From Simplicispira suum (GTDB lineage: Bacteria > Pseudomonadota > Gammaproteobacteria > Burkholderiales > Burkholderiaceae_C), in assembly GCF_003008595.1 (NCBI RefSeq), contig NZ_CP027669.1:1364001-1428000 (forward strand): 64,000 nucleotides of DNA, in the 5' to 3' direction. The notes below the pieces were generated by a model. That model was not told where the DNA came from. It worked only from the letters and a program-made list of their open reading frames with translations, and searched no databases. Below are positions 1 through 64,000 of the stretch, one piece after another. The stretch's first letter is position 1. Each line of letters starts with the position of its first letter. Made by a program: the position numbers and the translations under genes.

Positions 1-1
1 C

Positions 2-472
2 CGAAGGCATTTCGACGAGACCCAGACCATGGAACTGCGCCGCGCCCGGCGCAGCAGCCAGCGCCTGGCCCTGCTGGTTTGCGACATCGACAGCTTCAAG
101 GACTACAACGACCACTACGGCCACGCCATGGGCGACCGCTGCCTGAGCGCGGTGGCCCAGGCGCTCAAGACCCACCTGGTGCGCGCAGGCGACCTGGTGG
201 CGCGCATCGGCGGCGAAGAGTTTGGCGTCATCCTGCCCAACACCGACCGGCTGGGCGCCCAGTTGCTGGCCGAGCGCCTGGTGAAGGCCGTGGCCGACTG
301 CGGCATCGCGCACGCACACTCGCCCGCCGCGCGCGTGGTGACCATCAGTGTAGGCCTGGCCGTGCTCCACCCCGACAGCGACGACGATTTTGACGCCCTG
401 TTCCAGCGCGCAGACGCGGCGCTGTACCGCGCCAAAGCCGCCGGGCGCAACCAGGTGGCCGGGCTGGACTAG
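2..472 (+). CDS. GGDEF diguanylate cyclase, C-terminal part (cut by window edge)
   Basis: This is the C-terminal GGDEF domain of a diguanylate cyclase, which makes cyclic di-GMP from two GTP. The frame is open to the left edge, so the N-terminal sensor part lies outside the window. Visible marks in order are RRHFDE, DIDSFKDYND (Mg/GTP site), GHAMGD, an RAGD motif and, five residues later, the active-site GGEEF. RxxD at that spacing is the product-binding inhibitory I-site, so the enzyme is probably active and feedback-inhibited. It ends 154 bases before glcE, and a functional link to glcE is not evident. Confidence 0.85.
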   Translation, partial: RRHFDETQTMELRRARRSSQRLALLVCDIDSFKDYNDHYGHAMGDRCLSAVAQALKTHLVRAGDLVARIGGEEFGVILPNTDRLGAQLLAERLVKAVADCGIAHAHSPAARVVTISVGLAVLHPDSDDDFDALFQRADAALYRAKAAGRNQVAGLD

Positions 473-626
473 GGCCCAAGCCCCCGGCAAGGGCGCAGCG
501 CACCATGAAACGCCGGCCATAAAAGGCTGCTCATCCGGATAGGCACGGATGCGCAGCATCGCGCTCACGCCCTGCGTGCAGAAAATTCACGCGGCACCTG
601 CGGACACCGGCTTACCATCCTTGCCC

Positions 627-1733
627 ATGGACAGCATGCTCTCAACCTTCGCCGACCGCGTGCGCGCCGCCGCCGCCGACCAGACCCCTTTGCGCATCCG
701 TGGCGGGGGCAGCAAGGATTTTCTTGCCGGCGCAGACCCCGGCGGCGAGTGGCTTGATATGCGCCCGCTCGCCGGCATCGTCAGCTACGAGCCGAGCGAA
801 CTGGTGATCACCGCCCGCGCCGGCACACCGCTGGCCGAGCTGGAGGCGGCCCTCGCCGAGCAAAACCAGTGCCTGCCCTTCGAGCCGCCGCACTTTGGCC
901 CCGGCGCCACCGTGGGCGGCATGGTGGCGGCGGGGCTGTCGGGCCCGGCGCGCGCCAGCGTGGGCGCGGTGCGCGACTACATGCTGGGCGTGTCCATCAT
1001 CAACGGCCGGGGCGAACCGCTGATCTTTGGCGGCCAGGTGATGAAGAACGTCGCCGGCTACGACGTCTCCCGCCTGATGGCCGGCAGTTGGGGCGAACTC
1101 GGGGTCATCACCGGTGTCAGCCTCAAGGTCTTGCCGGTGGCGCTTGCCGAGGCCACGCTGGCATTTGAATGCGGCCAGGCCGAGGCGCTGGACCGCCTCA
1201 ATGCCTGGGGTGGCCAGCCGCTGCCGCTGAACGCCAGCTGCTGGGTCGAAGACCAGGGCTCGGGGCGCCTGTACCTGCGGCTGCGCGGCGCCGTGGCCGC
1301 CGTGGAAGCGGCCTGCCGCAGCATGGGCGGCGAGCGCCAGACCAGCGCCAGCGTACCCGCCGACTGGCAGGATTGCCGCGAGCAGCGCCTGCCCTGGTTT
1401 GCACAGCGCGCACCCCAGCTCGCGCTGTGGCGTTTGTCGCTGCCGCAGACGGCGCCGGTGCTGGCCCTGCCGCCTGGGGTTGCAGCGCCGCTCGTCGAAT
1501 GGCATGGCGCGCTGCGCTGGGTGCAGGCGGAAAGCCAGCACGGCGCAGCGCTGCAGGAACTGGCGCGCAGTGTGGGCGGAAGCGCTTCAGTATTTGTAGC
1601 TGCCGACGCAGATGCATCAAGCGCTGGAGGCACTTTTAGTCAAATTTCTCCGGCTTTGCAGAAGATCCACGCCCGGCTGCGCGCCGCATTCGACCCGGTT
1701 GGCATCTTCCAGCCCAGCCGGATCGGCAGGTAG
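627..1733 (+). CDS. glcE: Glycolate oxidase FAD-binding subunit GlcE
   Basis: GlcE is a flavin subunit of the membrane-associated glycolate oxidase (GlcDEF), which oxidises glycolate to glyoxylate. I start it at the ATG at 627, giving 368 residues, because RVRAAAADQTPLRIRGGG is where family members begin; an upstream in-frame ATG at 549 adds 26 residues that look non-coding. The PCMH-type FAD fold is shown by RGGGSK (about 25-30), GATVGGMVAAG (about 92) and KNVAGYDVSRLMAGSWGELG (about 140-160). Residues about 320-340 are translated from a copy of the dispersed hairpin repeat (bases 1588-1647), replacing the usual family sequence there. The glcD subunit is not in the window. Confidence 0.9.
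   Translation: MDSMLSTFADRVRAAAADQTPLRIRGGGSKDFLAGADPGGEWLDMRPLAGIVSYEPSELVITARAGTPLAELEAALAEQNQCLPFEPPHFGPGATVGGMVAAGLSGPARASVGAVRDYMLGVSIINGRGEPLIFGGQVMKNVAGYDVSRLMAGSWGELGVITGVSLKVLPVALAEATLAFECGQAEALDRLNAWGGQPLPLNASCWVEDQGSGRLYLRLRGAVAAVEAACRSMGGERQTSASVPADWQDCREQRLPWFAQRAPQLALWRLSLPQTAPVLALPPGVAAPLVEWHGALRWVQAESQHGAALQELARSVGGSASVFVAADADASSAGGTFSQISPALQKIHARLRAAFDPVGIFQPSRIGR
1588..1647 (+). repeat. Dispersed hairpin repeat, copy A (inside glcE)
   Basis: The sequence TTTGTAGCTGC, then CAAGCGCTGGAGGC, then ACTTTTAGTCAAATTT follows the order and spacing of the intergenic repeat seen at 18556, 48486 and 60965. It is diverged but has no stop in the glcE frame, so it is translated as part of GlcE. 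Confidence 0.6.
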
Positions 1734-1741
1734 GAAGCGCC

Positions 1742-2536
1742 GTGCGCCGCTTTCGCCATCTCACCGACCAGCACCGCACAGGCACGCAGAACCGGCGTCT
1801 GGGCCTGATGCTGGCTTTCAACGCGGGTTCGATCAACGCCGGAGGTTTTCTCTTGGTGGGGCTCTACACCTCGCACATGACGGGCTTTGTCTCCATGCTG
1901 GCCGACAACCTCGTGCTGGGCAACACCGTACTGATGCTGGGCGCAGTCGGCGCCTTGCTGGCTTTCATCAGCGGCGCCGCACTGACCGCCATTTTGGTCA
2001 ACTGGGCACGCCAGTACCGGCTGCACGGAAGCTACGCCCTGCCTCTTATCGTGCTTGCGCTGCTGATGCTGGTGTTCGGCCTCATTGGCGCCGTGACACT
2101 CGACTGGAAGACACCGTTTGCCGTGCCCGTCACGGTGTTGCTGCTGTCCTTCATGATGGGGCTGCAGAACGCCACGATCAGCAAGATGTCGTCCTCCGAA
2201 ATCCGGACCACCCACATGACGGGCATCGTCACCGACCTGGGCATGGAGCTGGGCAAGCTGCTGTACTGGAACCGCCGCGGCAGACCGGCGGAGCAGCAGG
2301 TACGCGCCAACCGCCAGCGCCTGGGCCTGTACGCGAGCCTGCTTGGCATGTTTCTGTTCGGCGGGATCGCCGGCGCCCTGTCCTTCAAATATGTGGGCTT
2401 CGTTTTCGTGGTGCCACTCGCACTGTTGCTGCTCACGCTGGCCCTGCCACCGCTGTGGATCGACCGCGCACGCCTGCGCCTGATGCTGCGGCGCAGCGAT
2501 CCGTCCGCCGCACCTCCCTCCCGCCACGACTCCTGA
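1742..2536 (+). CDS. YoaK family (DUF1275) membrane protein
   Basis: This is a 264-residue, highly hydrophobic protein with about six predicted membrane segments. The family signature near the N terminus reads NAGSINAGGFLLVG followed by SHMTGFVSMLADN, and a second HMTG lies further on (TTHMTGIVTDLG, about residue 157). The molecular function of the YoaK/DUF1275 family is not established, and a transport role is only inferred. The gene starts 8 bases after glcE and ends 21 bases before glcF, so it is almost certainly cotranscribed with them. Its position between two subunits of one enzyme is unusual and could mean a role in glycolate handling or a simple insertion into the operon. Confidence 0.85.
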   Translation: MRRFRHLTDQHRTGTQNRRLGLMLAFNAGSINAGGFLLVGLYTSHMTGFVSMLADNLVLGNTVLMLGAVGALLAFISGAALTAILVNWARQYRLHGSYALPLIVLALLMLVFGLIGAVTLDWKTPFAVPVTVLLLSFMMGLQNATISKMSSSEIRTTHMTGIVTDLGMELGKLLYWNRRGRPAEQQVRANRQRLGLYASLLGMFLFGGIAGALSFKYVGFVFVVPLALLLLTLALPPLWIDRARLRLMLRRSDPSAAPPSRHDS

Positions 2537-2557
2537 TGGCACTTTTCGCAAAGCACC

Positions 2558-3784
2558 ATGCAAACCCAGCTCGCTCCCGAATTCCAAGGCACGCCCGACG
2601 GCGCTGAGGCCGAAGCCATTCTGCGCAAATGCGTGCACTGCGGCTTTTGCTTGGCCACCTGCCCCACCTACCAGCTGCTGGGCGACGAGCTCGACAGCCC
2701 GCGCGGCCGCATCTACCTGATGAAGCAGGTGCTCGAAGGCGCCACGCCCACGCGCGCCACGCAGCTGCACCTGGACCGGTGCCTCACCTGCCGCAACTGC
2801 GAAACTACCTGCCCCAGCGGCGTGGAGTACGGCAAACTGGTGGACATCGGCCGCAAGATCGTCGACGACAAGGTGGCACGCCCCGCCATTGAGCGCGGCG
2901 TGCGCTGGGCGCTCAAGGAGGGCCTGCCCTCGCCGCTGTTCAGCCCGGCCATGAAGATGGGCCAGGCGGTACGCGGTCTTCTGCCGGAGAGCTTGCGGGC
3001 CAAGGTCCCGGCCAGGGAGAACCCCGGCGCGTGGCCCACGCGCGAACACGCCCGCAAGGTGCTGCTGCTGGCCGGCTGCGTGCAGCCAGCCATGATGCCC
3101 GGCATCAACAGCGCCACGGCGCGGGTGCTCGACGCCATCGGCATCCAGACCGTGGTGGCGCCCGACGCAGGCTGCTGCGGCGCCGTCAAGTTCCACTTGA
3201 ACGACCAGGACGGCGGCAAAGCCGAGATGCGCGCCAACATCGACGCCTGGTGGCCGCAGGTGCAGAGCGGCGCGGTCGAGGCCATCGTCATGAACGCCTC
3301 GGGCTGCGGCGTGACGGTGAAGGAATACGGCCACCACCTGCAGCACGACCCGCAATATGCCGACAAGGCCGCCCGCGTCAGCGCCCTGACGCGCGACCTC
3401 TCGGAACTGCTGCCCGAGATCGCGCCGGCGCTGCAAGGCAAGCTGCGCCGCGTGCCTCAGGGCGTGGTCGCCTTCCACCCGCCGTGCACGCTGCAGCACG
3501 GCCAGCAGCTGCGCGGCGGCGTCGAGCAGCACCTGCGCGCGCTGGGGTTTGATATTCGCCTGACGCTCTGCGAATCGCATTTGTGCTGCGGCTCGGCCGG
3601 CACCTATTCGGTCTTGCAGGCCGATCTATCGCACCAGTTGCTGGAGCGCAAGATCGGCCACCTCGCGGCCCTGGAGCCTGTCGTCATCACCTCGGCCAAC
3701 ATTGGCTGCATCACCCATTTGCAAAGCGGCACGGCGACGCCGGTGCGGCACTGGGTGCAGGTGCTGGATGAGGCGCTGGCGTAG
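2558..3784 (+). CDS. glcF: Glycolate oxidase iron-sulfur subunit GlcF
   Basis: GlcF is the iron-sulfur subunit of glycolate oxidase and passes electrons from the flavin subunits to the respiratory chain. Two ferredoxin-type [4Fe-4S] motifs are visible: CVHCGFCLATCP at residues 25-36 and CLTCRNCETTCP at 75-86. Two cysteine-rich CCG-type motifs follow, AGCCGAVKFHLN and SHLCCGSAGTYSVLQ, typical of GlcF and heterodisulfide-reductase-like proteins. The length of 408 residues is normal for the family. It lies in one transcription unit with glcE and the YoaK-type gene. Confidence 0.93.
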   Translation: MQTQLAPEFQGTPDGAEAEAILRKCVHCGFCLATCPTYQLLGDELDSPRGRIYLMKQVLEGATPTRATQLHLDRCLTCRNCETTCPSGVEYGKLVDIGRKIVDDKVARPAIERGVRWALKEGLPSPLFSPAMKMGQAVRGLLPESLRAKVPARENPGAWPTREHARKVLLLAGCVQPAMMPGINSATARVLDAIGIQTVVAPDAGCCGAVKFHLNDQDGGKAEMRANIDAWWPQVQSGAVEAIVMNASGCGVTVKEYGHHLQHDPQYADKAARVSALTRDLSELLPEIAPALQGKLRRVPQGVVAFHPPCTLQHGQQLRGGVEQHLRALGFDIRLTLCESHLCCGSAGTYSVLQADLSHQLLERKIGHLAALEPVVITSANIGCITHLQSGTATPVRHWVQVLDEALA

Positions 3785-3989
3785 AGGGCTCGCAGCGCGA
3801 CATTTCAAGCCAAATTGGCCTTCAGCGCTGGCTGCGCTTCAACGTGAGCTTCAGCCTGGATGAGCGGCTGTGGTGCTTCTTGTCCGAGCGCATTGAACAA
3901 GGTGCGCAGACAGCGCTGTAAGCGCCTGCGCCAGCCCATCGAAACGCGTACATTGGCGCTCACCCAATGTGACAGCACAAGGTAGCGCC

Positions 3990-4550
3990 ATGTTTTCTTC
4001 CCTTGGCTTGAGGTTCTTTCTGGGCGCGGCCCGCGTCAGCTCTTTGGTGGCGCTGCTGCTTGCGGCGCCCGGCGCCATCGCAGGCCAGCCTGCGCAACCC
4101 GGCGCCAGCTCGGAGCCCCGCAGCAACGCCTTCAACGATCCGTTTCTTCAGGTCACCGACGCCATCCCCGGCTGCCCGGTGCCCGAAGGCCCGCTCTACA
4201 CCGCAAAGGAAGTGCGTGAACTCGCCCATGTGCGCTCGCAGCACGGCGGCAGCTGCTACGGCGCGGGACGCTGCCGGCTGCCCAACTCCTATTTGTACGA
4301 CGCGGATATCGTCCCGCGCTTGCAGCTGTACTTGCGCCAGGACGGCCGTTTCAACGACACCAGCGTGTGGGTGCTGGGCCAGCGCCGCATCGTCACCCTC
4401 ATGGGCTGCGTGCAAAGCGCTTCCCAATCCGAGGCGATGGAGCACGCGGCCGCCCTGGTGGACGATGTGATGGGCGTCGTCAACCTCCTGTCCGTGGGCT
4501 CGGACCCACAAGCCGCCCGTTACCCGGTGGCAGCGTCGAAGCGGCCGTGA
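3990..4550 (+). CDS. Exported BON-domain-like protein
   Basis: This is a predicted periplasmic protein of 186 residues. I take the ATG at 3990 because it is followed at once by a signal peptide (GLRFFLGAARVSSLVALLLA, cleavage near AIAGQ); an ATG seven codons upstream is possible. The C-terminal half has the pattern of a BON domain: DADIVPRLQLYLRQDGRF, then a strand ending in TLMGCVQSASQSEAMEHAA, then DDVMGVVNLLSVG. BON domains bind membranes or other envelope components, but the exact job is unknown. Four cysteines in the middle (CPV, SCY, CRL and GCV) could form disulfides. No operon partner is evident. Confidence 0.7.
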   Translation: MFSSLGLRFFLGAARVSSLVALLLAAPGAIAGQPAQPGASSEPRSNAFNDPFLQVTDAIPGCPVPEGPLYTAKEVRELAHVRSQHGGSCYGAGRCRLPNSYLYDADIVPRLQLYLRQDGRFNDTSVWVLGQRRIVTLMGCVQSASQSEAMEHAAALVDDVMGVVNLLSVGSDPQAARYPVAASKRP

Positions 4551-4835
4551 GGCCTGCACGGGCCTTGGACACGGATCGCACGATGCCGCTTTCCGGGTTG
4601 GGTCGTTCCCGGCAGGCGGCGGAGCAAGTTGGGCCCATGCGGGCGCGCACGGCCCCAAGGCCCCGATCAAGCTTGCCTTATATCAATTCAGATACAAGCG
4701 CAGGCTCGTCCGTTATGAGCTTTGCAGGACAATGGGAGGCATTGCTCGCCCGAGGTATCTCAGCCCGGTTTGCGGGCCACAGGCCGGGTCTGCCCGGCTG
4801 CGACCACCGTTTCTTACTCTCCTCGCTATCCCACC

Positions 4836-5609
4836 ATGAGTGCTTTTCACGAAGAACGCGTGCTGTCGGTTCACCATTGGACCGACCGCCTATTCAGCTT
4901 TACCACTACGCGCGATCCCGCCCTGCGGTTCTCGAACGGGCATTTCACGATGATCGGGCTCAAGGTCAACGACAAGCCCTTGCTGCGCGCCTACAGCATC
5001 GTCAGCGCCAACTACGAAGAGCACCTCGAATTCCTCAGCATCAAGGTGCCCGACGGTCCACTGACCTCGCGCCTGCAGCACATCCAGGTGGGTGACAGCA
5101 TCATCGTGGGCAAGAAGCCCACAGGCACGCTGCTGATCGACTATCTGCTGCCCGCCAAGCGCCTGTACCTGTTTTCCACCGGCACGGGTCTCGCGCCATT
5201 CCTGAGCGTCATTCGCGACCCGGAAACCTACGAGCGTTTCGAGCAGGTCATCCTGGTGCACGGTGTGCGCGAAGTGGCCGAACTGGCATACCACGACTAC
5301 CTCACCCAAGAGCTTCCCGAGCACGAAATTCTGGGTGAGATGGTGAGCAAGCAGCTCAAGTATTACCCGACGGTGACGCGCGAGCCGTTTCGCAACCAGG
5401 GGCGCATTACCGAGCTGATCGAAACGGGCAAGCTCGCCGCCGACCTGGGCCTGCCGCAGCTCAACCCGCTGGAAGACCGCGCCATGCTGTGCGGCAGCCC
5501 CGAGATGCTGGCCTCGATCAAGGCGCTGCTGGAAAAGATGGATTTTGAAGAGGGCAATACCACGCGACCGGGCGACTTTGTCGTCGAGCGGGCCTTCGTG
5601 GAAAAGTAG
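4836..5609 (+). CDS. fpr: Ferredoxin-NADP(+) reductase
   Basis: This flavoprotein exchanges electrons between NADPH and ferredoxin or flavodoxin. The start at 4836 gives 257 residues beginning MSAFHEERVLSVHHWTD, the usual N terminus of proteobacterial Fpr; the frame is open further upstream but shows nothing family-like. RAYSIVSA at residues 51-58 is the FAD-binding RxYS motif, and STGTGLAPFLS near residue 112 is the NADP-binding loop. The protein ends FVVERAFVEK; a short C-terminal tail after the last helix is typical of the bacterial subclass. It stands alone, with 285 bases of non-coding DNA upstream. Confidence 0.93.
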   Translation: MSAFHEERVLSVHHWTDRLFSFTTTRDPALRFSNGHFTMIGLKVNDKPLLRAYSIVSANYEEHLEFLSIKVPDGPLTSRLQHIQVGDSIIVGKKPTGTLLIDYLLPAKRLYLFSTGTGLAPFLSVIRDPETYERFEQVILVHGVREVAELAYHDYLTQELPEHEILGEMVSKQLKYYPTVTREPFRNQGRITELIETGKLAADLGLPQLNPLEDRAMLCGSPEMLASIKALLEKMDFEEGNTTRPGDFVVERAFVEK

Positions 5610-5829
5610 CCGCTGGTTCACTCCCCGCGTACGCAACAGCCGCGTCTCCCTGCTTCGGTGGCAGGGCTCCCGGAAAGCCATGCCCCGGCGGGATATCTGG
5701 CGCGCAAGCACCCCCCTATACTCTTTCGGGACTTTGATCCGGAAGTGGCGCAGACGTGCTTTTCTGCCGAACAGCAAGATCAAAGGGAGAACCCACAGCC
5801 CCTTTCCATGACTCTGCGGGAGATCATTC

Positions 5830-6654
5830 GTGGACCGATTCCAATTCTGCGTATGGCTTCTGGGAGGATCGACACTTGCTGCATGGCCCGCGTCGCTGCT
5901 TGCGCAAGCGGCCACCAAGGGTTCTCAGCTGGACACGGCCTCAGCTGTGGACTTGGCAGGCCGCTTGCGCATGCTATCCCAGCGCATCACCAAGACCTAC
6001 CTGCAGGTCGGCCAATCCATTGCAACTGCGCAGGCTGCCCTTATTTTGCATGCATCGATCAAGCAGTTCGAGTCGCACCTGGGCACATTGCAGGCCTTCC
6101 AGCCTACCCCCGCAGTGCGCAGCGCCATGGCCCATCTCGCAACCCAGTGGAGATACTTCAAGGCGCAACTGGTGGCTCCCCCCAGTGAGCAAGGCGCCAA
6201 TATGCTCTACGACGCCAACGAGGCCCTGCAGCAGGCGGCGCACCGCAGCACCGTAGCCTATGAAAACGTGTCCACCGCGCCCCTCGACCATCTGATCGGC
6301 ATCGCCGGGCGCCAGCGCATGCTGACGCAGCGTATGGCAAAGTTTTATTTTTACCGTACGTGGGGACTCTACGATGCTCCCTCCAACATGGAGTTGTACC
6401 TCAGCCGGGCACACTTCACCGCCGTACTGCCCGCGATTGAGAACTCTCCCTTTGTCTCTGAACGGGTCAAGGCCCACGTAGCACAGGTGCGGCGTGTCTG
6501 GGAGCCCTATCAGCAGGTCCTTTTCGCCAGCCAGAATCCTGCGCAGATGCGCAACGAGGCCGAACGGGTGGCCGAGCTGAGCGAAGTCGTGCTTGTCACT
6601 ACCGATGAACTGGTGGCGTTGCTGCTGGCACAGGCACAGGGCATTGCACTGTAG
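5830..6654 (+). CDS. Exported PilJ-type sensor-domain protein
   Basis: This 274-residue protein has an N-terminal signal sequence and two copies of the type IV pili chemotaxis transducer N-terminal (PilJ-like) module. The modules are recognisable by LAGRLRMLSQRITKTY near residue 45 and IAGRQRMLTQRMAKFYF near residue 160. Such modules occur as the ligand-sensing part of NarX/PilJ-like receptors, but here no transmembrane, HAMP or signalling domain follows. It is therefore probably a free periplasmic sensor or binding protein. The start is a GTG at 5830 preceded by a GGGAG ribosome-binding site. The partner receptor is not adjacent. Confidence 0.75.
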   Translation: MDRFQFCVWLLGGSTLAAWPASLLAQAATKGSQLDTASAVDLAGRLRMLSQRITKTYLQVGQSIATAQAALILHASIKQFESHLGTLQAFQPTPAVRSAMAHLATQWRYFKAQLVAPPSEQGANMLYDANEALQQAAHRSTVAYENVSTAPLDHLIGIAGRQRMLTQRMAKFYFYRTWGLYDAPSNMELYLSRAHFTAVLPAIENSPFVSERVKAHVAQVRRVWEPYQQVLFASQNPAQMRNEAERVAELSEVVLVTTDELVALLLAQAQGIAL

Positions 6655-6867
6655 ATGCATGACTTCCGGTGCCTGCACGCCGCTGTGTACGGCGGCACCA
6701 CGGCCGCCCCACCTTAAAGAGAACGGGGCCGGAAGAGGCCCTGCAGAGCGGGCAGGAAAGCGCACATGGGAAGCCCACGCCAGCCACGCTGAAATGCTGC
6801 ATTTCGCCTATCGCTTCGCATCTCCATCAAGACGCGGAATGCCAAGCCTGTTGGCCTCGGAGCCTGT

Positions 6868-6894
6868 TCATGATCGCGCATTGCGCATGAACGG
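6868..6894. terminator. Possible hairpin between convergent genes
   Basis: GTTCATG and CATGAAC form a 7-bp stem with a smaller CGC/GCG stem inside. It lies between the stop of the PilJ-domain gene and the convergent YihY gene. There is no T-run, so termination is only a possibility. Confidence 0.3.
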
Positions 6895-6895
6895 A

Positions 6896-7828
6896 TCAGC
6901 CAGCGTCCGGCGCGTGCCGCGCCTCGCGCGACTCCTGCATCGCGCGGGCGCAGGCGGCGCCCAGCAGCAGCACGGCAGCGGAAAAGTAAATCCACATCAG
7001 CAGCGCCACCAGTGAGCCGGCCGCCCCGTACGCCGACACCACTGCCGCGCCCGACAAATAGGCCGAGAGCCCGTGGCGCCCGACGGTGAACAGCGCCGCT
7101 CCAATCAATCCACCCCACGCCAGGTAGCGCATGCGCGGCTTGGGGTTGACGCTGATGCGCATCAGGCCGATGAACAGCGCAGTGGCAAACAGGAACGACA
7201 CGATCTCGCTCATGGCGACCAGCAGCGGCTGCCAGGGCAGGTGCGTGCCCAGCCAGTTGGAGGCAATGGCCATGCCCGCCGACACCAGGAGCGAGATCAG
7301 CAGCAAGAACCCCATCGCCAGGATGTATGACAGGCCGCGCAGCCGCAGCGACGCCGTGACCCACCATGCTGGCCGGCTGCTCACCGGTGCGTCTGGCTCT
7401 TGCCAGAGCTTGCAGAAGGCCGTTTGAAGCTCAGCAAACACGCCTGTCGCGCCCCAGAGGAGCAGAACCAGGGCGATCGCTGAAGCCCACAAGCCCTGTG
7501 TTGGTTCGCGCGCGCTTGCCAGGGCTTCGCGCACCACCGAGGCCGTGCGTTCGCCGGTGAGCAAGCGAATCTGTTCCAGCAGGTTGGTTTCCACCAGCGA
7601 CCGGTCGATCCACCAGCCCAGCGCGGCCACGACCAGCACCAGCAAAGGCGCCAGGCTCAGCATGCCGTAGAAGGCCATGGCCGCGCTCATGCGCAGGCCG
7701 TCCGCACCCAGCCACATCTCGATGGCACGCAGCGGCCACCAGGTGCGGGGCGCGGGCGGGGCGCTGCGCGAAGCGGGTGATGCTGCGGGCGGCGCGGGCG
7801 GTACGGGTGGCGTCGGGGCTTGGCTCAT
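6896..7828 (-). CDS. YihY/BrkB family inner-membrane protein
   Basis: This is an integral membrane protein of about 310 residues with a proline- and alanine-rich N-terminal tail and about six membrane segments. The family features visible are AAMAFYGMLSLAPLLVLVVA at the first membrane segment, EQIRLLTGERTASVV, and WGATGVFAELQTAFCKLW. Former names (RNase BN, BrkB) are historical: the family is not an RNase and its function is unsettled. I choose the ATG at 7828; another lies six codons upstream. The gene is convergent with its left neighbour and separated from metH by about 110 bases. Confidence 0.85.
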   Translation of the reverse strand: MSQAPTPPVPPAPPAASPASRSAPPAPRTWWPLRAIEMWLGADGLRMSAAMAFYGMLSLAPLLVLVVAALGWWIDRSLVETNLLEQIRLLTGERTASVVREALASAREPTQGLWASAIALVLLLWGATGVFAELQTAFCKLWQEPDAPVSSRPAWWVTASLRLRGLSYILAMGFLLLISLLVSAGMAIASNWLGTHLPWQPLLVAMSEIVSFLFATALFIGLMRISVNPKPRMRYLAWGGLIGAALFTVGRHGLSAYLSGAAVVSAYGAAGSLVALLMWIYFSAAVLLLGAACARAMQESREARHAPDAG

Positions 7829-7886
7829 ACCAGCACTGTAGGGCACGGGGTGCGCCCGATCCGTCAGACGGGTCCCATGATTTAGC

Positions 7887-7940
7887 TATGTTTTCAATAG
7901 CTTAAGACGCTTTATGCATAAGCGCTAGAGCCCTATTTTC

Positions 7941-7951
<11 letters not shown>
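7887..7951 (+). repeat. Dispersed hairpin repeat, copy B (overlaps metH 3' end)
   Basis: CAATAGCTTAAGACGCTTT, then GCATAAGCGCTAGAGCCC, then TTACAAATTT matches the intergenic repeat family. The end of the repeat overlaps the last codons and stop of the minus-strand metH gene (stop at 7941-7943), so part of the MetH C terminus is repeat-encoded. Confidence 0.75.
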
Positions 7952-10715
<2,764 letters not shown>

Positions 10716-10759
10716 GGAACTCACCTGTGCTGCGCGCGTGGCGCGGGAAACCAAAAACA

Positions 10760-10833
10760 GGTGAGCGTCGTTGCGGGGGTGAACCAGTTCCAAGCCTGAC
10801 GACCGATGGGGGCCGCTGCAACGCTCCTTGGAA
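10760..10833 (-). promoter_or_regulatory. S-adenosylhomocysteine (SAH) riboswitch
   Basis: Read on the minus strand, the leader contains CCAAGGAGCGTTGCA, then CAGGCTTGGAA, then AACGACGCTCACC. This is the conserved order of the SAH riboswitch (ahcY-metH leader motif). CCAAG pairs with CTTGG as the basal stem, and GAGCGT pairs with ACGCTC as the pseudoknot. It ends 44 bases before the metH start. TCACCTGT at its 3' end can pair with ACAGGTGA, which holds the ribosome-binding site (plus-strand bases 10721-10728). SAH binding would therefore free the site, consistent with the known ON-switch behaviour of this class. Confidence 0.85.
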
Positions 10834-10876
10834 GCTTGGGATTTTAGGTCCGCGCAAATATCCAGGGGGAACAAGC

Positions 10877-11323
10877 TTATGCAGCCGACGCCGGCAGGCC
10901 AAACACCCGGTCAAAACACCAATTGAAGACGAAGGTGTAAACCAGAAAAAACAGCAACAGCCCAAGATCCATCAACAGCGCCTGCCACAGGCTCACGTCG
11001 AACCACCAGGCAAACAGCGGCACCAGGAACAGCACCAGCCCCCCTTCGAAGCCAACCGCATGCGCCACGCGCCGCGCCACGCTGCGCCCGCGCACGCTCT
11101 GGCGCGCCTCCCAGCGCTCGAACAAGGTGTTGAACACCAGGTTCCAGGCGACGGCAATGGCCGACGATGCCGCCGATATGACGGCGGAATGCACGGCGCC
11201 CTGGCCCGTGACGCTTGCCAGGCCCCAGGTGGCTACAGCGATGGCAATGATTTCGTAGACTGTGACATACACAACGCGGCGGCGCAGGCCGTGAAGGCCG
11301 GGAATCAAGGCATTAAAAGACAT
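10877..11323 (-). CDS. PACE family multidrug efflux transporter
   Basis: This is a small membrane protein of 148 residues with four predicted membrane segments, formed by two tandem transmembrane-pair (BTP) repeats. It fits the proteobacterial antimicrobial compound efflux (PACE, AceI-like) family, whose members export biocides such as chlorhexidine. The conserved glutamate of the first helix is visible in [11 protein letters not shown], and [15 protein letters not shown] closes the first repeat; NWCFDRVFG is the matching end of the second. The start at 11323 (MSFNAL) is preferred over upstream ATGs, which add a basic non-family tail. It stands alone, upstream of and divergent from gdhA. Confidence 0.85.
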
Positions 11324-11466
11324 GTGGCGATTCTTGCAGGCTTTCTTCTGGCCGCTGGAGTGCATCCTATGCATGGCGCGCATAAACTTGTAACGGCGCT
11401 GCCTTGGACAATGGCATGGGGCAGGCATATGCTTCTCGGCTCACACGATCCCACAAGGAAACCTTC

Positions 11467-12774
<1,308 letters not shown>

Positions 12775-12825
12775 AGCGGGACAACGCGGGAATTTGAATC
12801 TTTTTGCCCACTAGGGCAATAAGCA

Positions 12826-12872
12826 TAAGCGCCTGAAGCTATTAAAGAGATAGCTGCAGGCGCTTATTTTTT
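12826..12872 (+). terminator. Rho-independent terminator after gdhA, built from the dispersed repeat
   Basis: TAAGCGCCTGAAGCTAT and ATAGCTGCAGGCGCTTA form a 17-bp stem with one mismatch and a short loop, followed by six T. The arms carry the AGCTxC...GCGCTTA core of the dispersed repeat. Bases 12798-12845 read on the minus strand look like a further repeat copy. Confidence 0.85.
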
Positions 12873-12951
12873 GGGTGTCGGTGAAATAAGCGCCGACCAT
12901 GGAACGCAATGTTCGGGGCATGGATGCGCGTTCTGCGCTACAACGGTGGCT

Positions 12952-13890
12952 ATGCCAAGCACTTCCCCCACCCTCATCACCCCCCGCCTCGCTGACCTGG
13001 GCCATGGCCTGACCGTGCGCCGCCTGCTGCCTGCAGCCGCGCAGCGCAGCGTCGGCCCCTTTGTTTTCTTCGACCATGCCGGCCCGGTCACGCTCGCCGC
13101 TGAAGACACAAGCGCGGCGGATGTGCGGCCGCATCCGCATATTGGCCTGGCGACAGTGAGCTATTTGCTCAGCGGCGAAATCATCCACCGCGACAGCCTG
13201 GGTACACACGCGCGCATCCGGCCGGGTGCCGTGAACTGGATGACCGCCGGGCGCGGCATTGCGCATTCAGAACGCTTTGAGCACCCGGCATCCTTTGCCG
13301 GCGGCGGCCTGGAGCTGTTGCAGCTGTGGGTGGCGCTGCCCGAGGAACTGGAAGAATGCGAGCCCGCATTTGCCCACACCGACGCCGATGCGCTGCCGGT
13401 GCGCGATGCGGGCGGCGCGTGGCTGCGGGTCGTCGCAGGCACCGTGTATGGCCTCACCAGCCCGGTGCAGACGGCCTCGCCACTGTTCTATGTGCACGCC
13501 GAACTGCAAGCGGGCGCAGAACTGGCGCTGCCTACAGGCTACAGCGAGCGCGCTGCCTATGTGGTGCGCGGCGCGCTGGAATACCAAGGCACACGCTACA
13601 GCGCCGGCCAGATGGTGGTGTTTGCGTCCGACGCCACGGGTGCCCTCAGCGCGCCAGAGGCCACCACGGTCATGCTGCTGGGCGGCGAGCCGCTGGGCCA
13701 CCGCCATCTGTTCTGGAATTTCGTCTCAACCAGCCGCGAACGCATCGAGCAGGCCAAGGCCGACTGGGCTGCCGGGCGCTTCACCCTGCCGCCGGACGAC
13801 AACAAGGAGTGGATTCCGCTGCCAGGCACTCCGGCAGCGCCCCTGGCCGAGCCCGGCGCGGGCACGGTGCCACCGGCCAACGCGTCTTGA
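12952..13890 (+). CDS. Pirin family protein
   Basis: This is a 312-residue bicupin protein of the pirin family. Members are iron-binding, and some have quercetin dioxygenase activity or modulate transcription; the substrate here is unknown. The metal site of the N-terminal cupin is visible in RPHPHIGLATVSYLL and in the following glutamate and histidine (GEIIHRDS). The signature MTAGRGIAHSER and the C-terminal pirin domain (GHRHLFWNFVSTSRERIEQAKADW) are clear. I place the start at 12952; an in-frame upstream ATG adds 27 residues without family likeness. The C-terminal 25 residues are a proline- and alanine-rich tail. It is convergent with metH part 1. Confidence 0.9.
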   Translation: MPSTSPTLITPRLADLGHGLTVRRLLPAAAQRSVGPFVFFDHAGPVTLAAEDTSAADVRPHPHIGLATVSYLLSGEIIHRDSLGTHARIRPGAVNWMTAGRGIAHSERFEHPASFAGGGLELLQLWVALPEELEECEPAFAHTDADALPVRDAGGAWLRVVAGTVYGLTSPVQTASPLFYVHAELQAGAELALPTGYSERAAYVVRGALEYQGTRYSAGQMVVFASDATGALSAPEATTVMLLGGEPLGHRHLFWNFVSTSRERIEQAKADWAAGRFTLPPDDNKEWIPLPGTPAAPLAEPGAGTVPPANAS

Positions 13891-13906
13891 GCGCCCGTCT
13901 GCTGTT

Positions 13907-14980
13907 TCAGGCCGGCTGCGCTTCGCGGTAGAACGGCCGCAAGCGCGGCGCTTCTTTGGCGACACCCGCAGCAATCGCGGCGATATGGTCCGGCGTGGTG
14001 CCGCAGCAGCCGCCCACGATGTTCACCAGCCCCTCGGCCGCGAACTCGTGCACCAGGCGGCTGGTGACCTCGGGCGTCTCGTCAAAGCCGGTATCGCTCA
14101 TGGGGTTGGGCAGGCCCGCATTCGGGTAGCAACTGATGAAGGTGTCGGGCGCCGCCTTGGCCAGCTCCTGGATGTAGGGGCGCATCAGCGCCGCGCCGAG
14201 CGCGCAGTTCAGGCCCACGGCCAGCGGCTGCGCGTGGCGCACGCTGTGCCAGAAGGCCGTCACGGTCTGGCCCGAGAGGATGCGGCCCGAGGCATCGGTG
14301 ACGGTGCCGCTGATGATGATGGGCAGGCGCTCGCCGGTTTTTTCGAACACTTCATCAATGGCAAACAGCGCCGCCTTGGCGTTGAGCGTGTCGAAAATCG
14401 TCTCGACCAGAATCACGTCAGCCCCGCCTTCGATCAGCGCCTCGGTCTGCTCGAAGTAGGCCGCGCGCAATTGCTCGAAAGTGATGTTGCGCGCACCAGG
14501 GTCGTTCACGTCGGGGCTGATGCTCGCGGTCTTGGGCGTCGGGCCAAGGGCGCCGGCGACATAGCGCGGGTGATCCGGCGTTGAAAATTTGTCGCAGGCG
14601 GCGCGGGCGAGCTGCGCCGAGGCGAGGTTCATCTCGCGCGCCAGGTCGGCCATCTTGTAATCTTCTTGCGCAATCGTTGTCGCGCCAAAGGTGTTGGTCT
14701 CGATGAGGTCGGCGCCAGCGGCCAGATAGCGCTCGTGGATATCGCGGATCACGTCGGGCCGGGTGATGCTGAGCAGCTCGTTGTTGCCCTTGACGTCGCG
14801 CGGGAAATCCTTGAAGCGCTCGCCCACGCTGCCCGGCCCGCTGTAGCCCTCGCCCCGGTACTGCGCCTCGCCCAGCTTGAAGCGCTGGATCATGGTGCCC
14901 ATGGCTCCGTCGAGGATGGCGATGCGCTTCTGAAGAAGGGCGGGGAGTTGCTGGGCGCGGGTGTAGGGGAGTGCTTGCAT
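13907..14980 (-). CDS. metH: Methionine synthase, homocysteine-binding N-terminal part
   Basis: This 357-residue protein is the homocysteine S-methyltransferase domain of MetH on its own. It activates homocysteine through a zinc ion; the zinc ligands are the cysteine in VGLNCALG near residue 255 and the pair in GGCCGTT near residue 330. [13 protein letters not shown] at the N terminus is the family start. The rest of the enzyme is encoded 3.2 kb away at 7941-10715 on the same strand, so the two must associate as proteins. The gene starts 44 bases after hutG and has no riboswitch of its own. It may therefore be read through from the hut cluster or use a local promoter. Confidence 0.93.
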
Positions 14981-15024
14981 GGGCAAATTGTAGGAAATAC
15001 GCTGCGTGCCCCGGTTCTGCAGGG

Positions 15025-15852
15025 TCATGCCGCACTGCAGCGTGCAAACCCCAGCGCCGCCTCCAGCATGTGCCGCACATGCGGCTGCACCTGCTCCGCG
15101 CGCTCGGGCAGGTAGGCAAATGGCAGCGCCTCCTGCATGTAGCAGCACTGCGTCATCTCCAATTGCACGGCGTGGATGCCACGTGCCGGCTCGCCGTAAT
15201 GGCGGGTGATGTGGCCGCCTTTGAAGCGGCCGTTGAGCACCGCCGTGTAGCCGAGCGCGGCCTGTGCGATGCGCAGCAGCTCCTGCGCCAGCTCTGGCGC
15301 GCAACTGGCGCCGTCGGCGGTGCCCAGGTTGAAGTCGGGCAGCTTGCCTTCGAAGAAGCGCGGCAGCACGGAGCGGATGGAATGCGCGTCCCACAGCACG
15401 GCCACGCCATGGAGCGCTCGGATGCGGTCGAGTTCGGCTCGCAGTTGTGCGTGGTAGGGCGCCCAGATGGCGTCGCGGCGCGCGGCAATCTCGGCGGCGT
15501 CGGGCACGTCGCCGCGCGGATAGAGCGGGGTTTCGTCAAAGTTGTCGATGGGACACAAGCCGGTCACGTTCTGGCCAGGGTAGAGGCTGGCGCCGTCGGG
15601 CGGGCGGTTCAGGTCGATGACGTAGCGCGAATGCGTGGCGGCGAGGATGGACGCGCCCATGTCCTTGGCAAAAGCGTACAGGCGCTCCAGGTGCCAGTCG
15701 GTGTCGGGCACCTCGCGCGCCTCGGGGTGCAGGCGTTCGGCGAGCAGCGGGGGCAGGAAGACGCCGCCATGCGGAATGGAAATCAGGAGCGGCGCAGTGC
15801 CCTGGTGGAACACGAAGGGCGGTGGCGCGCTCGGGTGGGTGATCGGATTCAT
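15025..15852 (-). CDS. hutG: N-formylglutamate deformylase
   Basis: HutG hydrolyses N-formylglutamate to formate and glutamate, the last step of the HutF branch of histidine breakdown. The 275-residue protein shows the N-formylglutamate amidohydrolase pattern: [36 protein letters not shown] (metal and substrate contacts) and WDAHSIRS. It starts 18 bases after hutF and belongs to the same unit. Together with HutF it defines the five-step pathway through formylglutamate. Confidence 0.93.
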
Positions 15853-15870
15853 GGCGGGCTCCAGGTTCGG

Positions 15871-17271
15871 TCAATCGGCTGCGATGGCGGCCCCTCGCGC
15901 AGCGACGAAACCGCGTGCGGCCTCGTCGTGCAAGGCGTGGCGGCCAGCCACCACGCGGGGCGTGCCCGCCACCCACAGGCTGTGCAGCGCGCTGCTGCGC
16001 TGGCTGGCAAAGACATGGGCGGCAAGCATGCGCTCAGCGTCCAGGCCCGCCAGCGCCACATGCTGCGCATCCAGCGCCAGCATATCGGCTTGCTGGCCGA
16101 CGGCCAGTCCCGCCACGTTGCGGCCCGCGGCCTGGGCGCCGCCGTGCACCGCCTGCTGCGTCATGGCCGTGGCGACCTGGGCGTGGGCACTGCTGGCCAA
16201 TACGTTGCGCTGGCGCAGTGCCAGGCGCTGGCCGTATTCAAGCAGCATCAGCTCCTCGGCCACGTTGACGCAGGCGTGGCTGTCCGAGCCCACGCCCCAG
16301 GCGCCTGCGTGCGCCAGCCACTGCTGCATGTCGAAAAGGCCGTCCCCCAGATTGGCTTCGGTGCTGGGACACAACCCCGCGACGGCGCCGGTGCGGGCAG
16401 CTGCGGCGTATTCAAACGGCTTCATGTGCGTGGCATGCACCAGGCACCAGCGCGCGTCTACGGGAACGTGGTCCAGCAGCCATTGCACCGGGCGCTGTCC
16501 GCTCCAGGCGATGCAGTCCTGCACTTCTTGCGTTTGCTCGGCAATGTGGATGTGGATGGGCGCCTGCGGGTTCAAAGCGGTGATGCCAGCAACGGCTTCG
16601 CGCAGGCTGTCCGGCGGCACGGCGCGCAGTGAATGCGGAGCCAGGCCCAAAACAGCCCCTTGCGCTTGTGCAGCGGGCGTCAGGCGCTCCAATAACGAGA
16701 GCATGTTGTCGGTGCTGCGGATGAATCGGGCTTGGGCGCTGCGCGGCGCTTGTCCACCAAAACCGCTGGTCTGGTAGAGCACGGGCAGCAGCGTCATGCC
16801 GATGCCCGCCGTGCGCGCGGCGCGCAGTAGGGCGTGGGCGAGCGCGGCATCGTCGGCATAGGGCTGGCCGTCCGGGGCGTGGTGCAAATAGTGAAACTCG
16901 CACACCGAGGTGTAGCCAGCCTCCAGCATTTCCACGTAGAGCCAGGTGGCAATCGCCTCCAGACTCTCGGGTGTGATGTGGGCCGCAAAGCGGTACATGA
17001 GGTTGCGCCAGCTCCAGAAGCTGTCCTGGCTCCTGGCGCGGTACTCGGTGAGGCCGGCAAAGGCGCGCTGGAAGGCGTGCGAATGCAGGTTGGGCATGCC
17101 GGGGAGCAGCGGGCCGGGCGCTGCCAGGACGCCGGCAGGCGGCGCAGCGCCTTCTTCGATATGGGTGAAGCGCCCACTGGGGTCCCACTGCAGCAGCACG
17201 TTGCGCGCCCAGCCGGTGGGAAGCAAGGCGTCGGCAGCGAAGAGTTGTCCAGCGGGTTCCTCAGACGCCAT
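15871..17271 (-). CDS. hutF: Formimidoylglutamate deiminase
   Basis: HutF converts N-formimino-L-glutamate to N-formylglutamate and ammonia. This 466-residue amidohydrolase-fold enzyme shows the metal-binding HxH in [17 protein letters not shown], then [21 protein letters not shown] and [11 protein letters not shown], and the aspartate region GSDSHACVN. The start at 17271 overlaps the end of hutI by 11 bases, which suggests coupled translation; an upstream in-frame start would run deep into hutI. Confidence 0.94.
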
Positions 17272-18535
17272 GGCTGGCTCCTGGCGCAGACATTTGCGCA
17301 CCGCCCTGCACCAAGCGCCCCTGGCGCACGATGGTGCAGGCCGGTTTTTGCCCCAACCAATACGCCAGTTCTGCCGGCTCGGCAAACGGCCACAGGACGA
17401 AGTGGGCCGGGCGGCCTGCGGCGAGGAGGCCGTGCGTGTCCTGCAGGCCGAGTGCGCGCGCCGCGTTTGTGGTGATGCCGGCGAGCGCCTCGGGCACCGT
17501 CAGGCGAAACAGCGTGCAGGCCATGTTGGCCATGAGCAGCAGGCTGAGCGCGGGCGAGGTGCCGGGGTTGTGGTCGGTGGACACGGCCATGGGCACGCCC
17601 GCTGCGCGCAGAGCGGCAATGGGCGGCACCTGCGTATCGCGCAGCGTGTAGTAGGCGCCGGGCAGCAGCACGGCCACGGTGCCTGCGGCGCGCATGGCGG
17701 CGATACCGGCTTGCGACAGATGCTCGATGTGGTCGCACGACAGCGCGCCATAACGGGCCGCCAGCGCCGAACCGCCCATGTCCGACAGCTGCTCGGCGTG
17801 GAGCTTGACCGGGATGCCCAGTTGCTGTGCGGCGCGAAAGACCTGCTCCGTCTCGGCCAGCGTGAAGGCGATGCGCTCGCAGAACACATCGACCGCATCG
17901 ACCAGGCCCTCGGCAGCCAGCGCGGGCAGCATCTCGTTGCACACCACGTCGATATACGCTTGGCTGCGGCCCGCGTATTCGGGCGGCAGCGCATGCGCGC
18001 CCAGAAAGGTGGGGCGCACCGTGACGCCCAGCGCCTCGCCCAGGCGGCGCGCCACGCGCAACTGCTTGCGCTCGTGCGCGAGCGCCAGGCCGTAGCCAGA
18101 CTTGATTTCGATGGCGCACACGCCTTCATCGAGCAACGCCTGCAGCCGAGGTGTGGCGAGTTCAAACAGTTCGTCTTCACTCGCGGCGCGCGTGGCGTTC
18201 ACGCTGGAGACGATGCCGCCCCCAGCCTTGGCCACCTCTTCGTAGCTGGCACCGGCCAGGCGCATGGCAAATTCGTTCGCCCGCTGGCCGCCATAGACCA
18301 GATGGGTATGGCAATCGACCAGGCCCGGCGTGGCCAGCGCACCGCCGCCATCGAACTGCGCCAGCGCGGCGTACGCGGCGGGCACGGCGCGTTCGGGGCC
18401 CACCCAGCGCAGCATGCCGCCTTCGACCACCACGGCGGCGCATTCGGCTGCCGCCGGCGCCACATCGGGCACGGCAAGTTCCGGCACCAGGCGCAGGTTG
18501 CGCCACACGCCTGTAGCGGAAACAGTTGAAGACAT
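17261..18535 (-). CDS. hutI: Imidazolonepropionase
   Basis: HutI hydrolyses 4-imidazolone-5-propanoate to N-formimino-L-glutamate. The protein has about 424 residues. The amidohydrolase metal motif is [11 protein letters not shown], followed by the substrate loop [32 protein letters not shown] and [11 protein letters not shown] start at MSSTVSATG (18535); one further ATG lies three codons upstream. A dispersed repeat separates it from hutD, so hutI-hutF-hutG could be a second transcription unit or simply continue the operon. Confidence 0.94.
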
Positions 18536-18555
18536 CATGCGCACCCCGAAAAAAC

Positions 18556-18620
18556 TATGATTTTGATAGCTGCTAGCGCTTTATGGGTAAGCGCTAGAGG
18601 CCATTTTTACTAAAATTTTA
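18556..18620 (+). repeat. Dispersed hairpin repeat, copy D (between hutD and hutI)
   Basis: This is the clearest copy. TTTTGATAGCTG is followed by CTAGCGCTT-TATGGGT-AAGCGCTAG, a perfect 9-bp inverted repeat, and then AGGCCATTTTTACTAAAATTT in two parts. It lies in the 102-base gap inside the hut cluster. Confidence 0.85.
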
Positions 18621-18637
18621 TTGTGTTGGAAAGCACT

Positions 18638-19237
18638 TCACGCAGGCTCCAGCAACACATGCTGGAGCACGCTGTCCCCAGCATTCGCCTCGGGCGCCAC
18701 GTTCCAGCCGCAGTCCTCGTCGGCCCACCAGCACCCGACATCCGGCGCCAGCACCACGGCCTGCCCGCCCGCTGCAGCCAAGGGCGCCAGGGCCCAGCGG
18801 CCCTGCACTGCCCACAGCAGCCCGGCGGGCCGTGCGGGCAGCAGCGCAGGGCTGCGCAGCACGCGCACCGCGCCGCGCCAGTGGCCCCGGCGCGTCATCA
18901 GGTTGAAATCCTGCGACGTGCCGCCCAGCAGCTCGCAGTCCATGCCGCCATCGCCTGCAAAGGCAAAGGGTTGCAGCGCTTGCTCCAGGCGGTGGTCGAT
19001 ACCGGTTTCTGGCTGGCGCAGATGCACGCCATCGCCCGTGAGCAGGGTGATGACCCGGTCCACCCCGGCAAAGCGCGAAAACGGGCCGCTCTGCGCAATC
19101 GTCGCCACGCTCACGCGCCAGTCGAAATGCTCCATGTCCGCGCCCGGCGGCCAGCAGGCGAGCTCGCGCGTGGCGCCGCCGCCGTTCTTCCAGGGGGTGG
19201 CGGGCACCTGGCCCAGGTCGAAATGCTGCTGCGCCAT
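18638..19237 (-). CDS. hutD: HutD/Ves family protein
   Basis: HutD is a small bicupin protein commonly encoded in hut operons. It is thought to moderate histidine use, perhaps by binding formylglutamate, rather than catalyse a step. The 199-residue protein starts MAQQHFDLGQVPATPWKNGGG, where TPWKNGGGxTRE is the family signature, followed by WRVSVATIAQSGPFSRFAGVDR and LLTGDGVHL. The frame is open far upstream, but that part is antisense-like sequence within the neighbour. It begins five bases after the end of the PhyH-type gene. Confidence 0.9.
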   Translation of the reverse strand: MAQQHFDLGQVPATPWKNGGGATRELACWPPGADMEHFDWRVSVATIAQSGPFSRFAGVDRVITLLTGDGVHLRQPETGIDHRLEQALQPFAFAGDGGMDCELLGGTSQDFNLMTRRGHWRGAVRVLRSPALLPARPAGLLWAVQGRWALAPLAAAGGQAVVLAPDVGCWWADEDCGWNVAPEANAGDSVLQHVLLEPA

Positions 19238-19242
19238 GCGGG

Positions 19243-20088
19243 TCACGCCACCAGCAGCGGAAACAAAGGGTGGTCCATGGGCGCGCCTGCGGGCAGGGTA
19301 TCGGCCAGGCCGGGAAAATCGGGCGAGGTGGTCCAGCGGCGCGGCGCGTGGCGCGTGTCGTCGCCCAGGAAGCGCACCGAGAACACGCGGCGGCGTCCCG
19401 GCCCCTCGAACCCACCCGCCCCATGCAGTGTGAGCATGTGAAAACACACCACATCGCCGGGCGTGATGTCCCAGCCCAGGATGCGGTGCGCGCTGCGGTC
19501 GGCTTCGATGTCGGGCAGGTCCTGCAGGCTGCCTTCGGGGAACCATTGGGCCTGGTTGTCCATGAAGGTGCGCGGCATGAGCCACGGCCCGAGGTGCGAA
19601 CCGGCCACAAACTCCAGCGTGGCCGGGCGCGGCACCGGGTCCACCGGAATCCACATGCTGATGTTCTGGGTTCCCTCAATGTTGTAGTAAGGCTGGTCCT
19701 GGTGCCAGGGCGTGCGCTGGCGGGTACCGGGTTCCTTGACCAGCACATGGTCGTGGTACAGACGCACCGTGGGGGACTGCATCAGGCGCTGCGCGGCGGG
19801 GGCCAGCGGTGTTTCGCGAATCAAACGCTCGAACTGCGGGATGGCCTGCCAGTTGCAGAAGTCTTCGAAGAAGCGGCCGGGGTCGTCCGGGCGACTGGCC
19901 ACCTTGGCGCGCGGGCTGGGCGCTGCCAGGTTGGCGTCGATGCCAGACTGCAGCAGCGCGACTTCCTCGGCCGACAGCAACTGGCGGATGCAGATCGCGC
20001 CGTCGCGCTGGAATTGCGCGACCTGTTCGTCGCTCAAGCTCTGCTGCACGCGGCGCTGCAGAGCTTCAGGGGTGGGAACTGTTGTCAT
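19243..20088 (-). CDS. Phytanoyl-CoA dioxygenase (PhyH) family protein
   Basis: This is a 281-residue protein of the Fe(II)/2-oxoglutarate-dependent PhyH family. The facial triad is visible as HQD in TPWHQDQPYY and the distal histidine in TLHGAGGF; RRRVFSVRFLG supplies the arginine that binds 2-oxoglutarate. Such enzymes hydroxylate small molecules, and the substrate here is not predictable. It lies inside the hut cluster between a DUF2817 gene and hutD with gaps of 19 and 5 bases, so it is expected to be co-regulated with histidine breakdown. That is not a standard hut gene and deserves attention. Confidence 0.88.
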   Translation of the reverse strand: MTTVPTPEALQRRVQQSLSDEQVAQFQRDGAICIRQLLSAEEVALLQSGIDANLAAPSPRAKVASRPDDPGRFFEDFCNWQAIPQFERLIRETPLAPAAQRLMQSPTVRLYHDHVLVKEPGTRQRTPWHQDQPYYNIEGTQNISMWIPVDPVPRPATLEFVAGSHLGPWLMPRTFMDNQAQWFPEGSLQDLPDIEADRSAHRILGWDITPGDVVCFHMLTLHGAGGFEGPGRRRVFSVRFLGDDTRHAPRRWTTSPDFPGLADTLPAGAPMDHPLFPLLVA

Positions 20089-20107
20089 GTGATGCCTTTC
20101 CTGCGTC

Positions 20108-21217
20108 TCAGCGCGCCGCCAGGTCGGCCAACGCGCGGTCAAAAATCTGGCGGGTTCGCAGCCAGACCAGCTCGCGCCAGTCATCGTCCGACGGGTAGAA
20201 GAATTCCACGATCGCGGCCTTGACGCGCTGGAACTCCTGGCCGCTCAACTCGCCGCGCAGGTGCAGGAAATGGTCGTCCAGCACGGCGAGGTGGCCAACC
20301 TGAACGCCGTCGTACGTGCCGCACTCGATCACCAGTTGGGTGAAGCGCTTGCCCGCCATCAGGTCCACCATGGCTTGCGAGGTGTAGCCGGTGGCGGCGG
20401 CGGAGATTCCGGTGTCGGTGGTCTGGTCGGGCCGGGTCAGGATTTTGTAGATCCATGCGCCGTAGATGCGTTCGGCGTCGGCCAGCCCAGGGTACTCGCG
20501 TTCGGCAATCGCCATCAGCATCGGGTGCCCGTAGGCGCCAGCGCCGGTGTGCAGGTCGAAGCTGATCGCATCGCTGCAATCGCCGCAGAACTTTTCCATG
20601 ATGCTGCGCAGCGTGAGGTGGGACCAGGCCGGCTCAAAGCCGCCGAAATGCAGGCCATCGGGGTGCTTGTACTGCCCTGCCGCCAGTCCGGACCGGAGCG
20701 CGGTTGCGCCCTGCGCCTGCACCTGGGCTTCCCAGGCGGCATCGGATTCGGCGCGCTTGGCGCCCGTGCCGCACTCTTTGGTAAACAGCGGGTGCAGGGC
20801 TTCATAGGCTTCGTTATCGGGTAGCGGCCGCGCGAAGTCCAGGTAGTTGCGGTTCAGGTCGATGTTGTCCTCGTTGACGCGGCGCTGCCACGAGGTTCCC
20901 CAGGGGTTGATGAGGTGCACCATCAGGATGCCGACCTTCGGGTCGCGCTCGCGCGTCGCCAGGTGATCGAGGTATTCGGTCTGGCACATCGATCCATAAA
21001 AACCCTCGACGCCATGCGTTCCGGACACCGAGACCAGCCATTTCCGGGTGCCCGGTTGTGCCAGCACAGCCACGTCGGTAAACAGGTCTTCGCCCTGCAG
21101 ACCCTTGAGTGGATGCGGGTAGTGGTGGAGGGTGGCCTGCTGCCTGCTGGCAGCGGCAAGAAACTGCGCGCGCAGCTCCACGTAGCTTTTTGCCTTTGAT
21201 GCTGCAGGAGCGTTCAT
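20108..21217 (-). CDS. DUF2817 family M14-like metallopeptidase
   Basis: This 369-residue protein is related to zinc carboxypeptidases and aspartoacylases (M14 superfamily, DUF2817). The zinc motif HxxE is visible in SGTHGVEGFYGS, the following substrate arginine region in NIDLNRNYLDF, and the third zinc ligand in SFDLHTGAGAYG. Likely chemistry is hydrolysis of a C-terminal or N-acyl amide bond, but the substrate is unknown. No signal peptide is seen, so it should act in the cytoplasm. The position between hutU and a PhyH-type gene suggests a role in releasing histidine or a related compound from a conjugate; this is inference. Confidence 0.8.
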   Translation of the reverse strand: MNAPAASKAKSYVELRAQFLAAASRQQATLHHYPHPLKGLQGEDLFTDVAVLAQPGTRKWLVSVSGTHGVEGFYGSMCQTEYLDHLATRERDPKVGILMVHLINPWGTSWQRRVNEDNIDLNRNYLDFARPLPDNEAYEALHPLFTKECGTGAKRAESDAAWEAQVQAQGATALRSGLAAGQYKHPDGLHFGGFEPAWSHLTLRSIMEKFCGDCSDAISFDLHTGAGAYGHPMLMAIAEREYPGLADAERIYGAWIYKILTRPDQTTDTGISAAATGYTSQAMVDLMAGKRFTQLVIECGTYDGVQVGHLAVLDDHFLHLRGELSGQEFQRVKAAIVEFFYPSDDDWRELVWLRTRQIFDRALADLAAR

Positions 21218-21322
21218 GAGGTGGCCTTGTACTGTTGGTTTCCGGAAAAAATGCGCCATCCAGGGGCTCCAGGGTGCGTGCAGCCGTTGCGCTGCCTCCC
21301 CTTGTACCCCGGCGCCTGTGCA

Positions 21323-23044
<1,722 letters not shown>

Positions 23045-23085
23045 GGGGAGGCTCCTGAAAATGCGTGGACTGGAATAAGGCGGGC

Positions 23086-24618
23086 TCAGGCGTGGCTGGG
23101 CAGGCAATGCAAAAGCGGCGCAGGCCACGTGGACTGCTGCGCCCATTCGCGCATGGACTCGATGTCGGGTGCGAGGAAACGGTCCTGCTCCAGGTAGGCC
23201 ACACGCTGGCGGATGGCGGCGAACTGGGCCTCGATGAGCGGTGAACTCTTGAGGGAGCGGTCAAACTCCATGCCCTGCGCTGCGGCCATGGCTTCGATGC
23301 CGACCATCACCGCTGCATTGCGCACCATGTCGCCCAGGCGCCGCGCGCCGTAGGTGGCCATGGACACATGGTCTTCCTGGTTGGCGGACGTGGGCAGACT
23401 GGTCACGCTGCTGGGGTTGGCCAGGCACTGGTTCTCGGCGGCCAGGGCAGCGGCGGTGACCTGCGCAATCATGAAACCCGAGTTGACGCCGCTGTCGCTG
23501 ATCAGGAAGGCGGGCAGGCCCGAGAGGCCGGGATCGAGTAGCAGGGACAGGCGCCGCTCGGAGATGGCGCCGATCTCGGCCACGGCCAGCGCAATGATGT
23601 CGGCCACAAAGGCGACCGGCTCGGCGTGGAAGTTGCCGCCGGAGATCACGTCTCCGTTGTCGAAGACCAAGGGGTTGTCGGACGCCGCATTCGCCTCGAT
23701 GGCGAGGACGCGCGCGGCGTGCTGCAGGTTGTCCAGGCACGCGCCCATCACCTGCGGCACGCAGCGGATGGAATACGGGTCCTGCACGCGGCCGCAGTGC
23801 GGGTGCGAGGGGTCGATGGCACTGCCGTCGAGCAACGCGCGCACGGCCGCAGCCACCGCGATCTGCCCCACCTGGCCGCGCGCTTCGTGAATGCGCGCGT
23901 CGAACGGTTTCACCGAGCCCTTGATGGCTTCAAGCGACAGGCAGCCCGCCACCAGCGCGGCGGCAAACACATCTTCCGCGCCAAACAGGCCCGCAAGCGC
24001 CAGCGCAGTGGACACCTGCGTGCCATTGAGCAGCGCCAGCCCTTCCTTGGGGCCGAGAACGAAGGGCACCAGGCCCACGGACGCCATGGCTTCCTTGCCG
24101 GAGACGATCTTTTCATTGACCTTGGCCTGGCCTTCGCCAATCAGCACACAGGCCATGTGTGCCAATGGCGCCAGGTCGCCCGAGGCACCCACCGAGCCCT
24201 TGGCGGGGATCACGGGCAGCACGTTGGCGTTGGCCAGCGCCAGCAGGGCCTCGGCAATTTCGGGGCGGATGCCCGAGTGCCCCCGCGCCAGGCTCACGGC
24301 CTTGGTGGCCAGCACCAGGCGCACCACGCCGTCGGGCAGCGCCTCACCCGTGCCCACGCTGTGCGAGAGCACCAGGTTGCGCTGCAGCTCGGCCAGGCGC
24401 TCGTGGGCAATCTTGGTGCTCGCCAGCTTGCCGAAGCCGGTGTTGATGCCGTAGACCACCTGGTCTTCATCGACGATGCGCTGCACCGTGGCTTGCGAGG
24501 CCTGCATGCCTGCGCGCGCTGCGGGGTCGAGGCTCAATGCCACAGGCGCGGCATGGATGCGGCGCAGATCGGCCAGCGTGACCTTTCCGGGATGCAGGGT
24601 GAGGGTGGTGGTATGCAT
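23086..24618 (-). CDS. hutH: Histidine ammonia-lyase
   Basis: HutH removes ammonia from L-histidine to form urocanate, the committed step of the pathway. The 510-residue protein contains the Ala-Ser-Gly triad ([15 protein letters not shown]) that cyclises to the MIO cofactor, plus [12 protein letters not shown] near residue 55, a conserved active-site loop. A HutC-like operator lies 10 bases upstream of the start. This places hutH as the first structural gene of the unit after hutC. Confidence 0.95.
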
Positions 24619-24627
24619 GCTGTTTTT

Positions 24628-24641
24628 CCTGTCTATACAAG
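24628..24641. promoter_or_regulatory. HutC-like operator before hutH
   Basis: CCTGTCTATACAAG matches the near-palindrome CYTGTATATACARG with one mismatch. The same pattern precedes hutC. A location just upstream of hutH fits repression by HutC with urocanate as inducer. Confidence 0.7.
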
Positions 24642-24673
24642 TAGATACGAAAGAGCGATGACGGCGATTTGGA

Positions 24674-25465
24674 TCAACCGATCACCGTGTTGCCATCGGT
24701 GCGAAAGCGGCTGCCCAAGCGGTAGCGCGTGGCCGGGTGCAGGCAGCGCACCAACGTGACGGGCACAGTGCGCGACCACGTGCGCCGCGTGAGTTGCAGG
24801 CACGGTTCGGTGGCGGGCATTTCCAGCCATGCCGCTTGCTCTGGTGTTGGCAGCACGGCATCCACCACATGCTCCACCTGGTCGAAGGGGGCGTTGCGGA
24901 TCAAGTACTCCGAAGGCGGAATATGCGAAAAGTCTTGCGCAATGAACTCCGGTGCCTGCTGCGGGCTGACGTAGCGGTCTTCCAATTGGACCGGGACACC
25001 GTTTTCGCGGTGCAGGCACAGCGAGTGGAATACCGAGGCTCCCATGCGCAGGTCGAGCGCAGCGGCCACCTCCAGCGTGGCGGAGACCCGCTCTACCGAC
25101 AGCATGTCGCAGCGGTAGTCGTGCCCGCGCTGGCGAATCTCGCTCGCCAGGTTGGCAATTTGCAGCAGTGTGGACTGGGGCTTGTCTTCGGCCACAAAGC
25201 TGCCAACGCCCGCCACGCGCACGATGCGGCCTTGCTCCATCAGCTCGCGCAGCGCACGGTTGACGGTCATGCGCGAAATGCCGAATTGCGCTACCAGCTC
25301 GTGTTCAGATGGCAGGCGGTCGCCTGCGCGCCAGGTGCCTTCCTGGATCTTGCGGGAAATGAAGTCCTTGACCTGCTGGTACAAGGCCATGGCAGGCACG
25401 ACCACCGGGGTCTGGGCCGGATGGCGGGGTGTCCTCGCGGTGCGGGGCTTGGTAGCGTTGTTCAT
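24674..25465 (-). CDS. hutC: Histidine utilization repressor, GntR family
   Basis: HutC is a GntR/HutC-subfamily repressor of the hut genes that responds to urocanate. The 263-residue protein has an N-terminal winged helix ([14 protein letters not shown], then [18 protein letters not shown]) at about residues 28-95. A UTRA ligand-binding domain follows ([25 protein letters not shown]). A basic, proline-rich tail of about 25 residues precedes the DNA-binding domain. The gene is the first of the hut cluster and has an operator just upstream, so it should repress itself. Confidence 0.94.
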
Positions 25466-25476
25466 GGGTTGCTGTA

Positions 25477-25490
25477 CTTGTATATACAGG
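25477..25490. promoter_or_regulatory. HutC-like operator before hutC
   Basis: CTTGTATATACAGG is a 14-base near-perfect palindrome 12 bases before the hutC start. It shares 11 of 14 bases with the site at 24628. Confidence 0.75.
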
Positions 25491-25531
25491 TTAACCGAAT
25501 TTCGCCACGCGGGTCAACCCCTGGCCTTGGT

Positions 25532-26929
25532 TTACCGGGCCTGCACCGGCAGCACCACCCGCACTTCCAGCCCCGGCTCGGCATTGCGCAGCTCCAAGCG
25601 CCCGCCATGCGCCTGCGCCACCAGGCGGCACAGGTACAGGCCCAGTCCCACGCCACCCGTGGCGCGCTGGCGGGCGCTGTCGGGGCGGTAAAAGGCCTGC
25701 GCCAGCTGCGCCAGGTGCTCGGGCGGAACGCCCGGGCCGTAGTCGCGCACTTCAATTCCTAGTTCGTCGCCGTGCAGTTGCAGGCGCAGTTCGGGCGGCG
25801 CGGCGGCGGCATTGCCGGAGGTCTGGCCGAAGGGGTGGTTGTGGCGCAAGGCGTTGTCCAAGAGGTTGCGCAGCAGCAAGCGCATGCGCGCGCGATCAAG
25901 TGCAACTGGGGCAAGGCCCGGAGGCGCGTGGATGGCAATGGCCGCAGCGCCCGCGTGGCGGTTGCCCAGCTCGGCCACCACTTCGCGCGCCAGAGCGACC
26001 AGGTCCACGCTTTCGCGGTGCAGGGCGGCGTGGCTGCCGGCCAGGCGCTCGCTTTCCAGCAGGTCGGTGATGAGGCGCGCCATTTCGCCCAGGTCGCGCA
26101 GCAGGGCCTGGCGCTGCGGGTCCACGGCGGGGGTTTCGGGCAGCAGTTCGGCGTTCAGGCGGGCGCGCGTCAGCGGGCTGCGCAGCTCGTGGCTCATGGC
26201 CAGCAGCAGGGCGCGCTTGGCGTCGAGCATCTGGCGGATATCGCCGCCCATGGTGTTGATGGTGGCGGCCAGTTGCCCCAGCTCGTCCGGTTTGTGGGCA
26301 CAGCGCACGGGTATGGGCTCGTCGAACGCGCCCGCGCCAAAGCGCTCGGCACCGGCGCGGATATCGTCCAGCGGGCGCAGCAGTCGGCGCACATACAGAT
26401 AGGCCAGCGCCGTGAGCAACAGCAGGACGCCGAGCGTGATCCAGGCGATGCGCGGGCGCTGTTGCCAAGTCTGCATGTTCAGGCCGAACTCCAGGCGGTG
26501 GCCATCGGCGGTGGTGCGCAGCAACAGGTTTTCGACCCCCTCCCCGCCCGCGCCATGGTGCCATCCGGAGTCGCGTGCCCAGCCGGGGCGGGGTGCATCC
26601 GGCTGTGAATCCCAATTCACCGTGGGCCCGGAGATGCGCAGCGTGATCGGCAGCCGCGTGGTGATGGCCTGGGCGCGCGCTATGCTGGGCGGGCTGCCCA
26701 CCTCGCGCGCCAGATGGTCCACATAGTCGACCAGTAGCGGGCGGGCCGCCTCACGCCAGCCCACAGACACCGCCTTTTGCACGCCGCCGATAAATGTGAC
26801 GGCCATGGCCAGCGCCAGCAGCACAAACACCAGAACCAGGCGCAGCCGCAGCGAGCGGTGCACGGCCTGGCGCGCGCGGCGGTGCCAGGGTGCCTGGGCT
26901 GCATGCCGGCCCTTCGACGTCCTCCTCAT
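25532..26929 (-). CDS. Two-component sensor histidine kinase (CpxA-like)
   Basis: This membrane sensor kinase has 465 residues. The first transmembrane segment (VLVFVLLALAMAVTFIGG) is at about residues 26-46, with a periplasmic sensor region of about 120 residues. A second membrane segment (ITLGVLLLLTALAYLYV) leads into HAMP. The dimerisation domain carries the phospho-acceptor histidine in MSHELRSPLTRARL, and the ATPase domain shows LLRNLLDNALRH, DYGPGVP and GVGLGLYLCR. The start at 26929 overlaps the regulator gene by four bases (ATGA), so translation is coupled. The signal is probably envelope stress, because Spy/CpxP-like genes are in the same unit. Confidence 0.9.
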   Translation of the reverse strand: MRRTSKGRHAAQAPWHRRARQAVHRSLRLRLVLVFVLLALAMAVTFIGGVQKAVSVGWREAARPLLVDYVDHLAREVGSPPSIARAQAITTRLPITLRISGPTVNWDSQPDAPRPGWARDSGWHHGAGGEGVENLLLRTTADGHRLEFGLNMQTWQQRPRIAWITLGVLLLLTALAYLYVRRLLRPLDDIRAGAERFGAGAFDEPIPVRCAHKPDELGQLAATINTMGGDIRQMLDAKRALLLAMSHELRSPLTRARLNAELLPETPAVDPQRQALLRDLGEMARLITDLLESERLAGSHAALHRESVDLVALAREVVAELGNRHAGAAAIAIHAPPGLAPVALDRARMRLLLRNLLDNALRHNHPFGQTSGNAAAAPPELRLQLHGDELGIEVRDYGPGVPPEHLAQLAQAFYRPDSARQRATGGVGLGLYLCRLVAQAHGGRLELRNAEPGLEVRVVLPVQAR

Positions 26930-27621
26930 GCGACGACTCGGCGCAGAGCCAGCGTGTAGCCGGCGTTGCGCAGGGTTTTGATGGCATCCAGCGGCTCGAG
27001 CTTCTTGCGCAGACGGCTGACGACGATGTCTACCGCTCGGGTGTAGAGCTCGGCCTCGTGGCCACGCAGGTCGTTGAGGATGTCGTCGCGGCTCAGCACG
27101 CGCCCGGCTTCTCGCGCCAGCAGGTGCAGCAGGTCGAATTCGGTGCCGGTGAGTTCCACCTCCTGGCCCAGGCACTGCACACTGCGGCGCGCTGGGTCGA
27201 TGCGCAGGCCCTCGAACTCCAGCACGTCGGGTGAACCCGGCGGCTCGGCTGGCGGTGTCGTCTTCATGCGGCGCAGCACAGTCTGCAGGCGGGCAACGAG
27301 TTCGCGCGGCTCAAAGGGCTTGGGCAAGTAGTCGTCGGCACCCAGTTCCAGCCCCACCACGCGGTCCATCACCTCGCCACGGGCGGTGAGCATGATGAGG
27401 GGAATGTCGCTGGTGCGCCGGATGCTGCGGCACAGCTCGAAGCCGTCCATCTCTGGCAGCATCACGTCGAGGATGGCGGCGTCAAAGCCGCCCTGGGCCA
27501 ACCGGGACAGGCCCTCGCTGGGGCGCAGCGCCTGCACCAGTTCCAGCTCGAAGCGCTGGAAGTAAGTGGTCAGCGGGGGCCCTAGCTGTTCGTCATCGTC
27601 GATGAGCAGGATGCGGTGCAT
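26926..27621 (-). CDS. OmpR-family response regulator (CpxR-like)
   Basis: This is a 231-residue DNA-binding response regulator. The receiver domain shows the acidic pocket IDDDE, the phospho-acceptor aspartate in AILDVMLPEMDG, and the lysine in DDYLPKPFEPREL. The C-terminal winged helix contains LTGTEFDLLHLLAREAG and RAVDIVVSRLRKKLE. It is the partner of the overlapping kinase gene. Two Spy/CpxP-like genes lie immediately upstream in the same direction, an arrangement in which the regulator usually controls the whole unit. Confidence 0.93.
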   Translation of the reverse strand: MHRILLIDDDEQLGPPLTTYFQRFELELVQALRPSEGLSRLAQGGFDAAILDVMLPEMDGFELCRSIRRTSDIPLIMLTARGEVMDRVVGLELGADDYLPKPFEPRELVARLQTVLRRMKTTPPAEPPGSPDVLEFEGLRIDPARRSVQCLGQEVELTGTEFDLLHLLAREAGRVLSRDDILNDLRGHEAELYTRAVDIVVSRLRKKLEPLDAIKTLRNAGYTLALRRVVA

Positions 27622-27639
27622 GGTGCGGGAATTCTCGCC

Positions 27640-27933
27640 TCAAGCCTGCTTGGCCAATCGGCCGTGCCGCAGGATCAGCCTGCGCAGGCGCCGCTGTCCC
27701 TCCGCTGCCATCGTGTCAAAGTAGTCGGCCGCCGAAAGCAGGGCGGGCAGCGTGCGCGCCGCCTGCTCGGGCTGGTGCGCAGCCAACCCCAGCGCATGCT
27801 CGCGGTCAAAGCGCGGGCCCCAGACGAGGGCCAGCAGTTCCTCGTGCGGCTGCGGCACCCCGTGGAACAAGGCGGGTCCGACTTCGCGCAGGCCCTGCGT
27901 CAGGCGCTGCAGGCTGGTGTGGTGGCCAGGCAT
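27640..27933 (-). CDS. Small Spy/CpxP-like protein without signal peptide
   Basis: This is a 97-residue protein that aligns with the C-terminal half of the adjacent Spy/CpxP lipoprotein. EELLALVWGPRFDREHA here matches EALQALVAGPQFDRVAA there, and the ends SAADYFDTMAAEGQRRLRRLILRHG and GDFYDSLKPEQQSQVREMMTKRRG also correspond. No signal peptide is present, so it should stay in the cytoplasm unless the true start is missed. It starts 9 bases after the upstream gene with GGGGCTGAGG as ribosome-binding site. It could be a decayed duplicate or a cytoplasmic modulator of the kinase. Confidence 0.65.
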   Translation of the reverse strand: MPGHHTSLQRLTQGLREVGPALFHGVPQPHEELLALVWGPRFDREHALGLAAHQPEQAARTLPALLSAADYFDTMAAEGQRRLRRLILRHGRLAKQA

Positions 27934-27942
27934 GGCGTGGCC

Positions 27943-28416
27943 TCAGCCCCGATGGCGCATCCAGCCGCGGCGCTTGGTCATCATCTCGCGCACCTGGGAT
28001 TGCTGCTCGGGCTTCAGGCTGTCGTAGAAGTCGCCCATGGCGGCAATCACCTCGGGGCTGCCGGTCTGCACCGCGCGCACCTTGGCATCCACCAGCGCCT
28101 GCGCCGCAACCCGGTCAAATTGCGGGCCTGCGACCAGGGCTTGCAGTGCCTCGCGCGGCCGGGCGGCGTCGCCCAAGAAGGCCTTGCGCTGGGCCTGCAG
28201 CGTGTCGGCCAAGCGTTCGAGCTTTTGCTTTTGTGCCGTGTCGAGTTCCAGCTTGCTGCCCACGCGCTCGAGCATCTTGCCGCGCATCTCGGTGATGTTT
28301 TGCTCGTCCATCTGGCCATGGCGCCAGCCGTGGCCGCTGGAGCAGGCCGACAGGCTGCCCACCAGCAGCGACGCGCCAAGCATGCCAAACAGGGTTCTTT
28401 TGATCCAGGGTTTCAT
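27943..28416 (-). CDS. Spy/CpxP family periplasmic chaperone, lipoprotein
   Basis: This 157-residue exported protein resembles Spy and CpxP, ATP-independent chaperones and kinase inhibitors of the envelope stress response. MKPWIKRTLFGMLGASLLVGSL and the lipobox SLSAC near residue 25 indicate a lipoprotein. The LTxxQ-type motifs are present in altered form, LDTAQKQKLERLADTL and LKPEQQSQVREMM. The start at 28416 sits directly before the signal peptide. It is the first gene of the unit that ends with the two-component system, which suggests CpxP-like feedback on the kinase. Confidence 0.85.
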   Translation of the reverse strand: MKPWIKRTLFGMLGASLLVGSLSACSSGHGWRHGQMDEQNITEMRGKMLERVGSKLELDTAQKQKLERLADTLQAQRKAFLGDAARPREALQALVAGPQFDRVAAQALVDAKVRAVQTGSPEVIAAMGDFYDSLKPEQQSQVREMMTKRRGWMRHRG

Positions 28417-28589
28417 GGGAGTGTCCTCTTCAACAAGGGTGTAAAACGAAACCCTATGGTGCGCGGCGGACACCCGCGCGTCATCTCGGGGCGGTTTCGG
28501 TTTATTTCGCTTTGTATCCAGTGACCTCGTCCAGCCCGCCTGTCGATAATCAAGGGCGCCATGGGGCCTTACCCCTCGGAGCCTGTACT

Positions 28590-28651
28590 GTGATTTTTTC
28601 GTTAAATCGGCCTTTAGCGCTTACCCCATAAGCGTTATCAGCTATCAATCA
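28590..28651 (-). repeat. Dispersed hairpin repeat, copy E (upstream of recQ)
   Basis: Read on the minus strand it is TTGATAGCTGATAACGCTTA, then GGGGTAAGCGCTAAAGGCC, the repeat core with small changes. It ends 13 bases before the recQ start, in the gap between the divergent Spy and recQ genes. Confidence 0.75.
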
Positions 28652-28664
28652 AAGAGCAAACCTT

Positions 28665-30535
28665 TTGTCTGCCGCGCATTTCGTATTGAAAGAAGTCTTT
28701 GGCTACGAAGCCTTTCGTGGCCCGCAAGAGGCCATCGTGGCGCATGTGGTGGCGGGCGGCGACGCGCTGGTTCTCATGCCGACCGGCGGAGGCAAAAGCC
28801 TGTGCTACCAGGTGCCGGCCATCGTGCGCCAGCAGCAGGGCCGCGGCGTGGCCATCGTCGTCTCGCCGCTGATTGCGCTGATGCACGACCAGGTCGGCGC
28901 GCTGCACGAGGCCGGGGTCGATGCCGCCTTCCTCAACTCCAGCCTGGGCTACGACGAGGCGCAAGACGTGGAACTGCGCCTGCAGACCGGCGGCATCACC
29001 CTGCTGTACGCCGCGCCCGAGCGGCTCAACACGCCGCGTTTTCTGGGCTTGCTGGACGACTTGTACAACCAAGGCAAGCTGAGCCTGTTCGCCATCGATG
29101 AGGCGCACTGCGTGAGCCAGTGGGGCCACGACTTTCGCCCCGAGTACCGCGCGCTGACCGTGCTGCACGAGCGCTTTCCCGGCGTGCCGCGCATTGCGCT
29201 CACCGCCACCGCCGATGCGCTCACACGCGAGGACATCGTCGAGCGCCTGCAGCTGCAAGAGGCGCGCCTTTTTATCAGCAGCTTTGACCGGCCCAACATC
29301 CGTTACCGCATCGAGGAAAAGAAGGATGTGACCACGCAGTTGCTGCGCTTCATTGAGCGCGAGCACGCGGGCGAAGCGGGTGTCGTCTATTGCCAGTCCC
29401 GCAAACGCGTGGACGAGCTGGCCGCCACGCTGGCAAGCGCGGGCGTCAACGCCCTGCCCTACCACGCCGGGCTGGACGGCGCGGTGCGCAAGAAACACCA
29501 GGACCGCTTTCTGCGCGAAGAGGGCATCGTCATGGTCGCCACCATTGCCTTTGGCATGGGCATCGACAAACCCGACGTGCGCTTTGTGGCGCACGTGGAC
29601 ATGCCCAAGAACATCGAGGGCTACTACCAGGAAACCGGCCGCGCCGGCCGCGACGGCCTGCCCGCCGATGCGTGGATGGCCTACGGTCTGGCCGACGTCG
29701 TGAACCAGCGCCGCATGATCGACGAAAGCCCGGCGGGTGCCGAATTCAAGGCCGCACTGCGCGGCAAGCTCGACGCCCTGCTGGCTCTGGCCGAAGCCAC
29801 CGACTGTCGGCGCGTGCGGCTGCTGGCGTACTTTGATGAAGCGTCGGAACCGTGCGGAAATTGCGACAACTGCATTTCTCCGCCTGCAGTGTGGGACGCG
29901 ACCGACGCGGCCCGCAAGCTGCTATCGACCATCTACCGCGTGCAGCAGGCCAGCCACATTGGCTTTGGCGCCGGCCACTTGATGGACGTGCTGCGCGGCA
30001 GAGCCACCGACAAAGTGGCCCAGTTTGGCCACGAAAAGCTCAGCACCTTTGGCTTGGGCGCCGACCTGTCAGAGCAGCAACTGCGCGGCGTGCTGCGCCA
30101 GCTCGTCGCTACTGGCGCGGTGGGACTGGAGAAGGTGCACCTGGACAACGGCCACAGCTTTGACACCCTGGCGCTCACCGACGCCTCGCGCTCGGTGCTG
30201 CGCGGCGAAGTGCCGGTGCGCCTGCGCGAGACCGTGGCCGCCGCCCCACGCGAACGCAAACGCCGCCGCAGCCCGGCAGGTACCTTGCCGCCGGCCGCCG
30301 CTGCGCTGGACCAGGCGGCCCAGGTGCGCTTTATCAACCTCAAGGCCTGGCGCGCTGAAGTGGCAAAGGAGCACGGCCTGCCCGCCTATGTGATCTTCCA
30401 CGACGCCACGCTTGCAGCCATTGCCGAGCGCTGCCCGACGACGCTTGACGATTTGCAGGGGATCAGCGGCATGGGAGCGAAGAAGCTGGAGGCGTATGGG
30501 GGGATGTGCTGCGGGTGTGTGGCACCACGGCCTGA
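28665..30535 (+). CDS. recQ: ATP-dependent DNA helicase RecQ, with a 3' frameshift
   Basis: RecQ unwinds DNA 3' to 5' in recombination and replication repair. The start is a TTG at 28665, which gives the usual N terminus ([18 protein letters not shown]). Motif I is [13 protein letters not shown], motif [21 protein letters not shown], motif [14 protein letters not shown]. The zinc-binding cysteines are DCRRVRLL and CGNCDNC, and an HRDC domain lies near the end ([14 protein letters not shown], [13 protein letters not shown]). At the run of six G (30498-30503) the frame is lost. Adding one G restores GGDVLRV and a stop at 30533-30535. As written, the frame runs on to 31472 across the opposite-strand torF gene. 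Confidence 0.9.
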
Positions 30536-30545
30536 AGCCCCCCGG

Positions 30546-31481
30546 TCAGAAGCGCTTGGCAACACTCAAGATGACGGCCGTGCGGTCAAGGCGGCGCGAA
30601 ACCCCGTTGCCATCTGTTGCCACAAAGAGCTCACGCTCACGCGCTTTGGCACCGGCGATTTCGGCGCCAAAGACAAAGCCCCAGCGCGTGTGCTCGATGC
30701 CCAGCCGGTAGTCCACGGTGTTCATGGCGCTGAAGTTGCGCACAAACTGCCAACCCAGGTGGCCGATGAGCTTGGTCGTGCCGTTGAGGGGGTAGGCCAC
30801 ATCAAAGTCCAGCAACTGCGTGCCGCGCGAGTGCTTGAACCCTGCGCCATAGCAGTTCATCGCCGCGCCGGGGTCGCCCCCGGCCATCATTGCGGGCAGG
30901 TAACCGGCGCACACGGTAGAGGTGTTGAGGCCCCGAAAGTCCTTGCTGGCCACGTACAGGTAGCGCGCGGTGAAGATGCCGTAGCCCAATTCGCCCAGCA
31001 GGTAGCTGGTGTTGAAGTTGGTGGTGGCCATACCCAGCGGGTTCATCTGCTCATCGAACCCCGTGGGGGCCTCGACACGGGCGCGGGGAAACCATTCTCG
31101 CGCCACGGCGGCGCCGTAGTGCAGGCCTTCGGGGTTGCCGCCGCGCCAACCGAGTGCCAGTGTGGGGTTGAGCCGGTTGCTGTTGGGGAAAGTCACCTTG
31201 CTGACGGATGCCAGCTGGAAGTGGGCGAGCAGACCGGACTCGTGCACGGCATCCACCGTCAACTCGGCGCCAGGGCGGTTGAAGGTGTCGGACACGCCGC
31301 GTGTCTTGCGGTCGCTGGAGAGCTTGACCTCCGTGTCGATGGCATACGACTGGATTTCGGGTTCATCCGCCGCGGGGGCAGACGCACGCTGGGCGAAGGC
31401 TGCACCCGACATACTGGCGCAAAGGGCGCCAATGGCCAGCGTGGTACGGGTGGCGGATGCCATGGGACGTGAACGGAACAT
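30546..31481 (-). CDS. TorF-family putative outer-membrane porin
   Basis: This is an exported protein of 311 residues with a signal peptide ([20 protein letters not shown]) and the alternating aromatic and charged pattern of an outer-membrane beta barrel. It ends in a terminal phenylalanine (ILSVAKRF), typical for barrel insertion. The opening after cleavage, with [23 protein letters not shown], matches the TorF family (SDYRFRGxS-like start), whose members are uncharacterised porins. GAGGAG precedes the ATG at 31481. It is the last gene of a five-gene unit of exported proteins and would supply outer-membrane passage for its substrate. Confidence 0.8.
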
Positions 31482-31523
31482 AGGGGTGTCTCCTCAGATG
31501 GATTTGGTTTTTTGTGGTGTGGA

Positions 31524-31955
31524 TCAGTGCGCTTTGCAGCCGCTTGGCACGGTGTCGGTGCGGGTCATTTCTTCGGTCTCGCCCAGCATCTCGGTGCCGA
31601 TGTAGGCACGCACGGCGAGCACCTTGCCGTCATGCTTGACGCGGATGGCGCCCCTGTAGTTTTTCTTGTCGCGCGGGTCGTGCACCCAGCCCTGGCGCCA
31701 GGCCTCGCCGTCAAACGTTTGCAGCTTGGCGATGCGCACGCCACAGGTGTCTTCGGGGGTACCGGCGTCCTTGTCCCACACGATCTGGCCGCACAGCGCC
31801 GCAGGGGCATCGGCGCAGGGCTTGAACTCGATCACCGCCGCCTTGTCGGCACTCAGCCACAGGCCCTGGGCGTCTTGCGGGCTGGCGCTGTAGGCTGGCA
31901 CAGCGGCCAATAGCAGGGTAAGCAGGGTAGATAGGGAAAGGGCATGGCGCGGCAT
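31524..31955 (-). CDS. DUF2147 exported protein
   Basis: This 143-residue protein has a clear signal peptide (LSLSTLLTLLLAAVPAYSA) and one DUF2147 domain, a small lipocalin-like fold. The domain pattern is GLWLSADKAAVIEF, CGQIVWDKD, and NYRGAIRVKHDGKVLAVRAYIG. Four cysteines in the mature part could pair in the periplasm. The function of the family is unknown; ligand binding is a reasonable guess. AGGAGA lies before the ATG. It is between the PLP enzyme and the porin in the same unit. Confidence 0.85.
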   Translation of the reverse strand: MPRHALSLSTLLTLLLAAVPAYSASPQDAQGLWLSADKAAVIEFKPCADAPAALCGQIVWDKDAGTPEDTCGVRIAKLQTFDGEAWRQGWVHDPRDKKNYRGAIRVKHDGKVLAVRAYIGTEMLGETEEMTRTDTVPSGCKAH

Positions 31956-31990
31956 CAAGGTCTCCTGGGGTGGGGTGAAAGGCGCAAGGC

Positions 31991-33286
31991 TCAGGGCGCA
32001 GGGGGGAACACGGGCCAGTGGTCCACCACCTGGCCGCCCGACACCACGACGATGGCGCCGAACTGCTGCAGCAGTGCTTCGCTCTTTTGCGGGCGAAAGA
32101 ACACGGTATCGCCAGGCACCAGCGCCTGGCGGCCCGAGCCCACCATGACCTGCTGGTTGGGCGAGAGACCATAAAGACCACTGGTTGCAAGCCCCGCAGG
32201 CGAGACCGCGTCGGCGCGCCACTGGCCGCCATACAGGAACACGCCGTGGCGCTGGTTGCGGTCCCACCACTGGGCGGCGCTGCCGATCCACTCGACGCCC
32301 GTGGGCAGCTGGAAGGCGCCGCTCTTGAGCACCGGCGTGGCGATGAAGCAGGCGGGCTCACAGGCATCCAGATGCGGCAGATCGAATTCGGCCGGCTTGA
32401 CGAAGGCCGAGCCCACGCTGACCTCGTTGGCTGCACCCTGGCCGTCGTACATGTGGAAGGTGGGCGACCCGGCGGCGTTCCAGGTCAGCGCGGCGGCCTG
32501 TTCACGCGCGGCGGGCAAGGCCGCCAGGGCCTGGGCCTTGTAGCTGTCGTACACCTTTCGGGCGTGCGCCGCAGCGGCGGAGCGTGCGCCCGGCAGATCG
32601 GGGATTTCCGTGACATGCGGGTCGTATCCCATCATTCCCGAGAACTCCAGCAAGGGCTCTGATTTCACAATGGACAGGGCCTTTTCGAGCGCTTGCGCGT
32701 CAGCGAATCCGCCGCGATGCAAGCCCACATCGATCTCCAGGTTGACGCGCAGCTTGTGGCCCAGCGCGCGGGCCAGTTGCTGGTATTGGATGAGCCGCTC
32801 GGGCGTGTCCACCAGCCACTGCAACTGGCGGCTGGGGTCAAACGCACCGCCCCGAAACTTTTGGTAGAAGACCTGCGCCACGCCCGTCGGCATGGGCTTG
32901 CCCAGCAACAGGTCAAACTGGGGTCGCTCGGCAGTTTGCAGCTGCAGATACGGCAGGTTGAACACCATCTGGCGCGTGCTTTGCGTTTGCTGGGCGATCA
33001 AATCGAGCAGCGCAAAGCACGGCAGCGACTTGGCGACCACGCGCAGCGCGACGGCCGGACTTTTGAGTGCCATGACCTTGCGGAGATTGGCTTGCACCCG
33101 GTCGCGGTCGATCACCATCACCGGCGTGGTCGCGTCGGTGGCGGCATCGGACGCCCGCAGGGCACGCGCCAGCTCGGAAAAGTAGGGCCCGTGCGGCGCA
33201 CCGGTCTCGCCTGGACGCAGGGCCAATGCGGCGAGGGCGGCCGCGCCGGTACCGGCCAGCAACAAGCGGCGACGGGATGTTTTCAT
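31991..33286 (-). CDS. Exported fold-III PLP enzyme (D-threonine aldolase/DSD1-like)
   Basis: This 431-residue protein combines a twin-arginine signal (TSRRRLLLAGTGAAALAALAL) with the alanine racemase-type PLP barrel of the D-threonine aldolase and D-serine dehydratase family. PVMVIDRDRVQANL opens the barrel, and the lysine in LRVVAKSLP should bind PLP. NLEIDVGLHRGGF and FSGMMGYDPHV follow. Characterised relatives bind a metal through HxC or HxD near the C terminus; here the equivalent site reads VVDHWPVF, so the second ligand is missing. Folding with cofactor before Tat export would place it in the periplasm. The substrate is unknown. The gene overlaps the oxidase gene by four bases. Confidence 0.8.
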   Translation of the reverse strand: MKTSRRRLLLAGTGAAALAALALRPGETGAPHGPYFSELARALRASDAATDATTPVMVIDRDRVQANLRKVMALKSPAVALRVVAKSLPCFALLDLIAQQTQSTRQMVFNLPYLQLQTAERPQFDLLLGKPMPTGVAQVFYQKFRGGAFDPSRQLQWLVDTPERLIQYQQLARALGHKLRVNLEIDVGLHRGGFADAQALEKALSIVKSEPLLEFSGMMGYDPHVTEIPDLPGARSAAAAHARKVYDSYKAQALAALPAAREQAAALTWNAAGSPTFHMYDGQGAANEVSVGSAFVKPAEFDLPHLDACEPACFIATPVLKSGAFQLPTGVEWIGSAAQWWDRNQRHGVFLYGGQWRADAVSPAGLATSGLYGLSPNQQVMVGSGRQALVPGDTVFFRPQKSEALLQQFGAIVVVSGGQVVDHWPVFPPAP

Positions 33287-34767
33287 GCAGTCTCTCCAAA
33301 CAGTTTGCGCAGGTGGGCGTTCAAGAAGCGGCCTTGCGGATCCAGCTCGCGCCGCAGGGCAAGAAAATCGCCCCAGCGCGGGTACAGCGCGACCAGTTGC
33401 GCCGCACCCAGGTCGTGCAACTTGCCCCAGTGCGGGCGGCCCTGGTATTTGCGAAAGATCGGCCCGATCTCGGACGTCAAGTAGTCGTACGGTTCGCCCA
33501 CCGCCGCGTGCACGGCAATCGAACAACTCGCGCGCTGGTAGAACGGGCTGAGCCACGCCGCCTCGTCGGCGGCGACAAAGCGGAACTCCATCGGGAAGTA
33601 CACGTCGTTGCGCTTCTCCAGCGCGGCGATCACTTCCTTGGCGCAGGCAACACCCGCTTCTTGCGGTACGTGGTACTCGGTTTCGTTGAAGCGCGTCGGC
33701 CGCTGGGTGGCCAGCAGGCGCCAGGCACGGTTCTTGGCTTCTTCCTTCTGCTCAGAATCGATGGCCCAGCCCGCCACCTTGCGCCGTAAGCTCGGGAAGT
33801 ACCCGAGCCAATCGCGCAGGCGGCGCAGGTCGCGCAGCACGTCTTCGTCGGCGGCGTGCGGCATGAGCACCTGGCCGCTGGTGTCAATGTCGTGCGCAAT
33901 GCCCGCGGCGTAACCGGTAAAGGGCAGGTAATAGAACTCGAAGTTGCGGTGCTTGCGGGCAAGTTCCGGGGCCCGCTCCAGGAGCTGCATCGCAGGCTCC
34001 AGCCACACGCGGCGGTGCAGGCTGTAGGCCGGAACCACCCGCACCCGCGCTTGCGTGATGACGCCCAGGCTCCCCAGCGACACACGCGCTGCGGCCAGCA
34101 GATCGGGGCGCTGCTGCGCATTGCATTCGATGACCTCGCCGCGCGCCGTCACCAGGCGCAGGCCCACCACATCGGCATGCAGGGCCGGCAGTTGCATGCC
34201 GGTGCCGTGGGTCGCGGTGCTGATGGCACCGGCGTAGCTTTGCACATCGACATCCGGCAGGTTGCGCAGCGCAAGGCCCGCCGCATCCAGCAGGCGCGAG
34301 GCCGTGGCCAGGCGCGTGCCGCCCTGCACCAGCACCGTGTCCTTGCCCGGCGCCATCTCGCCCACCCCGGAGAGCTGGTCCAGCGACACCAGCCATTGGT
34401 CCGTGGGCACCAGGGCCGTAAACGAATGTCCGGCGCCCACGCACCGCACCGGGCCGGTCGGTGCATCGCGCAGCGCCTGGGCCAGCGCAGCCTCGTCGCG
34501 GGGCACCAGAAAGCGCTTGGGCTGGCATTGCTGAATGCCCGACCAGTTCTGCCAGCGCGCCGGGGCGCCGCCAGCGGCTGGCGCACTGCCAGGGGACGAT
34601 GGGATGGTTGTCGGTCCGGTGGCGGCCACTGGCGCGGCCGCACGGACCGCCGGGGCCAACGCGGCACCCAGCGCAACGCCGGTGCTGGCACGCAACAAGG
34701 ACCGGCGAGCTGCGCTGCCAAGCAAACGGGGCGCGGCAGCAGTGCGGGGTGGTTTGTGCAATGGCAT
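33283..34767 (-). CDS. Exported D-arabinono-1,4-lactone oxidase-like flavoprotein
   Basis: This is a 494-residue FAD enzyme of the VAO fold, close to aldonolactone and alditol oxidases. The histidine in CVGAGHSFTALV is the usual covalent FAD attachment point. VDVQSYAGAISTATHGTG and GSLGVITQARVRVVP are FAD-domain landmarks, and HWGKLHDL near the C terminus is the family HWxK motif. The N terminus has a twin-arginine-like signal (ARRSLLRASTGVALGAALAP), so it should act in the periplasm. An exported c-type cytochrome is encoded directly upstream and is the natural electron acceptor. The true substrate could be a sugar lactone, a polyol or another hydroxy compound. Confidence 0.85.
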   Translation of the reverse strand: MPLHKPPRTAAAPRLLGSAARRSLLRASTGVALGAALAPAVRAAAPVAATGPTTIPSSPGSAPAAGGAPARWQNWSGIQQCQPKRFLVPRDEAALAQALRDAPTGPVRCVGAGHSFTALVPTDQWLVSLDQLSGVGEMAPGKDTVLVQGGTRLATASRLLDAAGLALRNLPDVDVQSYAGAISTATHGTGMQLPALHADVVGLRLVTARGEVIECNAQQRPDLLAAARVSLGSLGVITQARVRVVPAYSLHRRVWLEPAMQLLERAPELARKHRNFEFYYLPFTGYAAGIAHDIDTSGQVLMPHAADEDVLRDLRRLRDWLGYFPSLRRKVAGWAIDSEQKEEAKNRAWRLLATQRPTRFNETEYHVPQEAGVACAKEVIAALEKRNDVYFPMEFRFVAADEAAWLSPFYQRASCSIAVHAAVGEPYDYLTSEIGPIFRKYQGRPHWGKLHDLGAAQLVALYPRWGDFLALRRELDPQGRFLNAHLRKLFGETA

Positions 34768-34778
34768 ATTCGTTTGTT

Positions 34779-35186
34779 TCAGTGGTCGTGGGCCATAAAA
34801 ACCACCAGCGCGCGCAGCTCTTCTGTCGTGCAATCGGCGCATTGCCCGCCCGGCGGCATGCTGCCCAGTCCTTGCTGCGCGTTTCGCACCAGGGTCTCCA
34901 TGCCCTTCTCCAGGCGTGCTTTCCAGGCGGGTGCAAAGCCGGTGAGCGGTGCATTGGCGGCAATCCGGCTATGGCAGACCATGCATGAGCGCTCGTACTT
35001 TTCAGCCAACGCGGCCGATTGGGGCCGCAGCTGCTCAGCACGGGCCTCATCTTGCGGACCAGGCTCAGCAGGCTGCTGGCAGGCGGTGAGGGCGCTGAGC
35101 GCCGCCAAAGTGACGCCGCACCAGAATGGCGAAAAGGCAGTGATACTCTGCGGCGAAATCGATGGCCTGGATTGCGTTTTCGTCAT
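34779..35186 (-). CDS. Cytochrome c lipoprotein
   Basis: This 135-residue protein has a hydrophobic N-terminal segment ending in a lipobox-like LSALTAC, and a single haem-binding motif SCMVCHS. The axial methionine is likely the one in GSMPPGGQC, where the following cysteine pair (CADC) is typical of the cytochrome c5 type. It should be anchored on the periplasmic side of the membrane. It starts the five-gene unit and ends 11 bases before the oxidase gene. It probably carries electrons from that oxidase to the respiratory chain. Confidence 0.88.
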   Translation of the reverse strand: MTKTQSRPSISPQSITAFSPFWCGVTLAALSALTACQQPAEPGPQDEARAEQLRPQSAALAEKYERSCMVCHSRIAANAPLTGFAPAWKARLEKGMETLVRNAQQGLGSMPPGGQCADCTTEELRALVVFMAHDH

Positions 35187-35213
35187 ATCACTGTTTCTTT
35201 CGAAAACAATGAT
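35187..35213. promoter_or_regulatory. Probable TetR-type operator between cytochrome and tetR genes
   Basis: ATCACTGTTT and AAACAATGAT form a 10-base inverted repeat with one mismatch and a 7-base spacer. It touches the start codon of the cytochrome gene and lies upstream of the divergent tetR gene, so one regulator could control both. Confidence 0.6.
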
Positions 35214-35317
35214 CTCAAATAAAACGTTGTTTTTTTATGGGGATTCCCCGAATGGACAATACCGCCGTGTCGCGGGAGCCAATGGACGGCTGCGAGCAGC
35301 CGAGCACAATAGGCAGC

Positions 35318-36058
35318 ATGAAGTCCGACACCCGCAAGGCCCGCACCGCACCACCACCGAAAGCCAAGGCCGCGCAGCTGCCTACCGATCTCGACCGCAC
35401 TGCACGCCCACGTCCAAGCCTGCGCGACAAGGAGCAGCAGGCACGTCGCCAGTTGTTGCTGGCAGCCGCACGCCGTCTGCTGCGCAAAGGGGGTGCACAG
35501 GCCGTGACCATGCGCGCCGTGGCCGACGACGTAGGGGTCTCCACCACGGTGGTTTATGGCTTTTTCTCCGACAAGGCTGCACTGGTTGCACAGGCCGTCG
35601 ATGGCGACCTCAAGCGCTTCGCGCGCCATCTGAAGCAGGCGGTCGATGAGGCCAGTAGCCCTGCAGACGCACTGCACCGTGTGGCCCAGGCCTACGTGGC
35701 GTTTGGCCTGGCACATCCACAGTCCTATCGCGTGATGTTCATGGAACCCCGCCCGCCATCGGCTGTAGAGGATTCGTCGATTGAGTTCGGCAACCCAAGC
35801 GAAGACGCCTATGCACTGGCCCGTGCGCTGGTTGAAGGTTTGCTGGCTGGGGAGGTGCTATCGGCTGACGAGAGCACCATTGAAATGGCCGCGCAGATGT
35901 TCTGGGAGATGGTGCACGGCATCACGTCGCTGCGTATCAGTTCGGGCGACGATCCATGGTTTCACCGCCTACCTGTGGTCGAACACGCCGAACGGATGGT
36001 TCGGGTGTTCATCGCCGGCCTGCTGCATGAAGTCGGGCCACCCCTATCGGCCAAGTGA
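35318..36058 (+). CDS. TetR/AcrR family transcriptional regulator
   Basis: This is a one-component regulator with an N-terminal helix-turn-helix (ARRQLLLAAARRLLRKGG, then TMRAVADDVGVSTTVVYGFFSDKAALV) and a C-terminal WHG-type ligand domain (GLAHPQSYRVMFMEPRP, AQMFWEMVHGITSL). Three ATG starts are possible (35237, 35252, 35318). I choose 35318 because AGG lies before it and the extra residues look non-coding. The gene is divergent from the exported redox genes with an inverted repeat between them, so it is their likely repressor. The ligand is unknown. Confidence 0.85.
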   Translation: MKSDTRKARTAPPPKAKAAQLPTDLDRTARPRPSLRDKEQQARRQLLLAAARRLLRKGGAQAVTMRAVADDVGVSTTVVYGFFSDKAALVAQAVDGDLKRFARHLKQAVDEASSPADALHRVAQAYVAFGLAHPQSYRVMFMEPRPPSAVEDSSIEFGNPSEDAYALARALVEGLLAGEVLSADESTIEMAAQMFWEMVHGITSLRISSGDDPWFHRLPVVEHAERMVRVFIAGLLHEVGPPLSAK

Positions 36059-36062
36059 TCAC

Positions 36063-36170
36063 GCCGAGGTCGCCCGCGAACACGGGCTACCCGCCTATTT
36101 GATCTTCCACGACACCCACGTGGCGGCGATTGCCGAGTGCTGACCCGTGACGCTGCGGGATTTGGGGTGA
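36063..36170 (+). pseudogene. Decayed recQ 3' end (HRDC fragment)
   Basis: The frame reads AEVAREHGLPAYLIFHD, then THVAAIAEC and a stop. Intact recQ has [17 protein letters not shown] and [10 protein letters not shown] at the HRDC domain. After the stop, CCCGTGACGCTG...GATTTG still follows recQ. Differences fall mostly at third codon positions, so this looks like the end of a related but different recQ rather than a recent copy. It has the same orientation as recQ and bounds the gene block 30546-36058 on the right. Confidence 0.8.
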
Positions 36171-36473
36171 TTCATGACATGGCGACGCAATGGGGGATGC
36201 GCTCAAGTGCTGCAGGCGTGGAGGTGCGGGAAGGACGCCCGCATCCGAAGCACGATTCAGTGCAGCCATGAAATCAGCTCGCATAGCGCCTGGTTCGCAT
36301 CGTGTCCGCGCTGGGCATGGACACAGAGCGGGCCTTTGAAGAAAGCAAGGAACTCGTGTGCCGAGGAGGCAACTGCGCATCACCCACGGTGATCACTAGC
36401 GGAGCATAGTTGTCTTCCCGTTGGAGCCGTACGGTCTGAAACTTCGACAAACCCGGCAAGACAAGGAGACATC
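36171..36473. other. Non-coding stretch before first Bug gene
   Basis: No gene is recognised. Bases 36386-36425 hold a leader element (ACGGTGATCAC...GTTGTCTTCCCGTTGGA) that resembles sequences upstream of the two later Bug genes at 38523 and 40738. AAGGAGA precedes the start codon at 36474. Confidence 0.5.
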
Positions 36474-37436
36474 ATGAAGATTTCGCATTGGTTGTGTGCT
36501 TTGGCGCTCACCCTCCCATTCGCAGCCCCTGTTTCTGCGCAGGACTGGCCAACCAAGCCCATTCAGGTCATCGTGCCTTTCCCGCCAGGTTCGGTTGACG
36601 CCAAGGCACGCGTGATCACCGAAGCGATGTCGAAGATACTGGGTCAACCATTGGTCATCATCAACAAGCCAGGTGCTGGCATGCTCCTCGGAACCGAGCA
36701 AATGGTTCATTCGGCCCCTGATGGCTACACCATCGGGGTCGCAGTTCAGGCCAGCACCTGGATCAGCCCGCTCATCGAGTCCAGCGCCAAATACTCGGCC
36801 AGCGACATGACCATGCTCGGCATCGCATACGGGGCGCCGGCGGTTCTTGTCGCTGGACCGAAGTCGGAGCTGCGCTCGGTCCAAGACCTGATGCGTGCTG
36901 CACGCGCGCATCCTGGCAAGCTGAACTTTGCCGCGCCCACCGGCGGCTCCATCTTTCGCATTACGTTCGAGATGCTGAAGACATTGACTGGCATCGATGT
37001 CACCTTCGTCCCATACCGCGGCCTGGCGCTCGCACTCAAGGACATCATGGGTGGTCAGGTGGAGGTCGGTTTCGCTGACACCAGCTCCCTGCCCTTGTTT
37101 CAATCAGGCCAATTGCGCCCGCTTGCAGTGACGGCACTCAAGCGTTGGCCACAAATGCCAGACGTTCCAACCTTCCATGAGTTGGGTATTCCCCTCGAAA
37201 CACAAACATGGCTTGGCTTTGCTGCGCCGCGCGGATTGCCGCCCGCAGTCGAGAAGCGACTGACCTCTGCTTTGGCGGAGGCACTGCAAAAGCCCGAGGT
37301 GCGCGCGGCCATTGAGGCAAATGGTGTGGCATCCATGGCGACCGACCCCAGTCCGCAGGCAATGCAACAGCGTATCGATCGCGAGTTGGCCGAATTCAAG
37401 AAGAACGTCAAACCAGGCACGATCACGTTTAACTAA
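36474..37436 (+). CDS. Bug-family (TctC-like) periplasmic binding protein 1
   Basis: This 320-residue solute-binding protein has a signal peptide ending VSAQD and the hallmark start PIQVIVPFPPGSVDA of Bug/TctC proteins. INKPGAGMLLGTEQM and APTGGSIFRITFEML are ligand-pocket regions. Such proteins bind carboxylic acids, often for TctAB transporters, but no tctA or tctB is nearby. The gene is about 85 percent alike, by eye, to the second Bug gene at 38629. It is followed by an enoyl-CoA hydratase-like gene and a terminator, suggesting a two-gene unit. The ligand may be the acid degraded by the surrounding CoA enzymes. Confidence 0.9.
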   Translation: MKISHWLCALALTLPFAAPVSAQDWPTKPIQVIVPFPPGSVDAKARVITEAMSKILGQPLVIINKPGAGMLLGTEQMVHSAPDGYTIGVAVQASTWISPLIESSAKYSASDMTMLGIAYGAPAVLVAGPKSELRSVQDLMRAARAHPGKLNFAAPTGGSIFRITFEMLKTLTGIDVTFVPYRGLALALKDIMGGQVEVGFADTSSLPLFQSGQLRPLAVTALKRWPQMPDVPTFHELGIPLETQTWLGFAAPRGLPPAVEKRLTSALAEALQKPEVRAAIEANGVASMATDPSPQAMQQRIDRELAEFKKNVKPGTITFN

Positions 37437-37547
37437 ATGCAGCCGCACAGTTCAATGTGACAAGCACGCGGGGCCATGGGTAGCAACCGGCTCACCACCC
37501 AACGTGCGGCAACGCACACCCACCCATTCATTTCAAGCGAGGCACGT

Positions 37548-38420
37548 ATGGAATTCGAAACACTGAAATACGAGAAGAACGAAGCCGGCTATGCCGTGGT
37601 CACGTTCAACCGACCGGAGCGACTGAACGCCTTCAGCCGGAAACTCAACGAAGAGATGGATCTGGCCATCCACGACGTCCTCACCGACGACGCCGTCAAG
37701 GTGATGATCATCACGGGTGGGCCGCGCGCCGACGGACGCCCCTGCTTCAGCGCCGGCGGTGACCTCAAGGACGACACCCAGGGCATTCCCCGCTGGGACT
37801 ACCCCGACCATGTCGGCCCGTTGCAGCGCAAAGAGGACAAGCTGTTCAAGGCGAACACGGCGGCTGGCCGGCTCTGGTACAAGCGTCCACGGCTCATCTC
37901 GCCCAAGTACACGAACCTGCTCTGGTCGCCGAAGATCGTCATTGCGGCCGTTGACGGCATCGCCACCGCAGGTGGCCTCGAGATGGCTCTCGCCTGCGAC
38001 ATCATCATCGCGTCCGAGACAGCGCAATTCACCGACTCCCACGTCAAGAACCTGAAGATCGCCATCGGCAAAGGCTCGGTGACCACCGGACTGGCCCGGC
38101 GCGTCGGCTACAACAAGGCCCTGGAGCTGTGCCTGCTGGGCGAGTTCATCGACGGCAAGGAAGCGTACCGGATCGGCCTGGCCAACCGGGTTACCGCACC
38201 GGAGAAGCTGATGGAAGAGGCCCGCGCCATGGCCACCAAGATCGCCGGCATGCGCCAGGAGGCCGTTCAGGTGACCAAACTGGCATGCCGTACGGCCGAG
38301 GACTCGAACCTGAATGACTCCTGGGCCAACGCCGACGAGTTGCTCGAGTGGATGACGTCCGACCCCAATTACCAAGGGCTGCAATCGGTCACATCGGAGT
38401 GGGCCAGCAAGAAGAAGTGA
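37548..38420 (+). CDS. Enoyl-CoA hydratase/isomerase family protein, copy 1
   Basis: This is a 290-residue crotonase-fold enzyme. FNRPERLNAFS opens the domain, CFSAGGDLKDD forms one half of the oxyanion hole, and GIATAGGLEMALACDIIIAS the other, with one acidic residue in place. The second catalytic acid usually found in PExxLG is not evident (HVKNLKIAIGKGS), so the reaction may not be plain hydration. An insert of about 30 residues (WDYPDHVGPLQRKEDK region) widens the active-site loop. Copy 2 at 39714 differs by only three amino acids. The start at 37548 is preceded by AAGCGAGG. Confidence 0.88.
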   Translation: MEFETLKYEKNEAGYAVVTFNRPERLNAFSRKLNEEMDLAIHDVLTDDAVKVMIITGGPRADGRPCFSAGGDLKDDTQGIPRWDYPDHVGPLQRKEDKLFKANTAAGRLWYKRPRLISPKYTNLLWSPKIVIAAVDGIATAGGLEMALACDIIIASETAQFTDSHVKNLKIAIGKGSVTTGLARRVGYNKALELCLLGEFIDGKEAYRIGLANRVTAPEKLMEEARAMATKIAGMRQEAVQVTKLACRTAEDSNLNDSWANADELLEWMTSDPNYQGLQSVTSEWASKKK

Positions 38421-38439
38421 TGCGCTTGCACGTTCCCTG

Positions 38440-38479
38440 AAAAAAGGCCCGAACCGATCACCGGATCGGGCTTTTTTTT
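38440..38479 (+). terminator. Terminator after hydratase copy 1
   Basis: GCCCGA pairs with TCGGGC around CCGATCACCGG, preceded by six A and followed by eight T. Confidence 0.85.
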
Positions 38480-38522
38480 GGCGTCTCCGGCGTCAAAGGG
38501 CCGAGGCGGCCGTTCTGCGTGC

Positions 38523-38560
38523 ATACCGGTGGTAATCGGAGGTGGCTCACAGTTGCCTAG
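38523..38560 (+). promoter_or_regulatory. Shared leader element before Bug gene 2
   Basis: ACCGGTGGTAATCGGAGG and GGCTCACAGTTGCC recur almost unchanged at 40738-40774 before Bug gene 3, and in weaker form at 36386. It lies about 70 bases before the start codon. It may hold a promoter or operator for the three units. Confidence 0.5.
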
Positions 38561-38628
38561 CGGATGCGGGCCGCAGGTTCCAATATTTGCACCAAGCCGT
38601 CTTTTTGCGGCGCGAAGGAGACACAAGC

Positions 38629-39591
38629 ATGCTCACGCAATTGAAATGGGTCTGTACGGCGCTGTTGTTGGGCCTTGCGCCGCTGGTGCAAGCGCAGGAC
38701 TGGCCGACCAAGCCGATCCAGGTCATCGTGCCCTTCCCTCCGGGGTCGGTCGATGCAAAGGTGCGCATCGTCACCGAAGAGATGTCCAAGATACTTGGCC
38801 AACCGCTTGTCATGATCAACAAGCCTGGTGCTGGCATGCTTATCGGCACCGAACAAATGGTTCGTTCGACCCCCGATGGCTACACGATCGGAGTGGCTCT
38901 CCAGGCCAGTACCTGGATCAGCCCGCTCATCGAGACAAACGCCACCTACTCAGCAAGCGACATGACCATGCTCGGCGTCGCATACGAAGCCCCGATGGTT
39001 CTTGTCGCAGGACCGAAGACGGAAATACGCTCCGTACAAGACCTGTTGAGCGCTGCACGCGCGAGCCCCGGCAAGTTGAACTTTGCTGCGCCCACCGGCG
39101 GCTCCATCTTTCGCATTACGTTCGAGATGCTGAAGACATTGACTGGCATCAACGTCGCCTTCGTGCCATACCGCGGCCTGGCGCTCGCACTCAAGGACAT
39201 CATGGGTGGTCAGGTCGAGGTCGGTTTTGCAGACACCGGCTCGCTGCCCTTGTTTCAATCCGGCCAGCTGCGACCTCTTGCCGTGACGTCTCTCAAACGC
39301 TGGCCGCAGCTGCCGGACGTGCCGTCCCTCCATGAATTGGGCATTCCCCTCGAATCGAAGCCGTGGGTTGGCTTCGCGGCGCCCAAGGGCTTGGCACCCG
39401 CAGTCGAGAAGCGGCTGACCTCCGCTTTGGCGGAGGCGGTTCGCAAGCCCGAGGTGCGCTCGGCGCTCGAGGCGAACGGTTTGGCATCCATGGTGGCCGA
39501 TCCAAGTTCGCAGGCCATGCGCCAGCGTATTGATGGCGAGATTGCCGAATTCAAAAAGAACGTCAAACCAGGCACGATCACTTTTAATTAG
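38629..39591 (+). CDS. Bug-family (TctC-like) periplasmic binding protein 2
   Basis: This 320-residue paralogue of the protein at 36474 has the same Bug layout: signal peptide ending VQAQD, then PIQVIVPFPPGSVDAK, INKPGAGMLIGTEQM and APTGGSIFRITFEML. A long stretch coding for APTGG...TLTG is identical in DNA to copy 1, while flanking parts differ, which suggests gene conversion. GAAGGAG lies before the ATG at 38629. It is followed by the second hydratase-like gene and a terminator. Confidence 0.9.
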   Translation: MLTQLKWVCTALLLGLAPLVQAQDWPTKPIQVIVPFPPGSVDAKVRIVTEEMSKILGQPLVMINKPGAGMLIGTEQMVRSTPDGYTIGVALQASTWISPLIETNATYSASDMTMLGVAYEAPMVLVAGPKTEIRSVQDLLSAARASPGKLNFAAPTGGSIFRITFEMLKTLTGINVAFVPYRGLALALKDIMGGQVEVGFADTGSLPLFQSGQLRPLAVTSLKRWPQLPDVPSLHELGIPLESKPWVGFAAPKGLAPAVEKRLTSALAEAVRKPEVRSALEANGLASMVADPSSQAMRQRIDGEIAEFKKNVKPGTITFN

Positions 39592-39713
39592 TGTCCTGAG
39601 GTGGACGTTCTCAAACCCAATATTTCGACGCTCGAAAGAATTTCTTCGGTGGTCTTGGCCGAGAGCAATGGCTTGGGCAACGCCTCCCTTCTTTCACTTC
39701 AAGCGAGTCAGAC

Positions 39714-40586
39714 ATGGAATTCGAAACACTGAAATACGAGAAGAACGAAGCCGGCTATGCCGTGGTCACGTTCAACCGACCGGAGCGACTGAACGCCTTC
39801 AGCCGGAAACTCAACGAAGAGATGGATCTGGCCATCCACGACGTCCTCACCGACGACGCCGTCAAGGTGATGATCATCACGGGTGGGCCGCGCGCCGACG
39901 GACGCCCCTGCTTCAGCGCCGGTGGCGATCTCAAGGACGACACCCAGGGCATCCCCCGCTGGGACTACCCCGACCATGTCGGCCCGTTGCAGCGCAAAGA
40001 GGACAAACTGTTCAAGGCGAACACGGCGGCTGGCCGGCTCTGGTACAAGCGCCCACGGCTCATCTCGCCCAAGTACACGAACCTGCTCTGGTCGCCGAAG
40101 ATCGTCATTGCGGCCGTTGACGGCATCGCCACCGCAGGTGGCCTCGAGATGGCTCTCGCCTGCGACATCATCATCGCGTCCGAGACAGCGCAATTCACCG
40201 ACTCCCACGTCAAGAACCTGAAGATCGCCATCAGCAAAGGCTCGGTGACCACCGGACTGGCCCGGCGCGTCGGCTACAACAAGGCCCTGGAACTGTGCCT
40301 GTTGGGCGAGTTCATCGACGGCAAGGAAGCGTACCGGATCGGCCTGGCCAACCGGGTTACCGCACCGGAGAAGCTGATGGAAGAGGCCCGCGCCATGGCC
40401 ACCAAGATCGCCGGCATGCGCCAGGAGGCCGTTCAGGTGACCAAGCTGGCATGCCGCACGGCCGAGGACTCGAACCTGAATGACTCCTGGGCCAACGCCG
40501 ACGAGTTGCTCGAGTGGATGAAGGGCGACCCCAATTACCAAGGGCTGCAATCGGTCACATCGGAGTGGGCCAGCAAAAAGAAGTGA
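39714..40586 (+). CDS. Enoyl-CoA hydratase/isomerase family protein, copy 2
   Basis: This 290-residue protein is nearly identical to copy 1 at 37548. The differences are one Gly to Ser (AIGKGS to AISKGS) and Thr-Ser to Lys-Gly near the C terminus (WMTSDP to WMKGDP). The DNA is also nearly identical across the whole gene, including most third positions. The duplication is therefore recent or maintained by gene conversion. The upstream and downstream sequences are only partly alike. The same absence of the second catalytic acid applies. Confidence 0.88.
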   Translation: MEFETLKYEKNEAGYAVVTFNRPERLNAFSRKLNEEMDLAIHDVLTDDAVKVMIITGGPRADGRPCFSAGGDLKDDTQGIPRWDYPDHVGPLQRKEDKLFKANTAAGRLWYKRPRLISPKYTNLLWSPKIVIAAVDGIATAGGLEMALACDIIIASETAQFTDSHVKNLKIAISKGSVTTGLARRVGYNKALELCLLGEFIDGKEAYRIGLANRVTAPEKLMEEARAMATKIAGMRQEAVQVTKLACRTAEDSNLNDSWANADELLEWMKGDPNYQGLQSVTSEWASKKK

Positions 40587-40605
40587 TGCGCTTGCGCGCT
40601 TCCTG

Positions 40606-40640
40606 AAAAACCCGAACCGAGGATCGGTTCGGGTTTTTTA
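40606..40640 (+). terminator. Terminator after hydratase copy 2
   Basis: CCCGAACCGA and TCGGTTCGGG form a perfect 10-bp stem with a GGA loop, preceded by five A and followed by six T. Confidence 0.9.
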
Positions 40641-40736
40641 TTGTCTACGCCTAAAGGCCAGGTCTTCGAAAGCCTGACAAGGCGCCATGCGCTTGCATCG
40701 GCACGGGATCGCCGAGGTGGCGATCCCGAACTCGCA

Positions 40737-40780
40737 ATACCGGCGGTAATCGGAGATGGTTCACAGTTGCCTTCCCGTTG
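40737..40780 (+). promoter_or_regulatory. Shared leader element before Bug gene 3
   Basis: ACCGGCGGTAATCGGAGA and GGTTCACAGTTGCC match the element at 38523; CTTCCCGTTG, which follows, matches the one at 36411. It lies about 65 bases before the start codon. Confidence 0.5.
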
Positions 40781-40844
40781 CGCTCTGCACGTCTCAATAT
40801 TCCCATCAGACCGCTATGGATGGCGGCGCAAAGGAGATGCAGGC

Positions 40845-41807
40845 ATGATGAAACTTTGGAAATGGATTGGTGCGGCGCTAACGATAGGCCTTGCGTCATT
40901 TGTGCATGCACAGGATTGGCCGAACAAGCCAATTCAAGTCATCGTGCCCTTCCCTCCAGGATCGGTGGACGCAAAGGCGCGGATCGTCACCGATCGGGTG
41001 TCCAAGATCCTTGGCCAGCCACTGGTCATCCTGAACAAGCCGGGCGCCGGCATGCGGATCGGCACCGAGCAACTCTTGCGCTCGCCGGCCGATGGTTACA
41101 CCCTCGAAGTCGTGGTTCAGGCCGTGGCCTGGATGGGCCCCCTGCTTGATCCTGCCGTGACCTACCAGCCGCTGACCGACATGACAATGCTTGCGCTGGC
41201 CTACGAGAATCCGATGATCCTCGTCGCCAACCAAGACAGCGGCATCAAGAGCGTCGACGATCTGCTGCAGACTGCTCGCACGCACCCTGGCAAACTCAAC
41301 TGGGCCGGTCCCGCAGGGGCGTCCGGCTATCGGGTCTGGTTCGAGGTCTTCAAGGGCATGACGGGTCTCGACGTCACCTACGTGCCCTATCGCGGCCTCA
41401 CGCCCGCGCTCACCAATGTGGCCGGCGGCTTTGCACAAGTTGCCTTTGCCGACTACTCGTCGATGCCACTCATACTCGACGGAAAGTTGCGCCCTTTGGC
41501 GGTCACCGGCCCGGCACGGTCTGCGCAATTGCCCAACGTTCCTACGCTGAAGGAGTTGGGCATCGGATTCGAGGCGACGCAGTGGCTCGGTTTCGTTGCA
41601 CCCGCAGGTCTTCCACAAGCGGTCGAGTCGCGTCTCGTGAAGGCCTTCGCCATGGCACTCAAGGATCCGCCGACGCGTGCAGCGATCGAATCCGATGGCG
41701 CGCAAGTGATTCTCGATTCGAGCCCGAGCGCCATGCGCGGTCGCATCACGAGCGAAATGGCGCAGTTCCGCAAGAACGTGAAGCCTGGCGCCATCAAGAT
41801 TGATTAG
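40845..41807 (+). CDS. Bug-family (TctC-like) periplasmic binding protein 3
   Basis: This is the third Bug protein in the island: 320 residues, signal peptide ending VHAQD, then PIQVIVPFPPGSVDAKAR and LNKPGAGMRIGTEQL. It is more diverged from the other two, especially in the pocket region (WAGPAGASGYRVWFEVFKG), so it may bind a different ligand. AAAGGAG precedes the ATG at 40845; a second ATG follows at once. It lies upstream of the SDR gene, from which it is separated by 191 bases. Confidence 0.9.
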   Translation: MMKLWKWIGAALTIGLASFVHAQDWPNKPIQVIVPFPPGSVDAKARIVTDRVSKILGQPLVILNKPGAGMRIGTEQLLRSPADGYTLEVVVQAVAWMGPLLDPAVTYQPLTDMTMLALAYENPMILVANQDSGIKSVDDLLQTARTHPGKLNWAGPAGASGYRVWFEVFKGMTGLDVTYVPYRGLTPALTNVAGGFAQVAFADYSSMPLILDGKLRPLAVTGPARSAQLPNVPTLKELGIGFEATQWLGFVAPAGLPQAVESRLVKAFAMALKDPPTRAAIESDGAQVILDSSPSAMRGRITSEMAQFRKNVKPGAIKID

Positions 41808-41998
41808 GGCCTGTTAACTGAACGACCGTGGCCATCCATAGCTCGCCATTCACCAGCGCCCGCCCTTGGCTGAGAACGACGACGGTCTGTGCAGCCCGTG
41901 CGTGCCTCGCACCCAAAGCCAATCAACAACACAGGGAGAGCCGGTCCGATGAGCAATAGACAAAACAAGTACAGACTCCGAAATCACTGGGGTGGAGC

Positions 41999-42775
41999 AT
42001 GAGTATGATGGACCTGTTCAGATTGGACGGCCAGGTGGCGCTCGTGACTGGCGGCTCACGCGGACTCGGCCTGCAGCTCGCCGTGGGCCTGGGCGACGCG
42101 GGCTGCAGGATCGCCATCGCCGCCCGCAAGGCCGATGAGTTGGCAGCCGCCGAATCGCTGCTGCGATCGCGCGGCATCGAGGCCGTTGGCGTCATCTGCG
42201 ATCTGCGCCAGCCCACCGCAATACCCGCGCTGGTCGAATCGGTGATCCAGCGCCTGGGACCCATCGACGTGCTCGTCAACAACGCGGGGACCATTTGGTC
42301 GGCGCCGGCCGAGGAGCACCCGGACGAAGGCTGGTACAAGGTGATGCAGCTGAACGTGGACGCGCCTTTCTTCCTCGCCCGCGAGGTGGCGCGGCGCTGC
42401 ATGATCCCGCGCGGCCACGGAAAGATCGTGAACATCGGCTCGGTGGCGGGACTCAAGGGCACGCAGGCCGGTGTGCACACCGTGGCCTACAACACGTCCA
42501 AGGCCGCGTTGTTGAACCTTACCCGTACGCTGGCCTGCGAATGGGGGCCCTACGGCATCCATGTCAACGCCCTGTGTCCAGGCCTGTTTCCGACGCAGGA
42601 GGAGGGGCGCAGCGTGCTGGGCCACGTCCGGGAGCAAGTCAGGGCGCGCACGCCGCTGCAGCGCCTGGGTGGGGACGAGGATCTCAAAGGCGCCATCATC
42701 TTCTTCGCCAGCAAAGCGTCCTCGCATGTCACCGGGCAGGTTCTGGTGGTGGACGGCGGAGAGTCGGCGCAGTGA
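41999..42775 (+). CDS. Short-chain dehydrogenase/reductase
   Basis: This 258-residue classical SDR oxidises or reduces a hydroxy or keto group with NAD(P). The coenzyme fold is TGGSRGLG near residue 17, NNAG marks strand four, and the catalytic residues are Ser in NIGSVAGLKG and Tyr and Lys in VAYNTSKAAL. The C-terminal GQVLVVDGGESAQ is typical. GGTGGAGC precedes the start. A 3-hydroxyacyl-CoA dehydrogenase role would fit the hydratase, ligase and thiolase genes around it, but the substrate is not shown by sequence. Confidence 0.9.
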   Translation: MSMMDLFRLDGQVALVTGGSRGLGLQLAVGLGDAGCRIAIAARKADELAAAESLLRSRGIEAVGVICDLRQPTAIPALVESVIQRLGPIDVLVNNAGTIWSAPAEEHPDEGWYKVMQLNVDAPFFLAREVARRCMIPRGHGKIVNIGSVAGLKGTQAGVHTVAYNTSKAALLNLTRTLACEWGPYGIHVNALCPGLFPTQEEGRSVLGHVREQVRARTPLQRLGGDEDLKGAIIFFASKASSHVTGQVLVVDGGESAQ

Positions 42776-42911
42776 GCCTGCGCGTGCGCGCAGCCGGCGC
42801 CGGGATGGGGTAGCTTGACCCGGTACGCTGGACACGTTGCGCAGGCTCTCGATAGAACCAGAGAAGCTTTGGACGGGGGCTTGCGAGGCTCCCCCATACG
42901 ATTGAAATGCC

Positions 42912-43871
42912 TTACGCGCTGGCTATGCGGTTCAATCGTTCAAGCACCCATGCCGACTCGTCGACAATCCGGCGCACCACGTCACCAGCGGTCGGCACGT
43001 CGTCGAGGAGGCCGATCGCCTGGCCAGTCGAGAGCACGCCACGATCCATGCGTCCTTCCAGGATCGTCTCGAGATAGGCTTCACCGCCGATGATGTGGCG
43101 CAGCTGGTCAAAGCCGGCGCCCTCGCGCTCAAGCGCGAGCACGGCTTCAGCCTGAGGCGTACGCAGAACCCGGCGGGCCCTGCGCAGCGTGCGCTCGATC
43201 ATCACCGTATCGTGCTGGCTCGCCTGCAGCAACGCTTGCTTCATATCGGGGTGCAGCACGGATTCGCGCGTGAGCACAAAGCGGGTGCCGATCTGTACGC
43301 CTTCCGCGCCCCAGGCAAGCGCAGCCACCATGCTGCGCCCATCGCTGATGCCACCGGCCGCGATGACCGGGATCTCCAGTTCGACCGACGCCTTGCGCAC
43401 AAGGACCGAAAGGGCCACATCGTCCATCCCTGGGTGGCCGCCGGCCTCGAAGCCGACCAGCACCACACCGTCGGCACCGAGCTGCTGCGCCTTGAGTGCG
43501 AAATGCACTGCCGGCGCGACGTGAACCCACTTCATGCCGTGGCGTTTGATGCGCTCGACAAAAGCTTCCGGGTTGTGGCCCGAGGTGAAGACGATTTTCA
43601 CGCCGAGTTCACAAATGCAATCGACGAACTCGCTCATCGAGCGCCTCGATCCGATGGATATGTTGACGCCAACCGGCCGGTCGGTCAGCCTGCGCGCGCG
43701 CACGATCTCTGCCTCAAGTTCAGCGGGCGTCTCGAAGCAGCCCGCAGTGACAAGGCCCAGTCCCCCAGCAGCCGACACCGCAGCCGCCAGTTCGGCGCGC
43801 CCCAGCCCCTGCAGACCACCCTGAATAACGGGATAGCGGATGCCGAGCAGTTCGGTGATGCGCGTCTTCAC
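42912..43871 (-). CDS. Nitronate monooxygenase family flavoprotein
   Basis: This 319-residue FMN-binding TIM-barrel protein is of the 2-nitropropane dioxygenase/nitronate monooxygenase family, which also includes FabK-type enoyl reductases. The visible marks are IRYPVIQGGLQGLGRAELAAAVSAAGG, GADGVVLVGFEAGGHPG (FMN phosphate loop) and VIAAGGISDGRSMVAALAWGAEGVQIGTRF. Whether it acts on a nitro compound or on an acyl-CoA cannot be told from sequence. It is downstream of the ligase and small-protein genes on the same strand. Confidence 0.87.
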   Translation of the reverse strand: MKTRITELLGIRYPVIQGGLQGLGRAELAAAVSAAGGLGLVTAGCFETPAELEAEIVRARRLTDRPVGVNISIGSRRSMSEFVDCICELGVKIVFTSGHNPEAFVERIKRHGMKWVHVAPAVHFALKAQQLGADGVVLVGFEAGGHPGMDDVALSVLVRKASVELEIPVIAAGGISDGRSMVAALAWGAEGVQIGTRFVLTRESVLHPDMKQALLQASQHDTVMIERTLRRARRVLRTPQAEAVLALEREGAGFDQLRHIIGGEAYLETILEGRMDRGVLSTGQAIGLLDDVPTAGDVVRRIVDESAWVLERLNRIASA

Positions 43872-43977
43872 GTCCGGCTGCCGTCAGGCCGCCATGCAGC
43901 GTTGGCTGCATGGATGGATGGCGCCAGCTTCGCGTTGAAGAGTCTTCACCCACAAGCTTGCCGGAACGCTGCGGCGT

Positions 43978-44163
43978 TCAAGCATCAACGCTGTCACGGT
44001 CGCCGAGTTCCTTCAGCAGTCGACGCAGCGACCGGTCGATCATGTCCAGCTCGCGGCCGACGAGGTCGTCGCGGTTGGGATAGCCGATGGCGACGACTTG
44101 CGCCTGCAGCGCGCGCAGACTCGCAAGCAGAGCGTCGGCATCGAGTGGCACAGCGGCGTTCAT
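43978..44163 (-). CDS. Small protein coupled to the CoA ligase gene
   Basis: This is a 61-residue soluble protein with no recognised domain. It is rich in Leu, Asp and Arg, and most of it should be helical (DADALLASLRALQAQVV and DMIDRSLRRLLKELGDRD). Its ATG overlaps the stop of the ligase gene as ATGA, which strongly supports coupled translation and a real gene. It could be a small partner of the ligase. I do not recognise a family. Confidence 0.6.
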   Translation of the reverse strand: MNAAVPLDADALLASLRALQAQVVAIGYPNRDDLVGRELDMIDRSLRRLLKELGDRDSVDA

Positions 44164-45524
44164 AGCTGTTGCCTGCGTTGGTCTTTCCATCGTTTTTCCT
44201 TGTAGGCAAAGCGCTCGATCTCACCGGGACGCGCCTCGCTGATTTCCATACCCACGCCCGTGTTCTCTTTGATTTTCGAACGCAGCTCCCCTAGCACGCG
44301 AGCGCGATGCGCTGCGTCGGAAGGCGCGCCGACCTTGAACTCAATCAGTACCCGCGCGACTTCGCGGCCGTTTTCTGCCACTCCGAGGCGTCCGTTGTAT
44401 TCGTCCACCTCGGGATGCGCCAGAACGATGGCGTCAATGGCTTCCGGCCACAGGTTCATGCCGCGGATCTTGAGCATCGTGTCGTAGCGCGAGACGGTTC
44501 CTGCCTCGATGCCGTCGAAGGGTCGGCCGCAGGCACATTGCCGGTGCGACTTGAAGATCACCTTGTCGTCGGTGCGAAAGCGCAGGATGGGCATCGCCTC
44601 ACGGCCGAAGGCGGTAAGAATGACCTCGCCTTCCTCATCCTCGCGCGCAGGTTCGCCAGTTTCGGGGTTCAGCACCTCGGCGTAGACCTTGTGCTCGGGA
44701 AAATGCATCATCCCGCGCTGGCCATCGGGCAGGTAGGTGCCATGCTCACAGGTGCTCGCGATGCCGCCGCCACACTGCGTCGACGCGTAGGTGTCGATCA
44801 ACTTCGCGCCCCAGAACTCCTCCATCTCTTGCGCCCAGGGCACGTCGAAGCCAAAGCTGCCGAGCTTGATCGCCTTGAGCGCCGGAAATGCGCGACGCGG
44901 ATCGATGCCCTGTTCGCGGCAGATCGTCGTCAAGCGCCGCAGATACACCGGACCGGTGGAGAAAAAGTGCGGCGGGAAGCGCTGCATCATCTCGAGCCGC
45001 GCCTCGCCCTCCATATTGCCCACCGCGAAGGTACGCAGGCCATATTGCTGGAAGGCAGAGAGAAGCGTCACCGGGCCGGCGGTCACTCCAATCGGCACCA
45101 TGTGGTAGGCCGTGTCGCCCGGCATCACGCCCGCCCAGTGCAGCGAAGCGGCCCAGCTCGTCAGCGATTCGGCGACGTCGGCAGCCGTATAGGCGTGCAC
45201 CTCTTGGCCCTTGCCAGAGGTGCCGCTGGTCAGGAAGCAGTACTCGACCAAGGCGTCGGGCACTGCGACCACCGAGCCGAAGGGCGGACGCTCGCGCTGG
45301 TCCGCGAGGACGTCGAGCTTGTCGACCGTGGGCACGCGGCGGCGGAAGTCCTCGGGCGTGCGGATGTCGTCAGGTGTCACGCCGGCACGCTGCATTCGTG
45401 CGCGGTAAAACGCGCTGGAAGCGTAGGTGCGCTCAAGGGTGGCGCGCAGTCGGCGCCAACGCAGCGCATCCAACTCGGCACGCGGCATCCGTTCGATGAT
45501 CGGATTGAAGAGTCTTCGTTCCAC
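44160..45524 (-). CDS. Phenylacetate-CoA ligase-like (PaaK family) enzyme
   Basis: This 454-residue adenylate-forming enzyme activates a carboxylic acid to its CoA thioester with ATP. The ATP loop is FLTSGTSGKGQEVHAYT, DTYASTQCGGG is the A5-like region, and LRFRTDD and KIRGMNLWPEAID correspond to the hinge and C-terminal domain. The cysteine set CEHGTYLPDG and CACGRPFDGI suggests a structural metal site, as in several PaaK-family proteins. The family handles aryl and arylacetic acids, but the exact acid cannot be named. It lies between the thiolase gene and the coupled small gene. Confidence 0.87.
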   Translation of the reverse strand: MERRLFNPIIERMPRAELDALRWRRLRATLERTYASSAFYRARMQRAGVTPDDIRTPEDFRRRVPTVDKLDVLADQRERPPFGSVVAVPDALVEYCFLTSGTSGKGQEVHAYTAADVAESLTSWAASLHWAGVMPGDTAYHMVPIGVTAGPVTLLSAFQQYGLRTFAVGNMEGEARLEMMQRFPPHFFSTGPVYLRRLTTICREQGIDPRRAFPALKAIKLGSFGFDVPWAQEMEEFWGAKLIDTYASTQCGGGIASTCEHGTYLPDGQRGMMHFPEHKVYAEVLNPETGEPAREDEEGEVILTAFGREAMPILRFRTDDKVIFKSHRQCACGRPFDGIEAGTVSRYDTMLKIRGMNLWPEAIDAIVLAHPEVDEYNGRLGVAENGREVARVLIEFKVGAPSDAAHRARVLGELRSKIKENTGVGMEISEARPGEIERFAYKEKRWKDQRRQQL

Positions 45525-45669
45525 GTTTTCTCCTTATGCCCTTCTGGCGGTCAATAGCGCCGCCTGAAAGTGATCTTCACCCGCCAGACCGGTGCGTGAA
45601 AGACAGCCACCGTGCCTATGCGCTCACCGCCAGTAATCAAGCTGGCTGACAGTGCGCCAGCGCCTGCGT

Positions 45670-46911
45670 TCAAACCTTGCCGAGGATGGTTGTCGCCGAG
45701 ACGGCTTCTTCTCCGTCGTAGCTGCCTCCGCCGTTGCTGGCTGCGGCAATGCGTGCGCCAGCGACCTGTCGCTCGCCTGCTTCGCCACGCAACTGCGTGA
45801 CCAGCTCATGAATCATGATGGCGCCAGTGGCGGCAACCGGATGCCCCTTGGCGATCAGGCCGCCCGAGGGATTGACCGGCACGCGTCCACCGAGCTTGGT
45901 CTCACCACTCTCAGCGAGCAGGCCGCCGTCACCCGCCGGGCACAGACCGAGCGCTTCGGTGTGCTTGATCTCACCGAAGGCGGTCGCGTCGTGGACCTCT
46001 GCCAACGACACGTCATCCGGCCCAACGCCGGCCAGCTCGTAAGCTTTGAGTGCGGCCAGACGCGCCACTTTTCTTTCGGTGTCATCCGGAGCGTGGATGA
46101 CGCCGGACGCGAGGGCCGTGGCGAGCACTTGCACTGCGCGCTTGCGGTTGAAGCGCGCAAGCGCTTCCTTGGAGCAGACAATGATGGCCGCTGCGCCATC
46201 GCTGATCGGAGCGCACATGGCGCGCGTCAGCGGCCAAGCGACAAGGCGGTCGGCCAGCACCTCTTCAATCGTGCGCGGGGTCTTGTAGTGAGACAGCGGG
46301 TTCATCGACGCGTGCCAATGATTTTTCGCTGCGACGGCTGCCAGTTGGCGCTGCGTCAGCCCGTATTTCATCATGTGGTAGCGGGCGCCAGCGGCGTACG
46401 CATCCATGAAGATGCTGCGCTCGCCCGTGTCGGTCATTGCTTCCGGGGGCAAAGGCATATCGGCCACCAGTGCAATGCTCTGCCTGAGCTGTTCTTCGCC
46501 AAGCTCGCGGTCCATCGCCCCCTTGAAGGCTTCGAACATCAGCTCGCGCTTTTCGGGGTAATTCATCTTCTCGGTGCCGACGACCAAGGCCACGTCGGCC
46601 ATGCCGGCGCGCACGTAGGCGACCGCCTGGTTCAGGCCGGTGGTCGAGCTGACGCAGGCGTTGTCGGTATTGATGATCGGCAATCCCTCGAATCCGTAGG
46701 CGCGCAGCGCGCATTGGCCGCGGATTCCGTACTGGCCCTCCATCACACCCTGGCGGGTGTTGGAGAACCAGGCAACATCGATCGCCTCCTTGGTGCAGCC
46801 GGCGTCGGCGAGCGCCGCGTCGATGGCAATCTTCGACAACTGCTTGACCGACTTGTCAAGATGACGGCCCAGCGACGTCATGCCGACGCCGACGATGTAT
46901 GCAGAATTCAT
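45670..46911 (-). CDS. Thiolase family protein (SCP2/acetyl-CoA acetyltransferase-like)
   Basis: This 413-residue thiolase-fold enzyme is of the SCP2-thiolase type. The nucleophilic cysteine is in INTDNACVSSTTGLNQAV near residue 86, the histidine pair in AEVHDATAFGEI and GGLIAKGHPVAATG, and ASNGGGSYDG closes the protein. The start at 46911 (MNSAYIVGVGMT) is the family start. Thiolases cleave 3-ketoacyl-CoA, which would complete breakdown by the ligase, hydratase and SDR. Relatives often pair with a DUF35 protein, which is absent here. Confidence 0.88.
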   Translation of the reverse strand: MNSAYIVGVGMTSLGRHLDKSVKQLSKIAIDAALADAGCTKEAIDVAWFSNTRQGVMEGQYGIRGQCALRAYGFEGLPIINTDNACVSSTTGLNQAVAYVRAGMADVALVVGTEKMNYPEKRELMFEAFKGAMDRELGEEQLRQSIALVADMPLPPEAMTDTGERSIFMDAYAAGARYHMMKYGLTQRQLAAVAAKNHWHASMNPLSHYKTPRTIEEVLADRLVAWPLTRAMCAPISDGAAAIIVCSKEALARFNRKRAVQVLATALASGVIHAPDDTERKVARLAALKAYELAGVGPDDVSLAEVHDATAFGEIKHTEALGLCPAGDGGLLAESGETKLGGRVPVNPSGGLIAKGHPVAATGAIMIHELVTQLRGEAGERQVAGARIAAASNGGGSYDGEEAVSATTILGKV

Positions 46912-47202
46912 GTTGTGTACCTCGTGAGAAAAATGGAGCGTCTCTGACTTCAACGGCCTCGGTCTTGCCTAGCACACCCTTTCGGACCGATGCGGTGCGC
47001 GCAGGACATGCAACGCGCATCCGAACAGCGCCTACCCCGTCGGACTATGCTTGGCTACGACGAACCCAAACCGGTGTTGTCGAACACGTCTCGCAACGTA
47101 TCGTCAGGATCCAGCGGTTAGATGCCCAGGCGCTTGGTCAAAAGATACCGCCAGACGGAGCGGCGCCATAGACAGGCACGGCGAACGTGCGATTACCAGG
47201 GG

Positions 47203-48167
47203 TTAGCGCAAGGGGCTTGCTGCCGCAGGCGCCGGCTCGGGGCGGCGATGGGCATGGGTTGCCGCCTCTTCGCGACAGCGCTCCGCCAGTTCGCCAGCCA
47301 AGGCGTTTTGCGGGAAGTCGGCGCGGTGAACCAGCGCGACCGGTACTTCGGGAAGTGGTGGGCCATCGTAGAGGATGCGCGCGCCAGCGACGCGATCGCC
47401 CTCAAGCTTGGTTGCAAGCGACAGTCCGACCAGATCCGTGCTGGCGATCAGGTCCCAATACAGGGCCGACGAATCGCACTGGATTGGCCGGCTGAACGCT
47501 GGCAGTTGATTGCTGACGGCGAGACGCTCGACCATGCCATCGAGTACGCCGCCACGGCGCGGCGTAATCCAGTGACAAGCGGCCAGTTCACGCAGGCTTT
47601 GCGCGGGAGCGCAGGGATGGTTGGCGCGGCCGACGACCACCACGCGGGTGTGAAACAGCGGCCGTGCGCGCAAATCGATGAGTGAATTGCGCTGGGCCAC
47701 CGGAATGATCGCAAAGTCGACAACGCCTTGGCGCACATCGGCAATGATCTTGGCCTGCACGCCCTCGAAAATCTGCACGTGCAAGCTCGGTTCGCAAAGG
47801 TGCACTGAGGCGACGGCGCGTGCGACAAATTCAAGTGGCGCGGCCATCGACACGCCAATCGATACGGACCGTACAGCGCCCCCCGCAACAGCTCCAGGTC
47901 TTCCGCGGTGCGCCGGATTTCCGACTCGATGGCGCGAGCACGCTCAACCACGCGTTGGCCTGCACTGGTCAATGTGACGCCGTGGCTGCTGCGCACCAAC
48001 AGCGCCAGCGCTGTTTGCTCCTCAAGCTGGCGCAAACTCTTTGTGAGCGATGGCTGGGTTAAGCCGAGCTTGCGGGCTGCTGCACGCAAGCTCCCTGTCT
48101 CTACGACCGCGAGCAGATCGCGCAAGTGATGCAGTCGGATGGAAGACCAGGGATCGGCGTTATTCAT
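47203..48167 (-). pseudogene. LysR-family regulator with frameshift
   Basis: The N-terminal helix-turn-helix (LHHLRDLLAVVETGSLRAAARKLGL, read in two parts, and QPSLTKSLRQLEEQ) is intact in one frame. The ligand domain (LEFVARAVASVHLCEPS through ALYWDLIASTDLVGLSL) is in another. The break is at a run of six C (47879-47884; six G on the coding strand). Adding one G gives a continuous LLRGGAVRSVSIGVSMAAP, the expected LysR linker and first strand, and a product of about 321 residues. It is therefore either a recent inactivation, a phase-variable gene or an assembly error. It would be the natural regulator of the catabolic genes. Confidence 0.85.
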
Positions 48168-48429
48168 GGGAAGAACGGTAAGCGGCCCGGTATCAAGCGT
48201 TGCTGCATATCGGTCGACAATGGGCGCGGGCCATGGTGCGGTTTGCTCATTCCGTCTGCTTCATCCACCCAAAAGCCACCGCGCACCACGCCCTGGCCAG
48301 CTGGCGGCTCGGCGCTGCCGCCGCAGGAAGCCAGGCGGTACTTCGGAATGCGGGTTGGCTTGGGGCATTGTGCATTGTAGGAAGAAATAATCCTGCCAAA
48401 TTTCCTTCAGAGCGGCGCTATGGTGAACA
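48168..48429. other. Intergenic stretch without recognised feature
   Basis: This lies upstream of the minus-strand lysR gene. I see no gene-like frame with family likeness. The lysR promoter should lie at its left end. Confidence 0.4.
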
Positions 48430-48467
48430 GACACGTGGGCTTGCGACCTATGGCGCAAGCCCGTGTC
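48430..48467. other. Long hairpin
   Basis: GACACG-TG-GGCTTGCG pairs with CGCAAGCC-CGTGTC as a 14-bp stem with a two-base bulge and an 8-base loop. No T-run follows on either strand. It may be a structured RNA element, a protein site or a Rho-assisted terminator for the cyclase gene. Confidence 0.45.
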
Positions 48468-48485
48468 AGGTGCGCGGATCAAATA

Positions 48486-48547
48486 TCATTTTGATAGCTG
48501 TAAACGCTTTCTGAATAAGCGCTAGAGCCTATTTTTCGCATATTTTC
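48486..48547 (+). repeat. Dispersed hairpin repeat, copy F
   Basis: TTTTGATAGCTGTAAACGC, then TGAATAAGCGCTAGAGCC and TATTTTTCG follow the repeat consensus closely. It lies between the cyclase gene and lysR. Confidence 0.85.
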
Positions 48548-48660
48548 TCCCCGCTTGTCGCCCATGGCGAATGGTGCACCACACCCAGGAACGCAATCGG
48601 GTGGTGTCGCTGTTGCCATCCATCGATCGATACCACCTTTCATTGCCGATCTCTGCGGCG

Positions 48661-50103
48661 TCAAGCGGCTGCAACGGGGCAAGGAGCAAACCCGATTCGG
48701 TTGCGTCCATCCTCTTTGGCCTTGTACATCGCTGCATCCGCAGCATCGACCACGTCGCCCCGACTCTTTTCATGCCCATCAAAGAGCGCCACGCCAATGC
48801 TGGCGGTGCATCGGTGCTCGATGGCGGTTGCTTGCGGGTCCACTGTAGCGGCCTGGAGCAGATAAGGCTCTGCCAAATGGACACGGATTTTTTCTGCGAC
48901 CGCTGCCGTTTGAGCGGCAGCCTCGTCAGCCTGCGTGCCCAATTCAGACAGCAGGACAACAAACTCATCGCCTCCAAAACGAGCGACGGTGTCGGCTTCG
49001 CGCACGCAGGCTCTCAGCCGCTTGGCTACATCCACCAGCAGCAGGTCGCCGACTGCGTGGCCATGCGTGTCGTTGAGGGTTTTGAAGTTGTCGAGGTCCA
49101 GAAACACCAGTGCGCCACGGCGGTGGCTGCGTTTGCTGGCCGACATGGCCTGATCGAGGTGCTCCACCAGCAGGCGGCGGTTGGCCAGGTGGGTCAGTGG
49201 GTCGTAGAACGCCAGTTGACGGACCTGCTCTTCCAATGCCTTGCGCTCGGTAATTTCGCGGGTAATGCCGTGGTAGCCGATGATTTTTCCCTGCGCATCC
49301 AGGTCGAGCTTGGAAGTGACCTCTCCCCAGATCAAGCGACCATCTTTGCAGCGATGCTCGACCTCGAAAGTCAGAAATTCATCTTTCTCAGACGGGTCCC
49401 CCGTGAGCGCCTTGTGCTTGAGCAGGCCCTTGACGAGCGCGATACCTTCGTCTGTAAACATGTCAAAAACATGGCGCCCCACCACCTCGTCCGCCCGAAA
49501 CCCTCGCAGGCGTTCATCTGCCGGGCTGATGTAAATGATGTTCAGCCGAGGGTCGGCCCGCCAGAGGACATCGCGCGCATCTTCCATCAACAGCCGGTAG
49601 TGGGCTTGACTCTCTTGCAGCGCCTCGGTGCGCTCGTCCACCAGCGCCTGCAGCGTGCTGTTTTCCTCCTGCAGGCTCTGGAGGGGATAGATCTCGTCGG
49701 CCTGCGCGCTGTGGTAGGGCACGGAGATGCCGCTGTGCACGATCATCCATTCGCCAGCTTCCAGGCGAAAAACCAGCACCAGCCGCGCCACCTCCCTGGA
49801 CAGCAAATGCCCGCCGCTGGGCAGGTGGATGTGGAAAAACGCGGTAGCCATGACCACGTCGTCGCACAGTTCCTGCAGCGACAGATCCAGCATCTCGATC
49901 CGGATCCGGCCAGGCACCTGTGAAAAATCGCGCCGCGTGATCTTGATCCACTCGTCACGGCTCTGTATCAGCGCAGCTCCGCTGCCCGCGTAGCCACTGA
50001 AGTTGTGGCTAAAACGCTCGGTCAGGCGCTCATCCCGTGCAGCATACATTTCGATGTATTCATCAAACAGTTCACGAATTTTGCGCTGACGGTCCTGTTG
50101 CAT
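48661..50103 (-). CDS. Diguanylate cyclase with SnoaL-like and PAS domains
   Basis: This soluble protein has about 480 residues. An N-terminal SnoaL-like domain (about residues 1-130; IRELFDEYIEMYAARDERL, MIVHSGISVPYH) is followed by a short coiled coil and a PAS domain (YRLLMEDARDVLWRAD through ITREITERKALEEQ). A C-terminal GGDEF domain follows (LDLDNFKTLNDTHGHAVGD, GGDEF). The motif READ five residues before GGDEF is an intact I-site, so the enzyme should be active and feedback-controlled. Input is probably a small ligand sensed by the first two domains. I start at 50103 rather than 24 codons upstream because the family-like part begins there. Confidence 0.88.
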   Translation of the reverse strand: MQQDRQRKIRELFDEYIEMYAARDERLTERFSHNFSGYAGSGAALIQSRDEWIKITRRDFSQVPGRIRIEMLDLSLQELCDDVVMATAFFHIHLPSGGHLLSREVARLVLVFRLEAGEWMIVHSGISVPYHSAQADEIYPLQSLQEENSTLQALVDERTEALQESQAHYRLLMEDARDVLWRADPRLNIIYISPADERLRGFRADEVVGRHVFDMFTDEGIALVKGLLKHKALTGDPSEKDEFLTFEVEHRCKDGRLIWGEVTSKLDLDAQGKIIGYHGITREITERKALEEQVRQLAFYDPLTHLANRRLLVEHLDQAMSASKRSHRRGALVFLDLDNFKTLNDTHGHAVGDLLLVDVAKRLRACVREADTVARFGGDEFVVLLSELGTQADEAAAQTAAVAEKIRVHLAEPYLLQAATVDPQATAIEHRCTASIGVALFDGHEKSRGDVVDAADAAMYKAKEDGRNRIGFAPCPVAAA

Positions 50104-50247
50104 GGTGCGGAAGATCTGGGTGGCATGGAGGCAGGCCTTCAGCCATTGTCTCTGACTTGCGCAAAAAAGATGCAATTTGTTACGTTAACTCCTTTTCTGT
50201 CTTCTGTGCTGAGCGAGCGCTGATCGATCGCAGGGTGCTCTATCCGG

Positions 50248-50430
50248 CCACCGCTCGCCCGCGCCCGAAGCACGTGAATTCCTGCCGAAAAGCGCTGCAG
50301 CGTGGGCGTGCTGTCGCCGGAGGGGCCATGAACTCAATCAACTGAAAGCGCCCGCGCTCGGCGAAGGCGGCGTCCAGCGCCGTCGTCAGCTCTTGGCGCG
50401 CGTGGTGACGCGGTGGCCGCGCCCGCCCGG
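50248..50430 (-). pseudogene. Duplicated, decayed 3' end of the decarboxylase gene
   Basis: Read on the minus strand it contains TALDAAFAERGRFQLIEFM, matching the end of the intact gene at 51807-53462 (ALDAAFAERGRFQLIEFM). A frame shift follows, and the same final AVAG is reached. DNA identity to 51809-51991 is high (roughly 85-90 percent by eye). It lies in the same orientation as the intact gene and on the other side of the cyclase gene 50637-51770. Confidence 0.85.
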
Positions 50431-50636
50431 CACCACCCACGGCGATGCGGTTGAACGCCGTTTTTTTCACCCGGCGCCTGACTCTGCAAAGGGCCGGCAA
50501 TGCGGCGCCGCCTTTTCCGGCCCTGCGCCGCACGCCGAGCTGGCAAGGGCGACCGCTTCCATTGCGCTAGCATGCCGCCTTGGTCGTTTCGGCCAGGCAG
50601 CGCCTGTCTTTGTGTAGGCACCATCCAGGAAAAGAC
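50431..50636. other. Intergenic stretch before cyclase gene
   Basis: GGGCCGGCAATGC...TTTTCCGGCCC forms a possible hairpin at about 50492-50524. The rest shows no recognised feature. AGGAAAAGAC is the ribosome-binding site for the next gene. Confidence 0.4.
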
Positions 50637-51770
50637 ATGCAAGACGCTCACGGCGCCGATGTGCGACTGCATCAGCTCAAGCTGTATGTAGACAACCATC
50701 TGCACGACCGCTATCTGGCCCCGCCCTGGACAGTGGTGGTCGCGGTCTTGCTGACCGCCTGGGTGCCCGTCTGGCAGGCGGCTCTGTGGGCGGGACTGGA
50801 GCTGCTGGCCATCGCGGTGTACATCGCCGTGTATTTCAGGTTTCGCCAAGCCTCGCCAGAGGCACAGAGCAACGGGCACTGGACGCGGCGGATCGCACTG
50901 GCCCACGGCGTGCACATGGCGATGTGGTCGTCCATCGTGGTGTGGGCCTATGTGCCTGGCAATGCAAGCAGCCTGATGTTTGCCATGCTGGTGCACGTGG
51001 GGCTCATCTCGCTCACGGTGGTGATGAGCAACCCGCACCGCCAACTGCTTTTCTCCGACCTGCTGGCGCCCACCGTGGCCTTGGTCGGACCGCCCCTGCA
51101 CGACGGCACGCTGTTCAGTCTCGGCTTGACGGCGCTGGGGGTGTTTTACATCGCGTTGATGCTGATGGTGGGCCTGAAGATTCACGCCAGCACCACCGAA
51201 ACCCTGGTGCTGCGTCAGCGCAACGACGCACTGATTCGCGAACTGGAGCAGCAGGTGCGACGCGATGGCCTGACAGGCTTGAGCAACCGCGCCCATTTCA
51301 TCGCCACCGGGCGCTTTGAGCTCGAACGTGCCGCGCGCTACCGGCACCCGCTGGCGCTGCTGATGCTCGATATCGACCATTTCAAGCGCATCAACGACAG
51401 CTACGGTCACCTCGCCGGCGATGAAGTGCTCAAAGCCGTGTCCCGCGTGTTCGAGGACGTCGTGCGCGCCAACGACTGCCTGGCCCGCCTGGGCGGTGAG
51501 GAGTTCGCGGTGCTGATGCCCGAAACGGCGCTCGACCCGGCCAGTGCGGCGGCAGAGCGGCTTCGGGTCGCGGTATCCCGACTGCGCTGCGAATTGCAGG
51601 AGAGTGTGGTCACCCCGACGATGAGCGTCGGCGTGGCCATCGCAGACGAAGGCGGCGAAAGCCTGTCGTCGCTGATGCGCCGGGGCGACCTGGCGATGTA
51701 CGAGGCCAAGGCACAAGGCCGCAATTGCGTGGTGGTGGCGCCTGCTCCGGCAGCTCGGTTGGTAGCCTGA
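50637..51770 (+). CDS. Membrane-bound diguanylate cyclase (GGEEF)
   Basis: This 377-residue protein has five or six membrane segments in the first 180 residues (VVVAVLLTAWVPVWQAALW, LLAIAVYIAVYF, VHVGLISLTVVM and others). They form a MASE-like sensor of unknown ligand. A short coiled coil leads to a GGDEF domain with DGLTGLSNRAHF, DIDHFKRINDSYGH and the active site GGEEF. RAND five residues before it gives the I-site RxxD. The start at 50637 has AGGAAAAG upstream. The gene is flanked by direct repeats of the decarboxylase 3' end, so it probably arrived by recombination. Confidence 0.9.
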   Translation: MQDAHGADVRLHQLKLYVDNHLHDRYLAPPWTVVVAVLLTAWVPVWQAALWAGLELLAIAVYIAVYFRFRQASPEAQSNGHWTRRIALAHGVHMAMWSSIVVWAYVPGNASSLMFAMLVHVGLISLTVVMSNPHRQLLFSDLLAPTVALVGPPLHDGTLFSLGLTALGVFYIALMLMVGLKIHASTTETLVLRQRNDALIRELEQQVRRDGLTGLSNRAHFIATGRFELERAARYRHPLALLMLDIDHFKRINDSYGHLAGDEVLKAVSRVFEDVVRANDCLARLGGEEFAVLMPETALDPASAAAERLRVAVSRLRCELQESVVTPTMSVGVAIADEGGESLSSLMRRGDLAMYEAKAQGRNCVVVAPAPAARLVA

Positions 51771-51806
51771 GCTGCAGGGCCATGGCTTGTCAGCTCGCAG
51801 GCAGGT

Positions 51807-54972
<3,166 letters not shown>

Positions 54973-55174
54973 GATCATCCGTAATACTGGATAACAGCGC
55001 TTCAGGTTGAGCACTGTATTTCTGAATTGGTGAAGATTGCTTTCGATGTTTTACTGTTTGCGCAATTTTCCTGCGTTTGTAAAACCAACTTGATGAATCG
55101 CTTGGCTCTGGCTGTGCGGGTCTGATCTGACCGCATCGGTACCCGTTGGCCTTTCCAGATTCGCAGACGCAGCA

Positions 55175-55240
55175 TTTGCTATAAAAAATGAAGCTATAGA
55201 CGTCCGGTGGATAAACGCTAGCTGGCATTTTGTTCAAGAT
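55175..55240 (+). repeat. Dispersed hairpin repeat, copy G (diverged)
   Basis: ATGAAGCTATAGACG, then GGATAAACGCTAGCTGGC and ATTTTGTTCAAG follow the order of the repeat with more changes than other copies. Confidence 0.65.
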
Positions 55241-55622
55241 GCTTGCTGCTGACGCGGCGGTCGCACGGTGGACCGCAGCGCGAGGCTTGCGCGCGGCAGC
55301 AGTGCCCGGAAGTACGCTCTGCCCAATCTGCAGCCAATGGCCGCAAGGTCCGCAGCAGTTGCCAAATGCCGCGAAGCCATGGATCTGCCGCCCCAGCAGA
55401 AGCGGGGTGGTCCGCTCGGACGCGCTCTGGCTGTCTCGGGGGCGCGGTGTTGCGCTACACCGTCAGCCTCGCGTCGGCGGGTTTCGTGAGATGGGACCCT
55501 GGCCGCAGTCTCGCGCACGTCGGCGGCCAACGCCTGGCCGTGCGGGCGAAGAAGGCGCCCAGCCTGCCAGGGATGCCGAAGCAGTTCGCCAGGCGCTGGC
55601 AGCGGCCCGATGGCGCAGTTTG
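55241..55622. other. Stretch without convincing gene
   Basis: Open frames exist on both strands because the DNA is GC-rich, but none shows a family pattern, a good start or a ribosome-binding site. It may be a decayed gene. Confidence 0.4.
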
Positions 55623-56210
55623 CTAGCCGCCCAGCAGCTCCTTCTTCACACTTTCCTGGGCGGGACTCTCGCCCAGCCAAATGCGCAGCACGGCGTTGTA
55701 AAAGTCGATGCCAGGCAGGGTTTCACCGATTTTCTTGCCATTGAGCGTGCTGACGGTACCGGTTCCGGGTATCCAGTCGAGGGTGATGATGTCGCCTTTG
55801 ACGACCTTGTCGAGGCTGGCAAACATCTCTCCGAATTTCACGGTCTGGTTGACGACTTTGGCTTTTTCTTCCTTGGTGGAGTTCTTGTTCATCGAGGTGA
55901 TGAACAGCTGCCCGAACTCCTCGCTGTTTATTTCACGCTGAATGGTCAGTGAAACGCGCCTGGGGCCCGCCTCGGCCTGGACCTCGGCCGGAGTCGTTTT
56001 TTTCTCGGGCAAGTACAAGCCGATGGCGTAAAACTTCACAAAGACGATGGCCCGCATGCCGGCGCCGTTGAGCTTGAGCTCCTTGCCGCCGACGGTGGCG
56101 GTGTCGTCTACCTTGACGCCGGAAACGTCCCGGGCCTGGGCCGGCACGGCGAAGGCCAGTGCCAGCAAAGCCAGAGGGGCCCATTTTTTGAATTGCTCGC
56201 CGATACGCAT
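55623..56210 (-). CDS. Chalcone isomerase-like periplasmic protein
   Basis: This 195-residue exported protein has a signal peptide (KWAPLALLALAFAVPAQA) and a chalcone-isomerase-like domain. Typical segments are LKLNGAGMRAIVFVKFYAIGLYLPEK, SLTIQREINSEEFGQLFITSMNKN, LDWIPGTGTVSTLNGK and FYNAVLRIWLGESPAQ. Bacterial members lack proven isomerase activity and probably bind lipids or fatty acids. The neighbour is a chemoreceptor, 50 bases away on the same strand. Whether they are cotranscribed is unclear. Confidence 0.88.
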   Translation of the reverse strand: MRIGEQFKKWAPLALLALAFAVPAQARDVSGVKVDDTATVGGKELKLNGAGMRAIVFVKFYAIGLYLPEKKTTPAEVQAEAGPRRVSLTIQREINSEEFGQLFITSMNKNSTKEEKAKVVNQTVKFGEMFASLDKVVKGDIITLDWIPGTGTVSTLNGKKIGETLPGIDFYNAVLRIWLGESPAQESVKKELLGG

Positions 56211-56260
56211 TGATGGTCTCCAAAGGGGGTCTAGGTGGGAATGTGCCTTGGGTGCAGATG

Positions 56261-57877
56261 CTACGCCTGCGCCCGCTGGTGGCCGATGGAGAGTGCACCG
56301 GGCACAGTAGGCAAGGCCGGCATAGTCGCTGCGTTCCCCAACTTGAACACGCTGATCGCTTGCGACAGATGGTCGGCCTCGTTGTGCATGGCTTGCGCGG
56401 CACTGGCTGCCTCTTCCACCATGGCCGCGTTCTGCTGGGTCACCTCGTCCATGCGTTCGATGGACTGGTTGACGCGCGCGATCCCCACCCCTTGCTCCCG
56501 GTTGGCCAAGGCGATCTCCGCCATGATGGTGGTCACGCGTTTGACGCTGTCCACCACTTCGGTCATCGTGGTGCCGGCCTGGTTGACCAGGCGACTGCCG
56601 GCTTCGACGCTGGCGACGGAGTCGTCGATCAGGGCCTTGATTTCCTTGGCAGCCGTGGCCGAGCGCTGCGCCAGGCTGCGTACCTCGGAAGCCACCACGG
56701 CAAAACCCCGTCCTTGCTCGCCCGCGCGGGCGGCTTCGACAGCGGCATTGAGCGCGAGAATATTGGTCTGGAAGGCGATGCCGTCGATGACGCCAATGAT
56801 GTCGGCGATCTTCTTGGAAGATGCGTGGATCGAGCCCATGGTCTCGACCACCTGAGAAACCACAGCGCCGCCCCGAACAGCGACGCTGGACGCCGAAGCC
56901 GCCAATGCGTTGGCTTCTTGCGTGCTTTCGGCATTTTGCTGGGCAATGGCGGTCAGGTCGTGCATGGAGGCGTTGGTGTCCTGCAGCGCCTGGCCTTGCT
57001 CCACCGTGCGGTCGTTGAGCTGGTGGTTGCCGGCGGCAATTTCCTGCGCGGTCGACGCAATGACATGGGTGCTGGAGCGCACGTCGCCCACCAACTGGCG
57101 CAGGCTGTCGTTCATGTCCTTGAGCCCGCTCATCATCTGCCCCACTTCATCCTGGCTGCGCGCCACGATGCTGCTGGTCAGGTCACCTGCAGCCACCCGC
57201 TGAATCACCCGCATGGCGTCGCGCAGGGGCCCCACGATGCTGCGCGTGACCAGAAAACCCACTACAGCGCATGCCACTGCGGCGGCCACCGCCAGCGCCA
57301 GGATGAGCAGCTTGGTCTGTTTGGCGATTTGCGAAGAATTGTCTCCGGCGCTCTCCATCTGTCCGTTCTGATGGGCGACGAAGGCGTCCAGCGCGGCAAA
57401 GTACTTCTTTTGCAGCGGGCGCATGGAGAACAGGTACTTCAGCTGGGCTTCGTCTTTGAGGTCTTTGCTGACCAACGCCACAAAGGACTGCTGCAAGGGA
57501 AGAAATTTGTTCCGAATTTCGGTTATTGCCGTGAGCAGTTCGCGCCCTTTTTCGTCGGTGATGATTTTGTCGAGCGTAGCGATGGATTCGCTGTTGGCAA
57601 TGCTGAATTTTTCGATCGCCTCAAGCTCCGCCTTGATCTGCCCTGGGTCCGACATGATCAGGATGCCCAGCATGCTGCGCGATATTTCGTTGATCTGCGC
57701 CTTGATGTTGTTGGCAACGGCGGTCTTGGGATAGCGGTCTTTGATGATCAGATCGAATTCGCCATTGAGGTCGCCGATGCGCACATACGCCAGACCTGCC
57801 AGCAATGCCATCAATGAAATCACGAGCGTAAAGCTCAGCGTCAGACGCTTTCCGAGGCTCATTCCCGAGACGGTCAT
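56261..57877 (-). CDS. Methyl-accepting chemotaxis protein
   Basis: This 538-residue receptor has a membrane segment at about 12-32 and a periplasmic four-helix-bundle sensor of about 155 residues. A second membrane segment near 190-212 ([19 protein letters not shown]) leads to a HAMP domain and a long signalling coiled coil. The hairpin tip is read in [37 protein letters not shown]. No C-terminal CheR-binding pentapeptide is seen. The ligand is unknown; four-helix-bundle sensors often bind amino or organic acids. It stands alone without che genes. Confidence 0.93.
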
Positions 57878-58073
57878 CTTGTATTCCTGTACATCAATTT
57901 TCCGACACCCGCATCCCCGCTCAGCATGGTACTTCAGGACCTCGTACGATTTGAAACAATTTGAGGGTCCGCCGACCTGAACCCCATTTGAAGGTGTTTG
58001 GCGGGCACCCCGACTGGGAGAATGCGTGATGCTGCGCCAGATCCGGGAAGTGGTGGTGCGCTGCCAAAAGCCG

Positions 58074-58103
58074 TTGACAAATCTAATTGTCTGGTTTTAT
58101 AGT
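58074..58103 (+). promoter_or_regulatory. Promoter of the arsR-type gene
   Basis: TTGACA at 58074-58079 and TATAGT at 58098-58103 are separated by 18 bases, directly before the start codon at 58111. The very short leader leaves the regulator room to bind over the promoter. Confidence 0.6.
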
Positions 58104-58110
58104 TTTGACG

Positions 58111-58437
58111 ATGACGGACTTTGCACACACGGCGCGCGCACTTTCGGCTCTCGGACACGAGGCGCGTTTGTCCATCTTTCATCTGCTCGTGAGGGCCGGC
58201 GATGAAGGCCTGAACGTGGGTGACATGGGCGCCCATCTGGGCATTCCACCCACTACGCTGGGCCATCACCTTTCGACGTTGGTTGGCGTCGATCTGGTTC
58301 AACAAGAGCGCCGTGGACGGGAAGTCATCAACCGTGTGAACTACCAGCAGATGAAAGACTTGGTCGATTTCTTGACGTCGGAGTGCTGTGCGGGTGTCAG
58401 CGCCCCGAAAAAGGACCTCGCCGCCCGTTCTGCCTGA
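58111..58437 (+). CDS. ArsR-family transcriptional regulator
   Basis: This small winged-helix repressor has 108 residues. ALSALGHEARLSIFHLLV and LNVGDMGAHLGIPPTTLGHHLSTLVGVDLV form the DNA-binding part. The usual arsenic site ELCVCDL is absent; instead a vicinal cysteine pair lies near the C terminus (ECCAG, residues 91-95), which could bind a thiophilic metalloid or a persulfide. It is upstream of a membrane permease gene on the same strand, 59 bases apart, and probably controls it. Confidence 0.85.
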   Translation: MTDFAHTARALSALGHEARLSIFHLLVRAGDEGLNVGDMGAHLGIPPTTLGHHLSTLVGVDLVQQERRGREVINRVNYQQMKDLVDFLTSECCAGVSAPKKDLAARSA

Positions 58438-58496
58438 CGGCAAGTGATTGCCCATATTTTTTTGCCTTTCATATCTATTTAGCTAGAAAGTTAGTT

Positions 58497-59558
58497 ATGA
58501 ATACATCCAATATCGAAAAACGCCTTGAGCCGTCTTGGCTGACCAGCGGGGCGATTGCGGCCTGGCGGCGCGAGCGGGTGTGGCTGCTCAGCCTGACCAT
58601 TCTGGCTGCGCTCTTTGTATGGATACCGGCGCAAGGCATGGCCACAGCCATCTTCACGCTCGGCAACGTGGCTGGCATTGCACCGTATCTGCTGCTGTCC
58701 ATCGGTCTTGCCGCCTACGCAGGAGCCACCGGCGCAGACAGTCTGATCGCGCGAGCGTTCACGGGGTCCCCCGCCAAAATGATCGTTTTGGCGGCACTGG
58801 CAGGCAGCCTGTCACCGTTCTGTTCCTGCGGCGTGATCCCCCTCATCGCCGCCCTACTGACGATGGGTGTGCCTCTTTCAGCCGTCATGGCCTTTTGGCT
58901 GGCCTCGCCGATCATGGATCCTTCGATGTTCGTCCTCACTGCAGGCGTGTTGGGCACCGAGTTCGCCGTTGCCAAGACCCTCGCTGCAATTGGCATCGGC
59001 ATGCTCGGCGGCGCAGTCACCTACGCAATGATGCGAGCGGGCAGGCTGTCCGACCCTCTGAGGCCCGGCATCGGCAATGGCGGGTGTGGCGGCGCCAAGG
59101 TGCGCGTCCCCAAGGAAGTGGTCTGGCGTTTCTGGACCGAAGGGCCGCGCCTGCAGAAGTTCGGGCGCGAAGCGCTCAAAACCACGCTGTTCCTGGTCAA
59201 GTGGCTGACCCTGGCATTCATTCTGGAGAGTCTGATGCTGGCGTACATGCCCGCAAGCTGGGTGGGCAGTGCAGTGGGCGGGACGGGCATGGGCTCGATC
59301 GCCATTGCCACGCTCGTCGGCATTCCGGCCTATTTGAATGGGTATGCCGCCATGCCGCTGGTCGCCGGGCTCATGAGCCAGGGAATGGACGGTGGCGCGG
59401 GGATGGCCTTTTTGGTTGGAGGCGGGGTGACGTCCTTGCCCGCTGCGGTTGCCGTCTTCGCATTGGTCAAGCGTCCCGTCTTTGCGCTGTACATGGGTTT
59501 GTCATTGAGCGGCGCCTTCTTGGCCGGCGTGCTCTTTCAGCTCTGGCTCCAGATCTGA
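58497..59558 (+). CDS. YraQ/ArsP-type membrane permease (DUF318)
   Basis: This 353-residue protein has eight or more membrane segments in two similar halves, as in the permease family that includes the organoarsenical exporter ArsP. The signature cysteines are in LSPFCSCGVIPLIAAL, residues 106-121; the second half has GIPAYLNGYAAMPLV and GMAFLVGGGVTSLPA. A cytoplasmic loop contains CGGAKVRVPK. Known relatives export trivalent organoarsenicals, but others are linked to sulfur compounds, so the substrate is open. Co-location with an ArsR-type regulator carrying a cysteine pair supports a soft-metal or metalloid role. Confidence 0.85.
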   Translation: MNTSNIEKRLEPSWLTSGAIAAWRRERVWLLSLTILAALFVWIPAQGMATAIFTLGNVAGIAPYLLLSIGLAAYAGATGADSLIARAFTGSPAKMIVLAALAGSLSPFCSCGVIPLIAALLTMGVPLSAVMAFWLASPIMDPSMFVLTAGVLGTEFAVAKTLAAIGIGMLGGAVTYAMMRAGRLSDPLRPGIGNGGCGGAKVRVPKEVVWRFWTEGPRLQKFGREALKTTLFLVKWLTLAFILESLMLAYMPASWVGSAVGGTGMGSIAIATLVGIPAYLNGYAAMPLVAGLMSQGMDGGAGMAFLVGGGVTSLPAAVAVFALVKRPVFALYMGLSLSGAFLAGVLFQLWLQI

Positions 59559-59633
59559 AGCGGGCGAACAATGCAAAGGCTGCCGCCCTTGCGTCACGAA
59601 GGTCAGCCGACAATTTTCCCCAACAGCCGCCCA

Positions 59634-60326
59634 TCACCCTCGCCGCAGCACAATGCCCGCAAACCGCGCCCCCAGCCGTTCCACCTGCCCGGCGGTCAGC
59701 GCCCAGGTGGCCACGCCCGGCGCGCGGCATTCCTGCAGCGCCCAGTGCGCCACGCCCGCATCGGCCAGCGTGTCGGCCAGGGCAAACAAATCATCCGTGC
59801 TGAACAGGCCCGCGTCCCAGGTGGTGCGGCATTCGTAGGCGACGCCGCTGGCGAGCAGGTGGCGCAGCGATTCGAAGGCTTTGGCACCGCTGCCGGGGGT
59901 GCGCGTGATGGCGTCGTAGGCGTGCAGCGGGCCTTTGATGTCCAGGCCCACCCAGTCGAGCAGCGGCAGCAGCGCGTGCAGGCGCTCGGGGTACATGCCG
60001 CCGGTGTGCAGCGCGGTTTGAAAGCCCAGGGCGCGCACCTCGGCCAGCGCGGCGGGCAAGCCGGCTTGCAGCGTGGGTTCGCCACCGGAGAAGACAACGC
60101 CGTCAAGCAGGCCCTGGCGGCTGTTGAGAAACGCCAGCACCTCGGGCCAGGGCACGGCAGCGGGGGTGGTAGCGTCCAGCAGTTCGGGGTTGTGGCAGTA
60201 GCCGCAGCGCCAGGGGCAACCCTGGCCATAGAGCACGGCAGCCAGGCGGCCGGGGAAGTCGATGCTGGTGAGCGGCGTCATGCCGCCCACGCGCAAGCGG
60301 GAGGCTGGGATGGGACTTGCGTTCAT
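59634..60326 (-). CDS. nrdG: Anaerobic ribonucleotide reductase activating protein
   Basis: NrdG is the radical SAM enzyme that installs the glycyl radical on NrdD. The 230-residue protein starts MNASPIPASRLRVGG and has the cluster motif CPWRCGYC in GQGCPWRCGYCHNPELL. The SAM-binding segments FSGGEPTLQ and LDIKGP follow. The frame is open upstream, but that part shows no family likeness. It lies downstream of the two nrdD parts on the same strand, separated by 367 bases, and needs oxygen-free conditions to work. Confidence 0.92.
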   Translation of the reverse strand: MNASPIPASRLRVGGMTPLTSIDFPGRLAAVLYGQGCPWRCGYCHNPELLDATTPAAVPWPEVLAFLNSRQGLLDGVVFSGGEPTLQAGLPAALAEVRALGFQTALHTGGMYPERLHALLPLLDWVGLDIKGPLHAYDAITRTPGSGAKAFESLRHLLASGVAYECRTTWDAGLFSTDDLFALADTLADAGVAHWALQECRAPGVATWALTAGQVERLGARFAGIVLRRG

Positions 60327-60693
60327 GGTGGGAGTGGGATCCATAGGCCAGTGCGCTGAGCTCGCCCGACCCGTAACAAAAGGGCGCGACCCAAGCGCGG
60401 GGCACCGCGCAAGAGCCGCCCAGCGACCGGATGGGAGATGGCAGCAAGCTCCCCGAGTGATGGGGGCCGCCTGCACAAAGCAGGCCTACGCAGCGTGTTG
60501 CCAGTGCACCCATGGAGCGGGCTTTGCCCGGCCACCGGGTGCGTCCCCTCCCGCAGGAGAGGGGGAAGGCGCGCAGCGCCGCAGGGGTGCTATTCGGTTT
60601 CTCAATCAATCGAGTACGCGAAGGCGAAGCGCAGACAGTACAGGCGTACGACAAGCGAAGCCGACAAAGTAATCGTTTGATTTAGAAATGGAA
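60327..60693. other. Intergenic stretch between nrdD tail gene and nrdG
   Basis: No gene is recognised. CCCCTCCCGCAGGAGAGGGG at about 60544 is part of a hairpin, and several GCGCAGCGCCGC-type short palindromes follow. The region may contain a repetitive extragenic element. Confidence 0.4.
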
Positions 60694-60870
60694 TTACTTC
60701 TCCTCGAAGAATTGGCGCTCCTGGTGCTCTCCCTGCTTACCGATGTTGAAACTGGCGACCGGACGGTGGTAGCCCATCACGCGGGTCCAGACTTCGCAGG
60801 GCTGGCGCTCGGCGTCGGTCAGTTGCACGTCGGACAGGGCCTGGTGTTCGGTGGTGGAAAAATGGCTCAT
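60694..60870 (-). CDS. nrdD: Glycyl-radical segment of anaerobic ribonucleotide reductase (separate gene)
   Basis: This short gene encodes 58 residues that match the very C-terminal end of class III ribonucleotide reductase. CEVWTRVMGYHRPV contains the RVxGY loop whose glycine carries the radical, and FNIGKQGEHQERQFF matches the FNxGKQxE end of NrdD. The start at 60870 has AAGGAGAA before it, and the protein ends in EEK. The nrdD core at 61044-63062 stops just after its zinc site and lacks this loop. The two proteins together are the length of a normal NrdD. Confidence 0.85.
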   Translation of the reverse strand: MSHFSTTEHQALSDVQLTDAERQPCEVWTRVMGYHRPVASFNIGKQGEHQERQFFEEK

Positions 60871-60964
60871 GGATGTTCTCCTTCAGGGTGAAAAGGGGGC
60901 ATGCCGCAGCCTGTGCTACGCCGCCCGGGGGCAACGGAGGGGCAAGGCTCCACCGTTGATTTAC

Positions 60965-61030
60965 TACTTGATTAATAGCTGCTTGCGCTTTATGGATAAG
61001 CGCTAGAGGCCAATTTGACTCATATTTTTT
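60965..61030 (+). repeat. Dispersed hairpin repeat, copy H (between the two nrdD parts)
   Basis: GATTAATAGCTGCTTGCGC, then TATGGATAAGCGCTAGAGGC and AATTTGACTCATATTTTTT match the consensus well. It occupies the gap at which nrdD is split. Confidence 0.85.
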
Positions 61031-61043
61031 GCGGTGATGCGTG

Positions 61044-63062
61044 TCACGCCGCCAGTGCGGCCCGCTTGGTCTGCAGGCGCTCTTCGTCGCAGGTGGGGCA
61101 GAACTTGTGCTCACCCGCCAGATAACCGTGCGTGGGGCAGATGGAGAACGTGGGCGTGACCGTGATGTAGGGCAAGCGAAAGCGCGTGAGCGAGCGTTTG
61201 ACGAGGTCGCGGCAGGCGGCGCCGCTCGACAGCCGCTCGCCCATGTACAGGTGCAGCACGGTGCCGCCGGTGTATTTGCTCTGCAGCACCTCCTGGCGCG
61301 CCAGGGCCTCGAAGGGGTCGTCCGTCCAGCCCACGGGCAGTTGCGAGGAGTTGGTGTAGTACGGCTTGTCCGCCGTGCCCGCCTGCACGATGGCGGGCCA
61401 GCGCTTTTTATCCTCTTTGGCAAAGCGGTAGGTGGTGCCTTCGGCGGGGGTGGCCTCCAGGTTGTAGAGGTGGCCGGTTTCTTCCTGGAACTGCGTCATG
61501 CGCTCGCGCACATGGTCGAGCAGGCGCACGGCAAACTGGTGGCCGCGCTCGCTGGTGATGTCGTGCGCGTCGCCGGTGAAGTTGCGCACCATCTCGTTGA
61601 TGCCGTTCACGCCCAACGTGCTGAAGTGGTTGCGCAGCGTGCCCAGGTAGCGCTTGGTGTACGGAAACAGGCCCTGGTCCATGAGCCGCTGAATGAGCTT
61701 GCGCTTGGTCTCCAGGCTCTGCTTGCCCAATTCGAGCAGGCGGTCGAGCGCGGCCAGCAGTGCGGGCTCGTTGCCTGCATGCAGATAGCCCAGCCGCGCG
61801 CAGTTGATGGTGACCACGCCCAGGCTGCCGGTCTGCTCGGCGCTGCCAAACAGGCCGTTGCCGCGCTTCAAAAGCTCGCGCAAGTCGAGCTGCAGGCGGC
61901 AGCACATCGAGCGCACCATGTTGGGCTCCAGCTCGGAGTTGATGAAGTTCTGGAAGTACGGCAGGCCGTACTTGGCCGTCATTTCAAACAGCAACTGTGC
62001 GTTCTCGCTCTCCCACGGAAAATCCTTGGTGATGTTGTAGGTGGGAATCGGAAAGGTGAACACGCGGCCCTTGGCGTCGCCCGTGGTCATGACGTCGATG
62101 TAGGCGCGGTTGATGAGGTCCATCTCGGCCTGCAGCTCGCCGTAGCAAAACGGCATTTCCTTGCCCGCAATCACCGGCACCTGCTCGCGCAGGTCGTCGG
62201 GGCAGATCCAGTCGAAGGTGAGGTTGGTGAACGGCGTCTGCGTGCCCCAGCGCGACGGCACGTTGAGGTTGTAGACCAGCTCCTGAATGCACTGGCGCAC
62301 GCTGGCGTAATCCATGGCATCCACCCGCACATAGGGCGCCATGTAGGTGTCGAACGATGAGAACGCCTGCGCACCGGCCCATTCATTTTGCAGCGTGCCC
62401 AGAAAATTCACGATCTGCCCCACGGCGGAACTCATGTGCTTGGGTGGCCCCGCCTCGACCTTGCCGGGCACGCCGTTCAGGCCTTCGTTCAAAAGCGTGC
62501 GCAGCGACCAGCCCGCGCAATAGCCGCTGAGCATGTCGAGGTCGTGGATGTGGATGTCGCCACTGCGGTGCGCCTCGCCAATCTCGGGCGTGTAGACATG
62601 CGAGAGCCAGTAGTTGGCCGTGACCTTGCCCGCCACGTTCAGGATCAGGCCGCCGAGCGAGTAGCCCTGGTTGGCGTTGGCGTTCACGCGCCAGTCGGCG
62701 CGGGTGAGGTACTCGTTGATGGAGCTTTCCACGTTCACCAGCGTCTGGTGGTCGGCACGCAGGGTGGCGTGGCGGTCTCGGTAGGCGATGTAGGCGCGCG
62801 CCGTGGCCAGGTGGTTGGCGGCGATCAGGGTCTGCTCGACCACGTCCTGGATCTGCTCGATGCCTGGCGCCTCGCCATGGAAGCGGTGGATCAGCACCTT
62901 GCCCACCTGTGCAGCCAACAGGGCGGCTTCGTCGACCGCAAATTCGCCGGTGGCGGCACCTGCGCGCTCGATGGCCGAGCGGATCTTGCGGGCGTCAAAA
63001 GGGGCGCGCTCTGCGCTGCGCTTGATGACCTCGCGGGGCAAGGTGGCGACTGTGGCTTCCAT
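61044..63062 (-). CDS. nrdD: Anaerobic ribonucleoside-triphosphate reductase, catalytic core
   Basis: NrdD makes deoxyribonucleotides without oxygen. The 672-residue protein begins with an ATP-cone (VIKRSAERAPFDARKIRSAIERAG, about residues 12-100) for allosteric control. The barrel follows, with GDIHIHDLDM, PSRWGTQTPFTNLTFDW and the cysteine region RSMCCRLQLDLREL. Its end holds the zinc site CPTHGYLAGEHKFCPTC and stops at RAALAA, before the glycyl-radical loop, which a separate 58-codon gene supplies. The start at 63062 follows a leader with two NrdR-like boxes. Confidence 0.94.
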   Translation of the reverse strand: MEATVATLPREVIKRSAERAPFDARKIRSAIERAGAATGEFAVDEAALLAAQVGKVLIHRFHGEAPGIEQIQDVVEQTLIAANHLATARAYIAYRDRHATLRADHQTLVNVESSINEYLTRADWRVNANANQGYSLGGLILNVAGKVTANYWLSHVYTPEIGEAHRSGDIHIHDLDMLSGYCAGWSLRTLLNEGLNGVPGKVEAGPPKHMSSAVGQIVNFLGTLQNEWAGAQAFSSFDTYMAPYVRVDAMDYASVRQCIQELVYNLNVPSRWGTQTPFTNLTFDWICPDDLREQVPVIAGKEMPFCYGELQAEMDLINRAYIDVMTTGDAKGRVFTFPIPTYNITKDFPWESENAQLLFEMTAKYGLPYFQNFINSELEPNMVRSMCCRLQLDLRELLKRGNGLFGSAEQTGSLGVVTINCARLGYLHAGNEPALLAALDRLLELGKQSLETKRKLIQRLMDQGLFPYTKRYLGTLRNHFSTLGVNGINEMVRNFTGDAHDITSERGHQFAVRLLDHVRERMTQFQEETGHLYNLEATPAEGTTYRFAKEDKKRWPAIVQAGTADKPYYTNSSQLPVGWTDDPFEALARQEVLQSKYTGGTVLHLYMGERLSSGAACRDLVKRSLTRFRLPYITVTPTFSICPTHGYLAGEHKFCPTCDEERLQTKRAALAA

Positions 63063-63090
63063 GGGTATCTCCGTTGCGATATCGTTCAAA

Positions 63091-63137
63091 ACACTACCTA
63101 TAGCTGTGTATTTGATTTCAAACACTATAGATAGTTA
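63091..63137. promoter_or_regulatory. Tandem NrdR-like boxes upstream of nrdD
   Basis: ACACTATAGATAGTTA (63122-63137) matches the NrdR box ACACWATATATWGWGT at 13 of 16 positions. A weaker box ACACTACCTATAG starts at 63091. The 31-base distance is three helix turns, as usual for paired NrdR boxes. NrdR represses reductase genes when dATP is plentiful. Confidence 0.65.
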
Positions 63138-63343
63138 TTGATTCAACACAAAATGGAACGGCGCAACACAGCATTCAGCTCTTGCCCCGAAGGAGTTGCG
63201 CAACTCCTGTTCCAGATCAACCCGAGCGCTCGGTTCGTGTGTAGCTTGGCGACGAGAACGAATTTGCGTGCATTCAAGCGCACCGCATCGTTCCAAGGTG
63301 GCTTCGCCCTCCCGGTCTTTCCTTTATGCAAGGAAGCGCGCTC

Positions 63344-63754
63344 ATGAACATCGATAAATTCAAAGACCAGCATGTGCAAATCCTGCAAAAGCTGTCCATC
63401 CTGCGCGAGCTGACCCACGGGGGCGTCATTCAGAACGCCACGCAGATTGCGCGAAGCATCATGGACATGAGCAGCACCATCAAACTGCATCTCGCGGCCG
63501 AAGATATGGCGCTGTACCCGGCGCTGCAGCGCAGCGGCAATGCCGAATTAACGGCGATGTCCAACCAGTTGCAGAAAGACATGGGCGCCATCGCAGCGGC
63601 CTATGAGGCCTTTGCCAGGCAATGGAGCCAAGCAGAGCATTTGCGAAACGACGAGGCAGGGTTCCGCCGTGATGCCAACGAGGTATTGCGCACCTTGCAC
63701 CAACGCGTGCAAAGGGAAAACACAGATTTCTATCCCCGCATAGAAGCTCTGTGA
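63344..63754 (+). CDS. Hemerythrin-like (HHE) protein
   Basis: This 136-residue four-helix protein has the di-iron ligand pattern of the HHE cation-binding family: histidines in FKDQHVQILQ and RELTHGG, HLAAEDMALYPAL, and LHQRVQRENTDFYPRI. Such small proteins bind oxygen or handle nitric oxide and iron. The start at 63344 has AGGAAG ten bases upstream; an ATG six codons earlier is possible. It is divergent from nrdD with about 280 bases between, so a shared response to oxygen status is plausible but not shown. Confidence 0.85.
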   Translation: MNIDKFKDQHVQILQKLSILRELTHGGVIQNATQIARSIMDMSSTIKLHLAAEDMALYPALQRSGNAELTAMSNQLQKDMGAIAAAYEAFARQWSQAEHLRNDEAGFRRDANEVLRTLHQRVQRENTDFYPRIEAL

Positions 63755-63940
63755 TCGTCGGCTGCGGGCGCTGCGCAGCCAATCCCTGATGGCCAGTCCG
63801 CGTTTTGGCCATTCGCCGCACACAAGTGCTCTTGCCATCCTGCACTGGCGCGTCAGCGGCCCCCTCTCAGGGCGGACCCAGCCGCTGCACCAAGACCTGC
63901 TCCTGTGTACAGGCAAGCCAACAGCGCGCCTGGGGCACCA

Positions 63941-64000
63941 ATTTTACTATTGATTTGATAGCTTTTAACGCATGCAATATAAGCGATGGATGCGTTCTGC
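63941..64000 (+). repeat. Dispersed hairpin repeat, copy I (cut by window edge)
   Basis: TTTGATAGCTTTTAACGC, then AATATAAGCGATGGATGCG resembles the repeat with changes. It lies after the hemerythrin gene, and the end is outside the window. Confidence 0.6.

Follow-up and report, generated by a model that had tools for sequence, protein, structure and literature searches.

The window analyzed here is a 64,000 nt stretch of Simplicispira suum DNA (contig NZ_CP027669.1, positions 1,364,001 to 1,428,000), and its minus strand carries, in order, an nrdD core gene, a 58-aa ORF and nrdG; the genes and motifs of this locus all lie on that strand. The core gene (61044..63062) encodes 672 aa with an ATP-cone at residues 11-99 (PF03477) and the NRDD barrel at residues 129-662, and a GTG at 63125, if used as the start, would lengthen it by 21 aa. 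Its product scores 1123.8 bits against NCBIfam NF006126 (cut-off 548) and 581.7 bits against Pfam PF13597, of which it covers positions 2-531 of 562. The RVxGY glycyl-radical loop is absent from this chain and is carried by the 58-aa ORF (60694..60870), which matches positions 530-562 of the same profile with 31.0 bits (cut-off 26.2). The loop of the small protein, CEVWTRVMGYHRP, contains the radical glycine, Gly33 (codon at 60772-60774), and one more Cys lies ahead of it. NRDD was the only Pfam match of the small protein at E values up to 1, so it shows no homology to the pyruvate formate-lyase radical domain.

The finger-loop cysteines (SCCR-type) are present in the core as MVRSMCCRLQLD, in a region matching ASCCRLTS of the T. 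maritima enzyme, whose finger cysteines C329 and C330 have been reported as required. Close to the C terminus lies a zinc motif, CPTHGYLAGEHKFCPTC (residues 642-658, 61089..61139, position hand-counted on the translation), and we infer its role as zinc ligand from NrdD structures. The sequence-only reading had described a four-cysteine zinc site at the core end; the core indeed stops soon after the motif, with 14 more residues, but the ligands are three Cys and one His in the order C, H, C, C. From the core stop to the ATG of the small gene there are 173 nt (60871..61043), which include the Shine-Dalgarno sequence AAGGAG of the small gene (60878-60883) and, at 60976-61011, a copy of a 36-base dispersed repeat with 0 mismatches; a pattern search found a second window copy at 18567-18602 with 1 mismatch. 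Thus, the two ORFs, the gap, the separate ribosome-binding site and the repeat were all where that reading had placed them. The third gene, nrdG (59634..60326, 230 aa from the ATG at 60326), encodes an NrdG2-type radical-SAM activase (TIGR02495, 187.9 bits, cut-off 131.15). The core and its neighbor together display the ATP-cone, the NRDD barrel and the NrdG partner of a class III NrdD.

A PF13597 search of the S. suum genome (3 contigs, 100% complete) yielded two matches, the core and the small ORF, and no third or intact nrdD; a search with the small protein gave a single match. A third nrdD with an intact C terminus, which the earlier reading had named as the finding that would overturn it, is therefore missing from the 3 contigs. 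The only class III ribonucleotide reductase of this genome is the 672-residue core plus the separate 58-residue protein, and the small chain must be obligatory here because no chain of the genome holds both core and glycine. The other reductases are a class Ia NrdA and the product of a class II NrdJ-like gene.

Distribution and spacing of the two genes

We surveyed samples of the family, the order and the phylum, which overlap in their genomes. Any NrdD match was found in 32 of the 200 family genomes and none in the other 168; among those 32, 30 had a truncated core plus a small match, one was intact (G126) and one was a weak fragment (G003). One of the 30 split cores has an internal TAG (G060). 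In the order, 95 of 300 genomes matched, the S. suum genome included, and 76 of the 95 are split by hand count, which bears out the recurrence that the survey of Burkholderiales had been suggested to look for. These 76 comprise 71 cores ending at profile positions 525-540, in genomes that all have at least two matches (the small one appearing for 48 of the 71 among the matches listed), and five with both parts in one frame and a stop between. The remainder consists of nine high-scoring single-chain proteins, eight of other type, one partial and one weak. Of the nine, five belong to the present subtype, all in one family, and four are E. coli-type; a second, intact NrdD of other type also occurs in five of the 76 split genomes. 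In the phylum sample, 57 of 398 genomes matched, with a split in 13 of the 57, two of them confirmed by reading (L254, L257). G126 and several order genomes, considered as intact forms of the present subtype, proved to carry E. coli-type NrdD with RVCGY. An assembly break in the window is excluded because another genome of the same genus (G1291) encodes a small protein 100% identical over residues 1-58 and because the split is widespread.

Among the top 80 of more than 575 bacterial loci, a core was present within the examined DNA in 77, and core and radical segment shared one ORF in 0 of the 80 kept, in a ranking that favors split forms. The glycine of the small gene is invariant, the pair is under purifying selection, and nrdG stays adjacent. 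At 165 loci, the radical motif lies 43 to 2391 nt beyond the core stop, with a median of 119, in a set in which some places are counted twice and which was built by looking downstream alone. Among the 30 family loci, the small gene is found in each of the three frames relative to the core, and some small starts overlap the core stop by one base; gaps contain up to seven stops (L139), and in some genomes one stop is all that separates core and small gene within a shared frame. By eye, nearly every listed small start is preceded by a purine-rich Shine-Dalgarno-like site. The small gene may also lie apart from the core, at 2.3 kb (G263) or, together with nrdG, at about 9 kb (G207). A further candidate for a distant small gene (G353) turned out to be a contig break.

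Matches were found in 28 plasmid records, 12 of which were examined. Core CDS, small CDS and nrdG are all annotated in Cupriavidus necator H16 pHG1, Bradyrhizobium, Sulfuricurvum, Aquabacterium, Azospira and Shinella, and the small gene and nrdG in a Thiothrix record. The C. metallidurans and Paracoccus records show no features at the place, yet the small ORF is present; on pHG1 the name nrdD is given to the 66-aa small CDS. NrdDG of C. metallidurans is listed in its genome paper as Rmet_5137 and Rmet_5139, and the tag skipped between them may be the small gene. That paper, citing Siedow 1999, states that H16 cannot denitrify completely unless it has the enzyme, a need that B12 bypasses. On Allochromatium vinosum pALVIN01 (L037), a small gene was seen with no core within the 7 kb examined. 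The plasmid NrdDs of Acidiphilium and Actinomyces are single-chain.

Small genes of phages and prophages

Scanning viral contigs (IMG/VR) with the small protein gave 158 relatives, of which 80 were kept, and neither a core nor NrdG was found in any of the 80 loci within the 4-12 kb examined per locus. For 30 of the 80, the whole viral record was searched, and 30 of 30 had one NRDD match, the radical segment; these records may be fragments. Some viral small proteins have just 44 residues, and the Cys ahead of the loop is kept in 76 of 80. PHROG probing of ten viral contigs returned tail, head, tape-measure or integrase matches for six, families of unknown function alone for two and nothing for two; the small protein of the window itself matches phrog_4132, whose listed function is unknown. 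The phage claim rests on the IMG/VR contigs because an annotated-phage collection gave one weak match alone (44% identity, E 2e-3). A viral scan with the core found seven relatives, four of them with a core: two intact, one split (L365) and one cut by the contig end. In L365, a 39 kb viral contig, the split reductase has the order core-nrdG-small. Five viral loci (L180, L189, L212, L230, L233) have an in-frame upstream CxxC or similar Cys pair, possibly part of their own zinc site.

Extra small genes also occur in bacterial genomes, two in G452 and one in G441. The G441 copy adjoins tail-fibre-assembly and integrase genes and is a prophage gene; the G452 copies adjoin PHROG families of unknown function, and one of them is 91% identical over 152 bp to a viral locus (L231). 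The recurrence of the split in many bacteria, together with phages that bring the small piece by itself, hints at a radical part that can be exchanged.

A probable two-chain class III reductase and its alternatives

In NrdD, the C-terminal radical domain is reported to hold a zinc site followed by the buried glycine loop, and to be mobile, having to leave the core for NrdG (PMC11226230, PMC12662201); the same two groups disagree on whether dATP disorders it. We modeled one locus (L099) read through its stop as core, linker and small protein, an artificial covalent link, with 55 rows. The model reached a pLDDT of 78.9 and a pTM of 0.72, residue blocks over 701-750 scoring 69-91; fold models vary between pLDDT 68 and 79, and the program may have learned from known NrdD structures. 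The model matches T. maritima and P. copri NrdD from one end to the other (the alignment ranges being first and last residues alone), with the small part at the radical domain. For this artificially linked chain, the model thus supports docking of the small protein at the radical-domain position. The small protein alone gave no credible match among solved structures.

We consider it highly probable that the locus encodes a class III reductase of two polypeptides, in which a small radical subunit docks in the barrel, is activated by NrdG and is possibly exchanged. The core would provide the ATP-cone, the allosteric and active sites, the SCCR-type cysteine finger and most of the zinc site, and the small protein the glycyl-radical loop and C-terminal tail, docking where the radical domain of single-chain NrdD sits. 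NrdG would form the glycyl radical on the small protein, from which the radical would move to the finger cysteine of the core. Oxygen would cut at the glycine, and since that residue sits on a separate subunit that is cheap to make, a damaged copy could be replaced by a fresh one, and phages could bring one of their own. The sequence-only reading had proposed that the radical glycine is supplied in trans; the glycine, on which we infer that the radical forms, must indeed act in trans because there is no intact NrdD, gap and frame vary, the small genes have their own Shine-Dalgarno sites, and distant and extra small genes exist.

That a single chain is nevertheless made, the ribosome crossing the gap by frameshifting, bypassing or stop read-through, is barely credible: the genomes with one frame and a single stop would permit it, but relative frame and gap vary freely, gaps hold as many as seven stops, small genes lie kilobases off or alone in phages, and nearly all have a Shine-Dalgarno-like site of their own. 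The pair might instead be an nrdD in decay or no longer needed, the class Ia and class II reductases sufficing. The NrdA and NrdJ-like genes of S. suum, the internal stop in one family core and the many family genomes devoid of an NrdD match are in favor of this idea, but purifying selection, the invariant glycine, retention of nrdG alongside, conservation across many families and the need for nrdDG reported in C. necator H16 make it very unlikely. Assembly error, recoding, a pseudogene and a third nrdD were likewise considered and rejected on the recurrence of the split, the frames, selection and the genome search.

The core might use another radical source, with the small protein as a regulator or NrdG decoy, given that non-glycine radical enzymes are reported in the PFL family (PMC11528403). 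We regard this as extremely improbable, since by profile positions the small protein supplies exactly what the core lacks, in the fold model it occupies the place of the radical domain, and intact relatives have the same loop in one chain. A role as mere spare for oxygen-cleaved NrdD rather than obligatory subunit draws on the stand-alone copies in phages and prophages, which look like spares; for S. suum, whose genome is without any chain joining core and glycine, it is most doubtful.

The two-chain reductase resembles the single-chain NrdD of P. copri, S. thermophilus, T. maritima and T4 in the ATP-cone, ten-stranded barrel, finger cysteines, zinc motif, RVxGY loop and NrdG, but its glycine is on a separate gene product, cut off between zinc motif and glycine loop. 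To our knowledge, glycyl-radical enzymes have been described as single chains that hold both the active site and the radical glycine. The split class II NrdJa/NrdJb of Pseudomonas aeruginosa, by published description, likewise consists of two obligatory chains from one operon; unlike the present enzyme, whose core is NrdD by NCBIfam and Pfam, it uses B12, and NrdJb serves re-reduction, not radical storage. It was presented as the sole split RNR found in a non-viral organism (Crona et al., 2015), and a passage of a 2022 survey mentions split class II alone. In full-text literature, which mostly leaves subscription papers uncovered, we found no account of a cellular class III reductase whose radical glycine sits on a chain of its own.

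GrcA (YfiD), to which the earlier reading had likened the small protein, and phage T4 Y06I are described as small autonomous glycyl-radical proteins acting in trans, one of them phage-encoded. The likeness is apt for the mechanism but not for the role: GrcA is a pyruvate formate-lyase homologue that rescues a damaged enzyme normally having its own glycine, a distinction made here from published descriptions, whereas S. suum has no intact NrdD and the small chain is the sole glycine source. On our comparison, the true counterpart of GrcA is the small gene that stands alone in phages and prophages, which may serve as a spare. Phage nrdD and nrdA genes split by introns, inteins or homing endonucleases, such as Aeh1 nrdA-a/b, are also in pieces and sometimes functional, and are tied in the published account to mobile elements or the breaking up of single phage genes (PMC3653736). 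In contrast, the present cut involves no intron or intein and falls at the radical domain across many bacteria. Dwivedi (2013) listed six split nrdD in a set of 128 phage genomes, counting genes that are fragmented or interrupted by introns.

With a natural two-chain enzyme, one can test whether charging requires the radical domain to come off the core, how the radical crosses from one chain to the other and whether oxygen damage is mended by exchange. The two-chain enzyme also offers a likely function for phrog_4132, and it corrects annotation in which the short piece is called nrdD or the small gene is missing.

Recurrence of the division and position of the cut

A quick tree was built from 107 cores, 78 split and 29 single-chain; L071, L074 and duplicate stretches were left out of this set. 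The split/single label changes eight times by parsimony, at least four of the changes being forced by starred branches, and a single clade for split forms was rejected (AU p 0.00029). The divided state recurs on the tree, which gives the changes without their direction, and some may be re-fusions. Candidates for such re-fusions are the single-chain forms of one Burkholderiales family, which are nested within the split clade. In two further phyla, reached via MAGs, many single-chain relatives and several split forms of differing sequence were found among 40 stretches picked for broken-looking matches, from which no frequency is derivable.

The core CxxC is kept in 136 of 137 loci of the window's type and in 0 of 17 Verrucomicrobia-type loci, a type defined by its small-chain sequence, with which two further loci missed by the pattern agree. 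There the zinc motif is cut between its cysteines, because the core is without CxxC and the small chain starts with MAKCGEKTEV or alike, which includes a Cys.

A broader picture is possible, and we offer it tentatively: in many bacteria the radical subunit would be dissociable, charged by NrdG off the core and swapped after oxygen damage, phages and prophages would bring their own copy to keep or seize host dNTP synthesis without a reductase, and the division would have arisen more than once, one group sharing the zinc site between chains.

Three loci (L341-L343) have long charged, helix-like extensions of the core tail and the small N terminus which, by eye, could pair as a coiled coil. The single-chain NrdDs of L300-L319, in the phylum of G889, appear by eye to carry an in-frame thioredoxin-like C-terminal domain, perhaps a built-in reductant, and NrdD-like ORFs with a different, unnamed C-terminal extension were seen at L275, L276 and L278.
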